Of a DNA stretch of 64,000 bases, positions 1 through 64,000 are shown piece after piece. The position numbers and the translations under genes were made by a program. The notes under the pieces were generated by a model. The model searched no databases. It had not been told where the DNA came from and saw nothing but the letters and a program-made list of their open reading frames with translations. Positions within the stretch are counted from its first letter, which is position 1. Each line of letters begins with the position of its first letter. The stretch is from Leisingera sp. S132 (GTDB lineage Bacteria > Pseudomonadota > Alphaproteobacteria > Rhodobacterales > Rhodobacteraceae), in the NCBI RefSeq assembly GCF_025144465.1, contig NZ_CP083553.1, positions 1,052,001 to 1,116,000 of the forward strand. The letters run 5' to 3'.

Positions 1-806
1 CCGGTTATATCGTCGAGTATGTTGAGGCGGAATTGGGCGGGGTGTTCCCGCAGATCGAGTCTGGAGAACTTCATGCGATCATGGAGGTTTGGACCTCCAG
101 TTCACCCGCTGGCTATACTGAGGCTTTGGAAGGCGGGGACATGATTGATCTGGGCGATCTTGGGCTTGATGCGCGCAATGGCGTGGTCGTTCCGCCCTAT
201 GTTGCACAGATGTGCCCGGGCTTGCCTGATTGGGAGGCGCTTCGCGACTGCGCTGCAATCTTCTCTAAAGATGGCAAAGGAAAGAAGGGGCGCTATCTGG
301 CTTACCCTGAATCCTGGGGCTCACCCGGCGGGGACCGGATTCGTGCGCTTGGGCTTCCCTTCGATGTGGTCGCGGCAGAGTCCGAAGCTGCAATGATTGA
401 AGAGTTTCAGAACGCCTATAAGGAAAAGCGCCCGGTCATTGCCACCTTCTGGCAGCCGCATTGGGCGATGTCGACATATGCACTGCAGTTTGTTCGGTTG
501 CCCAAATACGACCCGGTCTGCCACACGGATCCGGCGTGGGGGCCTAACCCGCAAGAGACCGGCGATTGCGATTTCCAGCGCGGCGGCGTTGCCAAGGCTG
601 CCTGGAAAGGTTTGAAGGACCGCTGGCCTGCGGCCTATGAAATTCTTGAAAACTACCAACTCAGCATCTGGGATCAGCAACCGCTGATCAGTCTGGTGGA
701 TGTCCGTGGGGAAACTGTGCAGGGTGCAGCGCGGGGCTGGCTGGCGGTGAACCGTGCCAAATGGATGCCCATTGTCGAAGAGGCCACGGGAAAGGGCCGC
801 TCCTGA
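1..806 (+). CDS. Glycine betaine/proline-type ABC substrate-binding protein (5' end outside window)
   Basis: This is the C-terminal part of an OpuAC-family periplasmic binding protein. The reading frame is open from base 3, so the true start lies upstream of the window; the first start-like codon inside it, a TTG at 33, is not the real start. The protein repeats blocks seen in the complete paralogue at 1188-2153: CPGLPDWEALRDC, a FWQPHWAMS segment, and DPAWGPNP followed by a second cysteine. The family captures quaternary amines such as glycine betaine or proline and delivers them to a membrane ABC complex. Which ligand this copy binds cannot be told. It lies 381 bases before its paralogue and shares its orientation. 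Confidence 0.85.
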   Translation, partial: GYIVEYVEAELGGVFPQIESGELHAIMEVWTSSSPAGYTEALEGGDMIDLGDLGLDARNGVVVPPYVAQMCPGLPDWEALRDCAAIFSKDGKGKKGRYLAYPESWGSPGGDRIRALGLPFDVVAAESEAAMIEEFQNAYKEKRPVIATFWQPHWAMSTYALQFVRLPKYDPVCHTDPAWGPNPQETGDCDFQRGGVAKAAWKGLKDRWPAAYEILENYQLSIWDQQPLISLVDVRGETVQGAARGWLAVNRAKWMPIVEEATGKGRS

Positions 807-834
807 ACCGCTTAATTCTTTCTTCCGGCTTAAG

Positions 835-868
835 CAGCGCGCCCGTGAAACGGGTGCGCTGTGTTGCT
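835..868 (+). terminator. Probable terminator after the first binding-protein gene
   Basis: An inverted repeat (835-845 with 851-861, loop TGAAA, one G-T wobble) lies about 30 bases after the stop codon and is followed by a T-rich TGTTGCTTT. The T-run is imperfect. The rest of the 807-1187 gap is AT-richer and should carry the promoter of the next gene, but I could not place -35/-10 boxes with confidence. Confidence 0.45.
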
Positions 869-1187
869 TTCGGGATGCGGCTGAGGCTGGCTGGCCGACC
901 CCCTTGGCCCGGTTCTGGCGTGCGAGGATGATTCCGGAACTTGTGTGTTTGCACAAAAACTTGAATCGTCAATCAAAATATTTCATGATTTGCGTCGCAT
1001 TTGCTCGACAAGCGGTCGTAATATGTTCCAATACTTGCATTATCCCCGGCCAAACTGACGGCACCGGCTCCTGAACGTAAGAAAACGAACTGCCAAAAGG
1101 CTTGGCAGGAGCCGTGAACCGCCGGGTTCCAATGACGCGCCAAGCCGGACAGCCGGCGGCGCAGCAAAAATGACAGGGAGTATTGAG

Positions 1188-2153
1188 ATGAACTTCAAGG
1201 GATATGCGCTGGCGCTGGGTGCCGCGACAATGACGGTTGCCGCAGGCATCGCATCCGCTGCCGAACTGGGCGACACCAGTAAGCCGATCAAGCTGGCGGT
1301 AAATGAATGGACCGGCCAGCATGTGACCACCCACATTGCGGGCGAGATGCTCAAGGCTGCGGGCTATGACGTGGAATACGTCTCTGCCGGGATGATGAAC
1401 CAGTTCCAGGCAATTGCCGATGGTGACATCCACGCGACGCTGGAAATCTGGTCCTCCAATGTGTCCGACGAATACGCTAAGAAGGTTGAGGAAGGCACCG
1501 TGGTCGAACTGGGAGATCTGGAGCTGAACGCCCGCGAAGGCATCGCCTATCCTGCGCATGTGGCCGAGATCTGCCCCGGCCTGCCGGCCTGGGAGGCGCT
1601 GAAGGACTGCGCCGCGCAATTCGCCACTGCTGAAACTCTGCCCGAAGGCCGCCTGGTTGACTATCCGGCCGACTGGGGTACCCCAGGCGCCGACCGCATG
1701 ACCGGACTGGCGCTGCCGTTCAAGGCCGTGCCAGCGGGTTCTGAGGCGGCGCTGATCGTTGAGCTGCGCGCGGCTACTGAACGCAAGACGCCGCTGCTGA
1801 TCACCTTCTGGCAGCCGCATTGGGCAATGTCGGCCTATGACGTGAAGTTCGTCGACCTGCCGCCGGGCGAGGACGCCTGCTTCTCCGATCCGGCCTGGGG
1901 CCCGAACCCCGATGCGGTCAACGACTGCGACTTCTCGCCTTCGCGCATCTTCAAGGCCGCCTGGTCCGGCACCGCGGAAACCTGGCCTGCAGCGTTTGAA
2001 ATCCTGTCGAACTACACACTGGCCGTGGAAGACCAGCAGCCGATGATGGGTGCGGTCGATGTGGATGGCGGCAAAGTCGAGGAAGTGGTCGCCGAATGGA
2101 TGGCCGCCAATGAGGACAAGTGGCGCCCGGTTGTCGACGCCGCCATCAACTGA
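1188..2153 (+). CDS. Glycine betaine/proline-type ABC transporter substrate-binding protein
   Basis: This is a complete OpuAC-family binding protein of 321 residues. It begins with a Sec signal peptide (MNFKGYALALGAATM, then a hydrophobic stretch ending near ASAAE at about residue 24). The mature part carries NEWTGQH, the CPGLPAWEALKDC segment and FWQPHWAMSAYD, which belong to the aromatic ligand-pocket fold. I chose the ATG at 1188 over the one at 1170 because a CAGGGAG ribosome site sits 7 bases before 1188 and the protein then starts with the signal peptide. It leads directly into the ATPase and permease genes, so this copy is probably the dedicated receptor of that transporter. Ligand identity is inferred from the family only. 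Confidence 0.92.
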   Translation: MNFKGYALALGAATMTVAAGIASAAELGDTSKPIKLAVNEWTGQHVTTHIAGEMLKAAGYDVEYVSAGMMNQFQAIADGDIHATLEIWSSNVSDEYAKKVEEGTVVELGDLELNAREGIAYPAHVAEICPGLPAWEALKDCAAQFATAETLPEGRLVDYPADWGTPGADRMTGLALPFKAVPAGSEAALIVELRAATERKTPLLITFWQPHWAMSAYDVKFVDLPPGEDACFSDPAWGPNPDAVNDCDFSPSRIFKAAWSGTAETWPAAFEILSNYTLAVEDQQPMMGAVDVDGGKVEEVVAEWMAANEDKWRPVVDAAIN

Positions 2154-2162
2154 GCTGCACAC

Positions 2163-3215
2163 GTGACCGGCTCTGAAACGCCTGCCATCACCTGCCGGAA
2201 TGTCTGGCAGGTGTTTGGCAACAACGCAGACAGCGCCCTGAAAGAGGCGCTGTCGCGGCACGAAACACCCGAAGCGGCAGCCCAAGACCTGCGCGGCAAG
2301 GGGCTGATCCCCGCGGTGCAGGATGCCTCCTTTGATGTGAAGGAGGGCGAGCTGTTTGTGATCATGGGGCTGTCGGGCTCCGGCAAGTCGACCCTGATCC
2401 GCTGCATCTCGCATCTGCTGCACGCCACCGGCGGCGAGATCCGCATCGACGGTGAGAACATCGTTGAGGCCAGCCCCAAGCGGCTGATCGAACTGCGCCG
2501 CAAGAAGCTGGGCATGGTGTTCCAGCACTTCGGCCTGTTCCCGCATATGACCGTGGCCGAAAATGTCGCCTACCCGCTGCGGGTGCAGGGCGTGAAGAAG
2601 AAACAGCGGCTGGCCAAGGCGCAGGAGGTGATCGAACTCGTTGGCCTCGGCGGGCGCGAAAAGAACTTCCCGCGCGAACTCTCGGGCGGCCAGCGCCAGC
2701 GCGTAGGCATTGCCCGCTCGCTGGTGGCGGATTGCTCGGTCTGGTTCCTGGATGAGCCGTTCTCGGCCCTGGACCCGCTGATCCGGCGGCAGCTGCAGGA
2801 TGAGTTCCTGGAGATCCAGGCCAAGCTGAAGACCACTATTGTTTTCATCACCCATGACATCAACGAGGCGCTGAAGCTCGCCGACCGCATTGCCATCATG
2901 CGCGATGGCAAGGTGGTGCAGATCGGCACGCCTGCTGACATCGTGCTGCGCCCGGTCGATGATTATGTGCGCGAGTTCTCAAAGGACGTGGCCAAGGGCC
3001 GCCACGCGCATGTGTCCTCGGTGATGCAGCCCGGAGAACACCATGTCCATGGCGCCGACGATCCCGGCCTGCGCCAGGACATGACACTGGACGCGGCCCT
3101 TGCGCGCTGCATGGAGCTGTACGAGCCGGTGCCCGTCCGCACGGATGACGGCAAGCTGGTCGGCGTGGTGAACCCAGCGGACCTCGCTGCCGCGCTGCAG
3201 GTGGAGCAGGGGTGA
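2163..3215 (+). CDS. Glycine betaine/proline ABC transporter ATP-binding protein
   Basis: This ProV/OpuAA-type ATPase of 350 residues powers quaternary-amine import. It has the Walker A motif GLSGSGKST near residue 70, the signature LSGGQRQRVGIARS near 172 and Walker B WFLDEPFSALDP near 196, followed by the FITHD switch histidine. After the ATPase core, residues of about 295-345 resemble one CBS-like repeat (LVGVVNPADLAAAL), a region that in OpuA-type ATPases senses ionic strength. The start is GTG, 9 bases after the binding-protein stop, so the genes form one operon. The stop overlaps the permease start (TGATG), which suggests translational coupling. Confidence 0.93.
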   Translation: MTGSETPAITCRNVWQVFGNNADSALKEALSRHETPEAAAQDLRGKGLIPAVQDASFDVKEGELFVIMGLSGSGKSTLIRCISHLLHATGGEIRIDGENIVEASPKRLIELRRKKLGMVFQHFGLFPHMTVAENVAYPLRVQGVKKKQRLAKAQEVIELVGLGGREKNFPRELSGGQRQRVGIARSLVADCSVWFLDEPFSALDPLIRRQLQDEFLEIQAKLKTTIVFITHDINEALKLADRIAIMRDGKVVQIGTPADIVLRPVDDYVREFSKDVAKGRHAHVSSVMQPGEHHVHGADDPGLRQDMTLDAALARCMELYEPVPVRTDDGKLVGVVNPADLAAALQVEQG

Positions 3216-5251
3216 TGGCAGGTCTTTCGAAAGGCTCGGTTGCGGCGCTGATCGCAGCCGTTGTGGGTGCCTTGTGCCTCCTTCTGGAAAGCAGTTTGCC
3301 CTGGCTGGTCAAGTTTCCCGCCGCCTGGGTACTGCCTGCAACCGACTGGGTCGGGGCCTTCATGGAATGGCTCCTGGCGTTGATAAAACCCGCCGCGCGC
3401 AGTTTCTCGGCGCTGATGTTCTATCCGATGGAAGCGGCGAACTACGTGCTAAGCCATACACCCTGGCCGCTGGTCATCTGCGCCACGACCGCGCTGGCCT
3501 GGACCTTGGGCGGCGTGAGGATGGCGCTGATGGCGGTTGTGGGTTTGGGCTTTGTGCTGGCGTCGGGGTATTGGCCCGAAAGCATGAACACCCTGGCGCT
3601 GGTCGCTGTCTCGGTGCCGATGGCGCTGATCATTGGCGGCGGCATCGGTATCCTTGCCAATGAATACCCCAAGATCCGCCAGCCGGTGCAGGCGGTACTG
3701 GATATCATGCAGACGGTGCCGACTTTTGCCTATCTCACGCCGTTGCTGGTGCTGTTCGGTTTTGGCCCCGTGGTCGGTCTCATCGCCTCCGCCATCTACG
3801 CGGCGCCGCCGATGGCGCGCAATGTGCTGCTGGGCCTCGAACGCGTGGAGCCGGAAATCAAGGAGGCCGCCATCATGGCCGGCGGCACCCGCCTGCAGCA
3901 GCTGTTCCAGTGCGAAATCCCCTCCGCCGGGCAGCAGATCATGGTGGGCGTCAACCAGTGCCTGATGGCGGCGCTGTCGATGGTGATCATCGCCGCTGTG
4001 ATCGGCGGATTTGACGACATCGGCTGGGAAGTCCTGCTGACCATGCGCAAGGCCCAGTTCGGCCAGAGCCTGCTGGCAGGCCTGGTGATCGTGATTTTTG
4101 CGATCCTGATCGACCGGATGAGCGGCACCCTGACCCAGGACCGGCGCGACAGGCATGACCCGCGCGTTGCCTGGGGCATCCTGGCACTGGGCGTTGTGGT
4201 CAGCGCGGCCTTCTGGGGCAGCGTTCAGCAGCCTGGCAACTACGGCTTGTTCGACCCGGTAGCGGACAGCGTCGACCGCGGCCTTTCGTCCTTTACCAGC
4301 GCCAATGCGGAGGTCCTGACCGCGCTCAAGAACAACGTGCTGTTCTATGTGCTGCTGCCGATGCGGATCGGGCTGGATCAGGCAGTATTGCCCTTTACCT
4401 GGGGTTTTGCCTGGACCCCGGCAATGAGTGCGGTGCTGTTTGCTGCGGGTGCCGCGGCCGGCGTGGTCTTTGCGCTGCGCGGCCAGATGGCGCTGGGCGT
4501 GATGCTGCTGATTGCCGCGGGGATGCTGGAAACCGGCATTTCGCAACTGCCCTGGCCCTTTGTGCTGGTGGGGGCGGGCGCGCTGGCCTGGGTCGCTGGC
4601 GGGCGCGGACTGGCCATCCTGACAGTGCTTCTGCTGGGCACCATCCTGCTCTCCGGCCTGTGGGAGCGGGCGCTCCTGTCGCTTTATCTGTCCGGTGCCG
4701 CGGTCTTTGCTTGCGCGGTGATGGGAGGCGCCATCGGCCTGGCCTCCGCCTTGTCTCCCGGTGTCTGGCGCGTGGTGCGCCCGGTCTGCGACATGCTGCA
4801 GACCATTCCGCTGTTCGTGTTCCTGATCCCGGTGCTGATGGTGTTCCAGATCGGCGAGTTCTCTGCCTTCCTGGCGATCATCGCCTATGCCATTGTGCCG
4901 ATGATCCGCTACACGCGGCACGGGCTGGTCTCGACGCCGGATGAGATGATTGAGGCCGCGACCGCTTCTGGCGCCACAACATGGCAGATGCTCAAGGACA
5001 TTCGCGCGCCTTATGCGGCGCCGTCGATCCTGCTGGGGCTCAACCAGACCATTCTCTATGCCTTTGCGATGCTGGTCATTGCGGCGCTGATCGGCACCAC
5101 CGGCCTTGGCCAGTCGATCTATCTGGCGCTGGGGCAGGCCGATGTGGGGCTAGGGATTTCTGCCGGCGCGGCAATGGCGATCCTTGCCCTGATTGCCGAC
5201 CGCATGGTGCAGGGCTTCGCCGAGGAGCGGCGCAAGGCGCTAGGCCTGTAG
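3215..5251 (+). CDS. Glycine betaine/proline ABC transporter permease, two fused BPD_transp domains
   Basis: A polytopic membrane protein of 678 residues with two copies of the binding-protein-dependent permease domain in one chain. EAA loops, which dock the ATPase, are visible at about residues 217-250 (AGGTRLQQLFQCEIPSAG) and 578-610 (ASGATTWQMLKDIRAPYA). Most ProW-type permeases have a single domain and act as dimers, so this is a fused version, with a middle segment of extra membrane helices (about 310-480). The ATG at 3215 overlaps the ATPase stop; a GTG at 3212 is also in frame. A strong terminator follows the gene and closes the operon. Confidence 0.92.
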   Translation: MAGLSKGSVAALIAAVVGALCLLLESSLPWLVKFPAAWVLPATDWVGAFMEWLLALIKPAARSFSALMFYPMEAANYVLSHTPWPLVICATTALAWTLGGVRMALMAVVGLGFVLASGYWPESMNTLALVAVSVPMALIIGGGIGILANEYPKIRQPVQAVLDIMQTVPTFAYLTPLLVLFGFGPVVGLIASAIYAAPPMARNVLLGLERVEPEIKEAAIMAGGTRLQQLFQCEIPSAGQQIMVGVNQCLMAALSMVIIAAVIGGFDDIGWEVLLTMRKAQFGQSLLAGLVIVIFAILIDRMSGTLTQDRRDRHDPRVAWGILALGVVVSAAFWGSVQQPGNYGLFDPVADSVDRGLSSFTSANAEVLTALKNNVLFYVLLPMRIGLDQAVLPFTWGFAWTPAMSAVLFAAGAAAGVVFALRGQMALGVMLLIAAGMLETGISQLPWPFVLVGAGALAWVAGGRGLAILTVLLLGTILLSGLWERALLSLYLSGAAVFACAVMGGAIGLASALSPGVWRVVRPVCDMLQTIPLFVFLIPVLMVFQIGEFSAFLAIIAYAIVPMIRYTRHGLVSTPDEMIEAATASGATTWQMLKDIRAPYAAPSILLGLNQTILYAFAMLVIAALIGTTGLGQSIYLALGQADVGLGISAGAAMAILALIADRMVQGFAEERRKALGL

Positions 5252-5270
5252 CGCTCCTCAAATCCAAAAG

Positions 5271-5299
5271 AAAAGGGCGCCCCAGCGGCGCCCTTTTTT
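5271..5299 (+). terminator. Rho-independent terminator of the betaine transporter operon
   Basis: GGGCGCC and GGCGCCC form a 7-bp stem around CCAGC, flanked by AAAA on the left and TTTTTT on the right. It begins 20 bases after the permease stop. The flanking A- and T-runs would let it work in both directions. Confidence 0.85.
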
Positions 5300-5375
5300 G
5301 ATCTGGGGCAACGTTATAGACTGCCCATCCGCCTATAGCTGCACAAAAGGCTGATCTATACCAGGAGAGACCCCG

Positions 5376-6038
5376 ATGGGCTGGCTTGAATTCACCGCTG
5401 CGCTGATGCTGTTCCTGGCCAGCCACGCGATCCCCGTGCGCCCGCCGGTGCGGCCCTGGCTGGTCAGCCGTCTGGGGTTGCGCGGCTATTTCATCGCTTA
5501 CAGTGTGTTGTCGCTGGCAATCCTGGCCTGGCTGGTCGTGGCCGCCGCCCGCGCGCCCTATGTCGGCGTGCTGCCCTATTGGGAGGGCTTCCGCTGGGCG
5601 CCGCTGCTGGTGATGCCGCTGGCCTGCCTGCTGGCAGTGGGTGGCATGATGCGGCTGAATCCCTTCAGCTTTGGAGGGCTTGGTATCAAGCCCTTTGATC
5701 CGGCGGATCCCGGCATCCTGGCAGTCAGCCGTCACCCGCTATTGGCCGCGATGGCGCTGTGGGCCGGGGCGCATCTGCTGGCCAACGGCGACCTGGTGCA
5801 TGTCATTCTGTTCGGCCTCTTTGCGGGCTTTGCCTGGATGGGCATGGCGTTGATCGACAAGCGCAAGCAGCGCCAGATGGGGCAGGGCGAATGGCGCCGC
5901 CTCAGTCGCAACACCGCGCGGCTGAACCTCGCCCGGCTGCGGCCCTCGGGCAGTGAGGCCGCGCTGGCCGGGGCAGTGTTCCTGGCGCTTCTGCTTCTGC
6001 ACGCCCCTGTCATCGGCTACAGCCCGCTGCCCTGGTAG
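5376..6038 (+). CDS. NnrU family membrane protein
   Basis: An integral membrane protein of 220 residues matching the NnrU family: MGWLEF start, HAIPVRPPVRPWL in the first loop, then several hydrophobic helices and the LGIKPFDPADPG and SRHPLL segments. Relatives are associated with denitrification genes in Rhodobacter and are related to the isoprenylcysteine methyltransferase-like (NnrU/MddA-like) membrane fold, but no denitrification genes are visible here. Start ATG at 5376 is preceded by CCAGGAGAG. The DUF2478 gene follows 62 bases later in the same direction, and the pair probably forms a transcription unit ending at the terminator at 6651. Confidence 0.88.
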   Translation: MGWLEFTAALMLFLASHAIPVRPPVRPWLVSRLGLRGYFIAYSVLSLAILAWLVVAAARAPYVGVLPYWEGFRWAPLLVMPLACLLAVGGMMRLNPFSFGGLGIKPFDPADPGILAVSRHPLLAAMALWAGAHLLANGDLVHVILFGLFAGFAWMGMALIDKRKQRQMGQGEWRRLSRNTARLNLARLRPSGSEAALAGAVFLALLLLHAPVIGYSPLPW

Positions 6039-6100
6039 GGGTTGACCCCGGCGCCCGCATGACCACCTATGAAACGACACGAGACTGGAGAATACGACCG

Positions 6101-6619
6101 ATGCACCTGGCCTATGTGATGACCGAAGAACGCGGTGCCACGGACCGTTTGCTGAGCGAACTGGCCGAGCGGCTGGAGGCCAAGGGCATCCGCCTGGCAG
6201 GCATCGTGCAGACCAATGTCGAATGCTATGACAAGGAACTGTGCGACATGGATGTGCGGGTGCTGCCGGACGGCGAAACCATCCGCATTTCCCAGTCCCT
6301 GGGCGCCGGCGCCCGCGGCTGCCGCCTGAACCCGGAGGCACTGGAGCAGGCGGTCGGTCAGGTCTCTGCCACCCTGCAGTCAGACCCGGCGCCGCAGCTG
6401 ATGATCGTCAACAAATTCGGCAAGCACGAGGCCGACGGGCGCGGCATGCGGCCCATCATCGGCGAGGCACTGGCACTGGGCATCCCGGTGATATCCGGCG
6501 TCAACAAGATGAACGTGGAGCCGTTCCAGGCTTTTGCTGACGGCATGGCCGTGGCGGCGGGCCCGGATCTGGACGCGCTGGCCGAATGGGCAGAACAGGC
6601 CGTGGCGGCGACTGCCTGA
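6101..6619 (+). CDS. DUF2478 domain protein
   Basis: A 172-residue cytosolic protein of the DUF2478 family (pattern YVMTEERGATDRLL, then NKFGKHEADGRGMRP and GIPVISGVN). The fold is expected to be P-loop-like, in the manner of nucleotide-binding THEP1-type proteins, and members are often found near molybdenum or denitrification genes; its activity is unknown. I chose the ATG at 6101 because GGAG lies 10 bases upstream and family members begin close to this point; an ATG at 6059 would add 14 residues with no good ribosome site. It follows the NnrU gene and precedes a terminator. Confidence 0.82.
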   Translation: MHLAYVMTEERGATDRLLSELAERLEAKGIRLAGIVQTNVECYDKELCDMDVRVLPDGETIRISQSLGAGARGCRLNPEALEQAVGQVSATLQSDPAPQLMIVNKFGKHEADGRGMRPIIGEALALGIPVISGVNKMNVEPFQAFADGMAVAAGPDLDALAEWAEQAVAATA

Positions 6620-6650
6620 GCAAACTTTACCGTTTGGAAACAAAGGAGAG

Positions 6651-6676
6651 GCCCGCGAAGTTCACGCGGGCTTTTT
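6651..6676 (+). terminator. Rho-independent terminator after the DUF2478 gene
   Basis: GCCCGCG pairs with CGCGGGC across a 7-base loop and is followed by TTTTT (6672-6676). It lies about 30 bases after the DUF2478 stop. Confidence 0.85.
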
Positions 6677-6751
6677 GCTGTGCAGCGCAGCGCGCGGCCT
6701 GTCCAGCCTGCTGCTGAACCACCACCGTCTAGTCTGAAAAGAGAGAGAAGA

Positions 6752-6835
6752 TGGTGGGCGACCCTGGAATCGAACCAGGCGTGCGTCTCCGCGAGGGAGT
6801 TACAGTCCCCTGCCACACCTTGCGGCCTGTCGCCC
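6752..6835 (-). tRNA. tRNA-Tyr (anticodon GTA)
   Basis: On the minus strand the sequence folds as a class II tRNA of 84 bases. The acceptor stem GGGCGAC pairs with GTCGCCC, followed by discriminator A and an encoded CCA. The anticodon loop is CTGTAAC between GGGGA and TCCCT. A long variable arm (CGCGGAGACGCACG) precedes the CCTGG-TTCGATT-CCAGG T arm. Anticodon GTA reads tyrosine codons. It is divergent from rlmB, so the 120 bases to its right carry both promoters. Confidence 0.95.
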
Positions 6836-6955
6836 ACTGTCAGTTGCGTGTTGCACCTGATGTGGAGGCGTGATTACAAGCAGGCCAAAGGGGCGTCAAC
6901 CGGAAAAACGCAAGTTTTTCGCGTGCCTCGAAATTTCTTTCTGCCGGAGAGCAAA

Positions 6956-7732
6956 ATGTCCAAGAAACCCAAGTGGGTCGTCGAAAAAGAACAGTCCAAA
7001 AAGGCCGCTGCAGCGGAAACCGTCTGGCTGTTCGGGCTGCATGCGGTGCGCGATGCGCTGCTCAATCCCAAGCGTGAAAAACTGCGCTTGATGGTGACCA
7101 TGAATGCGCAGGCGAAGCTCGCGGATGCCATTGCCGAGTCCGGCGTCGAGGCCGAAGTCATCGACCCGCGAAAGTTCAATCCGCCGATCGACCCGCAGTC
7201 CGTGCACCAGGGGGCGGCGCTGGAAGTGAAGCCCTTGAACTGGGGTGGCCTGGCTGAAAATTGCATCGGGGCTGAGGCGCCGCGGGTGCTTCTTTTGGAT
7301 CGTGTCACCGATCCCCATAACGTCGGTGCGATCCTGCGTTCAGCCGAGGTGCTGGGCGCCAGTGCCGTGATCGGCACCCGCCACCATTCGGCGCCGGAAA
7401 CCGGGGCATTGGCCAAGACCGCCAGCGGCGCGCTGGAGCGTCAGCCATACCTGCGGATGCGCAACCTCGCCGACACGATCACAGAATTGCAGGGGATGGG
7501 CTTCGTCGTGCTGGGCTTGGATGGCGAGGCAGAGCAAACCATCGAATCCGCACTGGCAGGCAAGCAGCATCTGCCGGTTGCGCTGGTATTGGGGGCTGAA
7601 GGGCCGGGTCTGCGCCAGAAGACCAAGGAAACCGTTGACGGGCTGGTCAAGATCGACGCTGCTGGCGGCTTTGGGTCGCTCAACGTCTCCAACGCCGCAG
7701 CGATCGCCCTTTACGCGTCCATCGCCCGCTGA
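6956..7732 (+). CDS. rlmB: 23S rRNA (guanosine-2'-O-)-methyltransferase, TrmH/SpoU family
   Basis: This SPOUT-class methyltransferase of 258 residues probably modifies a guanosine of the 23S rRNA peptidyl-transferase region, using S-adenosylmethionine. The three SpoU motifs are present: LLLDRVTDPHNVGAILRSAE near residue 110, LVLGAEGPGL near 207 and GSLNVSNAAAIALY near 240, the last forming the trefoil knot. A short N-terminal RNA-binding substrate domain (FGLHAVRDALL) precedes them. The ATG at 6956 has GGAG 8 bases upstream; further in-frame extension upstream runs through the tRNA-Tyr gene and is not real. The paralogue TrmH cannot be excluded, but the N-terminal domain favours RlmB. Confidence 0.88.
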   Translation: MSKKPKWVVEKEQSKKAAAAETVWLFGLHAVRDALLNPKREKLRLMVTMNAQAKLADAIAESGVEAEVIDPRKFNPPIDPQSVHQGAALEVKPLNWGGLAENCIGAEAPRVLLLDRVTDPHNVGAILRSAEVLGASAVIGTRHHSAPETGALAKTASGALERQPYLRMRNLADTITELQGMGFVVLGLDGEAEQTIESALAGKQHLPVALVLGAEGPGLRQKTKETVDGLVKIDAAGGFGSLNVSNAAAIALYASIAR

Positions 7733-7838
7733 GGCCTTTGGCGTCACGCCCTGATCACATCTGCGTAAGCTGCCTTTGCAACGGCACGGCGGTACGGCAG
7801 AGTCGCAGGCCTGATACAAGCAGCGAATGGAGTGAAAT

Positions 7839-8288
7839 GTGATCCTGCGCCTGGTTCTGATGGCTGCCGCGGTGCTGTTCCTGTCCCTGCCGGATGCAGT
7901 GCGGGCTGAACCGGCCGTGTACTCCTCGCGTGCCGGGGTGGCCATCGGCGGATATGATGCGGTTGCGTTTTTTGAGCATGGAACGGCCGAGGAGGGGCGG
8001 GCTGTACATGCCGTCACGTGGAAGGGCGTCGTCTGGCGCTTTGCCACAGCCCGCAACCGCGCGCAATTCGAAGCCAACCCGCGGGCCTATGCGCCTGCTT
8101 TCGGCGGCTACTGCGCCTATGCCATGGCAGCGGGTCAACTGCACGAAGGTAATCCGCAGCTGTGGGTAATTGTCGATGGGGAGCTTTTTCTTTTGAATAA
8201 CAGGCGGGTACATGTCCTGTGGCAGGCTGATACAGCGCATATGATTGCTTCCGGCAGAATTCATTGGCCTGCTGCTCTTAGAAAATAG
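7839..8288 (+). CDS. YHS domain-containing protein, secreted
   Basis: A small exported protein of 149 residues with a signal peptide (MILRLVLMAAAVLFL...VRAEP) and one YHS-type domain: GVAIGGYDAVAFFEHG, then VWRFATARNRAQFEANPRAYAP and FGGYCAYA with its cysteine. YHS domains of this type are thought to bind metal or sense redox state, but the role of stand-alone periplasmic members is not known. The start is GTG at 7839 with GGAG 6 bases before it. No operon partner is adjacent. The gap to the next gene contains a terminator and possibly a small RNA. Confidence 0.8.
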   Translation: MILRLVLMAAAVLFLSLPDAVRAEPAVYSSRAGVAIGGYDAVAFFEHGTAEEGRAVHAVTWKGVVWRFATARNRAQFEANPRAYAPAFGGYCAYAMAAGQLHEGNPQLWVIVDGELFLLNNRRVHVLWQADTAHMIASGRIHWPAALRK

Positions 8289-8337
8289 CCTGTCATCTCA
8301 CAAATGCGTGAGGTGCGCTTTTAATTTTCAGACCGTG

Positions 8338-8440
8338 ACCCATATACAATACAGACTGCGGAGTGGAACCACCGCAGATCTTTTTCACTGTCCCTCGTTC
8401 CATACCTTGCGCCCGGTTCGCCCGGGCGCATTTTTGTTTA
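8338..8440 (+). ncRNA. Candidate intergenic small RNA or structured 3' UTR
   Basis: The 200-base gap after the YHS gene ends in a perfect rho-independent terminator and contains an upstream hairpin (CTGCG, then GTGG-AA-CCAC, then CGCAG). A single-stranded U-rich stretch (ATCTTTTTCACTGTCCC) lies between the two. This stem/U-rich/terminator layout is typical of small regulatory RNAs, but it could equally be the 3' UTR of the YHS mRNA. I recognise no known family. Confidence 0.3.
8408..8435 (+). terminator. Rho-independent terminator
   Basis: TGCGCCCGG and CCCGGGCGCA form a stem with a TTCG tetraloop followed by TTTTTG. It lies 120 bases after the YHS stop and 57 bases before the CoA-binding gene. 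Confidence 0.85.
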
Positions 8441-8492
8441 ATGGCAGCGAATCCCGCTTTGCCGCGGCCGGCGCCGCAGCTAGGGTGCGGGC

Positions 8493-8963
8493 ATGACAGA
8501 CTACAGCGATGAGCATCTGAAGAAAGTCCTGCAAAGGGCCAAGACCGTAGCGGTGGTGGGCGTGTCGATGAACCCGGTGCGCCCCAGCTATTACGTGGCG
8601 CGCTACCTGGGCCTGAAAGGCTATAGGGTGATTCCGGTTAATCCCGGCCATGTCGGCAAAATGCTGTTTGGCGAAACGGTGCGGGCAAGCCTCTCCGAAA
8701 TTGATCTGCCGGTGGATATGGTCGACATCTTTCGCCGCTCCGAGGCGGTGCCGCCGGTTGTGGATGAGGCGCTGGAGGCGTTTCCCAAGCTGCAGACCAT
8801 CTGGATGCAGATCGGGGTGGAGCACGCCGAAGCCGCCGCCAAGGCGGAGGCGCGCGGGGTGACGGTGATCCAGAACCGCTGCCCCAAGATCGAATACCAG
8901 CGCCTGTTCGGCGAGCTGCGGATGGGCGGCTTTGCCACCGGAATCATATCCTCGAAGCTGTGA
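8493..8963 (+). CDS. CoA-binding protein (YccU-like)
   Basis: A 156-residue stand-alone CoA-binding Rossmann domain of the YccU type. The nucleotide-binding region reads AVVGVSMNPVRPSYYVARYL, followed by YRVIPVNPG. The middle has DMVDIFRRSEAVPPVVDEAL and the C terminus has NRCPKIEYQRLFG, which is typical of the family. Members bind CoA in vitro but their physiological role is unclear. The ATG at 8493 has an AGGG ribosome site 8 bases upstream. The gene stands alone between the terminator at 8408 and a palindrome-rich gap. Confidence 0.85.
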   Translation: MTDYSDEHLKKVLQRAKTVAVVGVSMNPVRPSYYVARYLGLKGYRVIPVNPGHVGKMLFGETVRASLSEIDLPVDMVDIFRRSEAVPPVVDEALEAFPKLQTIWMQIGVEHAEAAAKAEARGVTVIQNRCPKIEYQRLFGELRMGGFATGIISSKL

Positions 8964-8994
8964 CGCCTGTGGCCAGGCGGGGCGCTCCCGCCCA

Positions 8995-9190
8995 TTCCTG
9001 CCGCCCTAAAGGGCGGCTTTCACGGTTGGGCCCGGCGCCGCTGCGCGGCGCAGTTGTTTGCTGAGAAGCCCTTGAAGGGCGGGATTGCCCTCAAGGACTT
9101 TGCCGAGTTTGCTTGTGGCTGCGCGTCAAGGGCAAGCCGCGCGTGCCGCGGGAAGGCTTCGCCTCCCTTGACCCGCGCGGTCCTTTCCGG
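8995..9190. repeat. Palindrome-rich intergenic region (REP-like)
   Basis: The gap between the CoA-binding gene and hisE holds a row of inverted repeats: GCCGCCC-TAAA-GGGCGGC followed by TTTCAC (a possible terminator), GCGCCGCTGCGCGGCGC, CTTGAAGGGC...GCCCTCAAG, and a long stem between GCGTCAAGGG and CCCTTGACCCGC. No coding frame is credible here. Such clusters are typical of repetitive extragenic palindromes or of decayed small mobile elements. Confidence 0.5.
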
Positions 9191-9193
9191 CGA

Positions 9194-9511
9194 TCAGCCC
9201 TTGGGGCGGGCGGCCTTCTCGGCAATGCCGCTGAGGCCTTGGCGTTCTGCCAGCACTTGCAGCACATCGTCCAGCGCAACGTCGCGGACGGCCAGCATCA
9301 CCAGGAAATGATACAGAACATCGGCGCCCTCGGAAGCGAGCCCTGCCTTGTCATCCTTCACCGCTTCGATGATCGCCTCAATGGCTTCCTCGCCGAATTT
9401 CTCGGCGCATTTCTCCGGCCCCTTGGCCAGCAGCTTGGCGGTCCAGCTGGTCTCCGGATCGGCCCCTTTGCGCGCCAGTATGGTGGCTTCGAGATCGTGC
9501 AGCAGGCTCAT
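9194..9511 (-). CDS. hisE: Phosphoribosyl-ATP pyrophosphohydrolase
   Basis: HisE, 105 residues, removes pyrophosphate from phosphoribosyl-ATP in the second step of histidine synthesis. The MazG-like helical fold is visible from EKCAEKFGEEAIEAIIEAVK and EGADVLYHFLVMLA, which hold the metal-binding acidic residues. I chose the ATG at 9511 because AAGGGG lies 6 bases before it; a GTG directly upstream is also in frame. It lies 11 bases after hisF, so the two are co-transcribed. HisI is not in this window, as expected where HisE and HisI are separate proteins. Confidence 0.93.
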   Translation of the reverse strand: MSLLHDLEATILARKGADPETSWTAKLLAKGPEKCAEKFGEEAIEAIIEAVKDDKAGLASEGADVLYHFLVMLAVRDVALDDVLQVLAERQGLSGIAEKAARPKG

Positions 9512-9522
9512 CACATGCCCCT

Positions 9523-10284
9523 TCAGTTCAGCCGCATCGGAATGCCGGCGGCAGCCATGTGTTCCTTGGCTTCCTGGATCGTGTATTCTCCAAAGTGGAA
9601 GATCGAGGCAGCCAGCACTGCGGATGCGCCGCCCTTGGTCACGCCTTCCACCAGGTGATCCAGGTTGCCGACGCCGCCGGAGGCAATCACCGGGACGTCC
9701 ACCGCGTCGGAAATCGCTTTGGTCAGCGGCAGGTTGAAACCGGATTTGGTGCCGTCCCGGTCCATCGAAGTCAGCAGGATTTCCCCGGCACCCTTGGCCA
9801 CCACAGTCCGTGCGAATTCCACCGCGTCGATGCCGGTCGGCTTGCGCCCGCCATGAGTGAAGATCTCCCAGCGGCCCGGCTCCACCGTCTTGGCGTCAAT
9901 GGCGCAGACGATACACTGGCTGCCGAATTGATCCGCGGCTTCGGCAATCACATCCGGGTTGGCTACGGCAGCAGAGTTGAAGGAGACCTTGTCTGCGCCC
10001 GCCAGCAGCAGGGCCCGCACATCTTCCTTGGTCCGCACCCCGCCGCCCACGGTCAGCGGCACAAAACACTGCTCGGCGGTACGCTGCACCATGTCGAACA
10101 TGGTGCCCCGGTTTTCATGGGTTGCGTGAATATCGAGAAAGCAGATCTCATCCGCGCCGGCCGCATCATAGGCCTTGGCGCATTCCACCGGATCGCCCGC
10201 ATCGCGCAGGCCGACAAAATTGACGCCCTTGACCACGCGCCCGTCAGCGACGTCGAGACAGGGAATGATGCGGGTTTTCAGCAT
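9523..10284 (-). CDS. hisF: Imidazole glycerol phosphate synthase, cyclase subunit
   Basis: HisF, 253 residues, is the (beta/alpha)8 cyclase that uses ammonia from HisH to form imidazole glycerol phosphate and AICAR. The catalytic aspartates are seen in [16 protein letters not shown] (near residue 11) and [13 protein letters not shown] (near residue 130). Phosphate-binding loops TVGGGVRT and ASGGVGN are present. The partner hisH is separated by about 4.4 kb at 14717-15355. hisE follows immediately. Confidence 0.96.
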
Positions 10285-10419
10285 GGATCGTGCCTTTCAA
10301 GCTGCTTGCCCCGTGGGTACGCAAAGCCTGCGGCAAGCGCAACAGATATGGCAGGGGATGCGCGTTTTGGTCCGGGCATGCGGAACTGCGCTGAGTTTAT
10401 GCTAGTCCGGTTGCTGCGC

Positions 10420-10731
10420 TCATCTAAGCTTCCGAAAGGCCAGGAAAATAGCCAGCCCAAGGAAGCAAGGCACGGTAAAAGGCAGCAAGAACATGTTCAG
10501 GATGAACGGCCATGCAAGTAAATTGCCGATTGACCCCAAAAATTCAGGGCTGCAGTTTGACCAGCCAACCTTGATGTGATTGCCGTTGCATCCCTTTATA
10601 ACAATTACATTGAGCAGCGAGAGAACACCCATCAAGAGTGGGAATAGGGCAATGCTTATGGCCTTTCTCGGAAATGTGAACAGGATCAGGGCGGCCGTAA
10701 AAAAGGGTGCCCCTATGATAATGAAATCCAT
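10420..10731 (-). CDS. Hypothetical membrane protein
   Basis: I do not recognise this protein. It has about 103 residues and three or four hydrophobic segments (IIIGAPFFTAALILF, ISIALFPLLMGVLSLLN, LLAWPFILNMFLLPFTV, LGLAIFLAFRKLR), with one short loop containing two cysteines. Base composition is noticeably more AT-rich than in the his genes on either side, which suggests an acquired or fast-evolving gene. The start at 10731 has AGGT about 9 bases upstream and begins directly at a membrane helix; an ATG at 10785 is also in frame but lacks a ribosome site. Nothing in the context gives a role. Confidence 0.55.
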   Translation of the reverse strand: MDFIIIGAPFFTAALILFTFPRKAISIALFPLLMGVLSLLNVIVIKGCNGNHIKVGWSNCSPEFLGSIGNLLAWPFILNMFLLPFTVPCFLGLAIFLAFRKLR

Positions 10732-10879
10732 CAAGTGTTGACCTGAAACCTCAGTGATTTCACTGCCTTCGTATGAAGCAGGCATAAAGAACAGCTTGGT
10801 GCCGTAAACGTGACTTGATGCTGGCGCTTTCTTCGCCAGATTTCAATGACGAGTGTCCCTTATTTCCGGAGTTTCCGTT

Positions 10880-11326
10880 ATGAAAAAATCTCTTGCCCTT
10901 TCTGGCGCCATGGCGCTCGCCTCAGCACTGCCTGCCGCTGCGGAGCTGGTGACTGTGCCCAGCCAGAAACCCGTGGCCGAAACCATGGATGCGCTGCAGG
11001 CCGCGGTCGAGGGGGCGGGCGCAACTGTCTTTGCCCGGGTCGACCATGCCGCAGGCGCGCAGAATGCAGCGCTGGATCTAAGCCCGTCCCAGCTCCTGAT
11101 TTTCGGCAACCCCAAACTGGGCACTCCCGCAATGCAGGCGGACATGCGGGCAGGGCTCTACCTGCCGCTGAAGGTGCTGGCTTATGAGGATGCCGACGGG
11201 CATGTCTGGCTGACCTATGAGGATCCGGCTGAAATGCTCTCCGGCCTCGAAATCCCCGCCGATGCGGCGTTCATCGCCAAGATGCAGGGCGCCTTGGGCA
11301 AGCTGACTGCAAAGGCAGCCGAATAG
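10880..11326 (+). CDS. DUF302 domain protein, secreted
   Basis: A 148-residue exported protein with a signal peptide (MKKSLALSGAMALASALPAAAE) followed by one DUF302 domain: TMDALQAAVEGAGATVFARVDHAAGA, then LLIFGNPKLGTPAM and VWLTYEDP. DUF302 proteins are common periplasmic proteins of unknown function and are structurally well conserved. I chose the ATG at 10880 because GGAG lies 8 bases upstream and the signal peptide starts there; an in-frame TTG/ATG further upstream adds only unrelated residues. It is transcribed against the his genes, and its stop lies 2 bases from the end of the convergent membrane-protein gene. Confidence 0.85.
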   Translation: MKKSLALSGAMALASALPAAAELVTVPSQKPVAETMDALQAAVEGAGATVFARVDHAAGAQNAALDLSPSQLLIFGNPKLGTPAMQADMRAGLYLPLKVLAYEDADGHVWLTYEDPAEMLSGLEIPADAAFIAKMQGALGKLTAKAAE

Positions 11327-11328
11327 GC

Positions 11329-11616
11329 TCAGCGCCGCGCTGCCAGGTAGCGCGACAGCGCAATGGCCAGTCCCCACAACAGTCCGGCTCCCATGGAGAC
11401 CGGGCCGAAGATCAGCGGCCCCCAGGCGGCAAGAACCCCCATGGTATAAGCCGTCTCGCCCAGGTCCTGGCCCAGCACCACGCAGGGGTTGGCAAACCCC
11501 TCGTGGATTTCGCAATCAAAGCCGAATCCCAGCAGCATCACAAAAGCAATGCATAAAAGCCACAGGACAATCGGCCCGATGGTCAGGATGGCCAGGATAC
11601 GGCGGACAAGGCGCAT
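11329..11616 (-). CDS. Small hypothetical membrane protein
   Basis: A 95-residue protein with two or three membrane helices (ILAILTIGPIVLWLLCIAFVMLLGF, MGVLAAWGPLIFGP, GLLWGLAIALSRYL) and a short loop with two cysteines (GFDCEIHEGFANPC) that could be disulfide-bonded in the periplasm. I do not recognise the family. It starts 24 bases after the hisA stop on the same strand and is therefore probably co-transcribed with hisA. The ATG at 11616 is preceded by GGAGG. Confidence 0.65.
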   Translation of the reverse strand: MRLVRRILAILTIGPIVLWLLCIAFVMLLGFGFDCEIHEGFANPCVVLGQDLGETAYTMGVLAAWGPLIFGPVSMGAGLLWGLAIALSRYLAARR

Positions 11617-11640
11617 GGGGTTTCCTCCGCCAGGGCGGCG

Positions 11641-12363
11641 TCAGGCTTTCAAAACCGCCAGCGCCTCTTTCAGGTCGATGGCGCCATCATAGAGCGCCCT
11701 GCCAGAAATCGCACCATTGAGAGGCGCGCCGCAGGATTTCAGCGCCCGCAGATCGTCAAGCGAGGACACGCCGCCGGAAGCAATCACCGGGATGCTGACC
11801 GCGTTTGCCAGATCGGCGGTGGCCTCGACATTCGGGCCTTTCATGGCACCGTCGCGCAGGATGTCGGTATAGATGATCGCGGCCACGCCCGCGTCCTCAA
11901 AGGATTTGGCGAGGTCGGTGACCATCACGTCGGTTTCCTCGGCCCAGCCCTTGGTTGCGACTTTGCCGTTACGCGCATCAATGCCGACCGCGACCTTGCC
12001 GGGAAATTCCCGCGCCGCCTCGCGCACCAGGTCCGGGTTCTCCACCGCCACCGTGCCCAGGATGACCCGTGCCAGGCCCTTGCCGATCCAGCGCTCGATG
12101 GTGGCCATGTCACGGATGCCGCCACCCAGCTGTGCGGGCACTTTGGTCTGCTTGAGGATCTCCTCCACCGGCGCCGCATTCACCGGCTCGCCGGCAAAGG
12201 CACCGTTCAGGTCCACCAGATGCAGCCACTCGCAGCCCGCCTCGACAAACTCCAGCGCCTGCGCGGCGGGGTTGTCGTTGAACACGGTGGTCTTGTCCAT
12301 CTCGCCATGCAGCAGGCGCACGGCCTGGCCGTCTTTGAGGTCAATCGCGGGGTAGAGGATCAT
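11641..12363 (-). CDS. hisA: Phosphoribosylformimino-AICAR phosphate isomerase
   Basis: HisA, 240 residues, is the (beta/alpha)8 isomerase that opens the ribose ring of ProFAR. It begins [17 protein letters not shown], whose aspartate near residue 8 is catalytic. The second catalytic aspartate is in [13 protein letters not shown] near residue 129. Phosphate loops QLGGGIRD and ASGGVSS are present. An open frame continues upstream, but the ATG at 12363 has AAGGA 9 bases before it and matches the family start. hisF lies 1.4 kb further along, after two small membrane-protein genes and the convergent DUF302 gene. Confidence 0.96.
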
Positions 12364-12498
12364 CCGGGCGGTCCTTCGTGAAATCAAGCTGGCGGTGTTT
12401 TGCACAACGTAAGGGCAGATTGCAACGCGACCCGAAGTCAACCTTGCCTCAAAGACGGCATCAGGGACAGGCTGCCTGCAAAACAGGGAGGAAATGGA

Positions 12499-12885
12499 AT
12501 GAAACATCTACTGGCAGGCATGGCCGTAGCCGTCGGGCTGGCAGGCGCAGCAGCGGCGGACCCGGTGCTTGGTGTCTGGAAGACGCAAGCTGATGACGGC
12601 TCCTATGCCCATATCCTGATGGCGAAATGCGGCGCTGCGGTCTGCGGCAAGATCGCCCGCACCTTCAACAGCGAAGGCGAATACAAATCCCCCAACATCG
12701 GCAAGACGCTGGTGATCGACATGGTGCCAAACGGCGACGGCTCTTATGAGGGCAAGGTCTGGCGGCCGTCCAACGACAAGATCTACACCGGCAAAATGGA
12801 TCTGGCGGGCAGCTCCCTGGCCTTGCGGGGCTGCGTCGCGGGCGGGCTGATCTGCTCCAAGCAAACCTGGACCCGGGTCCAGTAA
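12499..12885 (+). CDS. DUF2147 domain protein, secreted
   Basis: A 128-residue exported protein with a clear signal peptide ([20 protein letters not shown]) and a DUF2147 domain: [57 protein letters not shown] and a C-terminal [18 protein letters not shown]. The domain adopts a small beta-barrel and often has paired cysteines, as here; its function is unknown. The ATG at 12499 is preceded by AGGGAGGAAATGG. It is divergent from hisA, with only about 135 bases between the two starts, so regulatory regions are shared. DUF2147 genes sit inside his clusters in several Rhodobacteraceae. Confidence 0.87.
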
Positions 12886-12903
12886 GCACCTCGAAGGCTG
12901 CCG

Positions 12904-13227
12904 CTACAGCAGCCCCAGCTGCACCGGGATCGGCGCATAGCCGCGTTTCAGCTGCCGGTCCCGGAACCCTTCAAAGATTGCCAGAGCCTCGGCCCGCGCC
13001 GCAAAATACGTCCGCTTCTGCGCACCGCCGGGCGCGTTCAGCGGCCCGGACACACGCTCAACACACCAGTCGCCGAACAGCGTCGGTGTCAGGCTCAGCA
13101 GGCAATAGCGGTGCTTGCCTTCAGCGTGATCATATTTCTCGAAACGGATGTGCAATTGGAGGGGCTGCCGCAGTGACAAAAGGTCCGCCCCGTATGCCTG
13201 GAAGCGGACCTCTTGTCTATCGCTCAA
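12904..13227 (-). CDS. WGR domain protein
   Basis: A short protein of 107 residues consisting almost entirely of a WGR-like domain. A strand LHIRFEKYDHAEGKHRYCLL is followed by GDWCVERVSG (in place of the usual WGRIG) and then by RTYFAARAEALAIFEGFRDRQLKRGY, the helix typical of the family. WGR domains bind nucleic acids in PARPs, but bacterial stand-alone versions have no defined role. No ATG is present; the frame most likely starts with TTG at 13227, without a clear ribosome site, so the start is uncertain. It lies 39 bases before the convergently oriented neighbour's stop region and upstream of no obvious partner. Confidence 0.65.
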   Translation of the reverse strand: MSDRQEVRFQAYGADLLSLRQPLQLHIRFEKYDHAEGKHRYCLLSLTPTLFGDWCVERVSGPLNAPGGAQKRTYFAARAEALAIFEGFRDRQLKRGYAPIPVQLGLL

Positions 13228-13266
13228 ACCGGTGAATTGTACCGGCCCCGGCGGCAGCTGCGGCGC

Positions 13267-13803
13267 TTACAGCTCACCGGTGTATTCACCGCGCGCCGGG
13301 TAGTTGTTGGGGATGGCAAAATCCAGCGCCGCCACCAGTTCCGCAAAATGCGGGCGCACAAACGGCATGGTCTGCACGGACCCGTAATAGAGCGTCTGCT
13401 CCGGCGTCACGAGGAACAGGCCGGGTTCCGAAAACAGTGCAGGCTCTTCAATCCCGATCGAGGTCTTGCCGCGCGAAGTGGAGATATACAGCCCCCATTC
13501 CTTGGCCAAAGACAGCGGCAGGCCGTAGCCGAACCGCAGCTCCTTGGCCTCGATCTTGTCAACCATCGCGCGGGTGCGCTCTTCGCCGTCAGAGCTAATG
13601 GCGATACAGTTGACGCCGCGCTTGGCAAAAGCCGCGACCTTCTTCTCGAACTCCTTCAGATAGGTCGCGCAGATCGGGCAATGCAGACCCCGGTAAAAGC
13701 AGATTACGGTGCCGCGCTCGGCTGTTTCCGAGGACAGGTCGAACTGGCCGTGGTCCAGCGTCGGCAGGGTCAGGTCCGGGGTCTTCTGGCGGGGGATCAG
13801 CAT
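13267..13803 (-). CDS. Peroxiredoxin-like AhpC/TSA family protein
   Basis: A 178-residue thioredoxin-fold protein of the AhpC/TSA type. The active-site region is FYRGLHCPICATYLKEFE with cysteines at 42 and 45, a CxxC arrangement that points to a thiol reductase or peroxiredoxin-like activity rather than a typical 2-Cys peroxiredoxin. LPLSLAKEWGLYIS and PALFSEPGLFLV continue the fold. The substrate is unknown. It is divergent from the AraC-type regulator at 13919, with about 115 bases between the starts, which makes that regulator its likely controller. Confidence 0.85.
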   Translation of the reverse strand: MLIPRQKTPDLTLPTLDHGQFDLSSETAERGTVICFYRGLHCPICATYLKEFEKKVAAFAKRGVNCIAISSDGEERTRAMVDKIEAKELRFGYGLPLSLAKEWGLYISTSRGKTSIGIEEPALFSEPGLFLVTPEQTLYYGSVQTMPFVRPHFAELVAALDFAIPNNYPARGEYTGEL

Positions 13804-13918
13804 GTGATTGGTCCTTGTGAGTGGTCGTTTGGAGTGTGTGAGTGGTGGTGCTTGCCTGAATGTATCGCGCAGTTTAATGTCTTATAAATCCGGAAAAACT
13901 GATGGAGACACCGAAATA

Positions 13919-14650
13919 ATGGATCGCCTCACCACGCTGATGGACCGTTTCCAGCTCGCCGTGCAGGCCGCAGCTCCGGGCCAGGCCAACCTGATTGCCC
14001 TGGCGGATGCGGCAGGCCAGCCGGTGCGGATCCTCTACCGCACCCGCGGCCCGCTGGCAGACCCCGCTTTGGGCGCGGTCATGTGGGCGGCGCGGGTGGA
14101 ATGGTCGGGACACCGCAACCCGTTCCTGGCCGCCTTGCCGCCGGTGGTGGAGTATGACGTGTCCGGCAATGCCGAGGCGCAGGGGCTGGTCAGGCTGATG
14201 CGGGATGAGGCGGAGGGCCGGCATTGCGGCGCTCAATCGGTGATCAACCGGCTGGGCGAGGTGCTGATGGTGCGCCTTTTGCGCAATCAGATCCAGAAAG
14301 GCGCGACAGAGCCGGGGCTGCTGGCGGGCCTCGCCGATCCGCGCCTCAGCCGCGCCATCGTGGCGATGCATGACCATCCGGGACGTCTTTGGGCCAATGC
14401 CGATCTGGCGCAGGAGGCTGGGCTGTCGCTGTCGCGCTTTGCGGAGCTTTTTGCCGCCGAAGTCGGCGAAACCCCGATCGGCTACCTGCGCCGCTGGCGG
14501 CTGATCCTGGCGCATCAGGATCTTGTGCGCGGCGACCGGGTAGACGCCGTCGCGCGCCGCTATGCCTATACCAGCCCCGAAGGCTTCACCCGCGCCTTCC
14601 GCAAGGCTTATGGCGTGGCGCCGGTTTCCCTGCGCAACGCTGCCGCCTGA
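13919..14650 (+). CDS. AraC family transcriptional regulator
   Basis: A 243-residue regulator. The N-terminal half resembles the cupin-like AraC ligand domain (GHRNPFLAALPPVVEY, then INRLGEVLMVRLLRNQI). The C-terminal half has the two AraC helix-turn-helix motifs: WANADLAQEAGLSLSRFAEL with ETPIGYLRRWRL, and VDAVARRYAYTSPEGFTRAF with GVAPVSLR. The start at 13919 (MDRLTTLMDRF) fits the family; an in-frame TTG 111 bases upstream is less likely. It is divergent from the peroxiredoxin-like gene, the classic arrangement of an AraC-type activator and its target. Confidence 0.88.
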   Translation: MDRLTTLMDRFQLAVQAAAPGQANLIALADAAGQPVRILYRTRGPLADPALGAVMWAARVEWSGHRNPFLAALPPVVEYDVSGNAEAQGLVRLMRDEAEGRHCGAQSVINRLGEVLMVRLLRNQIQKGATEPGLLAGLADPRLSRAIVAMHDHPGRLWANADLAQEAGLSLSRFAELFAAEVGETPIGYLRRWRLILAHQDLVRGDRVDAVARRYAYTSPEGFTRAFRKAYGVAPVSLRNAAA

Positions 14651-14716
14651 AAGTCCCGGGTTTCATCTTGCCGAAAATACTCCCGCCGGAGGCCACGGCG
14701 CGTTAGCGCCGTCCCT

Positions 14717-15355
14717 TCAGGGTTTCCAGGTCAGGAAGTTGCCAATCATCCGCAAGCCGGTGGCCTGGCTTTTCTCCGGGTGGAACTGCATGCCTACCAT
14801 CGTGTCCCGGCCGATGACCGCGGTCACGTCGCCGGCGTAATCCACATGCGCCAGCCGTTCCGCAGGGGTTGCCACGCGGAAATGGTAGGAATGCACAAAA
14901 TAAACGTGATCACCGCTCTGGATGCCGTCAAACACCGGGTGCGCATGGTCAATGACCAGATCGTTCCAGCCCATATGCGGCACTTTCAGGGAGGCATCCG
15001 CGGGCGTGATCTTCACCACATCGCCGCCAACCCAGCCGAGGCCCGGTGTCTCCTCATACTCATGCCCGGTGGTCGCCATCAGCTGCATGCCGACGCAGAT
15101 GCCCAGGAACGGACGGCCCTTTTGCTCCACCGCTTCGACCATGGCGTCATAGATGCCCTTGTGGCCGCGCAGCTCTGCCGCGCAGGCGGGGAAGGCGCCA
15201 TCGCCGGGCAGCACCAGCCGATCGGCACGGGCCACAACATCGGCGTCTGAGGTCACCACGACCTCGCCCGCATCCATTTCCCGCGCCATGCGCTGAAATG
15301 CCTTCTCAGCCGAGTGCAGGTTGCCGGATTCGTAATCAATGATTGCGGTCAGCAT
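14717..15355 (-). CDS. hisH: Imidazole glycerol phosphate synthase, glutaminase subunit
   Basis: HisH, 212 residues, hydrolyses glutamine and channels ammonia to HisF. The class I glutamine amidotransferase triad is seen: the nucleophile cysteine in FLGICVGMQLM near residue 85, then a histidine-glutamate pair in MQFHPEKSQ near residue 195. It starts MLTAIIDYESGNLHS at 15355, one base after the hisB stop, so hisB and hisH are translated from one mRNA. An open frame extends upstream but lies inside hisB. Confidence 0.96.
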   Translation of the reverse strand: MLTAIIDYESGNLHSAEKAFQRMAREMDAGEVVVTSDADVVARADRLVLPGDGAFPACAAELRGHKGIYDAMVEAVEQKGRPFLGICVGMQLMATTGHEYEETPGLGWVGGDVVKITPADASLKVPHMGWNDLVIDHAHPVFDGIQSGDHVYFVHSYHFRVATPAERLAHVDYAGDVTAVIGRDTMVGMQFHPEKSQATGLRMIGNFLTWKP

Positions 15356-15356
15356 C

Positions 15357-15944
15357 TCAGAGCGCACCCTTGGTGGACGGAATCGCATCCGCCTTGCGCG
15401 GGTCGGTCTCCACCGCCAGCCGCAGCGCGCGGGCCACCGCCTTGAACGCCGCCTCGGCAATATGGTGGCTGTTGAACCCGTGCAGCTGGTCGATATGCAG
15501 GGTGATGCCGCCATGGGTGCTCAAGGCTTGAAAGAACTCCCGCACCAGTTCGGTGTCAAATGCGCCGATTTTCTGGGTAGGCAGCTCGACGTTCCAGATC
15601 AGGAAGGGGCGCGCCGACAGGTCCAGCGCGCAGCGCACCTGCGCATCATCCATCGGCAGGTGGCACTCGCCATAGCGCCGGATCCCCTTCTTGTCCCCCA
15701 GCGCCTGCACCAGTGCCTGACCCAGCGCGATGCCAGTGTCCTCCACCGTGTGGTGGTCGTCGATGTGATAGTCACCCTTGGCGCGGATGGTCATATCGAT
15801 CAGCGAATGGCGCGCCAGCTGGTCCAGCATGTGGTCGAAAAAGCCAACCCCGGTCTGGTTGTCATAGATCCCGGTGCCATCCAGGTTGATCTCGACAGAG
15901 ATATCGGTTTCCGCGGTCTTGCGGGTCACTTTGGCGGTACGCAT
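15357..15944 (-). CDS. hisB: Imidazoleglycerol-phosphate dehydratase
   Basis: HisB, 195 residues, dehydrates imidazole glycerol phosphate using a di-manganese centre. The metal-binding motifs are [35 protein letters not shown] and [19 protein letters not shown] chose the ATG at 15944 because AAGGAT sits 8-9 bases upstream and the product has the usual length; an ATG 21 bases earlier has no ribosome site. It is the stand-alone dehydratase, without the phosphatase domain of the enterobacterial enzyme. hisH follows after one base. Confidence 0.96.
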
Positions 15945-16134
15945 CAGCGGCTTATCCTTCGTCATGCTGCAAGAGCTTTAGTTCTGCCTGGGCGCTTATA
16001 GGGCGGGCAGGGGGCACGGCTCAAGTGCGGCATTGTGCATGGGGAGCAACCTGTTGCAGCAATCCCGGTCTCTTGCGCCCGCCTGCGCCCCGTGCGAGCT
16101 TGGGCGCAAACTCCTGATCAGCCATGAGGGCCCC

Positions 16135-16374
16135 ATGTCCACCTGCGTCTTTGTCCAGATCCGCTGCAAACCCGGCACCACCTACAAGGTGGCTGAGGAG
16201 ATCGCCCTGCGCGAAATCCACTCCGAGCTTTACTCCACCAGCGGCAACTTCGACCTGCTGATGAAGCTTTACATCCCGACGGGGGAGGATGTCGGCAAAT
16301 ACATCAATGACCAGTTGCTGCAGATCGAAGGGATCGAGCGGTCCCTGACCACAATGACCTACAAGGTGTTCTGA
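16135..16374 (+). CDS. Stand-alone Lrp/AsnC ligand-binding (RAM) domain protein
   Basis: A 79-residue protein made only of the RAM domain that Lrp/AsnC regulators use to bind amino acids and to form octamers. Visible landmarks are CVFVQIRCKPGTTYKVAEEI, then STSGNFDLLMKLYIP and IEGIERSLTTMTYKVF. The DNA-binding half is absent. Such proteins exist as free-standing dimers in proteobacteria, and their partners are largely unknown. The ATG at 16135 is preceded by GAGGGCCCC. A bidirectional terminator separates it from the convergent aminotransferase gene. Confidence 0.85.
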   Translation: MSTCVFVQIRCKPGTTYKVAEEIALREIHSELYSTSGNFDLLMKLYIPTGEDVGKYINDQLLQIEGIERSLTTMTYKVF

Positions 16375-16402
16375 GGCTTCTGGCAACCAAGCCATGGAAA
16401 GC

Positions 16403-16429
16403 AAAACGCCCCGCAAAGCGGGGCGTTTT
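16403..16429. terminator. Bidirectional rho-independent terminator
   Basis: AAAACGCCCCG pairs perfectly with CGGGGCGTTTT over a CAAAG loop, giving an A/T-flanked hairpin that serves both the RAM-domain gene from the left and the aminotransferase gene from the right. Confidence 0.9.
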
Positions 16430-16451
16430 CTGTTTCCGGGCCGGTGATTGG

Positions 16452-17804
16452 TCAGGCGGCAATCAGGCCTTGTTCGCTGAGCTCGGCATAAGCCGTATCA
16501 ACGGCGGATTTCATCCGTGCCAGCATGTCGTCCACTTCGGCTTTGGTGATGATAATCGGCGGGCACAGCGCCAGCGCGTTCCCCGCGACCGCCCGCAGGA
16601 TCAGGCCGTTCTCCTGGCAGGCCTTCTGCGCGGCGGCGCCTGCGGCCCCTTTGTCAAAGCTGGCACCGGTGGTCTTGTTCGACACCAGCTCCAGCGCCGC
16701 GATCAGCCCCTTGCCGCGCACCTCGCCGACCAGCGGATGATCGGTGAAAATCTCGCGCAGCTGCGCCTGCATATAGGCGCCCACGTCCGCAGCGTGCTCG
16801 AACAGGTTGTCGCGCTCATAGATCTCCAGCGTTTTCAGCGCCGCGGCACAGGCCGCCGGGTGGCCGGAATAGGTGTAGCCGTGACCAAAGACGCCGACCT
16901 CATTGGTCTGCGCAATCATCGCCTCATACATGTATCCCGGAATGACCGAGGCAGAGATCGGGAAATAGGCCGAGCTCAGCTGCTTGGCAAAGGTCATCAG
17001 GTCCGGCTTGATGCCCATGGTGGTGCAGCCGAAATCGGCGCCGGTGCGCCCGAAGCCGCAGATCACCTCATCGGCCCAGACCAGGATGCCATGCTTGCGC
17101 AGCAGCGCCTGCAGCTTCTCGTAGTAGCCCTCCGGCGGCACGATCACGCCGGACGCGCCGGTGATCGGCTCGACAATCATCGCTGCGATGGTGCCGGGGT
17201 CTTCCGCCAGGATCTGCTCTTCCAGATTATTGATGATCCGGTCGACAAACTGTTCCTCGGTCTCATTGCCCTGGCGGCCGGTGTAGTAATGCGGCGCGTC
17301 CGAGCGCAGGATTGAGAGCGCCTCCAGCGGCGCATCGAAATGCGCGAGATTCGCGGGCAGGGAGGTCAGCGAGCCCGCCGCAACCGTTACCCCGTGATAA
17401 CCGCGTTCGCGGGTGATGATCTTGCGCTTCTCCGGCTTGCCGATGGCGTTGAAGTAATAGCGCAGCATCTTGTAGTGGGTGTCATTGGCGTCCGAGCCGG
17501 AGTTGCCAAAGAAGATATAGGCGTCCTCCACCGGCACCATCGCCTTCAGTTTCTCGGCCAGCTCCATAATCGGCTTGTGGGTCTTGCCGCCAAAGGTGTG
17601 GGTGAACGGCAGTTTGTGCAGCTGCTCGGTGATGGCATCCATCACCTCGGTGTTGCTGTAGCCCAGCGAGGTGCACCACAGGCCCGCCAGCCCTTCGATG
17701 TATTTGTTACCGTCCGTGTCATAGACATAGATGCCTTCGCCGCGGTCCAGGCACAGCTGTTCGGTCGCGGTGAAATTGGTGGTGGGATAGATGACTGGGG
17801 CCAT
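16452..17804 (-). CDS. Class III omega-aminotransferase (PLP-dependent)
   Basis: A 450-residue class III pyridoxal-phosphate aminotransferase, which moves an amino group from an omega-amine or beta-amino acid to pyruvate or a similar acceptor. Landmarks are the FFGNSGSDANDTHYKML phosphate-binding region, RERGYHGVTVAAGSLT, the ADEVICGFGRTG cofactor aspartate region, and FAKQLSSAYFPISA with the Schiff-base lysine. GHGYTYSGHPAACAAAL completes the site. The preferred start is the second of two in-frame ATGs (17804), since AGGAG lies 7 bases before it and only 1 before the other. The exact substrate (beta-alanine, taurine, GABA or a diamine) cannot be decided. Confidence 0.9.
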   Translation of the reverse strand: MAPVIYPTTNFTATEQLCLDRGEGIYVYDTDGNKYIEGLAGLWCTSLGYSNTEVMDAITEQLHKLPFTHTFGGKTHKPIMELAEKLKAMVPVEDAYIFFGNSGSDANDTHYKMLRYYFNAIGKPEKRKIITRERGYHGVTVAAGSLTSLPANLAHFDAPLEALSILRSDAPHYYTGRQGNETEEQFVDRIINNLEEQILAEDPGTIAAMIVEPITGASGVIVPPEGYYEKLQALLRKHGILVWADEVICGFGRTGADFGCTTMGIKPDLMTFAKQLSSAYFPISASVIPGYMYEAMIAQTNEVGVFGHGYTYSGHPAACAAALKTLEIYERDNLFEHAADVGAYMQAQLREIFTDHPLVGEVRGKGLIAALELVSNKTTGASFDKGAAGAAAQKACQENGLILRAVAGNALALCPPIIITKAEVDDMLARMKSAVDTAYAELSEQGLIAA

Positions 17805-17918
17805 GGCCATACTCCTGCGATGATCTGCCCGTGAGCATTGTTTGGCAGTAGCATTGGCCTGTTTTTCAGCCCGCGTCAAAGGAATTTGATCAAATTTCAC
17901 GGGGGCGTTTGAAAAAGC

Positions 17919-17946
17919 GAAAGGCCGCCCCGGAGGGCGGCCTTTT
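17919..17946 (-). terminator. Terminator of tRNA-Gly copy 1
   Basis: GGCCGCCC and GGGCGGCC form a hairpin directly 3' of the tRNA on the minus strand, with a following TTTCGC. The same motif occurs at the other two tRNA-Gly copies. Confidence 0.7.
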
Positions 17947-17956
17947 CGTTTCCCGA

Positions 17957-18031
17957 TGGAGCGGGCGATGAGATTCGAACTCACGACCCTTACCTTGGCA
18001 AGGTAATGCTCTACCCCTGAGCTACGCCCGC
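17957..18031 (-). tRNA. tRNA-Gly (anticodon GCC), copy 1
   Basis: On the minus strand the gene starts GCGGGCGTAGCTCAGGGGTAG, has the anticodon loop TTGCCAA (anticodon GCC), T arm GTGAG-TTCGAAT-CTCAT and ends CGCCCGC-TCCA with an encoded CCA. It is 75 bases long. Two further copies with the same sequence lie at 18175 and 20794. Confidence 0.96.
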
Positions 18032-18137
18032 GCTGCCATCCGGTGACGCGGTGAATAGGAAATCCGCGCGCAACCCGCAAGCGGAAAATGACAGTTCAGT
18101 GAAGAAAATGCCGCCTGTGCCGCAGTGAAGAAAAGCG

Positions 18138-18160
18138 AAAGGCCGCCCAAAGGACGGCCT
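18138..18160 (-). terminator. Terminator of tRNA-Gly copy 2
   Basis: GGCCGCCC-AAA-GGACGGCC forms the same kind of hairpin as at copies 1 and 3, with one mismatched pair. On the minus strand it is followed by TTTCGCTTTTC. Confidence 0.65.
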
Positions 18161-18174
18161 GTTCCGCTTTCGAA

Positions 18175-18249
18175 TGGAGCGGGCGATGAGATTCGAACTC
18201 ACGACCCTTACCTTGGCAAGGTAATGCTCTACCCCTGAGCTACGCCCGC
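18175..18249 (-). tRNA. tRNA-Gly (anticodon GCC), copy 2
   Basis: The gene sequence is identical to copy 1 over its 75 bases, including the encoded CCA. It marks the left edge of the restriction-modification island: its promoter-side flank (GTGAGCGGTG ... GCAAGAGGAAATT) reappears beside copy 3. Confidence 0.96.
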
Positions 18250-18338
18250 GCTGCCATCCGGTGAGCGGTGTTTAGGGTTTTCCCAAACGGGCCGCAAGAG
18301 GAAATTTTAGGAACCTCGCAAGTATCTGTGGATAAGCA

Positions 18339-18752
18339 TTATTCTGCCGTTTTTAGGAAGTCTGCGAGGCGGTCTTTCAGGGCGGCAGGATCCTTGGTCT
18401 CGCATTCCCAGATGGTCAGAACCTGCCAGCCCGCCGCCTGCAGGGCGGCCTGTTGTTCCGCGTCGCGCTCCGCATTCCGGTGCAGCTTCGGTTCCCAGTA
18501 GTCGCGGCGGCTGGCCGGGATGCGCCCGTCGCGGCAGTCATGCAAGTGCCAGAAGCAGCCATGCACAAAGATCACCTTGCGGCGCGGCCCGAACACCAGG
18601 TCGGGCTTGCCCGGCAGGTCCTTGCGGTGCAGCCGGTAGCGGAAGCCCATCCCATGCACCATCCGCCGCACCAGCAGTTCCGGCTTGGTGTGCTTGGCGC
18701 GGATCTTGGCCATATTGGCGCTGCGCCGCTCTGGTGTCAGCTTGTCGGCCAC
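18339..18752 (-). CDS. vsr: Very short patch repair (Vsr) T:G mismatch endonuclease
   Basis: A 137-residue Vsr protein. It nicks next to T:G mismatches left by deamination of 5-methylcytosine, protecting methylated sites from C-to-T loss. Even the residue numbering of E. coli Vsr is kept: Asp51 (GKPDLVF), His64 and His69 (FVHGCFWHL), and zinc ligands Cys66, His71, Cys73 and Cys117. The start is GTG at 18752 and overlaps the end of the endonuclease gene by 16 bases, so it is translationally coupled to it. It is the last gene of a methyltransferase-endonuclease-Vsr operon, and its natural target should be the recognition site of that methyltransferase. Confidence 0.95.
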   Translation of the reverse strand: MADKLTPERRSANMAKIRAKHTKPELLVRRMVHGMGFRYRLHRKDLPGKPDLVFGPRRKVIFVHGCFWHLHDCRDGRIPASRRDYWEPKLHRNAERDAEQQAALQAAGWQVLTIWECETKDPAALKDRLADFLKTAE

Positions 18753-19639
18753 GCGATGGGATGCCCTGATTGTCCGGCCATGCGGGCATGGTACTCCGTT
18801 TCAATCCGGCAGGAAATGAACTCGCTTGCGGCGCATGGCAGCAGCTCCAGCGCCTTGATCAGCTGGGCATCCTTGCGCCCTTCCAGCACCACGATTTGCT
18901 CACGCCCCAGAATGTCGCGGGTGCCATGGCCGCCGTCAGCGCGGATGCGGCGCATGAAATCCTTCTGCTGCGCCACCGCCTCTACCGCGGCGCGGGGAAT
19001 CGGGCGGCGCTGCATCAGCCGGAACAGAGTGGCCATGCGGGCGTTGCCTGTGCCGCAGCCGAATATCTCCTCGACTGCATCCGCATCCGCAGTGCGCCAG
19101 AAGTTGGCCGGGTAGGGGTGGTCCTTCAGCAGCCACTGGATGTGTTTGAAACCTTCGGCAGAGATGCTGCGCTTGGCATCCTTGTTCTGCCCCGCGGTCA
19201 GATACTCGGGCCGGGCCACGATCAGCCCCAGGTAGCAGCGCGCCCGCGCCTCATCCGCGGCCACCAGCAGGCAGGCGCTGCCCACCGCTTCGGTCGGGAT
19301 CATCCAGTTGCTGCCCATGGTGTGCTTGATGTCGACATCATGGCCCAGGATCACGGTGTCCAGCCGTCCCTTCCGCAGGCCCAGCAGGGCCCGCAGTTCA
19401 ATCTCCACCCGTGTCCCGATATAGGTCTTCTCGGTCTTTTCCAGCTCTTCGTATGACCGCCGCCCGGTCTTGGGTGTCATGATCACATCGTCTATGCAGT
19501 CGCGCAGCATGAAGGCCACGTCATGCTCCAGCGCCAGCAGCCCGCCGGCGCGCTGGGTGATCTCCATCTCAAGGTGGATAAGGACGTTGAAATCCTGGTG
19601 GCCGAAACCGATCAAGCTGTCGGGAATGTTCTGTTTCAA
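18737..19639 (-). CDS. NaeI-type type II restriction endonuclease
   Basis: A protein of about 300 residues resembling NaeI over its catalytic region. After an N-terminal segment comes TYIGTRVEIELRALLGL, then GRLDTVILGHDVDIKHTMG and NWMIPTEAVGSACLL. The acidic cluster fits the PD-(D/E)xK site of NaeI: two aspartates nine residues apart, the second in D-x-K (Asp96, Asp105 and Lys107 counted from the TTG at 19645), with a glutamate about 15 residues earlier. NaeI cuts GCCGGC and needs a second effector site; the C-terminal part here could hold that domain. There is no ATG. A perfect AGGAGGT lies 6 bases before a TTG at 19639, which I take as the start. It lies downstream of the methyltransferase gene. 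Confidence 0.85.
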   Translation of the reverse strand: MKQNIPDSLIGFGHQDFNVLIHLEMEITQRAGGLLALEHDVAFMLRDCIDDVIMTPKTGRRSYEELEKTEKTYIGTRVEIELRALLGLRKGRLDTVILGHDVDIKHTMGSNWMIPTEAVGSACLLVAADEARARCYLGLIVARPEYLTAGQNKDAKRSISAEGFKHIQWLLKDHPYPANFWRTADADAVEEIFGCGTGNARMATLFRLMQRRPIPRAAVEAVAQQKDFMRRIRADGGHGTRDILGREQIVVLEGRKDAQLIKALELLPCAASEFISCRIETEYHARMAGQSGHPIAWPTS

Positions 19640-19690
19640 GTGCAAACCTCCTGCCCGGCGGTTTGCGGGACGGCCGGAGCAGCGGTGGGG

Positions 19691-20650
19691 CTAGGCTCGC
19701 ACGGCATGCAGCTTCGGCTTGGCAATCGCCGCCTTCAACTCACGTGCCACGGCCTCTGCCACTGGCGGCGGGAAGGCGTTCCCGACCTGCCGGTAGGCAT
19801 TGGTCTTGGCGCCGGTGAAGTGCCAGGCATCCGGGAAGCCCTGAATGCGCGCGACCATCCGCACCGTCAGGCGCGGCATGTCGTTGTGGAAGGGATCTGG
19901 CGCCTCATTTGCAATGGTGCGCCCCTCAACCCCCAGCGCCGCCCAGGCGCGCCGCGCCCGGGTCGGGCCCAAATCAGGCCCGCCGTGCTTCTTGGAGCCG
20001 CCAACAATCGTTGGCGCGATCTCATCTGCCTTGGCAGCCCAGTCATCGGCCCCGCGCCAGCCGCGCTCCTTCATCAGGTCGATCAGGGTCGCGCCCACGG
20101 TCGGCGGATTGTGCGGCAGCGGCTCGGGCCAGTTGAACTGGCCTGCAAATTCGCGGCGCAGGGCAACAATCGCCACCCGCGGCCGCAGCTGCGGCACACC
20201 GAAGTCGGAAGCATTCAGCAGCCGCCAATCGGTTTCATAGCCCAGCTTCGAAAGCTGTTTCTTCAGCTTCTCGCGGTAGTCATGAAACACCGCATCCAGA
20301 AAGCCGCGCACGTTTTCGATCATCACCGCGCGAGGCCGGGTCGAATCTACAATCTCGATTGCATCATCGAACAGGTTGCGCTCGTCCTTCTCGCCCAGCT
20401 GCTTGCCCGCGACTGAAAACGGCGGGCAGGGCAGGCCGCCGGCCAGGAGGTCGATGCCTTTGTAGTCGCCCGCGACGTCCTTGAACTTGCGCACGTCTTC
20501 TTCCAGCACGTTCCACGCGGGGCGGTTGTGGCGCAGGGTGGCGCAGCAGTGCTTATCGATCTCAACCAGCGCCGTGTGGTCAAAGCCCGCCGCCTCGAGA
20601 CCGAGGGCCTGGCCGCCCGCACCTGCGCATAGTTCTACCGATGTCAGCAT
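19691..20650 (-). CDS. DNA (cytosine-5-)-methyltransferase
   Basis: A C5 cytosine methyltransferase of 319 residues, the protective partner of the restriction enzyme that follows it. The ordered motifs are present: I (SVELCAGAGGQALGLE, SAM binding), IV (GGLPCPPFSVAG with catalytic Cys75), VI (MIENVRG), VIII (QLRPRVAIVALRR), then a target-recognition region of about 100 residues, and IX/X (ARIQGFPD, QVGNAFPPPVAEA). The ATG at 20650 starts directly at motif I. Its target is inferred to be the site of the NaeI-like enzyme, perhaps GCCGGC, but this cannot be read from the sequence. It is the first gene of the operon, so protection is made before restriction. Confidence 0.95.
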   Translation of the reverse strand: MLTSVELCAGAGGQALGLEAAGFDHTALVEIDKHCCATLRHNRPAWNVLEEDVRKFKDVAGDYKGIDLLAGGLPCPPFSVAGKQLGEKDERNLFDDAIEIVDSTRPRAVMIENVRGFLDAVFHDYREKLKKQLSKLGYETDWRLLNASDFGVPQLRPRVAIVALRREFAGQFNWPEPLPHNPPTVGATLIDLMKERGWRGADDWAAKADEIAPTIVGGSKKHGGPDLGPTRARRAWAALGVEGRTIANEAPDPFHNDMPRLTVRMVARIQGFPDAWHFTGAKTNAYRQVGNAFPPPVAEAVARELKAAIAKPKLHAVRA

Positions 20651-20757
20651 TCTGCTCTGCCTGTCCGTTCGCGTTCTTGCTCTGTTCCTATGCGGTAAAG
20701 CGATTCCGCACAAGGTCTTCTGCACCCGGCCAGACTATGCGGAAATGCTGAAAAGCG

Positions 20758-20780
20758 AAAGGCCGCCCCGAGGGCGGCCT
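20758..20780 (-). terminator. Terminator of tRNA-Gly copy 3
   Basis: GGCCGCCC-CGA-GGGCGGCC forms a hairpin 3' of tRNA-Gly copy 3 on the minus strand, followed by TTTCGCTTTTC. It is nearly identical to the element beside copy 1. Confidence 0.7.
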
Positions 20781-20793
20781 GTCCGTTTCCCGA

Positions 20794-20868
20794 TGGAGCG
20801 GGCGATGAGATTCGAACTCACGACCCTTACCTTGGCAAGGTAATGCTCTACCCCTGAGCTACGCCCGC
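20794..20868 (-). tRNA. tRNA-Gly (anticodon GCC), copy 3
   Basis: This copy is identical to the other two over 75 bases. It marks the right edge of the restriction-modification island. The repeat continues on both sides: GAAAAGCGAAAGGCCGCCC on the left, and GCTGCCATCCGGTGAGCGGTG with GCAAGAGGAAATT on the right. Confidence 0.96.
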
Positions 20869-21023
20869 GCTGCCATCCGGTGAGCGGTGAAATAGGGGCT
20901 TGGGGGCAAGGCTGCAAGAGGAAATTCGGCAGCAAGAGAAAAAAACCGCACTGGCAGCGACGGAACGCCAAAGGACGCGCGTTTGATTGGCAGCGAAGAA
21001 GGTTTTCAGGGGAGATTGAGCCC

Positions 21024-21209
21024 ATGCCGTGCAAGGATTACCTGCGGATCGCCAGCTTGGGGGGGGCGATAGCCCTGGGGCTTCTGGTGCACAGTGATCA
21101 TCACCTCAGCACACCTCAGGCGGACAGCTGGGCCGGGCAGCTCGAGGCAATCAAGCCAGTGCAGGTTGAAACCGTGACCCTGCCGGCTCCAGCCGCCGTC
21201 AAGGCGTGA
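21024..21209 (+). CDS. Small hypothetical protein with one membrane helix or signal peptide
   Basis: A possible 61-residue protein, MPCKDYLRIASLGGAIALGL..., with one hydrophobic segment near the N terminus and a polar, proline-rich tail (VETVTLPAPAAVKA). I do not recognise it. Support comes from an AGGGGAG ribosome site 9 bases before the ATG and from coding-like codon choice. It stands alone between the tRNA-Gly copy 3 flank and a palindrome cluster. It could be a spurious frame. Confidence 0.45.
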   Translation: MPCKDYLRIASLGGAIALGLLVHSDHHLSTPQADSWAGQLEAIKPVQVETVTLPAPAAVKA

Positions 21210-21221
21210 CAGCGGCGCAAA

Positions 21222-21346
21222 CCGTTTCCCGGCGCGGGAAACGGCCAAAAATCCTGCGAGGATTTTCGGCGTCAGGCAGAGCCGGGCGGCGCCGGTTTTC
21301 CGCGCCGGAAAACGGGCCGGAATTCGTGCCGGATTCTGCTGCCTGA
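21222..21346. repeat. Cluster of nested palindromes
   Basis: Several inverted repeats follow one another: CCGTTTCCC/GGGAAACGG (21222-21244), AAAATCCT/AGGATTTT (21248-21266), and CCGGTTTTCCG/CGGAAAACGGG (21292-21315, one mismatch). All but the first are enclosed by an outer CAGGCAG/CTGCCTG pair. No coding frame fits. The region looks like an intergenic repeat unit able to fold into a branched structure. Confidence 0.55.
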
Positions 21347-21353
21347 GATAAGG

Positions 21354-21390
21354 AAAAAAGGCGCCCCGCCATCTGGCGGGACGCCTTTCA
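21354..21390 (-). terminator. Rho-independent terminator of pyc
   Basis: AAAGGCG-CCCCGCC and GGCGGGA-CGCCTTT form a long stem over ATCT. On the minus strand it is followed by TTTTTTCC. It begins about 20 bases after the pyc stop. Confidence 0.85.
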
Positions 21391-21409
21391 TTGAGTTCAG
21401 TCTTGCAGC

Positions 21410-24400
21410 TTACTCCAGCTCGACCAGCAAGTCCTTGGCGTCGATCTGGCCGCCGGCCTGAACGTGCACGGCCTTGACCACCGCGTCGCGCTCGGCATGG
21501 ATGCCGGTTTCCATCTTCATCGCTTCGATGGTCAGCAGCATGTCGCCTTCATGCACCTGCTGGCCCACCTGCACCGCGACCGAGGCCACAACACCCGGCA
21601 TCGGCGCGCCGACATGGTTGGGATTGCCGACTTCCGCCTTGGCGCGGGCTTCGGTCGAGGCTTTCACCAGACGGTTCGGCACCCGGATCACGCGGGGCTG
21701 ACCGTTCAGCTCGAAGAAGACCTTCACTTCGCCCTTCTCGTCGGTCTCGGAAATCGCCTGCAGGCGGATCTCCAGGGTCTTGCCCGGATCGATCTCGGCG
21801 GTGATCTCCTCACCCGGCTCCATGCCATAGAAGAAGGTCTTGGTCGGCAGGGTGCGCACCGGGCCGTACTGGCGGTGGCGGCCCATGTAGTCGAGGAACA
21901 CCTTGGGGTACATCAGGTAGCCGTTCAGATCCTCGTCATCGACGCTGAAGCCTTCCAGCTGCTGGGACAGATCCGCACGGACCGCTTCCAGGTCCACCGG
22001 CTCCAAATGCGCGCCGGGACGCTCGGTGTTGGGCGCTTCACCCTTCAGCACCTTGGTGACGATGCCCTCCGGGAAGCCGCCCGGGGGCTGGCCCAGGTTG
22101 CCGCGCATCATGTCGACGACCGAGTCGGGGAAGGCCACATCGGTCTTCGGATCCTCGACCTCATCGCGGGTCAGCCCCTGGGAGACCATCATCAGCGCCA
22201 TGTCGCCAACCACCTTGGACGACGGAGTCACCTTCACGATATCGCCGAACATCTGGTTCACGTCGGCATAGGTCTGCGCCACGTCGGCCCATTTCTCTTC
22301 CAGCCCCAGGCTGCGCGCCTGCGCCTTCAGGTTGGTGAACTGGCCGCCCGGCATCTCATGCAGGTAGACCTCGGAGGCCGGGGCCTGCAGGCCCGACTCA
22401 AACGCTGCATACTGCGCCCGCACCTGCTCCCAGTAACCGGAGATCTCGCGCACCTTGGAGATATCGATGCCGGTGTCGCGGTCGGTGTTGCGCAGCGCCT
22501 CGACGATGGAACCCAGGCAGGGCTGCGAGGTGCCGCCACTGAAAGCGTCCATCGCCGCATCCACCGCATCCACGCCGGCATCCGCTGCCGCCAGGATGGT
22601 GGCACCGGCTACGCCGGACGTGTCATGGGTGTGGAAGTGGACGGGCAGGCCGACCTCTTCCTTCAGAGCCTTGACCAGCTGTCGGGCAGCAGCAGGCTTC
22701 AACAGGCCTGCCATGTCCTTCAGGCCCAGGATGTGGGCGCCGGCCGCTTCCAGCTCTTTCGCCATGCCGACATAGTACTTGAGGTCGTACTTAGCGCGGC
22801 TCGGGTCCAGGATATCGCCGGTGTAGCAGATGGTGCCTTCGCAGACCTTGCCGCTTTCAACCACCGCGTCCATGGCAACGCGCATGTTTTCGACCCAGTT
22901 CAGCGAGTCGAAGACGCGGAACACGTCAACACCGGTGGTCGCTGCCTGGCGCACGAACTCCTGCACCACATTGTCCGGATAGTTGGTGTAGCCGACGCCG
23001 TTGGAGGCGCGCAGCAGCATTTGGGTCATCAGGTTCGGCATCCGCTCGCGCAGGTCGCGCAGGCGCTGCCAGGGGCATTCCTGCAAGAAGCGGTAGGCCA
23101 CGTCAAAGGTCGCACCGCCCCAGCATTCAACCGAGAACAGCTGGTTGAGGTGCTGCGCATAGGCCGGCGCCACCTTGATCATGTCGAGCGAGCGCATCCG
23201 GGTCGCCAGCAGCGACTGGTGGCCGTCGCGCATTGTGGTGTCGGTCAGCAAGAGCTGGCGCTGCGCCTTCATCCAGTCGGCGACAGCTTGCGCGCCCTTC
23301 TGCTCCAGCAGGTTGCGGGTGCCATAGGGCAGGTTGCCCACGTCCGCCTTCGGTGCGCGCGGCTCCTTCAGGTCGGCGGCGGGGGCCGCCCGGCCTTCGG
23401 TCTCCGGGTGGCCGTTCACGGTGATGTCCGCGATATAGGTCAGCACCTTGGTGCCGCGGTCGCGGCGCTTCTTGAACTGGAACAGGTCCGGGGTCTCGTC
23501 GATGAACTTGGTGGTGTATTCATTCGACAGGAAGGTCGGGTGCTTCAGCAGGTTTTCGACAAAGGCGATGTTGGTGGAAACACCACGCACCCGGAATTCG
23601 CGCAGCGCGCGGTCCATGCGGGCAATCGCCTTTTCCGGCGTCGGCGCCCAGGCGGTCACCTTGGTCAAGAGCGAGTCGTAATAGCGGGTGATCACACCGC
23701 CCGCGTATGCGGTGCCGCCGTCCAGGCGGATGCCCATGCCGGTGGCGGAACGGTAGGCGGTGATGCGGCCGTAGTCCGGGATGAAGTTGTTCAGCGGATC
23801 CTCGGTGGTCACGCGGGTCTGCAGCGCATGGCCATTGAGGCGGATGTCGCCCTGGCTGGATTTGCCGGTCGCCTCGGCAATGGTCTTGCCCTCGGCGATC
23901 AGGATCTGCGCCTGAACGATGTCGATGCCGGTGACCTCTTCGGTCACGGTATGCTCCACCTGCACCCGCGGGTTCACTTCGATGAAGTAGAACTTGCCGT
24001 CGTTCATATCCATCAGGAACTCGACGGTGCCCGCGCATTCATAGTTCACGTGCTGGCAGATCTTGCGGCCCAGGTCGCACAGCTCGGCGCGCTGTTCTTC
24101 GCTCAGGTACGGGGCAGGGGCGCGCTCAACCACTTTCTGGTTGCGGCGCTGAACCGAGCAGTCCCGCTCATACAGGTGGTAGATCTCACCGTGCTTGTCG
24201 CCCAGGATCTGAACCTCGACGTGGCGGGCGCGGGTGATCATCTTCTCCAGATAACCCTCGCCGTTGCCGAATGCGGCTTCCGCCTCGCGGCGGCCTTCCA
24301 GCACTTTCTCTTCCAGCTCCTTCTCGGCGTGGATCGGACGCATGCCGCGGCCGCCGCCACCCCAGGAGGCTTTCAGCATCAGGGGATAGCCGACCTCAGC

Positions 24401-24853
24401 CGCTTCCTTGCGGATCGCGTCCATATCGTCGCCCAGCACTTCGGTGGCCGGGATCACCGGCACGCCGGCCTCGATCGCAACCCGGCGGGCGCTGGCCTTG
24501 TCGCCAAGGGCGCGCATGGTTTCCGCCTTGGGGCCGATGAAGGTGATGCCGTTGCGGGCGCAGGCGTCCACGAAATCCGGGTTTTCCGACAGCAGACCGT
24601 AACCGGGGTGGATCGCATCAGCGCCGCTTTCCTTGGCGACGCGGATAATCTCGTCGATCGACAGGTACGCCGCAACCGGCCCCATGCCTTCGCCGATCCG
24701 GTAGGCTTCATCCGCCTTGAACCGGTGCAGGCCGAGCTTGTCCTCCTCGGCATAGACGGCGACGGTGCGTTTGCCCATTTCGTTGGCGGCGCGCATCACG
24801 CGGATCGCGATCTCGCCACGGTTGGCAATCAGGATTTTTTTGAAGTCGGTCAT
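21410..24853 (-). CDS. pyc: Pyruvate carboxylase
   Basis: A full-length single-chain pyruvate carboxylase of 1147 residues, which makes oxaloacetate from pyruvate, bicarbonate and ATP to refill the TCA cycle. Residues 1-450 are the biotin carboxylase (KILIANRGEIAIR; ATP-grasp glycine loop KASWGGGGRGM; EVNPRVQVEHTVTE). About 530-800 is the carboxyltransferase TIM barrel (TTMRDGHQS; metal-binding HFHTHDTSG). A PYC/OADA domain follows, and the C-terminal biotinyl domain carries AMKME with the biotin lysine at 1113. ATG at 24853. The 320-base upstream region has clustered TGCA motifs that may be regulatory. The gene is monocistronic. Confidence 0.98.
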   Translation of the reverse strand: MTDFKKILIANRGEIAIRVMRAANEMGKRTVAVYAEEDKLGLHRFKADEAYRIGEGMGPVAAYLSIDEIIRVAKESGADAIHPGYGLLSENPDFVDACARNGITFIGPKAETMRALGDKASARRVAIEAGVPVIPATEVLGDDMDAIRKEAAEVGYPLMLKASWGGGGRGMRPIHAEKELEEKVLEGRREAEAAFGNGEGYLEKMITRARHVEVQILGDKHGEIYHLYERDCSVQRRNQKVVERAPAPYLSEEQRAELCDLGRKICQHVNYECAGTVEFLMDMNDGKFYFIEVNPRVQVEHTVTEEVTGIDIVQAQILIAEGKTIAEATGKSSQGDIRLNGHALQTRVTTEDPLNNFIPDYGRITAYRSATGMGIRLDGGTAYAGGVITRYYDSLLTKVTAWAPTPEKAIARMDRALREFRVRGVSTNIAFVENLLKHPTFLSNEYTTKFIDETPDLFQFKKRRDRGTKVLTYIADITVNGHPETEGRAAPAADLKEPRAPKADVGNLPYGTRNLLEQKGAQAVADWMKAQRQLLLTDTTMRDGHQSLLATRMRSLDMIKVAPAYAQHLNQLFSVECWGGATFDVAYRFLQECPWQRLRDLRERMPNLMTQMLLRASNGVGYTNYPDNVVQEFVRQAATTGVDVFRVFDSLNWVENMRVAMDAVVESGKVCEGTICYTGDILDPSRAKYDLKYYVGMAKELEAAGAHILGLKDMAGLLKPAAARQLVKALKEEVGLPVHFHTHDTSGVAGATILAAADAGVDAVDAAMDAFSGGTSQPCLGSIVEALRNTDRDTGIDISKVREISGYWEQVRAQYAAFESGLQAPASEVYLHEMPGGQFTNLKAQARSLGLEEKWADVAQTYADVNQMFGDIVKVTPSSKVVGDMALMMVSQGLTRDEVEDPKTDVAFPDSVVDMMRGNLGQPPGGFPEGIVTKVLKGEAPNTERPGAHLEPVDLEAVRADLSQQLEGFSVDDEDLNGYLMYPKVFLDYMGRHRQYGPVRTLPTKTFFYGMEPGEEITAEIDPGKTLEIRLQAISETDEKGEVKVFFELNGQPRVIRVPNRLVKASTEARAKAEVGNPNHVGAPMPGVVASVAVQVGQQVHEGDMLLTIEAMKMETGIHAERDAVVKAVHVQAGGQIDAKDLLVELE

Positions 24854-25175
24854 GTCACCCTCGGGGTCCGTGCAAGTTGGTGCAGTGTTAGGCGGATATT
24901 ATCGAACCGCACAACAGTAGTTCTGGGTATTTCCGGCATGATTGCGCTCTCAAGCGGCTTGTCCTTTCCTTTCTGGCCGCGGTTTTGGGGGATCCTGACT
25001 TTGCAACTCGCCGCCTTGCTTGGCGCTAACATTTGCAGATTCTGCAGAAATTCTGCACATGCAGCATGATTTTGTAACTTTTTTTGTTGCGGCGCAGCGC
25101 AAAGTGACGCTGCGTGTGCGTCATTTTGGCGCAATTCATGCGATTTCGCGCAAAAAGCGCCGGCGGGGCGCGCAG
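24854..25175. promoter_or_regulatory. pyc upstream region with TGCA-centred repeat cluster
   Basis: No gene is visible in this 322-base stretch between pyc and the hydroxy-acid dehydrogenase gene. At 25032-25067 four TGCA cores lie close together (25034, 25043, 25054, 25060), including the perfect palindrome TTCTGCAGAA at 25040-25049; a further TTTGCAAC lies near 25000. Short-chain acyl-CoA regulators of the ScfR/PccR/RamB type bind TTTGCAAA-like sites in R. sphaeroides and actinobacteria, so this may be an operator of that class controlling pyc. That assignment is inference. Confidence 0.35.
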
Positions 25176-26321
25176 TCAGCCCAGATGACGGATTTGCAAA
25201 CCGCGTGCTTCGGCCAGGCCGGGCAGGCCCAGCTGGCCCATGTTGGCTTCCAGATCCCTGGCGAGGATGCTGATCAGATGCGCCGGTCCGGCCTCTCCCA
25301 AGGCAGCCAGCGCATAATGGAAAGCGCGCCCCAGCATGATGAAGTCCGCCCCCAGCGCCAGCGCCCGCAGAACGTCCAGCCCGCCCTCGATACCGCTGTC
25401 AAAAATCACCGGCACGCTCACGGCATCCCGCACCTCAGGCAGCAGGCTGATGGCGGGCGGGCAGCCGTCGAATTGGCGGCCGCCGTGGTTCGACAGCCAG
25501 ATCGCATCGGCGCCTGCCTCCTGCAGCCGCTGCGCATCCGCGGCCCGCTGCACCCCCTTGATGATCAAGGGCCCGTCCCAGTTGCGCCGCAGCCAGTGCA
25601 CATATTCCCAGTCCGGCGAGGTCCGCAGCAGGTAACCGATATGCGCGGTCGGCGGCAGGTTGGCCTGTTCGCCGCTGATGTATTTGTCCAGCGTCCGCAT
25701 GTGCGGCATTCCCTGCTGCGCCATTCCCAGCGCCCAGGCAGGCCGCATTGCAATCTGCGCCAAAAGCCGCGGGGTCAGCCGGGGCGGCTGTGTCAGGCCA
25801 GAGCGCGTCTGCCGTTCCCGGCGGGAGGCAACCGGCACATCCACTGTCAGCACCAGGGTGCGGAACCCGGCATCCCGTGCCCGTGCCAGCAGGTCGGCAC
25901 GGATGCCCTCATCCTTGGGCGGGTACAGCTGGAACCAGGCATGTGCCCCAAGATGCGGCGCCAGATCCTCAGGCGATTGGCTGGCCACGGTCGACAGGCA
26001 ATAGGGAATGCCCGCCGTTCTGGCGCTGCGGGCCAGGATGCCCTCTGCATCCGGCCAGATCAGCCCCGACATGCCGACAGGAGCGATCCCGAACGGGAAG
26101 GCGTGCCGTGTGCCCAGCAGGTCAACGGACAGGTCCGTCTCCAGCGGCCCGTGCAGCACCGAGGGCAGCATGCCGATCCGGTCCAGCCCGGCCCGGTTCT
26201 GCGCCTTGGCGGCCTCGGCACCGGTGCCGCTGACCAGATACTCCCAGACAAATTCCGGCAGCCGCTGCCGGGCGCGGCGCTTCAGGTCATCCAGGCCCGG
26301 ATATGTCTGATGCAGATCCAT
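25176..26321 (-). CDS. FMN-dependent alpha-hydroxy-acid dehydrogenase (L-lactate dehydrogenase-like)
   Basis: A 381-residue (beta/alpha)8 flavoprotein of the glycolate oxidase/LldD family that oxidises L-2-hydroxy acids and passes electrons to quinone, cytochrome or oxygen. The FMN and substrate residues are seen in FGIAPVGMSGL, the catalytic LSNHGGRQFDG (His) and IFDSGIEGGLDVLRALALGADFIMLGR. It starts MDLHQTYPGLDDLKRRARQRLP at 26321; an in-frame ATG 39 bases earlier adds an unrelated leader. Lactate is the likeliest substrate, but mandelate or glycolate cannot be excluded. A lactate-oxidising role would suit the neighbouring pyruvate carboxylase. Confidence 0.88.
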   Translation of the reverse strand: MDLHQTYPGLDDLKRRARQRLPEFVWEYLVSGTGAEAAKAQNRAGLDRIGMLPSVLHGPLETDLSVDLLGTRHAFPFGIAPVGMSGLIWPDAEGILARSARTAGIPYCLSTVASQSPEDLAPHLGAHAWFQLYPPKDEGIRADLLARARDAGFRTLVLTVDVPVASRRERQTRSGLTQPPRLTPRLLAQIAMRPAWALGMAQQGMPHMRTLDKYISGEQANLPPTAHIGYLLRTSPDWEYVHWLRRNWDGPLIIKGVQRAADAQRLQEAGADAIWLSNHGGRQFDGCPPAISLLPEVRDAVSVPVIFDSGIEGGLDVLRALALGADFIMLGRAFHYALAALGEAGPAHLISILARDLEANMGQLGLPGLAEARGLQIRHLG

Positions 26322-26399
26322 TTGCGCATTGGTACGCGGAGGCCGCAAATGTGCAAGCAAAAGCGCAGGCGCACAGCACGGCCCCTGCGTTCGGCCGTC

Positions 26400-28235
26400 T
26401 TATGCGGCGCCTTTCTTCCCGGTCTCCGGAGCTCTGCTTTTTTCGTCTTGAGCGATGGCTTTCTTTTCTTCCGGGCCGGCTGGCTCCGGCTGGGCAGCGG
26501 GATCGCGCGGCAGGGCGCTGTTGCCTGTTGCAATGCACAGCTGATTGCGGCCCTTCGCCTTTGCCTCATACAGGGCCTCGTCCGAGGCCCGCAGCAGCTC
26601 CTGCGGCAGGGTGCCATGCACCGGGTAATGGGCAATCCCCAGCGAGATGGTGACCCGCGGCAGCGCCTTTTCGCCGTAGCGCACGACGATGTCTTCGACC
26701 GCCTGGCGCAGCAATTCCGCCTTTGTGACCGCATCATGGGGGGCAACCCTTGGCAGCAGCAGCGCGAACTCTTCGCCGCCGGGCCGGCAGGCCACCTCGT
26801 CGCCGTCACAGGCCTGTTCCAGCGCGGTGCCAACCGCACGCAGCACCATGTCACCGGCATCATGGCCGTGGTTGTCGTTGAATTTCTTGAAATGATCGAC
26901 GTCGATCGACACCACGCTCAGCGGGGTTCCGCTGATTTGGCTGCCTCCGACGAACTTGCGCAGGGACTCGGTCATGTGGCGGCGGTTGAACAGCCCGGTC
27001 AGCGGATCGCGCACCGACTGGTCGTGCAGCTGATCGCGCATCCGCACATTGGCAATCGCCATGCTGATCTGTTCGGCGCACATCTGCGCCAGCTTCTTGC
27101 AGTTGGAGAAATCCGCAGCCCGGCTGGGCCGTGCCCGCAGATGCATCAGGCCGACCGTCTCGCCATGCGCCAGAATCGGAAAGCAGAAATAGGGGCGCCC
27201 GTCATGCGGTTCCGCATGCTCGCAGGTGAACTCCACTTCGGAGGCGCCGAACTCATAGGTGCGGCCGCGGCGCAGCCCCCAGCATTCGCCCGGCTGGATC
27301 TGGTCCTTGTGGCTGCCGCCGTTCCAGCTGGAACAGCCGACCAGCACATCGCGCGAATTGGAGAACACATAGATGCTGCCCTCCGAATCGGGCAGCAGAT
27401 GGCTCATGAATTCCGACACCATGTGAAACAGCTCTTCCAGCGACCGGCAGGACTGCAGCCATTCGTTCAGCTCCCCCAGCAGCTTCACTTCGCGGGACAG
27501 CTGCAGCTGGTTCGCCATGATCTCCTGGTCCTTGGCCGAGCGGCGCTCGATCTGGCGCAGGCTGCGGCGGTTGGTGCGCATGATAACCACCATGACAATG
27601 GTCATGGCCGCCACCACCACCACAGAAATCAGCGCCAGCGAGATGCGGACCCGGGTTATGAAGGTGTTCCGCACATCGGTGATGTCGGAATAAAACTCAA
27701 TCGCGCCGATGAAGTATCCGTCATGGATGACGGGGGTGTAAACTTCGGCCACTTCGCGCAGCGGGATGGAGCCGTCGGCATTGACCAGCACCCTCAGCCC
27801 GTCCACCTCTGTTGCGGGCTTTCCTTCGTGCTTGTAGTAGGTCAGGCCCTGGGCGACAACCGCCTGGAAATACGGCTTGGTGTTGCGCTCGCCAATGTTT
27901 TCGAGCCGGGTCGACCAGAAGATGGTGCCATCCGCCTGGAACAGCTTCAGCCGGTAGACGTCAGAGGTCTCCGGCACCAGCCGCAGATACTCTTCATCAT
28001 GCAGGTCCAGGTCGCCCAGCACAAAGGCATCTTCGCTGCTGGTCAGATGCAGCAGCACGGCACGCCGCCAGGTGTCGGCCTGTTTGCGCAGGTCCGCCTC
28101 CAGCATCCGGTCCACCACGGGCGGCGGCACGGCATAGACCGCCCAGGCAGACAGGACAGCCGCCGCCAGCAGCAGCGGCAGGGCAATAAGGGTCTTGAGC
28201 TTGGAATATATTCTCCGGTCCGGCCGGTATGTCAT
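26400..28235 (-). CDS. Membrane-bound diguanylate cyclase with periplasmic sensor and GAF domain
   Basis: A 611-residue sensor enzyme that should make cyclic di-GMP. An N-terminal helix (about 14-36) and a second one (about 198-220) enclose a periplasmic sensor domain of the Cache type (FWSTRLENIGE, TPVIHDGYFIGAIEFYSD). A GAF domain with several cysteines follows (about 240-395), then the GGDEF domain with DPLTGLFNRRHM, SIDVDHFKKFNDNHGHDAGD and the active-site GGEEF near residue 482. The usual RxxD inhibitory site before it is not seen; the position reads DGDE, so product inhibition may be lacking. The C-terminal tail is charged and rich in Pro and Glu. It is divergent from the helicase gene. 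Confidence 0.93.
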   Translation of the reverse strand: MTYRPDRRIYSKLKTLIALPLLLAAAVLSAWAVYAVPPPVVDRMLEADLRKQADTWRRAVLLHLTSSEDAFVLGDLDLHDEEYLRLVPETSDVYRLKLFQADGTIFWSTRLENIGERNTKPYFQAVVAQGLTYYKHEGKPATEVDGLRVLVNADGSIPLREVAEVYTPVIHDGYFIGAIEFYSDITDVRNTFITRVRISLALISVVVVAAMTIVMVVIMRTNRRSLRQIERRSAKDQEIMANQLQLSREVKLLGELNEWLQSCRSLEELFHMVSEFMSHLLPDSEGSIYVFSNSRDVLVGCSSWNGGSHKDQIQPGECWGLRRGRTYEFGASEVEFTCEHAEPHDGRPYFCFPILAHGETVGLMHLRARPSRAADFSNCKKLAQMCAEQISMAIANVRMRDQLHDQSVRDPLTGLFNRRHMTESLRKFVGGSQISGTPLSVVSIDVDHFKKFNDNHGHDAGDMVLRAVGTALEQACDGDEVACRPGGEEFALLLPRVAPHDAVTKAELLRQAVEDIVVRYGEKALPRVTISLGIAHYPVHGTLPQELLRASDEALYEAKAKGRNQLCIATGNSALPRDPAAQPEPAGPEEKKAIAQDEKSRAPETGKKGAA

Positions 28236-28439
28236 GACAGTCCTCGGGCAGTCAGTGTTTGCACAAGAATTGCGCGGCAGCCTTTACATAAGATGAAGAA
28301 ACCCGCCGGTGCTTGTGCTGAATGCCTGAAATGCAATTCAAGGCAGCATTTCCGGGCCTGACTATACCGGGGTTGGAGTGGTGAACAGACTGTGAACGTC
28401 CTCTTTCCGCCGGGCCTGAATCACGCTAGGATCACGGCC

Positions 28440-30797
28440 ATGAGCAGTTTTGACGAAATGGACGCCTTTGAGGGCGCATCGCTGTCGTCCCGCGCCATGG
28501 GCGCGCGGGTGATGCCCTATCTGGACACGCTGAACCCCGCCCAGCGGGAGGCGGTGGAATGCCTCGACGGCCCGGTGCTGATGCTGGCGGGCGCAGGCAC
28601 CGGCAAGACCAAGGCGCTGACCACCCGCATTGTGCATCTCCTCAGCACCGGGCGCGCCCGCCCGAATGAGATCCTGTCGGTCACCTTCACCAACAAGGCT
28701 GCCCGCGAGATGAAGGAACGGGTTGGCGGCCTGCTCGGCCAGGCGGTCGAGGGGATGCCCTGGCTCGGCACCTTCCACTCGATCTGCGTCAAGCTCCTGC
28801 GCCGCCACGCGGAACTGGCGGGGCTGAAATCAAATTTCACCATTCTCGACACCGACGACCAGATCCGGCTCTTGAAACAGCTGATCCAGGCCGCAGGCAT
28901 CGACGACAAGCGCTGGCCTGCGCGGATGCTGGCCAATATCATCGACGACTGGAAGAACCGCGCGCTGACGCCGGACAAGGTGCCGTCTGCGGATGCCAGT
29001 GCCTATAATGGCCGCGGCACCGAATTCTACGCCCAGTACCAGACCCGCCTGCGCGAGCTGAACGCGGTCGATTTCGGCGACCTGCTCCTGCATATGGTGA
29101 CGATCTTCCAGAACCACCCGGATGTGCTGGAACAGTACCAGCGCTGGTTCAAATACATCATGGTGGACGAATACCAGGATACCAACGTCGCCCAGTACCT
29201 TTGGCTGCGGCTTCTGGCGGGTGCGCATAAGAACGTCTGCTGCGTTGGCGATGACGACCAGTCGATCTACGGCTGGCGCGGTGCCGAGGTCGGCAACATC
29301 CTGCGGTTTGAGAAGGACTTCCCCGGCGCCATGGTGGTGCGGCTGGAGCAGAACTACCGTTCCACCGGCCACATTCTGGCCACTGCCTCCAATGTGATCC
29401 GCGGCAATGCCGGCCGCTTGGGCAAGGAGCTGTGGACCGATGCCGGTGACGGTGAAAAGGTTCGCCTGATCGGACATTGGGACGGCGAGGAAGAAGCCCG
29501 CTGGATCGGCGAAGAGATTGAGGCGATGCAGCGCGGCACCCGCGGGCAGGCACCCATCGGTCTCAACAGCATGGCCATCCTGGTCCGCGCCTCGCACCAG
29601 ATGCGCGCGTTCGAGGATCGCTTCCTGACCATCGGCCTGCCGTACCGCGTCATTGGCGGCCCGCGGTTCTATGAGCGGATGGAGATCCGCGATGCCATGG
29701 CTTACTTCCGCGTCGTGGTCTCTCCCGATGACGGCCTCGCGTTTGAGCGCATCGTCAACACCCCCAAGCGCGGCCTTGGCGACAAGGCGCAGCAGACCAT
29801 CCAGCGGGTTGCCCGCGAGAACGGCGTTTCGCTGGTCGAGGGCGCACGGCTGGCGGTGGAAAGCGGCCAGATCAAGGGCAAGGGCGGCGGCGCCCTGCGC
29901 GAACTGGTCCAGGGCATCGCCCGCTGGGGCCGGATGGCCGGCGACGCGGACATCACCCACATGGAGCTGGCCGAGATCATCCTGGATGAATCGGGCTACA
30001 CCGCCATGTGGCAGAACGACAAAAATCCGGATTCGCCCGGGCGCCTGGAAAACCTCAAGGAACTGGTGAAGGCGCTGGAGTCTTTCGAGAACCTGCAGGG
30101 TTTCCTCGAGCACGTCAGCCTGGTGATGGACAACGACAAGCAGGACGCGGATGAAAAGGTCTCGATCATGACCCTGCACGCCGCCAAGGGCCTGGAGTTC
30201 CCCGCCGTTTTCCTGCCGGGCTGGGAGGACGGGCTGTTCCCCTCGCAGCGCTCGATGGACGAAAGCGGCCTTAAGGGGCTGGAGGAGGAGCGCCGGCTGG
30301 CCTACGTCGGCATCACAAGGGCAGAGGAAATCTGCACCATCTCCTTTGCCGGTAACCGCCGGGTGTTCGGCCAATGGCAGTCACAGCTGCCCTCGCGGTT
30401 CATTGACGAACTGCCGGAGGAACATGTCGAGGTGCTGACGCCGCCGGGCCTCTACGGCGGCGGCTATGGCGCAGCCGCACCGGGTGCGGGGCAGGTGCGG
30501 TCCTCCATCGAAGAAAAGGTGGCGCAGGCCGACGGCTACAACTCCCCCGGCTGGAAACGGATGCAGGCCCGCGCGGGCCAGTACGGCATGTCCCAGCCCA
30601 AGGAGAGCAAGCATCAGGTGATCGACCTCACCGCCACCTCCAGCTTCACGCTGGGGGAGCGGGTGTTCCACCAGAAGTTCGGCTATGGCGCCATCACCGG
30701 CATCGAGGGCGATAAGCTGGAAATTGATTTCGAGAAGGCCGGCCCCAAGAAGGTGGTTGCCAAGTTCGTTACGGCTCCTGACGATGTACCATTTTAG
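28440..30797 (+). CDS. uvrD: UvrD/PcrA family ATP-dependent DNA helicase
   Basis: A superfamily 1A helicase of 785 residues, expected to unwind 3'-to-5' in nucleotide excision and mismatch repair. Motifs seen are Q (LNPAQREAVE), I (LAGAGTGKTKALTTRI), Ia (SVTFTNKAAREMKER), II (VDEYQDTN), III (GDDDQSIYGWRGA), IV (LEQNYRST), V (TLHAAKGLEFPAVFL) and VI (VGITRAEE). The C-terminal about 60 residues (LGERVFHQKFGYGAITGIEGDKL) are the PcrA-type Tudor-like domain that contacts RNA polymerase. The ATG at 28440 has AGGA 8 bases upstream. UvrD and PcrA cannot be separated by sequence alone. Confidence 0.93.
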   Translation: MSSFDEMDAFEGASLSSRAMGARVMPYLDTLNPAQREAVECLDGPVLMLAGAGTGKTKALTTRIVHLLSTGRARPNEILSVTFTNKAAREMKERVGGLLGQAVEGMPWLGTFHSICVKLLRRHAELAGLKSNFTILDTDDQIRLLKQLIQAAGIDDKRWPARMLANIIDDWKNRALTPDKVPSADASAYNGRGTEFYAQYQTRLRELNAVDFGDLLLHMVTIFQNHPDVLEQYQRWFKYIMVDEYQDTNVAQYLWLRLLAGAHKNVCCVGDDDQSIYGWRGAEVGNILRFEKDFPGAMVVRLEQNYRSTGHILATASNVIRGNAGRLGKELWTDAGDGEKVRLIGHWDGEEEARWIGEEIEAMQRGTRGQAPIGLNSMAILVRASHQMRAFEDRFLTIGLPYRVIGGPRFYERMEIRDAMAYFRVVVSPDDGLAFERIVNTPKRGLGDKAQQTIQRVARENGVSLVEGARLAVESGQIKGKGGGALRELVQGIARWGRMAGDADITHMELAEIILDESGYTAMWQNDKNPDSPGRLENLKELVKALESFENLQGFLEHVSLVMDNDKQDADEKVSIMTLHAAKGLEFPAVFLPGWEDGLFPSQRSMDESGLKGLEEERRLAYVGITRAEEICTISFAGNRRVFGQWQSQLPSRFIDELPEEHVEVLTPPGLYGGGYGAAAPGAGQVRSSIEEKVAQADGYNSPGWKRMQARAGQYGMSQPKESKHQVIDLTATSSFTLGERVFHQKFGYGAITGIEGDKLEIDFEKAGPKKVVAKFVTAPDDVPF

Positions 30798-30872
30798 GTG
30801 AAGGTCGAGTTTTGAGACCCATCCGAGGCGGTGCTAAAGTTACATTTTGTCTGTTTTGACCGGAGGGGATTG

Positions 30873-31211
30873 ATGGACGCCGAACCCTTGTACTTCAAGT
30901 GCAGTTGGCCCGAAGAGCCTCTGCCGCTTGGAGCGCCATCATGGATCTTCTATGAAGTTATTGAACTTACCGACGTGGTCACTCGTACAATCGAATTGTT
31001 CCCGAGCGGTTCCGCCATTCGAAACAGCATCAAGCTAGCCGAACGTGAAGGACCGGATTTGAGGACGCGGGAATTCAGATCTCTCGTGCACGGATCATTT
31101 CTTGGGTTCTCCAAACAGGGACTTGTTCAAATCTCGAAGCAAGAGTTCAATGCCCTATGGGAGAGTGCCGTTGATAAGCCGTGGCCGCCTGAAGCTGAAC
31201 TCCTCTGCTAG
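30873..31211 (+). CDS. Hypothetical protein, DUF6881-like
   Basis: A 112-residue protein. The pattern WIFYEVIELTDVVTRTIELFPSG followed much later by ISKQEFNALWESA is reminiscent of DUF6881, a small cytosolic family common in actinobacteria and scattered in proteobacteria, often near polymorphic toxin or immunity genes. I am not certain of the match. The ATG at 30873 has a strong GGAGGGG ribosome site. Codon use is more AT-rich than in the helicase upstream, which suggests an accessory gene. No toxin gene is recognisable next to it. Confidence 0.65.
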   Translation: MDAEPLYFKCSWPEEPLPLGAPSWIFYEVIELTDVVTRTIELFPSGSAIRNSIKLAEREGPDLRTREFRSLVHGSFLGFSKQGLVQISKQEFNALWESAVDKPWPPEAELLC

Positions 31212-31263
31212 GCAAAGTGCACCCAATCAGAAAGGCAACTGCTCGATATCTGTGTGACCCGCC

Positions 31264-32127
31264 CTATCGCATCGCAATCATCGCAATGCCGATGGCAATC
31301 AGCACCGCCCAGCCCAGGCGGCTGAGGCCGCGCGGTTCCTTCAGCACCAGCGCCGCCAGGATCACCGACACCGGGATCGACACCTGCCGCACCGCGCTCA
31401 CCGCCGCCGCCTCGGCGCCCAGCTGGAACACCCGCAGGATCAACAGGTACGACAGGTAGGACGACAGGCCAGCAAACAGGATGCGCCAGGGGTTCTGCGC
31501 CCAGCCGCGCACCACGCCCAGCAGCGGCGCCGACTGCTCCCGGTCCTCCCAGGCGCGCAAAGCCCCCATGGCCAGCGTCACCAGGATATAGGTCCAGAAC
31601 AGGAACGGCGCGCTGGCTGCCCCTTTCATCGCTGCCGCATCTGAAATCGAATAGGCCGCCGACCCCAGCATCGCCATCGCCGCCATGGCAAAGGCGCGCG
31701 GATCATCCAGCAGCCGCCCCTTGCCCTTCTGGATCATCAGCCCGGCCCAGATGATCAGCCCCATCCCCAGCAGCGCCGCACCGGTATAGCTGCGGTCCAG
31801 CACCAGCCAGCTGAACGCCGCAATCGCCAAGGGCGAGGAGCGCACGATCGGGTAATAGGCCGACAGGTTTCCCCGCCGTAGCGCCGACAGAGTGCCGTAG
31901 TAATAAACCGTCAGCCCCAGTGCCGAGGCCAGAACCAGCACCCAGATCCCGGCTGGCAGGGCAGGGGTCTGCCCTGCCAGCGCCATATGCACAGCGGCAA
32001 ACACCACCCAGCTAAGGCATACCCCGGTGTAGCAGGACACCGGATGCGCCACGCCCTTCAGTGTCAGGTCCCGCAGCGGATGGGTGACCGCCGATAGCAG
32101 AACCAGCAGGATCCAGAAAAACTCCAC
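31264..32127 (-). CDS. EamA/DMT family transporter
   Basis: A 287-residue inner-membrane protein with about ten helices in two EamA repeats. Repeat one runs from WILLVLLSAVTHPL to LIIWAGLMI and repeat two from FAMAAMAMLGSAAYSI to AVLIAIGIAMIAM; the conserved segment YPIVRSSPLAIAAFSWLVL closes the first repeat and AAVSAVRQVSIPVSVILAALVL the second. DMT transporters mostly export small metabolites; the substrate here is unknown. The start is GTG at 32127, directly after the TAA of the phosphoesterase gene (TAAGTG), so the two genes form an operon. Confidence 0.87.
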   Translation of the reverse strand: MEFFWILLVLLSAVTHPLRDLTLKGVAHPVSCYTGVCLSWVVFAAVHMALAGQTPALPAGIWVLVLASALGLTVYYYGTLSALRRGNLSAYYPIVRSSPLAIAAFSWLVLDRSYTGAALLGMGLIIWAGLMIQKGKGRLLDDPRAFAMAAMAMLGSAAYSISDAAAMKGAASAPFLFWTYILVTLAMGALRAWEDREQSAPLLGVVRGWAQNPWRILFAGLSSYLSYLLILRVFQLGAEAAAVSAVRQVSIPVSVILAALVLKEPRGLSRLGWAVLIAIGIAMIAMR

Positions 32128-32916
32128 TTAACCGGCCGTATCCTGTCCGGGACGGTCCAGATAGGCGTCGAAATGCACGGTGACCTGATCACCACTCACC
32201 TGCACCACACCATAGGCCACGGGCTCGACGCAGTATTCTGTCCCCGCCCGTTCCGGCACCAGCGGGATCTGGTGGTTGGTGCTGGGCAGCGAGGTGAAGC
32301 TGTAGCCGCGCCAGTTCACATAGGTCATCCGGTGAATATGGCCGTAGAAGATATGGCGGATGTTCCGGCCTTTCTGCAAGCTGCTGTGAAAGGCCTCGGG
32401 ATCGCGCAGCTTGATGTCGTCCACATAAGGCAGGCCGATATCAAACGGCGGATGGTGCAGGAACAGGAACACCGGCGCATCGCCTGCTGCTTCCAGTTCT
32501 GCCTCCAGCCAGGCCAGCCGCTCTGCACACAGCTCGCCATCATGCACGTCCGGCCCGCCAGCCAGCGTGTCCAGGAACAGGAACTTCGCACCGCCTGCCG
32601 CATGGCTGTGCTGCACATAGCCGCCGCCGTCGCGTGGGTGATCCGCAAAGACCTGCAGGAAGCTCTCCCGCACGTCGTGATTGCCCAGCATCAGGAAAGT
32701 AGGCAGCGGAAAGGCTGCCAGCTGCTCCTGCAGCCAGCCATAGGCCGCGGGATCGCCCTCGTCCGCCAGATCGCCCGAAATCACGCAGAACGCGGCGTCC
32801 CTGTGCCATTCGGCGATATCCGCCAGCACCCGGCTGAGATTCGCAGCCGGGTCGCTGCCATTCAGCGGCACGCCCGGCGCCATCAGGTGGATATCGGTGA
32901 GGTGAATGAATTTCAT
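32128..32916 (-). CDS. Calcineurin-like metallophosphoesterase (class III cAMP phosphodiesterase-like)
   Basis: A 262-residue metallophosphoesterase with the full two-metal signature: FIHLTDIHLM, ISGDLADEGDPAAYGWL, LGNHDVRESF, FLHHPPFDIG and FYGHIHRMTYV. The layout matches the CpdA/GpdQ group, which hydrolyse cyclic nucleotides or glycerophosphodiesters. Which diester is cleaved cannot be decided. It starts at 32916 (MKFIHLTDIHLM); the in-frame extension upstream is not supported. The EamA transporter gene follows without a gap. Confidence 0.88.
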   Translation of the reverse strand: MKFIHLTDIHLMAPGVPLNGSDPAANLSRVLADIAEWHRDAAFCVISGDLADEGDPAAYGWLQEQLAAFPLPTFLMLGNHDVRESFLQVFADHPRDGGGYVQHSHAAGGAKFLFLDTLAGGPDVHDGELCAERLAWLEAELEAAGDAPVFLFLHHPPFDIGLPYVDDIKLRDPEAFHSSLQKGRNIRHIFYGHIHRMTYVNWRGYSFTSLPSTNHQIPLVPERAGTEYCVEPVAYGVVQVSGDQVTVHFDAYLDRPGQDTAG

Positions 32917-32984
32917 GGCGCGGTCCCGCAAATCACTGATGCCTATGCCTGCGATCAAATCAGCAGATGCAGCCAGGGGATAGC

Positions 32985-33017
32985 TCAAAACCGTCAGCCG
33001 CCCGGTCCGGGTGCGGC
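32985..33017 (-). terminator. Probable terminator of the DUF1127-ccsR-like operon
   Basis: On the minus strand GCCG-CA-CCCGG pairs with CCGGG-CGGC around a one-base turn, a compact GC hairpin that is followed by TGACGGTTTTGAG. The T-run is short. It would end a transcript starting before the DUF1127 gene and running through the four hairpins. Confidence 0.4.
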
Positions 33018-33040
33018 AATACCTGTGCCGGAATCAAGAA

Positions 33041-33076
33041 ACGGCGGCGCCCAGGGAGGAGGAGGGGCACCGCCGT
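33041..33076 (-). ncRNA. CcsR-like small RNA hairpin, copy 4
   Basis: On the minus strand ACGGCGGTGC and GCGCCGCCGT form a 10-bp stem with one mismatch. The loop shows CTCCTCCTCCCT followed by GG. It is the last of four hairpins with the same loop sequence downstream of the DUF1127 gene. The CCTCC core can pair with Shine-Dalgarno-like GGAGG sequences, the feature that defines CcsR RNAs of R. sphaeroides. Confidence 0.7.
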
Positions 33077-33085
33077 TCTGTCAAA

Positions 33086-33117
33086 CACCGGGTATCAGGG
33101 AGGAGGAGACCCCGGTG
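33086..33117 (-). ncRNA. CcsR-like small RNA hairpin, copy 3
   Basis: On the minus strand CACCGGG and CCCGGTG form the stem, with CTCCTCCTCCCT exposed in an 18-base loop (GT before, GATA after). Confidence 0.7.
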
Positions 33118-33148
33118 ATCCAAACCCGGCTTTTGGCCGGTATAGGGT

Positions 33149-33182
33149 GCGGCGGCATCAGGGAGGAGGAGGATGCCGCCGC
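33149..33182 (-). ncRNA. CcsR-like small RNA hairpin, copy 2
   Basis: This is the most regular copy: a perfect 11-bp stem (GCGGCGGCATC with GATGCCGCCGC) holds a 12-base loop that is exactly CTCCTCCTCCCT. Confidence 0.75.
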
Positions 33183-33188
33183 AGAAGA

Positions 33189-33222
33189 CAGGCTCTTCTA
33201 AGGGAGGAGGAGAAGGAGCCTG
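33189..33222 (-). ncRNA. CcsR-like small RNA hairpin, copy 1
   Basis: On the minus strand CAGGCTC and GAGCCTG form the stem, extended by weaker pairs. The loop again contains CTCCTCCTCCCT. It begins 8 bases after the DUF1127 stop, so it lies in the same transcript. Confidence 0.7.
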
Positions 33223-33229
33223 ATCTCTA

Positions 33230-33439
33230 TCAGTTGTTCTCGTAGGCCGCCTGATAGGCGACGCGCTTGATTTCGGACCGGTTCAGGCCCAGGTCAGCCA
33301 GGTCGCGGGCGGTCAGCGCGGACAGCTCATTCACGGTCTGGCGGTACAGGCGGTAGCGGACGAATTTCACCAGCAGGCCATCCAGGAAGCCGAGCGGGGA
33401 TGCAAAGTTCACCGCGGAGATCTGTTGTGCTGCTGCCAT
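33230..33439 (-). CDS. DUF1127 protein, CcaF1-like
   Basis: A 69-residue protein with a C-terminal DUF1127 domain: FVRYRLYRQTVNELSALTARDLADLGLNRSEIKRVAYQAAYENN. The family is small, basic and arginine-rich. In R. sphaeroides the DUF1127 protein CcaF1, encoded just upstream of the sRNAs CcsR1-4, binds RNA and affects their processing; the same gene order is seen here. I chose the ATG at 33439 (MAAAQQISAV), with GGAACAG before it; a longer in-frame start is unlikely. In Rhodobacter the operon is driven by heat-shock sigma factors, and an RpoH-type promoter would be expected in 33440-33540, but I could not identify one firmly. Confidence 0.88.
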   Translation of the reverse strand: MAAAQQISAVNFASPLGFLDGLLVKFVRYRLYRQTVNELSALTARDLADLGLNRSEIKRVAYQAAYENN

Positions 33440-33547
33440 CGTTCTGTTCCTTCGTCTAACCGTCTCGTCGTGTGCCGCTGTGGCATTTCTTGAATGACAA
33501 TTTAAGGATATGCTGCGGATGCACAATCCCGCGCTTCGTCATTGCTG

Positions 33548-33748
33548 CTATGCGGCATATGCATGGGTGACGCAGGGTAGGCCTTTGTAATTGGACAAGA
33601 TTTTCGGCAGTCCGTTGCGCAGCTGTATAATTTCCGGGCAGGCCGCTGCGTGCAGCGCATAGGTCTTGCCGGTGCGGATTGACACATCCGCCGCCTTGCA
33701 GATGCGGCAAACGCGCAGTCCGGGTTCCCTGCGCGCCTGGGTGCACAT
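33548..33748 (-). CDS. Possible small protein with cysteine pair (doubtful)
   Basis: The gap between the DUF1127 gene and mrp (33440-33782) contains a 66-codon minus-strand frame with codon use like real genes here (mostly G or C in third positions). It contains the segment LRVCRICKAADVSIRTGKTY. There is no clear ribosome site before the ATG at 33748, and I know no relative. Without it, the gap holds only promoter sequence for the two divergent genes, including a TATAAT near 33631 on the plus strand. Confidence 0.25.
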   Translation of the reverse strand: MCTQARREPGLRVCRICKAADVSIRTGKTYALHAAACPEIIQLRNGLPKILSNYKGLPCVTHAYAA

Positions 33749-33782
33749 ATATATGGGCCGGATTTGACGCAGGAGAGCAGCA

Positions 33783-34847
33783 ATGAGTGTCACACAGGAA
33801 CAGATTCGCGCGGTGCTGGAACGGCTGGCGCTGCCGGACGGCGGCACTCTGGTGTCGCGCGACATGCTGCGGGCCCTGCGCATCGAGGGCGGCAGGGTAA
33901 GCTTTGTGATCGAGGCGCCAAGCCCTGAGGTCGCAAAACTGATGGAACCGCTGCGCAAGGCTGCCGAGGCCGCAGTGCTGTCTTTGGACGGCGTTGAAAC
34001 CGTCTCCGCCGCGCTGACGGCCCACGCGCCCCAGCAGCCCGCGCCCAGCCTCAAGGTCGGCGGCCACCCGAAGCCGCAGGCCGAACCGCTGAAGCCCGCG
34101 GGCGTCAAGCGCATCCTGGCCGTTGCCTCCGGCAAGGGCGGGGTGGGCAAATCCACCGTGTCCTCGAACCTCGCCGTGGCGCTGGCCCGCCAGGGCCGTA
34201 AGGTGGGCCTCTTGGATGCGGATATCTACGGCCCCTCGCAGCCCCGGATGATGGGCGCCAGCGGACGGCCTTCCAGCCCGGATGGCAAGATCATCGAGCC
34301 GCTGCACGCCCATGGCGTCACCCTGATGTCGATCGGCTTCATGGTCGATGACGCCAAGGCCGTGGTCTGGCGCGGCCCGATGCTGATGGGCGCGCTGCAG
34401 CAGATGCTGGGGCAGGTGAACTGGGGCGAACTGGACGTGCTGATCGTTGACCTGCCGCCCGGCACCGGCGATGTGCAGCTGACGCTCTGCACCAAGGCGG
34501 AGCTGTCCGGCGCCATCGTGGTTTCCACCCCGCAGGATGTGGCGCTGCTGGACGCACGCAAGGCGCTGGACATGTTTAACACTCTGAAGACCCCTGTGCT
34601 GGGGCTGATCGAGAATATGTCCTTCTTCACCTGTCCCGATTGCGGCAGCGAGCATCACATCTTTGGCCACGGCGGCGTCGCGGCTGAGGCAGAGGCCCTG
34701 GGCCTGCCGCTCCTGGGCGCCTTGCCGATTGATCTGGAAACCCGCCTGGCCGGCGACAGCGGCACGCCCATTGCGGCAGGGGAGGGGCCGATGGCCCAGG
34801 CCTATGCCCGCATTGCCGAAGGCCTGATCGGCGGCGGCATGGCCTGA
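33783..34847 (+). CDS. mrp: Mrp/NBP35 family Fe-S cluster carrier ATPase
   Basis: A 354-residue P-loop ATPase of the Mrp/ApbC type that carries [4Fe-4S] clusters to target enzymes. An N-terminal DUF59/MIP18-like domain (residues 1-90) is joined by a Pro-rich linker to the ATPase domain. The deviant Walker A motif is [11 protein letters not shown], switch regions include [12 protein letters not shown] and [14 protein letters not shown], and the bridging cysteines lie in [15 protein letters not shown]. The ATG at 33783 has CAGGAGAG upstream. A terminator follows, separating it from the long region before mraZ. Confidence 0.94.
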
Positions 34848-34877
34848 GGCATTCACGCACGGAAAAAGCGTCCTGAC

Positions 34878-34905
34878 TGGCCCGCCGTTCTGGCGGGCCA
34901 TTTCC
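34878..34905 (+). terminator. Rho-independent terminator of mrp
   Basis: TGGCCCGCC and GGCGGGCCA form a 9-bp stem over a short GTTCT loop, followed by TTTCCTGTT. It lies about 30 bases after the mrp stop. Confidence 0.8.
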
Positions 34906-34950
34906 TGTTGAGGGCAGCGGGCTCGTTGCGCGCGGTCAAGCTGGCGCAGA

Positions 34951-35088
34951 TGGGGCGCGCGCGGGGAATGGGACTGCATGGCACTTGCTGCGCCGGGCGG
35001 GAACTCATGGGACGGCCGGGAAACCGCGGGCTGGCTGGGAAACCATGGGATCAGCGGGAAATCATGGGGGGCATGGGAAATCATGGCC
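34951..35088 (+). repeat. Phased array of (T/C)GGGA units, possible MraZ operator array
   Basis: From 34998 the pentamer (T/C)GGG(A/N) recurs with steps of 10, 9, 10, 9, 10, 9, 10, 9 and 10 bases (34998, 35008, 35017, 35027, 35036, 35046, 35055, 35065, 35074, 35084). Looser units in the same phase extend it left to about 34951. MraZ of E. coli binds TGGGN direct repeats spaced 10 bp apart at its own promoter, so the array may be an enlarged operator for mraZ, although it lies about 600 bases before that gene. No coding frame explains it. Confidence 0.6.
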
Positions 35089-35223
35089 CTCTCTCCGCAA
35101 AACACCCCTTGAAGTTGCGAATCACTGAGTGTTGAAACGCCTTTACGGAGCACTTTCAGCACTGCTGCCCGCTTTGGCGTGAGAACGTTAAGGGAACTTT
35201 TTGCTGTCTAATTGCCGGATCTG

Positions 35224-35247
35224 TGGAATCGCGGGAAACTATGGGAA
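35224..35247 (+). promoter_or_regulatory. MraZ-box-like element
   Basis: TGGA, CGGGA (35232) and TGGGA (35242) lie 8 and 10 bases apart in the forward direction. The segment GGGAAACTATGGGAA (35233-35247) reappears inverted, with one change, at 35413-35427. Confidence 0.5.
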
Positions 35248-35412
35248 AAAATTTCCCCCTGCAACTCGCATCTATATCTAGTGTTTGCGCTGGATTTATT
35301 CACTACAAGTTCCGAGTTTTGCCCAAATTGCGCCGCGAATCCTGTGAGGTTCCACGGAAACCCTGTCAAGGATTCGACACTTTCCCGCAGAAAACAGTTG
35401 CTAGCCCATCAA

Positions 35413-35427
35413 TTCCCATAGTATCCC
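35413..35427 (-). promoter_or_regulatory. Inverted copy of the MraZ-box-like element
   Basis: Read on the minus strand this is GGGATACTATGGGAA, 14 of 15 bases identical to the forward element at 35233-35247. It is 265 bases before the mraZ start and just upstream of the predicted leader RNA. Confidence 0.5.
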
Positions 35428-35429
35428 TT

Positions 35430-35645
35430 GTTCATCGAATGAGACGAGGGACGGGGCGCCAAACGACCCCAGAGCCAAAAACAAAACAAGCAGGTTTCAT
35501 ACAGGCCTTCGCTTTCATCGAACCAAGAGATCCGGCGCGCGGGCGAGCAGACATCCCCCCAGGTGGCGCGTGCAGTCGGACATCCCGCAAAGCGGGCCAA
35601 GGCGGCGGGTTGATCAGTGGCAGCAGATCAACCCGCCCCTTTTCA
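35430..35645 (+). ncRNA. UpsM-like leader RNA of the dcw cluster (approximate 5' end)
   Basis: In R. sphaeroides the dcw cluster has an unusually long 5' leader, and most transcripts stop early at a terminator before mraZ to give the sRNA UpsM. Here the leader likewise ends in a strong terminator (35604-35645) 48 bases before mraZ, preceded by a CCCGC-AAA-GCGGG hairpin (35584-35596). No protein frame in 35100-35690 is convincing. The 5' end is a guess, placed after the inverted element; I could not identify the promoter. Confidence 0.5.
35604..35645 (+). terminator. Leader terminator upstream of mraZ
   Basis: A perfect 12-bp stem (GGCGGGTTGATC with GATCAACCCGCC) closes a 10-base loop and is followed by CCTTTTC. 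Its place between the leader and mraZ means that readthrough must be allowed for the division genes to be expressed. Confidence 0.85.
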
Positions 35646-35692
35646 TTCTGGGGGACGGATTAACGCGAGGGACGCGCGAAAAGGACGGTAAA

Positions 35693-36196
35693 TTGGGCCG
35701 CAGGTTCAGAGGCGAAAGCCACCACAAGGTGGATACAAAGGGGCGGGTGTCGATACCGGCCTCCTTTCGCCGTGTGCTGGAGGCCGCCGACCCTAATTGG
35801 CAGCCCGGCCTGAACCCCGAACTGGTGATCGTCTACGGCGACCAGCGCCGCAAATTCCTTGAATGCTATACTATAGAGGCGATCGAGGAGGTCGACGCCA
35901 AGATCGACCAGCTCCCGCGCGGCTCAATGCAGCGCAAGATGCTGCAGCGCATGTTCCACGGCCAATCCTTCCCGACCAACGTGGACGAGACCGGCCGCCT
36001 GGTGCTGCCAGCCAAGCTGCGCCAGAAAATCGACCTTGAGGCAGAGGCATTTTTCATCGCCGCAGGCGACACCTTCCAGATCTGGAAGCCGGAAACCTAC
36101 GAGCAGGAAGAACTGGCTCAGGCCGAAGAGTGGATGGACGACCTGCCAGAAGGCTTCGATCCAATGGAATTCCTAGACGGCGCCGGGGGCGCTTAA
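35693..36196 (+). CDS. mraZ: Transcriptional regulator MraZ
   Basis: MraZ, 167 residues, is a DNA-binding regulator of the dcw cluster with two SpoVT/AbrB-like repeats. The first is KVDTKGRVSIPASFRRVLE and the second is NVDETGRLVLPAKLRQKIDL; each contains the (D)xxGR core. The start is a TTG at 35693: AAGGA lies 7 bases upstream and the protein then begins LGRRFRGE, as in relatives, while no ATG is near. The C-terminal tail is acidic (EEWMDDLPEGFDPMEF). It starts the cluster and is followed by rsmH after 3 bases. Confidence 0.93.
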   Translation: MGRRFRGESHHKVDTKGRVSIPASFRRVLEAADPNWQPGLNPELVIVYGDQRRKFLECYTIEAIEEVDAKIDQLPRGSMQRKMLQRMFHGQSFPTNVDETGRLVLPAKLRQKIDLEAEAFFIAAGDTFQIWKPETYEQEELAQAEEWMDDLPEGFDPMEFLDGAGGA

Positions 36197-36199
36197 GAC

Positions 36200-37192
36200 A
36201 TGACCCAGGACCAACAAGCTGCCAATGGTCCCCACATTCCGGTTCTTCTCCGCCCGCTGCTCGCAGCCGTGGCGCCGGTTTCGGGCCGCTGGCTTGACGG
36301 AACCTTCGGCGCCGGCGGCTATACCCGCGGCCTGCTGGAAGCCGGTGCAGAGCAGGTCATCGGCGTCGACCGTGACCCACTAGCCTTTGAACTTGCTAAA
36401 CCCTGGGCGGGGGAGTACGGCGACCGCCTGATCCTGCAGTCCGGCGTCTTCTCCCGCATGGATGAATACGCCCAGGACCTCGACGGTGTGGTGCTGGACC
36501 TTGGCGTCTCCTCTATGCAGCTGGATCTGGCCGAACGCGGCTTCTCCTTTATGAAGGACGGTCCGCTGGACATGCGGATGTCGCAGTCCGGCCCGTCTGC
36601 CGCCGACCTCATCGCAGAGCTGAGCGAGGCGCAGATCGCCGACATCCTGTTCCACTACGGCGAGGAGCGCGCCAGCCGCCGGATCGCCAAGGCGATTGTC
36701 AAAGAACGCGCGATCGAGCCGATCACCACCACCCTGCGCCTCGCGGGCATCATCGAGAGCTGCCTGCCGCGCCCCAAGCCCGGCCAGTCGCACCCCGCGA
36801 CCCGCAGCTTCCAAGGGCTGCGCATCGCGGTGAACGCCGAATATGACGAGCTGTTCGAGGGCCTACTGGCCGCTGAACGGGCGCTGAAGCCCGGCGGCCT
36901 GCTGGCCGTGGTCACCTTCCACTCGGTCGAGGACCGCATGGTCAAACGCTTCTTCCAGCACCGTGCAGGCAAGACCGGCCGCGCCAACCGCTATGCGCCG
37001 GAGCAGGCGGAAACACCCTCGCAATTCGAACTGGTCACCCGCAAGGCCGTGGGCCCGGACGATCAGGAGCTGGCCGAGAACCCCCGTTCCCGCTCCGCCC
37101 GCCTGCGGGTCGGACGCCGGACGGACGCCGCACCGGGGCCAATCTCGGCCAAGGAACTTGGAATGCCGCAGCTGAAAGAGGCGCGCAAATGA
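36200..37192 (+). CDS. rsmH: 16S rRNA (cytosine(1402)-N4)-methyltransferase
   Basis: RsmH (MraW), 330 residues, methylates N4 of C1402 in the decoding centre of the 30S subunit. The SAM-binding loop is [17 protein letters not shown], followed by [13 protein letters not shown] and [20 protein letters not shown]. The GPLDMRM and [12 protein letters not shown] segments are diagnostic. ATG at 36200 lies 3 bases after the mraZ stop, and the gene overlaps ftsL by 4 bases, so the three are coupled. Confidence 0.97.
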
Positions 37193-37554
37193 AGACTTTG
37201 CTGTATGCCGCAACCTGCCTGGCCGTCTTCGGCCTCGCCTTCTGGGCCTACCGCGAAAACTACGCCACCCAGCAGGTGCTGAAAGACACCCGTGCGCTGC
37301 AGCGTGAAATCGGCGCTGCCCAGGTGCGTCTCAGCGTGCTGCGCGCTGAATGGGCCTATCTCAACCGCCCGCAGCGCCTGCGCGAGCTGGCAGAGATCAA
37401 CTTCGACAGCCTCGGCCTTTTGCCGCTGCGCCCGGACCAGTTCGGCCGCGTCGATGAGGTCTCCTACCCGGCGCCGCCGGAGCTGGAGATCGAAAACGAG
37501 GTTGAGGTCTCCGGCCTCAATGCCGGCCAGAACCCCGACGGGAGCCAGCCATGA
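37189..37554 (+). CDS. ftsL: Cell division protein FtsL
   Basis: A 121-residue bitopic protein placed exactly where FtsL is expected. One N-terminal helix ([18 protein letters not shown]) is followed by a periplasmic coiled-coil-prone segment ([44 protein letters not shown]). FtsL joins FtsB and FtsQ and activates septal synthesis by FtsWI. Sequence conservation is low in this family, so position and topology carry the call. It overlaps rsmH and ftsI by 4 bases each. Confidence 0.88.
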
Positions 37555-39335
37555 TCCGCACGCCGCTCCGCCCGCTGGCCCGCATCCTTCACGCCCGCGC
37601 AAGCGGGGAAAACCCGGATGTGATCGAAGAGGAAAACATCAGCCTGCGCCACCATGAGATGCAGGTGCAGGCCCGCCAGCGCGCCGAGGGGCGGCTTCTG
37701 GTGCTGGGGTTGTTCTTTGTCTGTGCCTTTGGCGCCATCATCGCGCGGATGGGCATGACTGCCGTGTCGGAGCCTGCCGAACCCGTGGCCAGTGTCCCCG
37801 GCGCTGCCATCGCCGCTCAGCGCGCCGATATCGTCGACCGCAACGGCAGCCTGCTGGCCACCAACTTCGAGACCCATTCCCTTTACGCCCAGCCGCCGCA
37901 AATGATCGACCCCGTCGGCGCCGCGGAGAAACTGGTGGAGATCTTCCCGGACCTCGACCGCGAGCGCTTGATCAAGGACTTCACCGGAAAGCGCAAGTTC
38001 CTGTGGGTGAAGAAGAAAATCAGCCCGGAGCAGCTTCAGGCGGTGCATGACATCGGCGATCCCGGCCTGATGTTCGGCCCGCGCGAGATGCGGCTCTACC
38101 CCAACGGGAGCCTGGCCGCCCATGTTCTGGGCGGCGCTGGCTTCGGCAAGGAAGGCGTGAACGCGGCCGAGGTGATCGGCGTCGCCGGTGTCGAGCGCCA
38201 GTTCGACGACTACCTGCGCGACCCGGCCAATGCGGGCAAACCGCTGCAGCTGTCGCTCGATCTCACCGTGCAGGCGGCGGCGGAACAGGTGCTTTACGGC
38301 GGCATGAAGCTGATGAACGCCAAGGGCGCCACCTCGATCCTGATGGACGCCGACACGGGCGAGGTAATCTCGGTGGTCTCTTTCCCGGATTTTGATCCCA
38401 ACGACCGGCCGCGCCCGCCGACCTCAGGCTTTGACCCCTCCGACAGCCCGCTGTTCAACCGTGCGGTTCAGGGGGTGTATGAGCTTGGCTCCACCTTCAA
38501 GATCTTCACTGCTGCGCAGGCGATGGACCTGGGGCTGGTCAACGCCGACACCGTGATCGACACCCGCGGCCCGCTGCGCTGGGGCCGCTTTGCGATCCGC
38601 GATTTCCGTAACTACGGAAACGAAATGTCGGTAACTAAAATTATCGTCAAATCCTCCAACATCGGCACCGCGCGGCTGGCGCAGCAGATCGGGGTGGAGC
38701 GGCAGAAAAGCTTCCTCGACACCCTTGGCATGCTGGAGCCGACCCCGTTCGAGATTTCCGAGGCCGCAGGCGGCAAGCCGCTGCTGCCCGCCAACTGGTC
38801 AGAGCTGTCGGCGATGACCATCTCCTATGGCCATGGCATCTCCACCACGCCGATGCACCTGGCGGCGGGCTACGCGGCAGTGGCCAACGGCGGCCGCTAC
38901 GTGGCGCCGACGATTCTGAAACAGACCGCGCCGCAGCTGGGTCCGCGGGTGATGAGTGAGGCCTCCGCCGCCGCCGCGCGCAATATGTTGCGCAAGGTGG
39001 TCAGCGAAGGCACCGCGTCATTTGCCGAGGTCGAGGGCTATCAGGTAGGCGGCAAGACCGGCACCGCGGACAAGCCCAAGCCCCGCGGCGGTTATTACGA
39101 TGACAAGGTTATCGCCACTTTTGCCTCTATTTTCCCGGCACATGACCCCAAGTATGTGCTGATCGTGACGCTGGACGAACCCTCGATTATTGCCCATGGC
39201 GAAGAGCGCCGCACCGCAGGCTGGACCGCAACCCCGGTGGCGGCTGAGATGATCGGGCGCGTGGCACCCTTGCTGGGCCTGCGTCCGCAAGTTGAACCCG
39301 CAGAGGTGACTGGTATAACCCTCACCTCGAACTGA
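37551..39335 (+). CDS. ftsI: Septal peptidoglycan transpeptidase FtsI (PBP3)
   Basis: A class B penicillin-binding protein of 594 residues that cross-links septal peptidoglycan together with FtsW. An N-terminal helix (LLVLGLFFVCAFGAIIA, about 47-64) follows a short cytosolic tail. The pedestal domain contains RADIVDRNGSLLATN. The transpeptidase motifs are GSTFKIFTA (active-site serine near 311), SSN in KSSNIGTARLA and the KTGT box in GGKTGTADKPK near 500. ATG at 37551 overlaps the ftsL end. Confidence 0.96.
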   Translation: MIRTPLRPLARILHARASGENPDVIEEENISLRHHEMQVQARQRAEGRLLVLGLFFVCAFGAIIARMGMTAVSEPAEPVASVPGAAIAAQRADIVDRNGSLLATNFETHSLYAQPPQMIDPVGAAEKLVEIFPDLDRERLIKDFTGKRKFLWVKKKISPEQLQAVHDIGDPGLMFGPREMRLYPNGSLAAHVLGGAGFGKEGVNAAEVIGVAGVERQFDDYLRDPANAGKPLQLSLDLTVQAAAEQVLYGGMKLMNAKGATSILMDADTGEVISVVSFPDFDPNDRPRPPTSGFDPSDSPLFNRAVQGVYELGSTFKIFTAAQAMDLGLVNADTVIDTRGPLRWGRFAIRDFRNYGNEMSVTKIIVKSSNIGTARLAQQIGVERQKSFLDTLGMLEPTPFEISEAAGGKPLLPANWSELSAMTISYGHGISTTPMHLAAGYAAVANGGRYVAPTILKQTAPQLGPRVMSEASAAAARNMLRKVVSEGTASFAEVEGYQVGGKTGTADKPKPRGGYYDDKVIATFASIFPAHDPKYVLIVTLDEPSIIAHGEERRTAGWTATPVAAEMIGRVAPLLGLRPQVEPAEVTGITLTSN

Positions 39336-39352
39336 CACAGGTGAGGGCCGCC

Positions 39353-40840
39353 ATGAGCAGCAGCAGACCAGACCAGCCTCTGAGCCAATTGGGGCTGACC
39401 GCCCGCGGCGGCGCTGACCCGCAGATTTCCGGACTTGCGGTGGACAGCCGCGAAGTGCGCGAAGGCTTCCTGTTTGCCGCCCTTCCGGGCAGCCAGGTGC
39501 ATGGCGCCAAATTCATTCCCGGCGCGCTGGAGAAGGGCGCCGCCGCGATCCTGACCGACGCCGCAGGCGCAGGCATTGCCGCCAAGGTGCTGGACGAAAG
39601 CCACGCCGCCCTGGTGGTGGTCGAGGACCCGCGCCAGACGCTGGCCTATGCCGCGGCCTTGTGGTTCGGCGGCCAGCCGCAGACCGTGGTCGCGGTCACC
39701 GGCACCAACGGCAAGACTTCCGTGGCGACCTTCGTGCGCCAGATCTGGACCGAGCTGGGCCATGAGGCCGTCAACATGGGCACCACCGGCATCGAAGGTG
39801 CCTGGAGCTATCCGCTGGCCCATACCACGCCGGAACCCATTACCCTGCACCGCGCGCTGGCAGCAGCGGCAGAGGCGGGTGTGACACATGCTGCGATGGA
39901 GGCCTCCTCCCACGGTCTGGACCAGCGCCGTCTGGACGGGGTGCAGCTGGCCGCCGCCGGTTTCACCAATTTCACCCAGGACCACCTGGATTATCACGAG
40001 ACATTCGACGCCTATTTCGCCGCCAAGGCGGGCCTGTTCCGCCGGGTGCTGCCGGATGAGGGCGTGGCCGTCATCAACATGAACGACCCCCGCGGCGCCG
40101 AGATGCGCGCGGTGGCCGCCGGCCGCGGGCAGGAGGTGATTTCCGTGGGCCGCGGCCTGGGCGATCTGAACCTGATGGGGATGCGCTATGATGGCACCGG
40201 CCAGGACGTGCGGTTCTCCTGGCATGACAAACCGTACCAGGTGCGGCTGAACCTCATCGGCGGCTTCCAGGCGGAAAACGTTCTGCTGGCTTGCGGGCTG
40301 GTGATTGCCGGCGGCGAGGATCCGGAGCGGGTGTTTGAGGCCCTGCCGCATCTGACCACCGTGCGCGGGCGGATGCAGCTGGCGGCGTCGCGCGACAATG
40401 GCTCTGCCGTGTTTGTCGACTACGCCCATACGCCCGATGCCGTTGCCAGCGCCATCAAGGCCCTGCGCCCGCATGTGCTGGGCCGGCTGATTGCCATTGT
40501 GGGCGCCGGCGGCGACCGCGACACCACCAAGCGGCCCCTGATGGGGCAGGCGGCGCATGAGAATGCAGACGTCGTGATCGTCACCGACGACAACCCCCGG
40601 AGCGAAGACCCTGCCATCATCCGCGCCGCGGTCAAGGGCGGCGCACCGGACTGTATCGAGATCGGCGACCGCGCCGAGGCGATCCTGCGCGGCGCGGATA
40701 TGCTGCAGGCCGGCGATGCGCTGATCGTCTGCGGCAAGGGCCATGAGACCGGCCAGACCGTGGGCGACACGGTGCTGCCGTTTGATGACGTGGAGCAGGC
40801 CAGCATTGCCGTGGCAGCACTGGACGGGAGGATCGCATGA
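39353..40840 (+). CDS. murE: UDP-MurNAc-tripeptide synthetase (meso-DAP adding)
   Basis: MurE, 495 residues, adds the third amino acid to the peptidoglycan precursor stem. The P-loop is AVTGTNGKTSVATF near residue 118, and the substrate-specificity motif DNPR (VTDDNPRSEDP near 408) indicates meso-diaminopimelate rather than lysine. EASSHGLDQRRL and FTNFTQDHLDYH are family signatures. The ATG at 39353 is preceded by GGTGAGG; a GTG at 39341 is also in frame. It overlaps murF by 4 bases. Confidence 0.96.
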   Translation: MSSSRPDQPLSQLGLTARGGADPQISGLAVDSREVREGFLFAALPGSQVHGAKFIPGALEKGAAAILTDAAGAGIAAKVLDESHAALVVVEDPRQTLAYAAALWFGGQPQTVVAVTGTNGKTSVATFVRQIWTELGHEAVNMGTTGIEGAWSYPLAHTTPEPITLHRALAAAAEAGVTHAAMEASSHGLDQRRLDGVQLAAAGFTNFTQDHLDYHETFDAYFAAKAGLFRRVLPDEGVAVINMNDPRGAEMRAVAAGRGQEVISVGRGLGDLNLMGMRYDGTGQDVRFSWHDKPYQVRLNLIGGFQAENVLLACGLVIAGGEDPERVFEALPHLTTVRGRMQLAASRDNGSAVFVDYAHTPDAVASAIKALRPHVLGRLIAIVGAGGDRDTTKRPLMGQAAHENADVVIVTDDNPRSEDPAIIRAAVKGGAPDCIEIGDRAEAILRGADMLQAGDALIVCGKGHETGQTVGDTVLPFDDVEQASIAVAALDGRIA

Positions 40841-42237
40841 GCCTTTGGACCGCAGATGAGGCTGCCGCCGCCACCGGCGGGCGGGCGCAAGGCGATTGGG
40901 TCGTCTCCGGCCTGTCGATCGACACCCGCACCATCGAGCCCGGCGATATGTTCGTGGCCCTGAAGGCCGCCCGCGACGGCCATGACTTCGTGGCGCAGGC
41001 GCTGGAGAAGGGCGCAGGTGCCGCGCTGGTTTCGCGCATTCCGGAAGGGGTGCCAGCGGATGCGCCGCTCTTGATCGTCGAGGACGTGCAGTCGGGGCTT
41101 GAGGCCCTGGGCCGGGCGGCGCGCGCCCGCACACAGGCCAAGGTCGTCGCGGTGACCGGTTCGGTCGGCAAGACCTCAACCAAGGAAATGCTGGCGCGGA
41201 TGCTGTCGGACCAGGGCCGCACCCATGCGGCCGTTGCCAGCTACAACAACCACTGGGGCGTGCCGCTGACGCTGGCGCGGATGCCGCGTGACACCGAATA
41301 CGCGGTGATCGAGATCGGCATGAACCACCCCGGCGAAATCGCGCCGCTGGCAAAACAGGCGCGCCCGCATGTGGCGATGGTGACGACGGTGGCGGCGGTG
41401 CATTTGGAAGCCTTTGACAACGTCGAGGGCATCGCGGCTGAGAAGGCCGCGATCATGGAGGGGCTGGAGCCCGGCGGCACGGCGGTGCTGAACGCCGACA
41501 TTGCCGAGGCCCATGTACTGAGGGACGTGGCCGCGGGTCTGGGCGCAATTGCGCGCTGGTTTGGCGAGAGCGCCAAGGATTACACCCTGCATTCCGCTGG
41601 GATTGAAGGTGAGGAGACCGTTGCCCGTGCCACCGCAAGCGGCCGGGATGTTGAGCTGCATATTCAATCCCTTGGCGCCCATTTCGCGATGAATGCGCTG
41701 GGCGCGCTGGCCTGTGTCGAAGCGTTGGGAGCCGACCCGGTTAAAGCCGTGGAAAGCCTCGCCCTGTGGTCGCCGGTCAAGGGCCGTGGTGTGCGCGAGA
41801 CGGTCCGGCTGGAGAGCGGCGCCATCACCCTGCTGGACGACAGCTACAACGCCAATCCGACCTCAATGGCGGCGGCGCTGGCGGTGCTGGCAGCCACGCC
41901 GGGGCAGGGGCGCAGGATCGCCTATGTTGGCGACATGAAGGAGCTTGGCCCGCAGGAGGTGCATCTGCACGCCGGGCTGGCCGGTCTGGACGCGGTACAG
42001 GGCATCGACAGGATTCACTGCATCGGCCCGCTGATGCAGGCGCTGCATAATGCCTTGCCGGAGGAGAAACGCGGCGGCTGGTATCAGACCAGCGCCGAGG
42101 CGGTGCCGGGCCTGGCGGAGGAAATCAAAGGCGGCGACATCGTGCTGGCCAAGGGATCGCTCAGCATGGCACTGGCCAGGATTGTTGACGGCATCCGCGA
42201 AATGGGTCACTCCACCCCCACACAAGAAAACGCGTAA
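40837..42237 (+). CDS. murF: UDP-MurNAc-tripeptide:D-Ala-D-Ala ligase
   Basis: MurF, 466 residues, joins the D-Ala-D-Ala dipeptide (made by the ddl product at 55877) to the tripeptide. The ATP-binding loop is VVAVTGSVGKTSTKEML near residue 105, with IEIGMNHPGEIAPLA and NNHWGVPLTLARMP as ligase signatures and LLDDSYNANPTSM in the C-terminal domain. ATG at 40837 overlaps the murE stop. mraY follows 21 bases later, with an AGGGAAGGG ribosome site. Confidence 0.96.
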   Translation: MSLWTADEAAAATGGRAQGDWVVSGLSIDTRTIEPGDMFVALKAARDGHDFVAQALEKGAGAALVSRIPEGVPADAPLLIVEDVQSGLEALGRAARARTQAKVVAVTGSVGKTSTKEMLARMLSDQGRTHAAVASYNNHWGVPLTLARMPRDTEYAVIEIGMNHPGEIAPLAKQARPHVAMVTTVAAVHLEAFDNVEGIAAEKAAIMEGLEPGGTAVLNADIAEAHVLRDVAAGLGAIARWFGESAKDYTLHSAGIEGEETVARATASGRDVELHIQSLGAHFAMNALGALACVEALGADPVKAVESLALWSPVKGRGVRETVRLESGAITLLDDSYNANPTSMAAALAVLAATPGQGRRIAYVGDMKELGPQEVHLHAGLAGLDAVQGIDRIHCIGPLMQALHNALPEEKRGGWYQTSAEAVPGLAEEIKGGDIVLAKGSLSMALARIVDGIREMGHSTPTQENA

Positions 42238-42258
42238 TAGAACGAGGGAAGGGCCCAG

Positions 42259-43341
42259 ATGCTCTATTGGCTGACCGCTTTGTCGGACGGGGGGGATGTT
42301 TTCAACCTCTTCCGCTATATCACCTTCCGTGCAGGCGGCGCCTTCATGACCGCGCTGATTTTCGGCTTTCTGTTCGGCAAGCCGCTGATCAATGTGCTGC
42401 GCCGCAAGCAGGGCAAGGGCCAGCCGATCCGCGATGACGGGCCGGAGGGGCATTTCTCCAAGGCGGGCACGCCCACCATGGGCGGCCTCCTGGTGGTCGG
42501 TGCGCTCTTGACCGCAACCCTGATGTGGGCGCGCTGGGACAATCCCTTTGTCTGGCTGGTGCTGTTTGTGACACTGGCCTACGGCCTCATCGGTTTTGCC
42601 GATGATTACGCCAAGGTGTCCAAGCAGAACACCAAGGGTGTGCCCGGCAAGGTTCGGCTGGCGCTGGGGATCATGATCGCGGTGATCGCGGCGCTCTGGG
42701 CTGCGGCCTATCATCCGGCGCCCTTGCAGAACCAGCTGGCGCTGCCGGTGTTCAAGGACACGCTGATCAACCTTGGTATCTTCTATGTGCCGTTCTCGAT
42801 CTGCGTGGTGGTGGGGGCTGCCAATGCGGTGAACCTGACTGACGGCCTGGATGGCCTTGCGATCATGCCGGTGATGATTGCGGCCGGCACCCTGGGCGTC
42901 ATCGCCTATGCGGTGGGGCGGGTCGACTTCACCGAATACCTGGACGTGCATTACGTGCCCGGCACCGGCGAGATCCTGATCTTCTGCGCGGCGCTGTTCG
43001 GCGCAGGCCTCGGCTTCCTTTGGTACAACGCGCCGCCGGCGGCGGTGTTCATGGGCGACACCGGCTCGCTGGCCCTGGGCGGCGCGCTGGGCGCCATCGC
43101 CATTGCCACCAAGCACGAGCTGGTGCTGGCCATCGTCGGCGGCCTGTTCGTGGTCGAGGCGCTGTCGGTAATCATTCAGGTCCTCTACTTCAAGCGCACC
43201 GGGCGGCGGGTCTTCCTGATGGCGCCGATCCATCACCACTACGAGAAGAAAGGCTGGGCCGAGCCGCAGATCGTGATCCGCTTCTGGATCATCTCGCTGA
43301 TCCTGGCGATGATCGGTCTGGCGACGCTAAAGGTGCGGTAA
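42259..43341 (+). CDS. mraY: Phospho-MurNAc-pentapeptide transferase
   Basis: MraY, 360 residues and about ten membrane helices, moves phospho-MurNAc-pentapeptide to undecaprenyl phosphate, producing lipid I. The active-site aspartates are seen in [18 protein letters not shown] and [13 protein letters not shown], and the histidine motif in [23 protein letters not shown]. The gene is followed by a 517-base non-coding gap and a TPR gene, so it is the end of the first dcw block. Confidence 0.97.
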
Positions 43342-43404
43342 CACACGTGGTTTGGCTGCCGCGCCGTTTCATCGGCGGGGCAGTTTGAACTCTCTTTTTG
43401 ATGG

Positions 43405-43434
43405 AACCGCCCGGGGCTGCTGCGTCGGGCGGTT
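43405..43434 (+). terminator. Possible terminator after mraY
   Basis: AACCGCCCG and CGGGCGGTT form a 9-bp stem about 65 bases after the mraY stop. Only TGTCCTT follows, so termination efficiency is uncertain. Confidence 0.4.
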
Positions 43435-43626
43435 TGTCCTTGAGGAAGAAGGCGGCGCCGCCGGAGGGGCGGAGCATCGGACAGCCCTTGCCAAGGGGCT
43501 GTGCCCGTCTGTCGGCCTGTGCGGGCCCGCCCTGCACCCAATGAAGAGGTGGTCTGAGGGGGGCTGGTCTCCTGGTCTTCCCGTTGCAACGGATAGACCG
43601 TAACCCGGCCAGGTGAAGATGTAGTG

Positions 43627-43753
43627 AGGGCAGCGTACGGTGGGTGCGCAACACCTAGTCAAAATGTTTCGCCCGGCGGCACGCCGGGCAGCGCCCGAAC
43701 CGACCCCACGGGGAGTGCGCTTCACGCCCACCCCTCGGTCCGTGCGCTGCCCT
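43627..43753. other. Large structured intergenic element
   Basis: A 14-bp stem (AGGGCAGCGTACGG at 43627 with CCGTGCGCTGCCCT at 43740, one G-T wobble) encloses about 99 bases. Inside are the hairpin GCCCGGCG-GCA-CGCCGGGC and GTGGGTG/CGCCCAC-like complementary stretches, giving a cloverleaf-like fold. No coding frame fits the whole 43342-43858 gap. It may be a structured RNA, a small palindromic mobile element or a regulatory leader of the TPR gene. I recognise no known family. Confidence 0.5.
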
Positions 43754-43858
43754 TTGTGGAGAAGGCAGGGCTTTCAACTTGTCTGTGATCTGGTATTGGG
43801 GTGAACAACCTTTGGGTGAAGCTTGGCGTCAGGTCTGATTATTTTGAGGAATGAATAC

Positions 43859-44962
43859 GTGGTCTCTATTGTAGTTAACAACTTGGTCTTCTGGGCTGTC
43901 GCCCTCGGATTAATTGGTTGTTTTATCTGGCCGATGGCTTTGCTGGGAAAGAAATTTTGGACCCGGGGTAAGTTGGATGAGCAAAATTCTGAATCTGAGT
44001 ACTCCGGCCTCTGCGGTGATTTGAGTGCCAGTGCCTTTAGATTGAGCGTAAACGATCAGCAGGAGAATGCGGAGCAGAAGTATCTTCAAGCCGTTGCAGC
44101 TGGGCGCGAGGCTGTCAGCAAAAATGAGCCAGAAGCAGGCCGGCTGCTTGCCGGTTGCCTGGCAAACTTGGCACGTCTGCAGGAGCGCAGCGGGCAGCAT
44201 GATAAGGCCGAACAGAACTTCCGGGAAGCTTTGGAAATTCTGGAGGTAGAAGGCGCTGCGCAGGCAAATGAATATGTCTATGGCCTGGACAGTCTGGCGT
44301 TTTTGCTTTGGCAAAGCGGGCGGCTGGAGGAAGCCGTGCCTCTCTATACGCAAGCGCTGGACATCACAGCCAGCCAGCAAGGCACGGAAAGCGATGATTA
44401 TGTGTCCCGTCTGACCGCGCTGGCCAATGTAAAATCGCAGCTCGAAGACGACGGTGATGCGGAGCGGGTTTGTCGCGAGGCTGTGCAGGCGGTTAAGGAG
44501 CTGCGCGGCGAGGATGACATTCTGTACTCCGGCGCTGTGAGAAGTTTGATGGCCGTCCTGCATCAGCGGGGCAGAGAGGAGGATGCAAAGCCTTACTTTG
44601 ATGACCTGTTGGAGCTGAGTCGCAAAGAGTTGGAGCCGGAACGGGAGGATGCGGATTATGCGCAAGCGCTATCCTATCATGCGGGTTTGCTGCATGAGGC
44701 AGGAGAGCTGAGAGAGGCAGGGCATGCCTACAGGCGCGCGCAAAAGCTGCTGCGTTCGGCCGGCCTGGATACGAGTGCGGAATATGCGGTTTGCCTGAGC
44801 AACTATGCCCGATTGCTGCGGGAGACAGGCCACTCGCAGCAGGCAGAACGCAATTTGCGTCAGGCGCTGTCCCTTCTTGAGGAAACGCTGGGAGCGGATC
44901 ATGAGGTTTGCAAAGCAGCGCGCGACGAGCTTGACGAAACCTCGTCCGGGGCTGCGGCCTAG
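43859..44962 (+). CDS. Membrane-anchored tetratricopeptide-repeat protein
   Basis: A protein of about 367 residues with one N-terminal membrane helix (NNLVFWAVALGLIGCFIWPMALLG) and then a cytosolic solenoid of TPR/Sel1-like repeats in the kinesin-light-chain style, for example CLANLARLQERSGQHDKAEQNFREAL, LAFLLWQSGRLEEAVPLYTQAL and NYARLLRETGHSQQAERNLRQAL. TPRs are protein-interaction scaffolds; its partner is unknown. The start is uncertain: TGAGGA lies 8 bases before a GTG at 43859, while a TTG at 43823 is also in frame. It interrupts the dcw cluster between mraY and murD, is less GC-rich than its neighbours and looks acquired. Confidence 0.8.
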   Translation: MVSIVVNNLVFWAVALGLIGCFIWPMALLGKKFWTRGKLDEQNSESEYSGLCGDLSASAFRLSVNDQQENAEQKYLQAVAAGREAVSKNEPEAGRLLAGCLANLARLQERSGQHDKAEQNFREALEILEVEGAAQANEYVYGLDSLAFLLWQSGRLEEAVPLYTQALDITASQQGTESDDYVSRLTALANVKSQLEDDGDAERVCREAVQAVKELRGEDDILYSGAVRSLMAVLHQRGREEDAKPYFDDLLELSRKELEPEREDADYAQALSYHAGLLHEAGELREAGHAYRRAQKLLRSAGLDTSAEYAVCLSNYARLLRETGHSQQAERNLRQALSLLEETLGADHEVCKAARDELDETSSGAAA

Positions 44963-45033
44963 CCCCGCTTGCATTCCCTGCCTCCCTCTGTACAGGGTAA
45001 GCCGCAAATGGCGGACATTTGGGAGGGCAGGCG

Positions 45034-46431
45034 ATGATCCCGGTCAAAGGATATCAAGGCGCGCAAGTGGCGGTGCTGGGGCTGGGGCGCTCAGGTCTGG
45101 CGACGGCGCGGGCTTTGCGCGCAGGCGGGGCTGAGGCCATCTGCTGGGACGACAACCCCGCGGCGCGCGAGGCGGCGGAGGCGGAAGGCTTCACCTGCCG
45201 CGACCTGCATAAATCCGGCGCTTTTGACGATGTGGCGGCGCTGATCACCTCGCCCGGCATTCCGCATCTCTATCCCAAGCCGAACCCGATTATCCGCGAC
45301 GCGATCGAGGGTGGCGTGCCGGTGGACAATGACATCGGGCTGTTCTTCCGCTCCTTTGCCGATGCGGAGTGGCAGATGTACGACCAGCCGCCGCGGGTGG
45401 TGGCGGTCACCGGGTCCAACGGCAAGTCGACCACGGTGGCGCTGCTGCACCACATCCTGCAGGAGGCGGGGCGCGACAGCCAGCTGGCGGGCAATATCGG
45501 CCGCGGTGTGCTGGACATCGACCCGCCGGGCGAGGGCGGCGTGGTGGTGCTGGAGCTGTCGAGCTATCAGACTGAACTGGCGCGCGCGCTGACGCCGGAT
45601 GTGGCGGTGTTCACCAACCTCAGCCCCGATCATCTGGACCGGCACGGCGGCATGGGCGGCTATTTTGCGGCCAAGCGCCGCCTGTTTGCCGAGGGCGGGC
45701 CGGACCGCGCTGTCATTGGCATCGACGAGGACGAGGGGCTGTTCCTGGCAGGCCAGCTGTCCGAAGGGCTGGGGGATGACCGGGTGATCCGGGTGTCCTC
45801 GGCGCGCAAGCTGACCGGGCCGGGCTGGCAGGTCATTGCCAGGAAGGGGTTTCTGAGCGAGTACCGCAAGGGGCGGCAGGCGGCCTCCATCGACTTGCGG
45901 GAGATGATGGGCCTGCCGGGCGCGCACAATCACCAGAATGCCTGCGCGGCCTATGCGGCTGCGCGCACCCTGGGGCTGGCGCCGCGGCTGATCGGCGAGG
46001 CGATGGCCACATTCCCCGGCCTGCCGCACCGCAGCCAGACCATCGCTGAGGCGGATGGCGTGCGCTATGTGAATGACAGCAAGGCCACCAACCTGGACAG
46101 CGCTGTAAAGGCGCTGAGCGCGTTCAAGAACATCCGCTGGATCTGCGGCGGGCTGGAGAAGGACGGCGGGCTGGACGCGTTGAAGGGGCAGACCGGCAAT
46201 GTGCGGAAGGCCTATGTGATCGGCCGCGAGGCGGCGGGGTTCGCGCTGCAGCTGGACGTCGAGGCCGAGGTCTGCACCACCATGGCAGCCGCTGTGGAAC
46301 GCGCCATGGCGGAGGCGCAGCCGGGCGATACGGTGCTGCTGGCGCCGGCCGCCGCAAGCTTTGACCAGTACGACAACTTCGAGCAGCGCGGAGATGACTT
46401 CGCCGCCGAGGTGAAGACGCGGCTGGGCTGA
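45034..46431 (+). CDS. murD: UDP-MurNAc-L-alanine:D-glutamate ligase
   Basis: MurD, 465 residues, adds D-glutamate to UDP-MurNAc-L-Ala in the cytosol. It has the UDP-binding start [17 protein letters not shown], the P-loop [17 protein letters not shown] near residue 130, the [16 protein letters not shown] signature near 195 and the C-terminal [11 protein letters not shown] loop. The ATG at 45034 is preceded by GGGAGGGCAGG; a TTG at 45019 is also in frame. It is separated from mraY by the TPR gene and structured gap, and from ftsW by about 3.9 kb of unrelated genes. Confidence 0.96.
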
Positions 46432-46450
46432 GCCGCAGGAGGAGACAGGC

Positions 46451-46792
46451 ATGACTGCAGGCACTGAAACCGCAAACACCGTGATGCTGGCCTTTCAGGT
46501 CATCCCGCGGCTGCGTGAGGGCAACAATTTCGAGGCGGTGGACGCGGCGATTGCCGTGGTGAAATCCGCAGGCGTGCCGTTTCAGGTGGGGGCGATGGAA
46601 ACCACCATGAAGGGAGAGCTGGATCACCTGCTGGAGATCGTCAAGCAGGCGGAGAAAGCCTGCCTGGAGTTCGGCGCAGTCGAGGTGATCACCAATATCA
46701 AGATCCACACCACCACGCCCGAGGCGCATGACACCTTCTGCACCTATACCCGCGGTGTGACCCCGAACAACAAGGTGTTCATCGAAGAGTGA
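46451..46792 (+). CDS. Thiamine-binding-like protein (MTH1187/YqgV family)
   Basis: A 113-residue member of the MTH1187/YqgV (DUF77) family, small ferredoxin-like proteins that form tetramers and can bind thiamine or related compounds. Landmarks are VMLAFQVIPRL, VPFQVGAMETTMKGELDHLLEIVKQA and VITNIKIHTTTPEA. The physiological role is not settled. ATG at 46451 lies 19 bases after the murD stop with CAGGAGGAG upstream, so it is probably co-transcribed with murD. Confidence 0.87.
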   Translation: MTAGTETANTVMLAFQVIPRLREGNNFEAVDAAIAVVKSAGVPFQVGAMETTMKGELDHLLEIVKQAEKACLEFGAVEVITNIKIHTTTPEAHDTFCTYTRGVTPNNKVFIEE

Positions 46793-46862
46793 ATGGCGGC
46801 GGCCGAGCGGGTGCCGGCATCTGACAGGTCCGAACACCCGCATCCGGCTGCCTGCAGCCGTG

Positions 46863-47027
46863 TCAAAGACCGATATCGCGCAACAGATGCTCCGGCAGGT
46901 GGCTCAGCCGCCTGCGGGCGAGCTGCTGGTCGGCAGCCTGGCTGGCGGGGGCGTTCTCGCGCGGGGGCGAAGCAAAAGTTCTGCTGATAACGTGCCAAAG
47001 GTTCATTTGTGAAAGCATTTCAGCCAT
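46863..47027 (-). CDS. Very small DUF1127 protein
   Basis: On the minus strand a 54-residue protein can be read: MAEMLSQMNLWHVISRTFASPP..., ending RRRLSHLPEHLLRDIGL. The C-terminal pattern is that of DUF1127, a family of short arginine-rich proteins linked to RNA metabolism and stress. AAGGA lies 8 bases before the ATG at 47027; ATGs at 47018 and 47006 are also in frame. The gene is convergent with the thiamine-binding-like gene and divergent from the LysR regulator. It is easily missed because of its size. Confidence 0.65.
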   Translation of the reverse strand: MAEMLSQMNLWHVISRTFASPPRENAPASQAADQQLARRRLSHLPEHLLRDIGL

Positions 47028-47119
47028 GGGCCTGATCCTTGTTCTGTCTGAACAAGATGTGGCCGCTTACCCCGTCAATGACCAATTGAATCTCGGCGGA
47101 GCTGGTATAAGCTGTATTG

Positions 47120-48013
47120 ATGGATCGCTCTGTGAACCCCCTTCCGCCGCTGCCGGCGGTGCGCGTCTTTGAGGCCGCGGCCCGGCTGGGCAGTTTCAGC
47201 CGCGCGGCTGAGGAACTGGCGATGACGCAAGCCGCGGTCAGCTATCAGATCAGGCTGCTGGAGGACCGGGCGGGCCAGCCTCTGTTCCGGCGGCTGCCGC
47301 GCGGGGTGGCCCCAACCGCGGCGGGAGAGGCCTTGCAGCGCCACGCCACCGAGGCGCTGAATCTTTTGCGCCAAGGCTGGGCGGATCTGCGCGGCGGCGG
47401 CGAGGAGCTGGTGATCAGCACCCTCACCAGTTTTGCCGCCTTCATTCTGGCGCCGCGGCTGGGGCAGTTTCAGGTGGCGCACCCTGGCATCACCACCCGG
47501 GTGGACGTCAATCCGCGGGTGGCGGACTTGCTGGCGGGGGAGGCCACCGTGGCGATCCGGGCCGGGCGCGGCAGCTGGCCGGGGCTGGCGGCGGACCTTC
47601 TGATCCGCGGCAGTTATACGCCGCTGATGACGCCTGCGCTGATGGAAGCCTATGGCCCCATTGAGCAGCCCGCCGACCTGCTGCGGGTGCCGCGGGTGGA
47701 TGCCGGGGACCCGGCCTGGGCCTTGTGGTTCCGCGCGGCCGGCGTGGCGCCGCCAAAGCCGGCCGAACAGCACAGCCTGGGCACCCAGATGCTGGAAGTG
47801 CAGGCGGCCCTTGCGGGGCAGGGCGCCTGCCTGCTGACACCGGCCTATGCCCGTGGCCTGATTGCCAGCGGCGCGCTGGTGCAGCCCTTCGATCTGGTGA
47901 CGGAGGATGATATCTCTGTCTGGCTGGTTTACCCGGAGGCGCGCCGCGACGCGCCGGCCATAGCCGCCTTCCGCAGCTGGCTGCTGGCAGAGGTGGCGGA
48001 GCTGGCCGGGTAA
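47120..48013 (+). CDS. LysR family transcriptional regulator (GcvA-like)
   Basis: A 297-residue LysR-type regulator of the GcvA/AmpR branch. The N-terminal winged helix is PPLPAVRVFEAAARLGSFSRAAEELAMTQAAVSYQIRLLED, followed by LFRRLPRGVAPTAAG and a periplasmic-binding-like effector domain (about 90-297). The effector is unknown. ATG at 47120 lacks a ribosome site and follows a TATAAG by 8 bases, so the message may be leaderless. It is divergent from the tiny DUF1127 gene, which could be its target. Confidence 0.88.
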   Translation: MDRSVNPLPPLPAVRVFEAAARLGSFSRAAEELAMTQAAVSYQIRLLEDRAGQPLFRRLPRGVAPTAAGEALQRHATEALNLLRQGWADLRGGGEELVISTLTSFAAFILAPRLGQFQVAHPGITTRVDVNPRVADLLAGEATVAIRAGRGSWPGLAADLLIRGSYTPLMTPALMEAYGPIEQPADLLRVPRVDAGDPAWALWFRAAGVAPPKPAEQHSLGTQMLEVQAALAGQGACLLTPAYARGLIASGALVQPFDLVTEDDISVWLVYPEARRDAPAIAAFRSWLLAEVAELAG

Positions 48014-48084
48014 AGTCTGGCAGGTGAGGGCGGAGGGCTCCGGGCTCTCCCATGCAGAAAATCCCCTGGCAGCAGGCGGGAAGT

Positions 48085-48534
48085 TCAGTCCCCGTCGGCG
48101 GGCGGGTGGGCCATTTCCTCTGACAGAATTTTGAAGTAGCCGGGCAGGACGTCTTGCAGCTGCTGCCGTCCCGCCGCTGTCAGCGCGGCTTCTTTGGATC
48201 TCTTGTCGGTCTCGCTGGCCGCAAGGCTGATCAGCCCGTCCTGCTGCAGGGATTGCAGGGTGCGTGTCATGACTGGTTTTGACACGTCAATGCGGCTGGC
48301 TATCTCATTTGGCGTCAGAGACTGGCGTTCAGGTTCCCGGTCAATGACGATCAGAACCAGAAAACGCAGTTGCGACAGGCCATGCGCGGCAAAATAGGCA
48401 TCGAGCCTGCGGATCAGCAAGCTGGCACGGCGCATCATCAAGAGCGCGCTGGTGATATGTGCAGGATCGGTGCCGTAGGTTTCGGCGTAAGTGCCGACCA
48501 TCTGCTGCGATGGAAGTTCCTTGAGGAAGAACAT
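48085..48534 (-). CDS. MarR family transcriptional regulator
   Basis: A 149-residue winged-helix regulator: AHGLSQLRFLVLIVIDREPERQSLTPNEIASRIDVSKPVMTRTLQSLQQDGLISL is the DNA-binding core, followed by the wing (ASETDKRSKEAALTAAGRQQLQDVLPGY). MarR proteins are usually repressors released by small phenolic or oxidant ligands. The start at 48534 (MFFLKELPSQQM) lies 5 bases after the monooxygenase stop, so both are on one mRNA. A palindrome upstream of that operon (48850-48863) is a likely operator, suggesting autoregulation. Confidence 0.86.
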   Translation of the reverse strand: MFFLKELPSQQMVGTYAETYGTDPAHITSALLMMRRASLLIRRLDAYFAAHGLSQLRFLVLIVIDREPERQSLTPNEIASRIDVSKPVMTRTLQSLQQDGLISLAASETDKRSKEAALTAAGRQQLQDVLPGYFKILSEEMAHPPADGD

Positions 48535-48539
48535 GAGGG

Positions 48540-48833
48540 TCAGGCCAGCGCGGTCATCTTGTGGATTTCCACCGGCTTTGCCAGCCAGGTTTCGTATTTG
48601 GCGAAGACCGGGGTGATGTAATCCGCCGCGTAGTGCGCTGCCAGGGCATCGTCGCTGGCCCATTCTTCGTCCAAGTAGAAGCAAGTGCCGTCGCGGCATT
48701 CGAGCAAGCTGAACTTCAGGCAGCCAACCTCAGCGCGGGTCGGCTCCAGAATCTCCAGCAGGCTTTGACGGACATCCTGCATGTGCTCGGGTTTCGGGGT
48801 GATCCTTGCGACAAGTTGAAAGGCGTTGGTCAT
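48540..48833 (-). CDS. Antibiotic biosynthesis monooxygenase-like (ABM) protein
   Basis: A 97-residue ABM-domain protein with the ferredoxin-like dimeric fold: MTNAFQLVARITPKPEHMQDVRQSLLEILEPTRAEVGCLKFSLLE, then FYLDEEWASDDALAAHYA. Members include YgiN-type quinol monooxygenases, which act without cofactor. Pairing with a MarR regulator fits a role in quinone or phenol stress. I prefer the ATG at 48833 because GTGGAG lies about 8 bases upstream; an ATG 12 bases earlier is also in frame. Confidence 0.84.
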   Translation of the reverse strand: MTNAFQLVARITPKPEHMQDVRQSLLEILEPTRAEVGCLKFSLLECRDGTCFYLDEEWASDDALAAHYAADYITPVFAKYETWLAKPVEIHKMTALA

Positions 48834-48849
48834 AATGGGCTCCACTTAT

Positions 48850-48863
48850 GTTATCATGGTAAC
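48850..48863. promoter_or_regulatory. Putative MarR operator
   Basis: GTTATCATGGTAAC is an inverted repeat (GTTA ... TAAC around a near-symmetric centre) lying 17 bases before the monooxygenase start codon, in an AT-rich stretch. MarR proteins bind palindromes of this size over the promoters of their own operons. Confidence 0.45.
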
Positions 48864-48899
48864 TAAATGGGTAATCTCGCGTCCAAAGTCAAGCCGGCG

Positions 48900-50081
48900 T
48901 CATGTGCTGGCGGCGATGGCGGTGCCGGCGGCGAAACCTGACGACCAGGCCCACTGGAAATTGTAGCCGCCGAGCCAGCCGGTCACGTCCACCGCTTCGC
49001 CGATCGCATAAAGCCCGGGGGCGGCCTTGGCCTCCATGGTCTTGGAAGAGAGGCCGCCGGTGCAGATGCCGCCCAGTGTGACTTCGGCGGTGCGGTAGCC
49101 CTCGGTGCCGGCGGGCAGCAGATGCCAGTTCTGCAGTGCCTCACACAGCGCGGATAGCGCAGCGTCGGACTGGTCCGCGAGGCGGCCCTTGAGGTTCAGC
49201 TGGGGCGCGAGGAAATCCACCAGCTTGCCCGGCAGATGGCGGGAGAGTTCGGTGGTCAGATCGCGGCGGCCCTCTGCCTGACGCTGTTCGCGCAGGAGGT
49301 CGTAGAGCGGGGTTTCCGGGATCAGGTTCACCGTTATCTCTTCTCCCTCACGCCAGTAGGAGGAAAGCTGGAGAACCGAGGGGCCGGAAAGGCCGCGGTG
49401 GGTGAACAGCAGCGCCTCGTCGAATGAGGCGTGGGAGTTTGACAGACGCGCGGGCAAGGCGGTGCCGGCCAGCGGCTGGAAACGCCCGTCCGGGAAGGTG
49501 AAGGGCACCAGGCCTGCGCGGGTGTCCGTGACCTCCAGCCCGAACTGGCGGGCGAGGTCATAGGCGAGGCCGGTGGCGCCCATCTTGGGGATCGACTTGC
49601 CGCCGGTGGCCAGCACCAGGTTGCGGCAGGTGACGGTCTGCGGCTTGCCCTCGCGCAGGAGCTTGACGGAATAGCCGTCTGCGGTCTGCTGGACGCTCTC
49701 AACAGAGGTGTGCAGCCAAAGGTCCGCGCCGGCCTGCCGCATCTCCTCCACCAGCATGGCAATGATCTGCTTGGCGGAGCCGTCGCAGAACAGCTGGCCC
49801 AGGGTTTTCTCGTGCCAGGCGATGCCGTGGCGGTCCACCAGTCCGATGAAATCCCACTGGGTATAGCGCGCCAGCGCCGACTTGCAGAAATGCGGATTGG
49901 CGGAGAGGTAGTTCTTCGCCTCTGCGTACATATTGGTGAAGTTGCAGCGGCCGCCGCCGGAAATGCGGATCTTCTCGCCCGGCGCCTTGGCGTGATCGAT
50001 CACCAAAGTGCTGCCGCCCGCATGGCGCGCGCACATCATGCCAGCCGCGCCGGCGCCGAGAATCAGGGTGTTTATCCGCAT
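48900..50081 (-). CDS. NAD(P)/FAD-dependent oxidoreductase (HI0933/YhiN family)
   Basis: A 393-residue flavoprotein of the HI0933/YhiN/BaiN-like group. The N-terminal dinucleotide-binding motif is TLILGAGAAGMMCARHAGG, with RISGGGRCNFTN shortly after, and the C terminus carries LGGICTGGLSSKTMEAKAAPGLYAIGEAVDVTGWLGGYNFQWAWSSG in segments typical of the family. Substrates are mostly unknown. The start at 50081 (MRINTLILGAG) is the family start; an ATG 9 bases upstream is possible. The gene is divergent from ftsW. Confidence 0.88.
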   Translation of the reverse strand: MRINTLILGAGAAGMMCARHAGGSTLVIDHAKAPGEKIRISGGGRCNFTNMYAEAKNYLSANPHFCKSALARYTQWDFIGLVDRHGIAWHEKTLGQLFCDGSAKQIIAMLVEEMRQAGADLWLHTSVESVQQTADGYSVKLLREGKPQTVTCRNLVLATGGKSIPKMGATGLAYDLARQFGLEVTDTRAGLVPFTFPDGRFQPLAGTALPARLSNSHASFDEALLFTHRGLSGPSVLQLSSYWREGEEITVNLIPETPLYDLLREQRQAEGRRDLTTELSRHLPGKLVDFLAPQLNLKGRLADQSDAALSALCEALQNWHLLPAGTEGYRTAEVTLGGICTGGLSSKTMEAKAAPGLYAIGEAVDVTGWLGGYNFQWAWSSGFAAGTAIAAST

Positions 50082-50316
50082 GGCGCGCATCCACCACGGA
50101 ACCGGCGGCGGCGCAAGGGGCAGGCCGGCGGGGGCGGTCCGGCGGAAGGCCGCCGTCACGCGGGCAGCTTCCTGCCTGTCAAGATGGCCCGCCGGGCGGG
50201 CGGTGGATTCTCGCCGAACTGTGTTCTTTTTCTGGCGCCGCGGCTCACGTTTCGTTACAGTTTCTGTGAGACCCCGAAAAATGGGGCGGAACGAGGCATA
50301 TAGTGGCGGTATTCCC

Positions 50317-51483
50317 ATGACTGAGATGGTCTATGGCGCGGTTCCCGTGCAGGCTGGTGAGCCGATTCTTCCCAAGTGGTGGCGGACGCTGGATAAATGG
50401 ACGATGTCCTGCATCCTGATGCTGTTCGTGATCGGGCTCCTGCTGGGGCTGGCGGCCTCAGTTCCGCTGGCGGAAAGGAACGGGTTCGGCAATTTCCACT
50501 ATGTGCAGCGGCAGGCGGTTTTTGGCCTGACGGCGCTGGCGGCGATGCTGATGACCTCGGTGATGTCGCCCACGCTGGTGCGGCGGCTGGCGGTGGTCGG
50601 CTTTGCGGTGGCCTTTGTGGCGCTGGCCTTCCTGCCGATCTTCGGCACCGATTTCGGCAAGGGTGCGGTGCGCTGGTACTCGCTTGGCTTTGCCTCGCTG
50701 CAGCCCTCGGAATTCCTGAAGCCTGGGTTCATCGTGGTCGCGGCCTGGATGATCGCTGCCAGCCAGCAGATCAACGGCCCGCCGGGCACGCTGATGTCCT
50801 TCGCGCTGTGCATGATGGTGGTGATGATGCTGGTTTTGCAGCCGGATTTCGGCCAGGCGAGCCTGATCCTGTTTGGCTGGGGGGTGATGTATTTTGTCGC
50901 CGGCGCACCGATGCTGCTTCTTGTCTGCATGGCCGCGGTGGTCGTGATGGGCGGCGTGTTTGCCTATAACAGCTCCGAGCACTTCGCCCGCCGCATCGAC
51001 GGTTTTTTGAACCCGGATGTCGACCCCACCACCCAGCTCGGCTATGCCACCAACGCCATCCGCGAGGGCGGGCTGTTCGGGGTCGGCGTCGGCGAGGGGC
51101 AGGTGAAATGGTCGCTGCCCGATGCCCACACCGATTTCATCGTCGCCGTTGCCGCAGAGGAATACGGGCTGGTGCTGGTGGCGGTTCTGATCGCGCTTTA
51201 CGCCTCTATCGTGGTGCGATCGCTGTTCCGGCTGATGCGCGAACGCGATACCTTCATCCGCCTCGCGGGCACCGGCCTTGTGTGCATGTTCGGCGTTCAG
51301 GCGATGATCAACATGGGGGTTGCGGTGCGGCTTTTGCCCGCCAAAGGCATGACTTTGCCGTTTGTCAGCTATGGCGGATCTTCGCTGATTGCCACCGGGA
51401 TCGCGGTGGGTATGCTCCTGGCCTTTACCCGGACGCGCCCGCAGGGCGGGATTGCCGATTACCTGAACGGCCGCGGCCGCTGA
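50317..51483 (+). CDS. ftsW: Septal peptidoglycan glycosyltransferase FtsW
   Basis: A SEDS-family polymerase of 388 residues with about ten membrane helices, which polymerises lipid II at the septum as the partner of FtsI. Signature segments are GAVRWYSLGFASLQPSEFLKP, GYATNAIREGGLFGVGVGEG, DAHTDFIVAVAAEEYG and LPFVSYGGSSLIATGIAVGMLL. ATG at 50317 (MTEMVYGAV); upstream in-frame extension overlaps the divergent flavoprotein gene and is not real. It opens the second dcw block; murG follows 26 bases later. Confidence 0.96.
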   Translation: MTEMVYGAVPVQAGEPILPKWWRTLDKWTMSCILMLFVIGLLLGLAASVPLAERNGFGNFHYVQRQAVFGLTALAAMLMTSVMSPTLVRRLAVVGFAVAFVALAFLPIFGTDFGKGAVRWYSLGFASLQPSEFLKPGFIVVAAWMIAASQQINGPPGTLMSFALCMMVVMMLVLQPDFGQASLILFGWGVMYFVAGAPMLLLVCMAAVVVMGGVFAYNSSEHFARRIDGFLNPDVDPTTQLGYATNAIREGGLFGVGVGEGQVKWSLPDAHTDFIVAVAAEEYGLVLVAVLIALYASIVVRSLFRLMRERDTFIRLAGTGLVCMFGVQAMINMGVAVRLLPAKGMTLPFVSYGGSSLIATGIAVGMLLAFTRTRPQGGIADYLNGRGR

Positions 51484-51509
51484 CGAGATAAGAAAAGAGA
51501 CCAGCTGCG

Positions 51510-52601
51510 ATGGCACAGAAAATGCTTTTGATGGCTGCCGGCGGAACCGGCGGCCATATGTTTCCTGCACAGGCGCTGGCCGAGATGATGCTGGCGCGCG
51601 GCTGGCGGGTGAAACTGTCGACGGATGCGCGCGGCGCGCGCTACACAGCGTCCTTTCCCAGCGCGGTGGAAATCTCCCAGGTGTCTTCTGCCACCTATGC
51701 CCGCGGCGGGCTGCTGGCCAAGGCGCTGGTAGCGCCGAAGATTGCCGGCGGTGTGCTTTCGATGGCGATGCAGATGCGCAGTGACCGCCCCGATGCGGTG
51801 ATCGGCTTTGGCGGCTATCCGTCGATCCCGGCGCTGGGGGCTGCAACGCTGCTGAAGCTGCCGCGGATGATTCATGAACAGAACGGGGTGCTGGGCCGCG
51901 TCAATCAGATCTTTGCCACCCGCGTCGCGGGCGTCGCCTGCGGCACCTGGCCGACCACGCTGCCCGAAGGCGTCGCGCATGAGCATGTGGGCAACCCGGT
52001 CCGCAGCGCAGTGAAGGAGCGGGCAGGCGCCGGCTATATTCCGCCGGGGGATTACCCGATGTCGCTGCTGGTCATGGGCGGCAGCCAGGGTGCGCGCATC
52101 CTGTCTGACGTGGTGCCTGCCGCGGTGGCGGCGCTGCCGGGGGAGATCCGCCGGCACCTGCGCGTGTCGCATCAGGCGCGCGAAGAAGACCTGCAGCGGG
52201 TCAGCGCGTTCTATGCGGACCACGGCATAAACGCCGATGTGCAGACGTTTTTCACCGATGTGCCCGCCCGCATGTCGGAGGCGCAGCTGGTGATCTCCCG
52301 CTCGGGCGCCTCCTCGGTCGCCGATATCTCGATCATCGGGCGGCCCTCGATCCTGATCCCCTTTGCCGCCGCCGCAGGCGACCACCAGACCGCCAACGCC
52401 CGCGGGCTGGTGGATGCCAATGCTGCAGTGATGATCCCGGAAAGCGCCCTTGATATCCCGGTTCTGGCAGAGCATATGGGCGCAATTCTGAGTAACCCGC
52501 AGGCTGCCGCGCAAATGGCAACCGCTGCACTGAGCGCCGGGGTCCCCGATGCCGCCGAACGTCTGGCAGCACTGGTGGAGCAACTGGCCGAGGAAGGATA
52601 A
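51510..52601 (+). CDS. murG: UDP-GlcNAc:lipid I GlcNAc transferase MurG
   Basis: MurG, 363 residues, makes lipid II on the inner face of the membrane. The glycine-rich loops are [20 protein letters not shown] at the N terminus and [16 protein letters not shown]; the donor-binding region contains [33 protein letters not shown] and [22 protein letters not shown] at 51510 has AAGAGACC upstream. murC follows 4 bases later, with an AGGAAGGA ribosome site. Confidence 0.96.
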
Positions 52602-52605
52602 TAGT

Positions 52606-54003
52606 ATGAACCCCGCAACCAAACTGCCTGGCGACGTCGGCCCGATCCATTTCGTGGGTATCGGAGGCATCGGCATGTCAGGCATCGCCGAGGTGCTCTT
52701 GAACCTCGGGTACATGGTGCAGGGCTCGGATCTGAAATCCTCCAAGATCACCCAGCGGCTGGAGAAGCTGGGCGCGCGTATTTTCACTGGCCAGAAGGCG
52801 GAGAATTTGGAGGAGGCCGCGGTTGTGGTGATCTCCTCGGCGATCAAGCCGGGCAACCCGGAACTGGACGAGGCGCGCCTGCGCGGCCTGCCGGTGGTGC
52901 GCCGGGCCGACATGCTGGCAGAGCTGATGCGGCTCAAGTCCAACGTCGCCATCGCAGGAACCCATGGCAAGACGACGACCACCACCATGATGGCAGAGCT
53001 GATGGTGGCCGGCGGCTTCGACCCGACCATCGTCAACGGCGGCATCATTCACGCCTACGGCTCCAACGCGCGGATGGGGCAGGGCGAATGGATGGTTGTC
53101 GAGGCTGATGAGAGCGACGGTTCGTTCAACCGGCTGCCCGCAACCATCGCCGTGGTGACCAATATCGACCCGGAGCATATGGAGCACTGGGGCGACTTTG
53201 ACCGCTTGCGCGATGGCTTCCTGGAATTTGTCTCCAACATCCCGTTCTACGGCATCGCCGTCTGCTGCACCGACCACCCCGAGGTTCAGGCGCTGGTGGG
53301 CCGGATTTCCGACCGCCGGGTGGTGACCTATGGCTTCAATGCGCAGGCGGATGTGCGGGCTGTCAACCTGACCTACAAGGCGGGCGTCGCGCATTTCGAC
53401 GTGGTGCTGCAGGCCGAGGACCGGGTGATCGAGGGCTGCACCCTGCCGATGCCGGGCGACCACAACGTCTCCAACGCGCTGTCTGCGGTTGCGGTGGCGC
53501 GGCACCTGGGCATGAACAGTGTTGAAATCCGCGAGGCCCTGGCGGCCTTTGGCGGCGTCAACCGCCGGTTCACCAAAGTGGGTGAAGTGAACGGCGTCAC
53601 CATCATCGACGACTACGGCCACCACCCGGTGGAGATCGCCGCGGTGCTGAAAGCGGCGCGTCAGGCCAGTGAGGGCCGGGTGATCGCGGTGCATCAGCCG
53701 CACCGCTATTCGCGGCTGTCCAACCTTTTCGACGATTTCTGCGCCTGCTTCAACGAGGCCGACGTGGTGGCCATCGCAGAGGTCTTTGCTGCGGGCGAGG
53801 AGCCGATTGAGGGCGCCAGCCGCGATGATCTGGTCGAGGGCCTGATCCGCCACGGCCACCGCCACGCCCGCGCCATCCTGAGCGAGGATGACCTGGAGCG
53901 CCTGGTGCGCGAGCAGGCCCGCCCCGGCGACATGGTGGTCTGCCTGGGGGCGGGCACCATCAGCACCTGGGCCAACGGCCTGCCGGACCGGCTGGGGCGC
54001 TGA
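52606..54003 (+). CDS. murC: UDP-N-acetylmuramate:L-alanine ligase
   Basis: MurC, 465 residues, attaches the first amino acid of the stem peptide. It begins with the Rossmann-like [18 protein letters not shown], the P-loop is [19 protein letters not shown] near residue 118, and the [20 protein letters not shown] and [15 protein letters not shown] segments are family markers. An in-frame start 57 bases upstream lies inside murG; the ATG at 52606 has the better ribosome site. The DUF2484 gene follows after 4 bases. Confidence 0.96.
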
Positions 54004-54007
54004 GGGA

Positions 54008-54256
54008 ATGACCCTTTCGCTGACCTTGGCCGCCGTCTGGGCGCTGGCAGCAAACGTGCTGGCGATGATCCCCAGCCGCGACAATCACTGGCGGCGGGCC
54101 TATCTGCTGATTGCGCTGGGCATCCCGCTGCTGGGCTATGTGACCTATGAGAACGGCCCCTGGTGGGGGCTGGCGGTGCTCTTGGCGGGGATGTCGGTGC
54201 TGCGCTGGCCGGTGCTGTACTTCGGGCGCTGGGTGAGGCGCAGGCTGGGCCTTTAA
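54008..54256 (+). CDS. DUF2484 family membrane protein
   Basis: An 82-residue protein with two or three membrane helices (TLSLTLAAVWALAANVLAM, RAYLLIALGIPLLGYV, WWGLAVLLAGMSVLRWPVLYF) matching DUF2484, a family found next to murC/murB in Rhodobacteraceae. Function is unknown; the constant location suggests a role linked to envelope growth. ATG at 54008 lies 4 bases after the murC stop, with TGAGGGA upstream. Confidence 0.8.
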   Translation: MTLSLTLAAVWALAANVLAMIPSRDNHWRRAYLLIALGIPLLGYVTYENGPWWGLAVLLAGMSVLRWPVLYFGRWVRRRLGL

Positions 54257-54382
54257 ACCTTCGCAAAAAGGCTAGTGGTGAAGGAATGTTAATCTTTTCT
54301 TCCGGATCGCCTGATATCCAAGCGGGACTATCTTGTGTAACCCGTTTGGTGCCGGTGCGCGCACCGGTGGTGGAGGCAGGCA

Positions 54383-54721
54383 ATGATCGCCGTTTCTGCA
54401 ACTTGGCTGGCCTTTGGCCTGATGTGGCTGCTTGGCTTTTATTACCTCGGCCGGTTCCGGCGGCATTGGCTGGCGGCATTGGCTGCGGCCGGCTGGCTGG
54501 CCACGCTGGTCTGGCTGGAGCAGAAGCAGTGTTTCGCTGATCACATCCATGATTTCCGCGAGGTTGCGTTGTCCCTTTATTTCCGCGGCCATCTTCTTTA
54601 CGGACTATGCGCGTTCATAGGATGGAACTTGGGGCGGAAGCGGCGATGGCGGCGCAAGATCAAGCTATACTTCCGGCGGTGCGTGGCCGCCTTACTGGGC
54701 AGAAACCGCTTGCGGAACTGA
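54383..54721 (+). CDS. Small hypothetical membrane protein overlapping murB
   Basis: A 112-residue protein with two to three helices ([52 protein letters not shown]) and a very basic C terminus ([28 protein letters not shown]). I do not recognise it. A strong GGAGG ribosome site lies 6 bases before the ATG. Its last 76 bases overlap the murB start in another frame, so translation may be coupled. An alternative is that only the upstream part is real, but the ribosome site argues for translation. Confidence 0.65.
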
Positions 54722-55587
54722 CCTGGCTGCGGGTCGGCGGCCCGGCTGACTATCTGTTTCAGCCTGCGGATGTGGATGACCTGGCAGATTTCCTGCGCCA
54801 GCTGGACCCGGGCGTTCAAGTGTTCCCGATGGGCGTCGGCTCCAACCTGATCGTGCGCGACGGCGGCATGCGGGCGGTGGTGATCCGTCTGGGCCGCGGG
54901 TTCAATGGCATTGAAACAGACGGTGATAGAGTGACCGCGGGTGCCGCGGCGCTGGATGCGCATGTTGCCAAACGCGCGGCGGATGCGGGGATCGACCTGA
55001 CCTTCCTGCGCACCATTCCCGGCTCCATCGGCGGCGCGGTGCGGATGAACGCGGGCTGCTACGGCAGCTACACCGCGGATGTGTTCGTGTCGGCCACCAT
55101 CGTCACCCGCCAGGGGGAGATCCGCGAGATCGCGGCACAGGAGCTGGACTTTCAGTACCGCCAGACCGCCTTCCCGGAGGGTGCGGTGCTGGTCGCGGCC
55201 ACCCTGCGCGGCCCCAGGGGAGAGCCGGAGGAGCTGCATGCGCGGATGGCGGCGCAGCTGCAAAAGCGCGACGAGACCCAGCCGACGCGCGACCGCTCGG
55301 CAGGCTCCACCTTCCGCAACCCGGCGGGGTTCTCCTCGACGGGCCGCGCTGACGACGTGCACGACCTCAAGGCCTGGAAGGTGATTGACAACGCCGGCAT
55401 GCGCGGCGCGCGGCGCGGCGGAGCGCAGATGAGCGAGAAGCATTCCAACTTCCTGATCAATACGGGTGGCGCAACTGCCGCAGATTTGGAGGGGCTGGGC
55501 GAAGATGTGCGGAAAAAGGTTTACGAAGATTCCGGCATCACGCTAGAGTGGGAAATCATGCGGATAGGTGATCCGCTTCCCGAATAA
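54646..55587 (+). CDS. murB: UDP-N-acetylenolpyruvoylglucosamine reductase
   Basis: MurB, 313 residues from the chosen start, is the FAD/NADPH enzyme that reduces enolpyruvyl-UDP-GlcNAc to UDP-MurNAc. The FAD-binding parts are [30 protein letters not shown] and [17 protein letters not shown]; the catalytic serine lies in [11 protein letters not shown] and the C terminus has [10 protein letters not shown]. It is a type I MurB. ATG codons at 54607, 54622 and 54646 are all in frame; I prefer 54646, which starts nearest the conserved region. The preceding small membrane gene overlaps it. Confidence 0.95.
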
Positions 55588-55876
55588 CCGGAAATCTTGA
55601 GCGCCGGCAAAGGCTTCTGCACCGGCGGCTGGAGACGGGGCAGGGCCTGACGCAGGTCCGGGAAGCGGACATCTTAACCGTGGTAAAGGCACTGTTAATG
55701 CGCCGGTAAGATTTTGGGCGTTAGGTTGCGGCACGGGCGGCAAGGCACCGCCGGTTTCAGGGGCGTATAGCCCCGCACAGATCAGCCGGAAAAAATCCGG
55801 CGTAAATTAATAAGGCGGGCCTGTAACGGGTCCCAAGAAACAGGGGCAAAAAGCCCCGCGTATATTGAGGCGTTTC

Positions 55877-56800
55877 GTGGTGAGTAAGTCGAGCAGGGCA
55901 CTCCCGAAAGTCGCGGTGCTGATGGGCGGACCGTCAGCCGAACGCGAGGTATCGCTGTCCAGCGGCCGTGAATGCGCGGCCGCTTTGCGCGGTGAGGGGT
56001 TCGAGGTTGTCGAGGTGGATGCGGGCGCCGATCTGCACGCACGCCTTTTGGATGTGAAGCCGGATGTGGTGTTCAACGCGCTGCACGGGCGCTGGGGCGA
56101 GGACGGCTGCGTCCAGGGCGTGCTGGAATGGCTGCAGATCCCCTATACCCATTCCGGGGTGCTGGCCTCTGCGCTGGCAATGGACAAGCAGCGCTCCAAG
56201 GAGGTCTACCGCGCCGCCGGACTGCCGGTGGTCGAAAGCGGGCTGTTTGCCAAGGATGACGTGAGCGCGGGCCATGTGATGGCGCCGCCTTATGTGGTGA
56301 AGCCCAACAACGAGGGCTCCAGCGTCGGCATCTATATCGTGCATGAGGCCTCCAACGGCCCGCCGCAGCTGTCGGAGGAAATGCCGGCCGAGGTGATGGT
56401 GGAAACCTATGCGCCGGGGCGTGAGCTGACCACCACTGTGGTCGGGGACCGGGCGCTGACGGTCACGGACATCCTGACTGACGGCTGGTATGACTATGAC
56501 GCCAAGTACAAGCCCGGCGGCTCGCGCCATGTGCTGCCCGCGGACCTGCCGCGCGAGATCTTCGATCTGTGCCTGGAGTATGCCCTGAAGGCGCATGAGG
56601 TGCTGGGCTGCCGTGGTGTCAGCCGCACCGATTTCCGCTGGGATGAGGCGCGCGGTGCCAGCGGGCTTGTTCTGCTCGAAACAAACACTCAGCCCGGCAT
56701 GACGCCGACCTCGCTGGCGCCGGAGCAGGCCGCCCATTGCGGCATGACCTTTGGCCAGCTCTGCGCCTGGATGGTGGAGGATGCCTCATGCAACCGCTGA
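55877..56800 (+). CDS. ddl: D-alanine--D-alanine ligase
   Basis: Ddl, about 307 residues, makes the D-Ala-D-Ala dipeptide used by MurF. It has the N-terminal VAVLMGGPSAEREVSLSSG, then FNALHGRWGEDGCVQGVLE and the ATP-grasp residues in VVKPNNEGSSVGIYIV and LETNTQPGMTPTSL. No ATG is available; adjacent GTG codons at 55877 and 55880 follow a GAGG ribosome site by 6 and 9 bases. The 289-base gap before it contains two GGGGC/GCCCC hairpins and no gene. ftsQ starts inside its 3' end. Confidence 0.95.
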   Translation: MVSKSSRALPKVAVLMGGPSAEREVSLSSGRECAAALRGEGFEVVEVDAGADLHARLLDVKPDVVFNALHGRWGEDGCVQGVLEWLQIPYTHSGVLASALAMDKQRSKEVYRAAGLPVVESGLFAKDDVSAGHVMAPPYVVKPNNEGSSVGIYIVHEASNGPPQLSEEMPAEVMVETYAPGRELTTTVVGDRALTVTDILTDGWYDYDAKYKPGGSRHVLPADLPREIFDLCLEYALKAHEVLGCRGVSRTDFRWDEARGASGLVLLETNTQPGMTPTSLAPEQAAHCGMTFGQLCAWMVEDASCNR

Positions 56801-57681
56801 ACAGCTGGTTCCGCAAGCCGGAGGACGGGCGTTGCGATCCGGCGCCGTCGCGGCTGAAATACCGCCTGCAGCGCTGGATGCTGACGCCGGGCATCCGGTT
56901 TGGCCTGCGCTTCGGGGTGCCGTTCTGCCTGGTGTTTGCGGCAGGCAGCGCCTATCTGGCGGACGAGGCCCGGCGCGATACGCTGGTGGGGCTTTACATT
57001 GACGCCCGCGCCGCGATCCAGGAACGGCCCGAATTCATGGTCAAGGTGATGGCGGTGGACGGGGCCGGCGTCAGCGTGGCGCGCGACATCCGCGAGGTGG
57101 TGCCGCTGGATTTCCCGGTCAGCTCCTTTGACCTGGACCTGGAACAGATCCGCGATGTGATCACCGGTCTGGACCCGGTGAAAACCGCCAGCGTCAGGAT
57201 CCGCCCCGGCGGCATCCTGCAGGTCGATGTCGAGGAGCGCGAGCCGGCGCTGATCTGGCGCAGCCGCGAGGGGCTGGCGCTGCTGGACGAAAACGGCATT
57301 CACGTGGCTGAGCTGGGCCGCCGCAGCCTGCACCCGGACCTGCCGCTGATTGCGGGCAAGGGGGCGGCAGACCATGCGGCGCAGGCGCTTCGGCTGTTTG
57401 CAGCGGCCAAACCGCTGGGGCCGCGGCTGCGCGGGCTGGTGCGGGTTGGTGAGCGGCGCTGGGATGTGGTGCTGGACCGCAAGCAGCGGATCATGCTGCC
57501 GGCCGAAAAACCGGTGCGGGCGCTGGAGCGGGTGCTGGCGGTCAGTGAAGTACAGGATTTGCTGGAACGCGATGTGGCAGCGGTGGATATGCGTCTGGCT
57601 GGGCGCCCCACCGTGCGGATGACCGAGAACTCAGTGGAAAACTGGTGGCGGATCCGGCAGTTGAACGGGGGCGGGCAGTAA
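56788..57681 (+). CDS. ftsQ: Cell division protein FtsQ
   Basis: FtsQ, 297 residues, is a bitopic divisome protein linking early and late division proteins. A cytosolic tail of about 45 residues precedes the helix RFGVPFCLVFAAGSAYLA. The periplasmic POTRA domain covers MVKVMAVDGAGVSVARDIREVV and LDLEQIRDVITGLDPVKTASVRIRPGG, and the FtsQ/DivIB domain continues with ALIWRSREGLALLDENG. ATG at 56788 has GGAGG 7 bases upstream and overlaps ddl by 13 bases. ftsA starts 2 bases after its stop. Confidence 0.94.
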   Translation: MQPLNSWFRKPEDGRCDPAPSRLKYRLQRWMLTPGIRFGLRFGVPFCLVFAAGSAYLADEARRDTLVGLYIDARAAIQERPEFMVKVMAVDGAGVSVARDIREVVPLDFPVSSFDLDLEQIRDVITGLDPVKTASVRIRPGGILQVDVEEREPALIWRSREGLALLDENGIHVAELGRRSLHPDLPLIAGKGAADHAAQALRLFAAAKPLGPRLRGLVRVGERRWDVVLDRKQRIMLPAEKPVRALERVLAVSEVQDLLERDVAAVDMRLAGRPTVRMTENSVENWWRIRQLNGGGQ

Positions 57682-57682
57682 C

Positions 57683-59017
57683 ATGACAGATCTATATCAA
57701 TCGCAGCGGGCGATGCGGCAGATGCGGCGTCAGGCGATGCAGCGCGGCGTGGTGGCCATTCTGGACGTGGGCAGCTCCAAGATCGCCTGCCTGGTGCTGC
57801 GCTTTGACGGCACCGGCAGGCTTAGCGAGGACGGCTCCATCGGCGCTTTGGCCGGGCAGTCCGGGTTCCGGGTGATCGGCGCTGCAACAACGCGGTCGCG
57901 CGGGGTGCAGTTCGGCGAGATCAACGCCATGCAGGAGACTGAGCGCGCCATCCGCACCGCTGTGCAGGCGGCGCAGAAGATGGCAGAGGTGCGGGTCGAT
58001 CACGTGATCGCCTGTTTCTCCGGCGCCAATCCGCGCTCTTACGGGCTGGATGCCAAGCTTGACCTTGAGGGGCAGGTGGTCTCCGAGCATGAGGTGGCGC
58101 AGGTGCTGGCCTCCTGCGAGGTGCCGGAATACGGCGCGGGCCGCGAAGTGCTGCATGCGCAGCCGGTGAACTTTGCGCTCGACAACCGCTCCGGCCTCGG
58201 CGATCCGCGCGGTCAGATGGGCCAGACCCTTGCGGTCGACATGCACATGCTGACGGTGGATGCCATCGCGGTGCAGAACCTGGTGCGCTGCATCCAGCGC
58301 TGCGACCTGGAGTTGGCAGGGATTGCGTCCTCGGCTTATGCCTCCGGCTTCTCGGCGCTGGTCGAGGATGAGCAGGAGCTGGGCGCGGCCTGCATCGACA
58401 TGGGCGGGGGCGCCACTTCGATCTCGATCTTCATGAAGAAACACATGATCTATGCCGACGCGGTGCGTCTGGGCGGCGATCACATCACTAGCGACATCTC
58501 GATGGGGCTGGGCATTCCGATGGCCAATGCAGAGCGGATCAAGACCTTCAACGGCGGTGTGCATGCCACTGGCGCCGACGACCGCGAAATCATCGACATC
58601 GGCGGCGACACCGGCGACTGGGAGCACGACCGCCGTACCGTCAGCCGGGCGGAGCTGATCGGCATCATGCGCCCCCGCGTTGAGGAGATCCTGGAAGAGG
58701 TGCGGGCGCGGCTGGATGCGGCCGGGTTCGAATACCTGCCCAGCCAGCAGATCGTGCTGACTGGCGGCTCCAGCCAGATCATGGGGCTGGACGGCTTGGC
58801 AAGCCGCATCCTCGGCCAGCAGGTGCGCCTGGGCCGCCCGCTGCGGGTCCATGGCCTGCCGCAGTCGGCAACCGGGCCGGGCTTTGCCTCGGCTGTCGGT
58901 TTGTGCCTGTTTGCCGCCCATCCGCAGGACGAGTGGTGGGACTTCGAGATGCCTGCTGGCCGTCACCCGGCGGGCACCCTGGGCCGTGCGGTGCGCTGGT
59001 TCCGCGACAACTGGTAG
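57683..59017 (+). CDS. ftsA: Cell division protein FtsA
   Basis: FtsA, 444 residues, is the actin-like membrane tether of FtsZ. It has the phosphate-1 motif VAILDVGSSKIACLVL, the 1C subdomain region, phosphate-2 GAACIDMGGGATSISIF and the adenosine motif IVLTGGSSQIMGLDGLA. The C-terminal amphipathic helix that binds membrane is GRAVRWFRDNW. The N terminus has a short Gln/Arg/Met-rich extension before the fold. ftsZ follows after 380 bases, so it probably has its own promoter as well. Confidence 0.96.
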   Translation: MTDLYQSQRAMRQMRRQAMQRGVVAILDVGSSKIACLVLRFDGTGRLSEDGSIGALAGQSGFRVIGAATTRSRGVQFGEINAMQETERAIRTAVQAAQKMAEVRVDHVIACFSGANPRSYGLDAKLDLEGQVVSEHEVAQVLASCEVPEYGAGREVLHAQPVNFALDNRSGLGDPRGQMGQTLAVDMHMLTVDAIAVQNLVRCIQRCDLELAGIASSAYASGFSALVEDEQELGAACIDMGGGATSISIFMKKHMIYADAVRLGGDHITSDISMGLGIPMANAERIKTFNGGVHATGADDREIIDIGGDTGDWEHDRRTVSRAELIGIMRPRVEEILEEVRARLDAAGFEYLPSQQIVLTGGSSQIMGLDGLASRILGQQVRLGRPLRVHGLPQSATGPGFASAVGLCLFAAHPQDEWWDFEMPAGRHPAGTLGRAVRWFRDNW

Positions 59018-59397
59018 ATCCGGGCGCAGGCGGTCAAATCAATTCAGCCGGAACGGGCAAAGAGGGCGTGACAGTGCCCTCCTGACCCGTTAGTCTGCCG
59101 TTAACGTCCGCGGCAAACGCGGCGATTCAGCAGGCCGGGCAGTGGCCAGCCAAACCTTGGAGCCAACCTCCTCTGCAAAGCGATTTTGCGGACGGACAGG
59201 TTTTGTTGTGTGTGGCTTGTGCTCAATCCGCAATATCTGCTAGGGACGGCGAAATACCGCGGTTTTAGCCTTAGAATGAGGCCTTATTTTGTGGCGCGTC
59301 GTGCTTTTTAGGATGACGAAACACCCTCTCCGCGGTAGATTATGGTGAATAGGACAGGAATAAGCCCTTTGCGGGAAGGGCAGGTAACACAGGCGGT
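59018..59397 (+). promoter_or_regulatory. ftsA-ftsZ intergenic region with CtrA-like box
   Basis: No gene is visible. At 59090-59105 the sequence TTAG-N7-TTAAC differs by one base from the alphaproteobacterial CtrA site TTAA-N7-TTAA(C). In Caulobacter CtrA controls ftsZ transcription, so the location is suggestive. Whether it is used here is inference; no -35/-10 pair could be assigned. Confidence 0.35.
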
Positions 59398-61128
59398 ATG
59401 AGCATGACGTTGAACCTTTCGATGCCCGGGAATGAAGAGTTGAAGCCGAAGATCACCGTGTTCGGTGTCGGCGGCGCCGGCGGCAATGCCGTCAACAACA
59501 TGATCGCCAAGGAATTGGATGGCGTCGAATTCGTCGTGGCCAATACCGACGCGCAGGCGCTGCAGCAAAGCTCGGCCAAGAGCCGGGTGCAGCTGGGCAT
59601 CAAGGTCACAGAAGGTCTCGGCGCAGGCGCCCGCCCGCAGGTGGGCTCTGCCGCGGCTGAGGAAAGCATCGAGCAGATCGTCGATCACCTGGCGGGCGCG
59701 CATATGTGCTTTATCACCGCGGGCATGGGCGGCGGCACCGGCACCGGTGCTGCGCCGATCATCGCGCAGGCCGCCCGCGAACTGGGCGTGCTGACCGTGG
59801 GTGTTGTCACCAAGCCGTTCCAGTTCGAAGGCCTGAAGCGGATGCGCCAGGCCGAGGCCGGCGTCGAAGCCCTGCAGAGGGTCGTCGACACCCTGATCAT
59901 CATCCCGAACCAGAACCTGTTCCGCCTTGCCAACGAGAAGACCACCTTCACCGAGGCGTTCTCGATGGCCGATGATGTGCTGTACCAGGGCGTCAAAGGC
60001 GTGACCGACCTGATGGTCCGTCCGGGCCTGATCAACCTCGACTTTGCTGACGTCCGCGCCGTGATGGATGAGATGGGCAAGGCGATGATGGGCACCGGCG
60101 AGGGCGAGGGCGAGGACCGCGCGGTCCAGGCCGCCGAGAAGGCGATTGCCAACCCGCTGCTGGACGAAATCAGCCTTAAGGGCGCCAAGGGCGTGCTGAT
60201 CAACATCACCGGCAGCCACGACCTGACCCTGTTTGAACTGGACGAGGCCGCCAACCGCATTCGCGAGGAAGTGGATCCGGACGCCAACATCATCGTCGGC
60301 TCGACCCTGGATACCGGCATGGAAGGCAAGATGCGGGTTTCCGTCGTGGCCACCGGCATCGACGCAACCGACGTGAACACCGACATGCCGGTGCCGCGCC
60401 GCCCGATGTCCGCCCCGCTGCGCCAGACCGTCAGCGTCGAGGAAAACCGCGCCGCGCCGCTGGAGCTGGAAACCCCGGTTCAGCAGCCCGTGGCCGCCGA
60501 GGCCGCTCCGGCTGCACCGGTACAGGACGCACCTGCCGCTGCCGCTCTGGAAGAGCCGTCGCTGTTCGAGGAACTGAACGTGCAGCAGGCTGCTGATCAG
60601 GATCTGGTGGAAGACGTCGTGGAAGCCGTGGAGCAGATGGCCGATGACGGCCTGCCGCCCCCCGCATACCAGCCGCAGGTTCCGGAATTCCGCCCGCAGG
60701 CGGATGTGGCGGAAACCCCGCAAGCTGCCTTTGTGGCCCCCAAAGCACCGGCTCCAGGCACCCCGTCGCCGCAAGCGCTGGAGCGTCTGCAGGCCGCAGC
60801 CCAGCGGGTGCAGCAGCCCCAGGCTCAGCAGATGCAGTCCCAGCAGCCAATGCGCCCGGCGGCTCCGGCTGCCCAGGCTCCGCAGCAGCCGCAAACCCAG
60901 CAGCAGCCCGAAGGGCAGCGCCGCTTCGGCCTCAACTCGCTGATCCACCGGATGACCGGCAGCAATGACGCCCCGGCCGCCAAGCAGCAGCCGCAGGCGG
61001 TGCGCCAGCAGCCCTCCATGCATGCGCATGCGCCGGCGGCCCAGCCGCAGCAAATGCAGCAGCAGCAGGCGGATCCGGACCAGGAGCGCATCGAAATCCC
61101 CGCTTTCCTGCGCCGCCAAGCCAACTGA
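59398..61128 (+). CDS. ftsZ: Cell division protein FtsZ
   Basis: FtsZ, 576 residues, is the tubulin-like GTPase that forms the division ring. The nucleotide-binding region has [24 protein letters not shown] and the tubulin signature [11 protein letters not shown] near residue 110; the T7 loop [11 protein letters not shown] supplies catalytic aspartates. After the core (about 330) comes an intrinsically disordered linker of some 230 residues, rich in Ala, Pro and Gln with many QQ steps. The C terminus [12 protein letters not shown] is the FtsA-binding peptide. ATGs at 59398 and 59404 are both possible. Confidence 0.97.
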
Positions 61129-61149
61129 CGCATCACATATCACGCTTTG

Positions 61150-61174
61150 AAAGCCGCCTTCGGGCGGCTTTTTG
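61150..61174 (+). terminator. Rho-independent terminator after ftsZ
   Basis: AAAGCCGCC-TTCG-GGCGGCTTTTT forms a 9-bp tetraloop hairpin with a T-run, starting 21 bases after the ftsZ stop. It closes the dcw cluster. Confidence 0.9.
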
Positions 61175-61339
61175 CTTTTTATTTACAGTGAGTTGACGCG
61201 TTCTGAGCGGTGTTTTGCCGAGCTGTTACAGCCATGTTTCAAACCGTTACAAAGATTGAGTTGTGCGTTTTTGAGCAAAACCTTAACTCTCGTCCGCAAC
61301 ACGGCCCCCGAGGCCGGAAACAGCAAGACGAGGCGCAAC

Positions 61340-62275
61340 GTGCAGAACACGCTCAAAGCATCGGTGGCATTCGAAGGGACCGGCCTGCATTCCGGCAAAC
61401 CCGCACGTATGGTCCTGATCCCGGCTCCGGCGGGGCATGGCATCGTGTTCAAACGCACCGACATCGCCTTGGGCAATACCCTGGTTCCGGCCCGCTGGGA
61501 TCTGGTTGAGCGCAGCCCGCTTTGCACCCGTCTGGTCAATGGCTCCGGCGTTAGCGTTTCCACTGTCGAGCACATCATGGCAGCGCTGGCTGGTTGCGGC
61601 GTGCATAATGCGCTGATCGAGATCGACGGCCCGGAAGTGCCGATCGTGGACGGGTCCTCCGCCCCGTTTGTGCGCGGCATCATGAGCCAGGGCGTGCAGC
61701 GCCAGGATGCGCCGATCGTCGCCTATGAAATTCTGAAGCCGGTGACGGTTGAGAAGGATGGCGCCCGTGCCACCCTGCTGCCCAGCGACCGGCTGACCAT
61801 CGAATTCCACATCGACTTTGCCGAGGCCGCCATCGGCCGCCAGAGCAAGTCCCTGGACATGCGCAACGGCAGCTTTGCGCGTGAGCTGTGCGACAGCCGC
61901 ACCTTCTGCCGCCAGGCAGATGTCGAAGCAATGCAGGCCAACGGCCTCGCCCTGGGCGGTGTGCCCGGCGAGAACGCTGTTGTGTTTGACGGAGAACGGG
62001 TCGAGAGCGGCGCGGGCCTGCGCCACTCGGACGAGCCTGTACGCCACAAGATGCTGGATGCGCTGGGCGATCTGGCGCTGGCCGGGGGGCCGATCTTGGG
62101 GTGCTATGTTGGCGAGCGCGCGGGGCACGCGCTGACCAACACCTTGCTGCGGGCCCTGTTTGCGGAGCCGGGTGCAGTCCGGGCCGTCGCCTGCGATGCA
62201 GCGATGACCGCACGGCTGCCGGGGCAGGGGCTGATCTGGTCGGAAATCCCGGCCGAACAGCGCCGCGTGGCATAA
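61340..62275 (+). CDS. lpxC: UDP-3-O-acyl-N-acetylglucosamine deacetylase
   Basis: LpxC, 311 residues, is the zinc deacetylase that commits precursors to lipid A. Zinc ligands and catalytic residues are seen in STVEHIMAALAGCGVHNALIEIDGPEVP in segments, and in RHKMLDALGDLALAGGPILG (His and Asp) with GHALTNTLLRALF. The GTG at 61340 has GAGG 6 bases upstream and gives the usual length; the in-frame extension to 61172 is unlikely. The leader between the ftsZ terminator and the start holds no other gene. It is followed by its own terminator. Confidence 0.95.
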   Translation: MQNTLKASVAFEGTGLHSGKPARMVLIPAPAGHGIVFKRTDIALGNTLVPARWDLVERSPLCTRLVNGSGVSVSTVEHIMAALAGCGVHNALIEIDGPEVPIVDGSSAPFVRGIMSQGVQRQDAPIVAYEILKPVTVEKDGARATLLPSDRLTIEFHIDFAEAAIGRQSKSLDMRNGSFARELCDSRTFCRQADVEAMQANGLALGGVPGENAVVFDGERVESGAGLRHSDEPVRHKMLDALGDLALAGGPILGCYVGERAGHALTNTLLRALFAEPGAVRAVACDAAMTARLPGQGLIWSEIPAEQRRVA

Positions 62276-62309
62276 GGCAGAAAACCAAAAGAACGAGCGG
62301 ACAGACTGG

Positions 62310-62336
62310 CCCGGGACATGATCGTCCCGGGTCTTT
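62310..62336 (+). terminator. Rho-independent terminator of lpxC
   Basis: CCCGGGAC and GTCCCGGG pair across a 6-base loop and are followed by TCTTTT, 35 bases after the lpxC stop. Confidence 0.8.
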
Positions 62337-62515
62337 TACCGCAGGCTCGCCCGCGGATGCGCTCCTGCGCTGCCGGCCGGCCTTGACCATTGCCGGCTTT
62401 CTCTGCCAAGTGAGGGCGGAAGTGGCGAAAGGCGTTTTGCGCGCCATTTGAATATGCTAGAGACGGCATAACCGGGGCGGACACCCGTAAGGCAAAGACG
62501 GTGAGGTGAGGCATT

Positions 62516-63364
62516 ATGAACGGCATCTGGGCGGGAGCCAAAACCCTCGGCGCGGTTCTGCTGGTGGCAGCCCTTGCAGGCTGCGGCGGCGACGGCGGCG
62601 CAGTGAAGCGCGGCGAGTCGGTCGAGGCATTCTCCCCCGATCAGATCTATGAGCGCGGCGAGTTCGAACTGGCCAACCGCCGCCCCAAGGATGCTGTCTA
62701 CTACTTCTCCGAGATCGAACGCCTGTATCCCTATTCCGAATGGGCCAAGCAGGCGGTGATCATGCAGGCCTTTGCCTATCACCGGGTCAAGGACTATGAG
62801 AACAGCCGCGCTGCTGCTCAGCGGTTCATCGACTTCTACCCGGCGGATGAAGATGCGGCCTATGCCCAGTATCTGCTGGCGCTGAGCTATTACGACCAGA
62901 TCGACGAAGTGGGCCGCGACCAGGGGCTCACCTTCCAGGCGCTGCAGGCGCTGCGCACCGTGATCGAGGTCTACCCGGACAGCGAATATGCCAACTCGGC
63001 GATCCTGAAATTCGACCTGGCCTTTGACCATTTGGCGGGCAAGGAGATGGAGATCGGCCGTTATTATCTGCGCCGCGGCCACTACACCTCTGCGATCAAC
63101 CGCTTCCGGGTGGTGGTGGAGGATTTCCAGACCACCAGCCACACGCCTGAGGCGCTGCACCGTCTGGTCGAGGCTTATCTGTCGCTGGGGCTGACTGCCG
63201 AGGCACAGACCGCGGCGGCCATTCTCGGCCACAACTTCCAGTCCACCGACTGGTATGAGGACAGCTACAAACTGCTGACCGCAAACGGGCTCAAGCCCCG
63301 GGACCGCGGCAACAACTGGCTGAGCCAGATTTACCGTCAGACGGTCAAGGGGCGGTGGCTGTAA
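62516..63364 (+). CDS. bamD: Outer membrane assembly lipoprotein BamD
   Basis: BamD (ComL/YfiO), 282 residues, is the essential lipoprotein of the BAM complex that inserts beta-barrel proteins into the outer membrane. A lipoprotein signal ends in the lipobox LAGC (cysteine 23). Five TPR motifs follow, beginning with QIYERGEFELANRRPKDAVYYFSEIERLYPYSEWA and including IDFYPADEDAAYAQYLLALSYYDQI and FRVVVEDFQTTSHTPEALHRLVEAYLSLG in parts. ATG at 62516. recN starts 27 bases after its stop, a pairing common in alphaproteobacteria. Confidence 0.94.
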   Translation: MNGIWAGAKTLGAVLLVAALAGCGGDGGAVKRGESVEAFSPDQIYERGEFELANRRPKDAVYYFSEIERLYPYSEWAKQAVIMQAFAYHRVKDYENSRAAAQRFIDFYPADEDAAYAQYLLALSYYDQIDEVGRDQGLTFQALQALRTVIEVYPDSEYANSAILKFDLAFDHLAGKEMEIGRYYLRRGHYTSAINRFRVVVEDFQTTSHTPEALHRLVEAYLSLGLTAEAQTAAAILGHNFQSTDWYEDSYKLLTANGLKPRDRGNNWLSQIYRQTVKGRWL

Positions 63365-63391
63365 CGGCCGCCGCAGCAATGGGGCGGGGCA

Positions 63392-64000
63392 ATGCTGCGC
63401 GCGCTTGATATCCGGGATATCCTGATCATCGATCATCTGGAGCTGAATTTTCAGCCCGGCCTGAACGTGCTCACCGGCGAGACCGGGGCAGGGAAATCGA
63501 TCCTTCTTGACAGTCTCGGCTTTGTGCTGGGCTGGCGCGGACGTGCTGAACTGGTGCGCCAGGGGGCGTCGCAGGGGGAGGTTCTGGCGGAGTTCGAACT
63601 GGGCGAGGATCATCCCGCACACGCGATCCTGGAAGAGGCTGGGCTGCCGGGCGGCACTGAGCTGATCCTGCGCCGGGTCAACACCGCCGAGGGGCGCAAG
63701 ACCGCCTGGGTTAACGACCGCCGCTGCTCGGGCGAGGTGCTGCGGGCACTGTCGGAGACTTTGGTGGAACTGCATGGCCAGCACGACGACCGCGGTTTGT
63801 TGAACCCGCGCGGACATCTGGCACTGCTGGATCAGTATGCCGGGGTGCAGGACCTGCTGGCACAGGTGCGCAGTGCCTGGGGAGCGGCCGCAAAGGCGCG
63901 CAAGACAGTTGCGTCCACCCGCGCCGCGCTGGACGCCGTGCGTGCCGAAGAGGAATTCCTGCGCCACGCGGTGGGAGAGCTGGACAAGCTGGACCCGCAG
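63392..64000 (+). CDS. recN: DNA repair protein RecN (3' end outside window)
   Basis: The first 203 codons of RecN, an SMC-like ATPase that acts in double-strand break repair. The start is MLRALDIRDILIIDHLELNF, the Walker A motif is LTGETGAGKSILLDSLGFVLG, and DRRCSGEVLRALSETLVELHGQHDDRGLLNPRGHLALLD, seen in parts, includes the Q-loop region typical of RecN. The coiled-coil part begins near the window end (AKARKTVASTRAALDAVRAEEE). The frame is open to base 64000. The ATG at 63392 is preceded by GGGGCGGGGC. Confidence 0.93.
   Translation, partial: MLRALDIRDILIIDHLELNFQPGLNVLTGETGAGKSILLDSLGFVLGWRGRAELVRQGASQGEVLAEFELGEDHPAHAILEEAGLPGGTELILRRVNTAEGRKTAWVNDRRCSGEVLRALSETLVELHGQHDDRGLLNPRGHLALLDQYAGVQDLLAQVRSAWGAAAKARKTVASTRAALDAVRAEEEFLRHAVGELDKLDPQ

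Follow-up and report, generated by a model that had tools for sequence, protein, structure and literature searches.

A ccaF1-CcsR-type stress-RNA operon of Leisingera with a predicted LsrB/VtlR operator in its promoter

What kind of locus is formed by a short DUF1127 gene and the row of hairpins that follows it in Leisingera sp. S132, and what controls its transcription? We analyzed this locus within a stretch of 64,000 nucleotides of contig NZ_CP083553.1 (positions 1,052,001 to 1,116,000), referred to below as the window. A sequence-only reading had likened the locus to the CcaF1-CcsR system of R. sphaeroides in gene order, loop motif, and copy number. The most striking element of the promoter, a LysR-type box, was absent from that reading. 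It is the operator in the promoter of the array that is new here; the RNA family itself is known. The features of the locus are collected in Table 1.

Table 1. Features of the DUF1127-hairpin locus, with positions in the window.
Feature	Position	Strand	Basis
LsrB/VtlR-type predicted operator (LysR box) CATGCATATGCCGCATAGCAGCAATG, contains TGCA-N6-GCAT	33540-33565	minus	Genome-unique perfect match
Core promoter TTG-N17-CTTAAAT	33500-33526	minus	Conserved with variants in genus alignment
DUF1127 gene, ccaF1-like, 69 aa (stop included)	33230-33439	minus	PF06568; ATG position the same in 21/21 genus genomes
CcsR-like unit A	33144-33231	minus	Rfam CcsR1 RF02791 full length, 40.1 bits, below gathering score
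Hairpin 1 (unit A, short), loop motif 33201-33212 CTCCTCCTCCCT	33189-33222	minus	Fold, covariation, shuffles
Hairpin 2 (unit A, long, GC-rich), loop motif 33160-33171	33148-33183	minus	Fold, covariation, shuffles
Mini-hairpin CCGGC-CAAAA-GCCGG between units, without loop motif	33126-33140	minus	5 pairs, 100% of cells paired, 25 sequences
CcsR-like unit B	33036-33125	minus	Rfam CcsR1 RF02791 full length, 39.8 bits, below gathering score
Hairpin 3 (unit B, short), loop motif 33097-33108	33086-33117	minus	Fold, covariation, shuffles
Hairpin 4 (unit B), loop motif 33053-33064, U-rich tail	33039-33078	minus	Fold, covariation

The DUF1127 gene matches PF06568 with 51.7 bits (cut-off 23.3). The four-hairpin array lies 3' of its stop codon on the same strand, within about 190 nt (33039-33222, minus), and in all 21 genomes of the genus a DUF1127 gene is found directly upstream of the array, again on the same strand. 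In the window, a divergent mrp gene lies beside the locus, with uvrD on the same side and three ORFs between, as read from the translations. For reference, a C.-sphaeroides-like genome (G066) was used, in which 3 kb of one replicon is 99.6% identical to C. sphaeroides 2.4.1 plasmids. Its DUF1127 protein has 71 residues, the published length of CcaF1, and its locus adjoins a divergent mrp; one larger ORF farther out comes the end of uvrD (also read from translations). Since the domain, the gene order, the loop motif, and the neighbors all match this C.-sphaeroides-like locus, the sequence features identify the window locus as a ccaF1-CcsR ("cuckoo" or CIN1) operon in a Leisingera-like genome, a member of the published stress-RNA family, and the likeness in gene order proposed earlier stands. 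RNA binding by CcaF1 is one published role of the DUF1127 protein (PMC10253847), and a DUF1127 protein is reported to bind PhoR, with R. sphaeroides CcaF1 complementing an Agrobacterium mutant (PMC12501420); no sequence evidence here favors either role. A 26-residue PDB match between the DUF1127 protein and IcmE (E 2e-4), of which no stretch passed by itself, was set aside as chance. Elsewhere in the window, a weak DUF1127 match of 22.7 bits, below the cut-off and with an internal TGA, possibly marks a remnant DUF1127 gene (46863-46919, minus), and a 126-aa ORF (30831-31211, plus) has no Pfam match at E 0.001.

The 64 kb contain the 12-base loop motif exactly four times, only on the minus strand, with starts at 33212, 33171, 33108, and 33064. 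Of the shorter CCTCCTCCC, the window has 5 copies (0.91 expected), 4 of them in the array. In the 202-nt 3' region there are 4 hairpins with CCTCCTCCC in the loop, where 1000 dinucleotide shuffles gave a mean of 0.002 and a largest value of 1, and the MFE z-score of the same region is -7.6 (200 shuffles). Motif count and shuffles thus confirm the four hairpins with the same 12-base loop after the DUF1127 gene. Covariation in five helices was evaluated in 25 arrays, comprising the window, 20 same-genus loci, and 4 from neighboring genera. Standard pairs fill 96.7% of pair cells, compared with 94.6 in shuffles. Cells changed on both sides number 34 (10.2 in shuffles) and pairs with a double change number 10 (4.9), and for both measures 0 of 500 shuffles were as high; further pair types, at 24, are no more numerous than in shuffles (22.9; 152 of 500). 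All 25 rows have the core CCTCCTCCCT four times, and 21 of these retain four copies of the full 12-mer. Thus, both the stem pairing and the loop sequence of the array are kept. The conservation claimed for the loop is borne out: all 21 genus genomes, the window's own included, have the motif at the corresponding locus, so that its absence from close relatives, named earlier as grounds for refutation, does not hold. The stems had been described as all unrelated, which is not so, as CGGCGG is common to hairpins 2 and 4. Judging from its sequence, hairpin 4 is probably also a terminator; a terminator scanner that accepts loops of 3-8 only found none there. Next to hairpin 3 stands TGGATCACC (33114-33122, minus), which we take to equal the conserved 3' end of 16S rRNA. 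Of the 21 genus rows 12 have it, and none of the 4 from neighboring genera does; we take it as coincidence.

The Rfam model CcsR1 (RF02791) is 83 nt long and has a gathering score of 65.3. Since this model spans two hairpins and matches twice, the four hairpins make up two CcsR units. The covariance search that the sequence-only reading had called for gave two full-length matches, both of them below the gathering score. An RF02791 match is found in 166 of 199 family genomes, 8 of them over the gathering score, and in 1 of 14 control genomes, below it. With just 8 of 199 family genomes reaching 65.3, we do not take this score as defining the wider family. An ancient family-wide system had been suggested earlier, but the association is already in print: the CIN1 locus, a DUF1127 gene with hairpin RNAs, is reported as often found in alphaproteobacteria (PMC10253847). 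The family and wide distribution of ccaF1-CcsR loci are thus no discovery of this work. The match of the locus to alpha-r14/NfeR1 (RF02344) reaches only 39.8 bits, against a cut-off of 58.8.

Four CcsR RNAs, as in R. sphaeroides, were considered for the window and rejected because the unit is two hairpins. The spacing of the motifs alternates, with 38, 66, and 41 nt in the window and 37-41, 65-69, and 41-42 across the genus, and all 21 genus genomes have four hairpins. Among 39 loci from other genera that were chosen by protein similarity only (L052-L090), the arrays have 1 to 14 hairpins, and the number is even in 35; where the two-hairpin RNA model was used to choose loci, even hairpin counts are favored by that choice. 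Alternating spacing is not universal, since in the three Paracoccus arrays nearly all motifs lie about 40 nt apart. One array locus, from the box-site set described below, has 16 loop repeats. The array of the C.-sphaeroides-like genome (L132, G066:C4:690000-694800) has 14 hairpins and 7 CcsR1 matches, with five units near-identical, along with a separate terminator-like hairpin that lacks the full motif. For R. sphaeroides, four CcsR RNAs are named in print (PMC10253847). The unit number varies between relatives, and four CcsR RNAs is a feature of one species; the copy number had been held to be the same as in R. sphaeroides, and this must be dropped.

The loops CUCCUCCUCCCU are complementary to Shine-Dalgarno sequences, and by analogy with the work on NfeR1 and CcsR, the RNAs would pair with the ribosome-binding sites of target mRNAs. 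The predicted loop pairing energy is -9.4 kcal/mol with AAGGAGG and -24.2 kcal/mol with the 12-base complement, so extended targets would be favored. NfeR1, which has the same loops, is reported to silence ntrB by pairing at the initiation region, an effect lost on loop mutation, and CcsR1-4 are reported to target flhR. Alternatively, the hairpins could sequester ribosomes or an RNA-binding protein as decoys or sponges, instead of being antisense RNAs with defined targets. A loop that is repeated up to 14 times, and 16 times in one locus, exceeds the apparent need of target pairing. However, the reported silencing of ntrB through the NfeR1 loops and the reported targeting of flhR by CcsR1-4 speak against decoys, which we consider rather unlikely.

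Pairing with ribosome-binding sites leaves the question of what drives transcription. The core promoter may be RpoHII-like or sigma-70-like, and its sequence is compatible with RpoH-type control. Several relatives have CCTAAAT in place of CTTAAAT, and a sigma-70 scanner found no minus-strand site at the promoter. Above the -35 region stands the 26-bp predicted operator. Its pattern in the genus, CATGCNNNYGCYGCATRGCRGCAWTG, is perfect in 20 of 21 rows and has 3 mismatches in the remaining row; the C.-sphaeroides-like locus has CATGCAGACGCCGCATGGCAGCATTG as its upstream box. The TGCA-N6-GCAT within the operator is the LsrB site reported for the S. meliloti NfeR1 promoter (PMC10746234). Furthermore, the right half of the operator resembles the reverse complement of the reported Brucella VtlR site, CAATGCAGCCATGCA (PMC12595884). 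The window box has 11 of 15 bases in common with this Brucella 15-mer and differs at 4, and the likeness is stronger in relatives. An NtrC site was rejected as the identity of the box, as the published TGC-N11-GCA (PMC10746234) differs in spacing from the N7 found here.

The array loci in which the box was counted number 74 and include 15 of the same genus; the selection of loci by DUF1127 or CcsR similarity enriches for arrays. In 32 of these loci the fit to the pattern is perfect, in 62 it has ≤2 mismatches, and in 7 it has ≥4. TGCA-N6-GCAT is present in 62 of 74 against 0.25 in mononucleotide shuffles, and the Brucella 15-mer with ≤2 mismatches in 46 of 74 against 0. Shuffles of the box and of the LysR core keep base composition only, and counts over related genomes are not independent.

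The box is also specific across whole genomes. At ≤3 mismatches, the operator is the only match in the window (0.03 expected), and the entire genome has 4 box sites, with 0 for a backward control. The array promoter is the sole perfect match, and the second-best site, with 2 mismatches, stands after a LysR gene. A search of 61 family genomes, one per species, with a slightly shorter pattern and ≤2 mismatches yielded 122 sites, spread over 52 genomes, against 8 in a backward control. Of the 122, 36 are perfect, 19 have one mismatch, and 67 have two; the remaining 9 of 61 genomes have no site at this limit. Every one of the 36 perfect sites precedes a DUF1127 gene, an anti-SD hairpin array, or both, a fit that is partly by construction since the pattern was built from ccaF1-type promoters. 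Eleven of the 19 one-mismatch sites precede a DUF1127 gene and/or array, or 13 when two DUF1127-like ORFs recognized by eye are counted; 6 of the 19 have neither a DUF1127-like ORF nor an array. The regular expression used to find DUF1127 ORFs misses divergent ones. Six of the 67 two-mismatch sites were checked downstream, and 2 were positive. By position, 6 further two-mismatch sites follow the LysR gene (G000, G042, G051, G068, G075, G079). In the class outside the family, the longer pattern was found in just 15 of 52 genomes, and three of the 22 sites follow the LysR gene by position (G219, G283, G297). By eye, the class-level site at L297 precedes a DUF1127-like ORF and that at L292 an AbcR-like end.

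Seven DUF1127 genes of the Leisingera genome are over the Pfam cut-off. The core ATGC-N7-GCATRG is exact upstream of 3 of them and present with ≤1 mismatch upstream of 5, in either orientation and 197-229 nt upstream of the DUF1127 domain. In 2000 random 330-nt stretches of the window, it was found exactly in 0 and with ≤1 mismatch in 4.75%. These boxes recall, by analogy, the reported VtlR targets of Brucella, three DUF1127 genes and AbcR2, all under activation by VtlR (PMC12595884), and of Agrobacterium, where it is reported to activate abcR1 and the small gene atu1667. The LysR core box stands upstream of the DUF1127 genes at C1:350632, C1:351109, and C1:2895820, and these are followed by single, weaker hairpins with CTCCTCC/CCTCCTCCC loops (L121:1633-2216, L122:1521-1622). 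In seven loci (L166, L169, L170, L173, L182, L184, L185), box and array occur with no DUF1127 ORF visible to the regular expression; either the proteins are divergent or the gene has been lost from the array. A one-mismatch box at L257 (G079:C424:6500-8400) precedes a small ORF in which no DUF1127 likeness was seen by eye, and a box-like site at L288, in a 1.2-Mb alphaproteobacterial genome (G300), precedes a tiny basic ORF.

Which regulator would bind the box? The second-best site, at C1:1809444, lies just 3' of the single-copy LysR gene at C1:1808457-1809359, and a SorX/SorY Rfam match begins about 60 nt beyond it. At E ≤1e-60, each of 61 family genomes contains a single match to this LysR gene. 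Among solved structures, PDB 9hh1 is its best-scoring relative, with 245 bits against 98 for the next. Chain A of 9hh1 was identified as LsrB through cysteines 144, 236, 244, and 273, the positions reported for A. tumefaciens LsrB (PMC11975290). With this LsrB as query, one clear best hit was obtained in 17 of 17 family genomes (236-256 bits, compared with ≤132 for any other gene), and the hit is the LysR gene in all 15 of the 17 whose gene position was known. A class ortholog used as query finds the LysR in the Leisingera genome with 303 against 152 bits. No NCBIfam model is over its cut-off for the LysR among the 25 matches listed. These tests identify the LysR gene as the LsrB/VtlR ortholog. 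LsrB has been stated in a 2025 paper to be unique to Rhizobiales (PMC11975290), a statement contradicted by the orthologs in 61 of 61 family genomes examined, and the regulator has been called conserved in the class (PMC7486931).

The gene order reported for A. tumefaciens is trxB-vtlR-abcR (PMC7486931). TrxB is just upstream of the regulator in 25 of 28 class orthologs outside the family and beside it in 0 of 31 family loci; in the Leisingera genome, the neighbor of trxB is Lrp-like and not LysR-like, judged from its translation. The core ATGC-N7-GCAT was found after the LysR gene in 19 of 31 family loci and in 14 of 28 loci of the class; mononucleotide shuffles gave 0.04 and 0.06, respectively. 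With ≤1 mismatch, it follows in 29 of 31 and 19 of 28 (shuffles, 1.7 and 1.6) and is absent in 2 and 9, respectively. The full searched pattern, with ≤2 mismatches, stands after the LysR gene in 6 of 61 family genomes by position, as weaker copies. An Rfam scan for SorX/SorY covered 15 of 30 fetched LysR loci (L210 lies outside this set), and all 15 have a match after the gene, 11 of them over the SorX cut-off and 0 over that of SorY. In the C.-sphaeroides-like genome, SorY itself follows the LysR gene (115 bits, cut-off 111). No Rfam match to alpha-r15/AbcR was found at the sRNA after the LysR gene. This sRNA has an ACCTCCC stretch that is mostly unpaired in the predicted fold.

The HTH of the regulator is 75% identical to that of LsrB and the effector domain 33%. 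The four redox cysteines of LsrB are absent in 30 of 30 family orthologs; a cysteine at another position is present in 26 of 31 family orthologs, and 21 of 28 class orthologs have none. Because these four cysteines are absent, the redox-sensing model of LsrB does not carry over. The sequence comparison shows conservation of the operator and the DNA-binding domain but not of the sensor.

If the locus were a plain ccaF1-CcsR operon under RpoHI/RpoHII alone, the 26-bp block would be the site of another factor or an extended promoter element. Just such a promoter has been published for R. sphaeroides, where the ccaF1-CcsR operon is attributed to RpoHI/RpoHII, and the TTG-N17-CTTAAAT of the window is compatible with what has been reported of RpoHII preferences (PMC3441632). 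Nevertheless, the block stands above the -35 region, its variants recur after the LsrB-ortholog gene before a different sRNA, and it resembles the published LsrB and VtlR sites, so that we judge control by RpoHI/RpoHII alone quite unlikely. Lying between two divergent genes, the block might instead belong to mrp and not to the DUF1127 operon. This is very improbable, and the box was rejected as part of the mrp promoter, since its core recurs before other DUF1127 genes of the same genome (C1:351109, C1:2895820) and before sRNAs after the LysR gene, and the box precedes two arrays on one contig in G027. That the hairpins are a run of intrinsic terminators or repeats with no regulatory function is suggested by hairpin 4, which with its U-rich tail is terminator-like, but is scarcely credible when the loop core is kept in 25 of 25 sequences, the stems are compensated, and CcsR1 matches occur in 166 of 199 family genomes.

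As far as sequence can indicate, the promoter link to LsrB/VtlR is well supported, and it is most likely that this ortholog controls the array operon together with the sRNA. In the proposed mechanism, the ortholog (C1:1808457-1809359) would be bound at 33540-33565, atop an RpoH- or sigma-70-type core promoter. We infer co-transcription from this one promoter, giving a DUF1127 mRNA with two two-hairpin CcsR-like RNAs in its 3' UTR, as well as processing of the transcript and a stress response. The same regulator would also drive transcription of the SorX/SorY-type sRNA adjacent to its gene, along with several more DUF1127 genes. We hold it probable, with good confidence, that the locus is a ccaF1-CcsR operon whose RNAs pair with ribosome-binding sites and whose transcription is controlled by the LsrB/VtlR ortholog at this operator.

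A broader proposal seems to us likely as well, if a little less firmly so. There may be an ancient alphaproteobacterial regulon in which the LsrB/VtlR ortholog binds one type of operator before DUF1127-CcsR arrays and SorX/SorY, thereby co-producing anti-SD RNAs. The SorX/SorY sRNA beside the regulator would stand where AbcR stands in rhizobia. Because the DNA-binding domain and operator are kept throughout the class and the sensing domain and redox cysteines of rhizobial LsrB are not, the redox signal of rhizobia would be a later or different input. Among the papers listed in literature searches, none links CcsR, CcaF1, or SorY to LsrB/VtlR. Names from both sides were found together in PMC12501420, where LsrB is in the reference list, and in PMC6139387 (Salmonella). 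If the proposal is true, the well-studied stress RNAs of R. sphaeroides gain one testable switch, and CcaF1-CcsR, SorX/SorY, and AbcR/NfeR1 under LsrB, three separate stories, become one regulon.

How does the window locus compare with the systems already known? It is like ccaF1-CcsR1-4 of R. sphaeroides in the DUF1127 gene, the array with CCUCCUCCC loops, the mrp and uvrD neighbors, the upstream box, and the TTG of the -35 region. However, the window has two CcsR units, compared with four named there and seven in the C.-sphaeroides-like assembly. Furthermore, its last hairpin has a motif loop and probably doubles as the terminator, and the -10 element is CTTAAAT, whereas the C.-sphaeroides-like locus has CCCATGT. 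With NfeR1/alpha-r14 of Rhizobiales (RF02344), the locus has in common the anti-SD CCUCCUCCC loops, reported with variable stems in rhizobial sRNAs (PMC3927594), and the TGCA-N6-GCAT promoter site; NfeR1/alpha-r14 differs in having three hairpins on a promoter of their own. The LsrB/VtlR regulon of Sinorhizobium, Agrobacterium, and Brucella is similar in its orthologous regulator, the sRNA next to it, and the boxes before DUF1127 genes, but here a DUF1127 gene also has a CcsR array, and the Rhodobacteraceae regulator gene is not by trxB and lacks the redox cysteines of its rhizobial counterpart. Finally, SorX and SorY of R. sphaeroides (RF02784, RF02651) both match as models the sRNA after the LsrB ortholog, which is a second locus, apart from the window array and without the CcsR unit structure.
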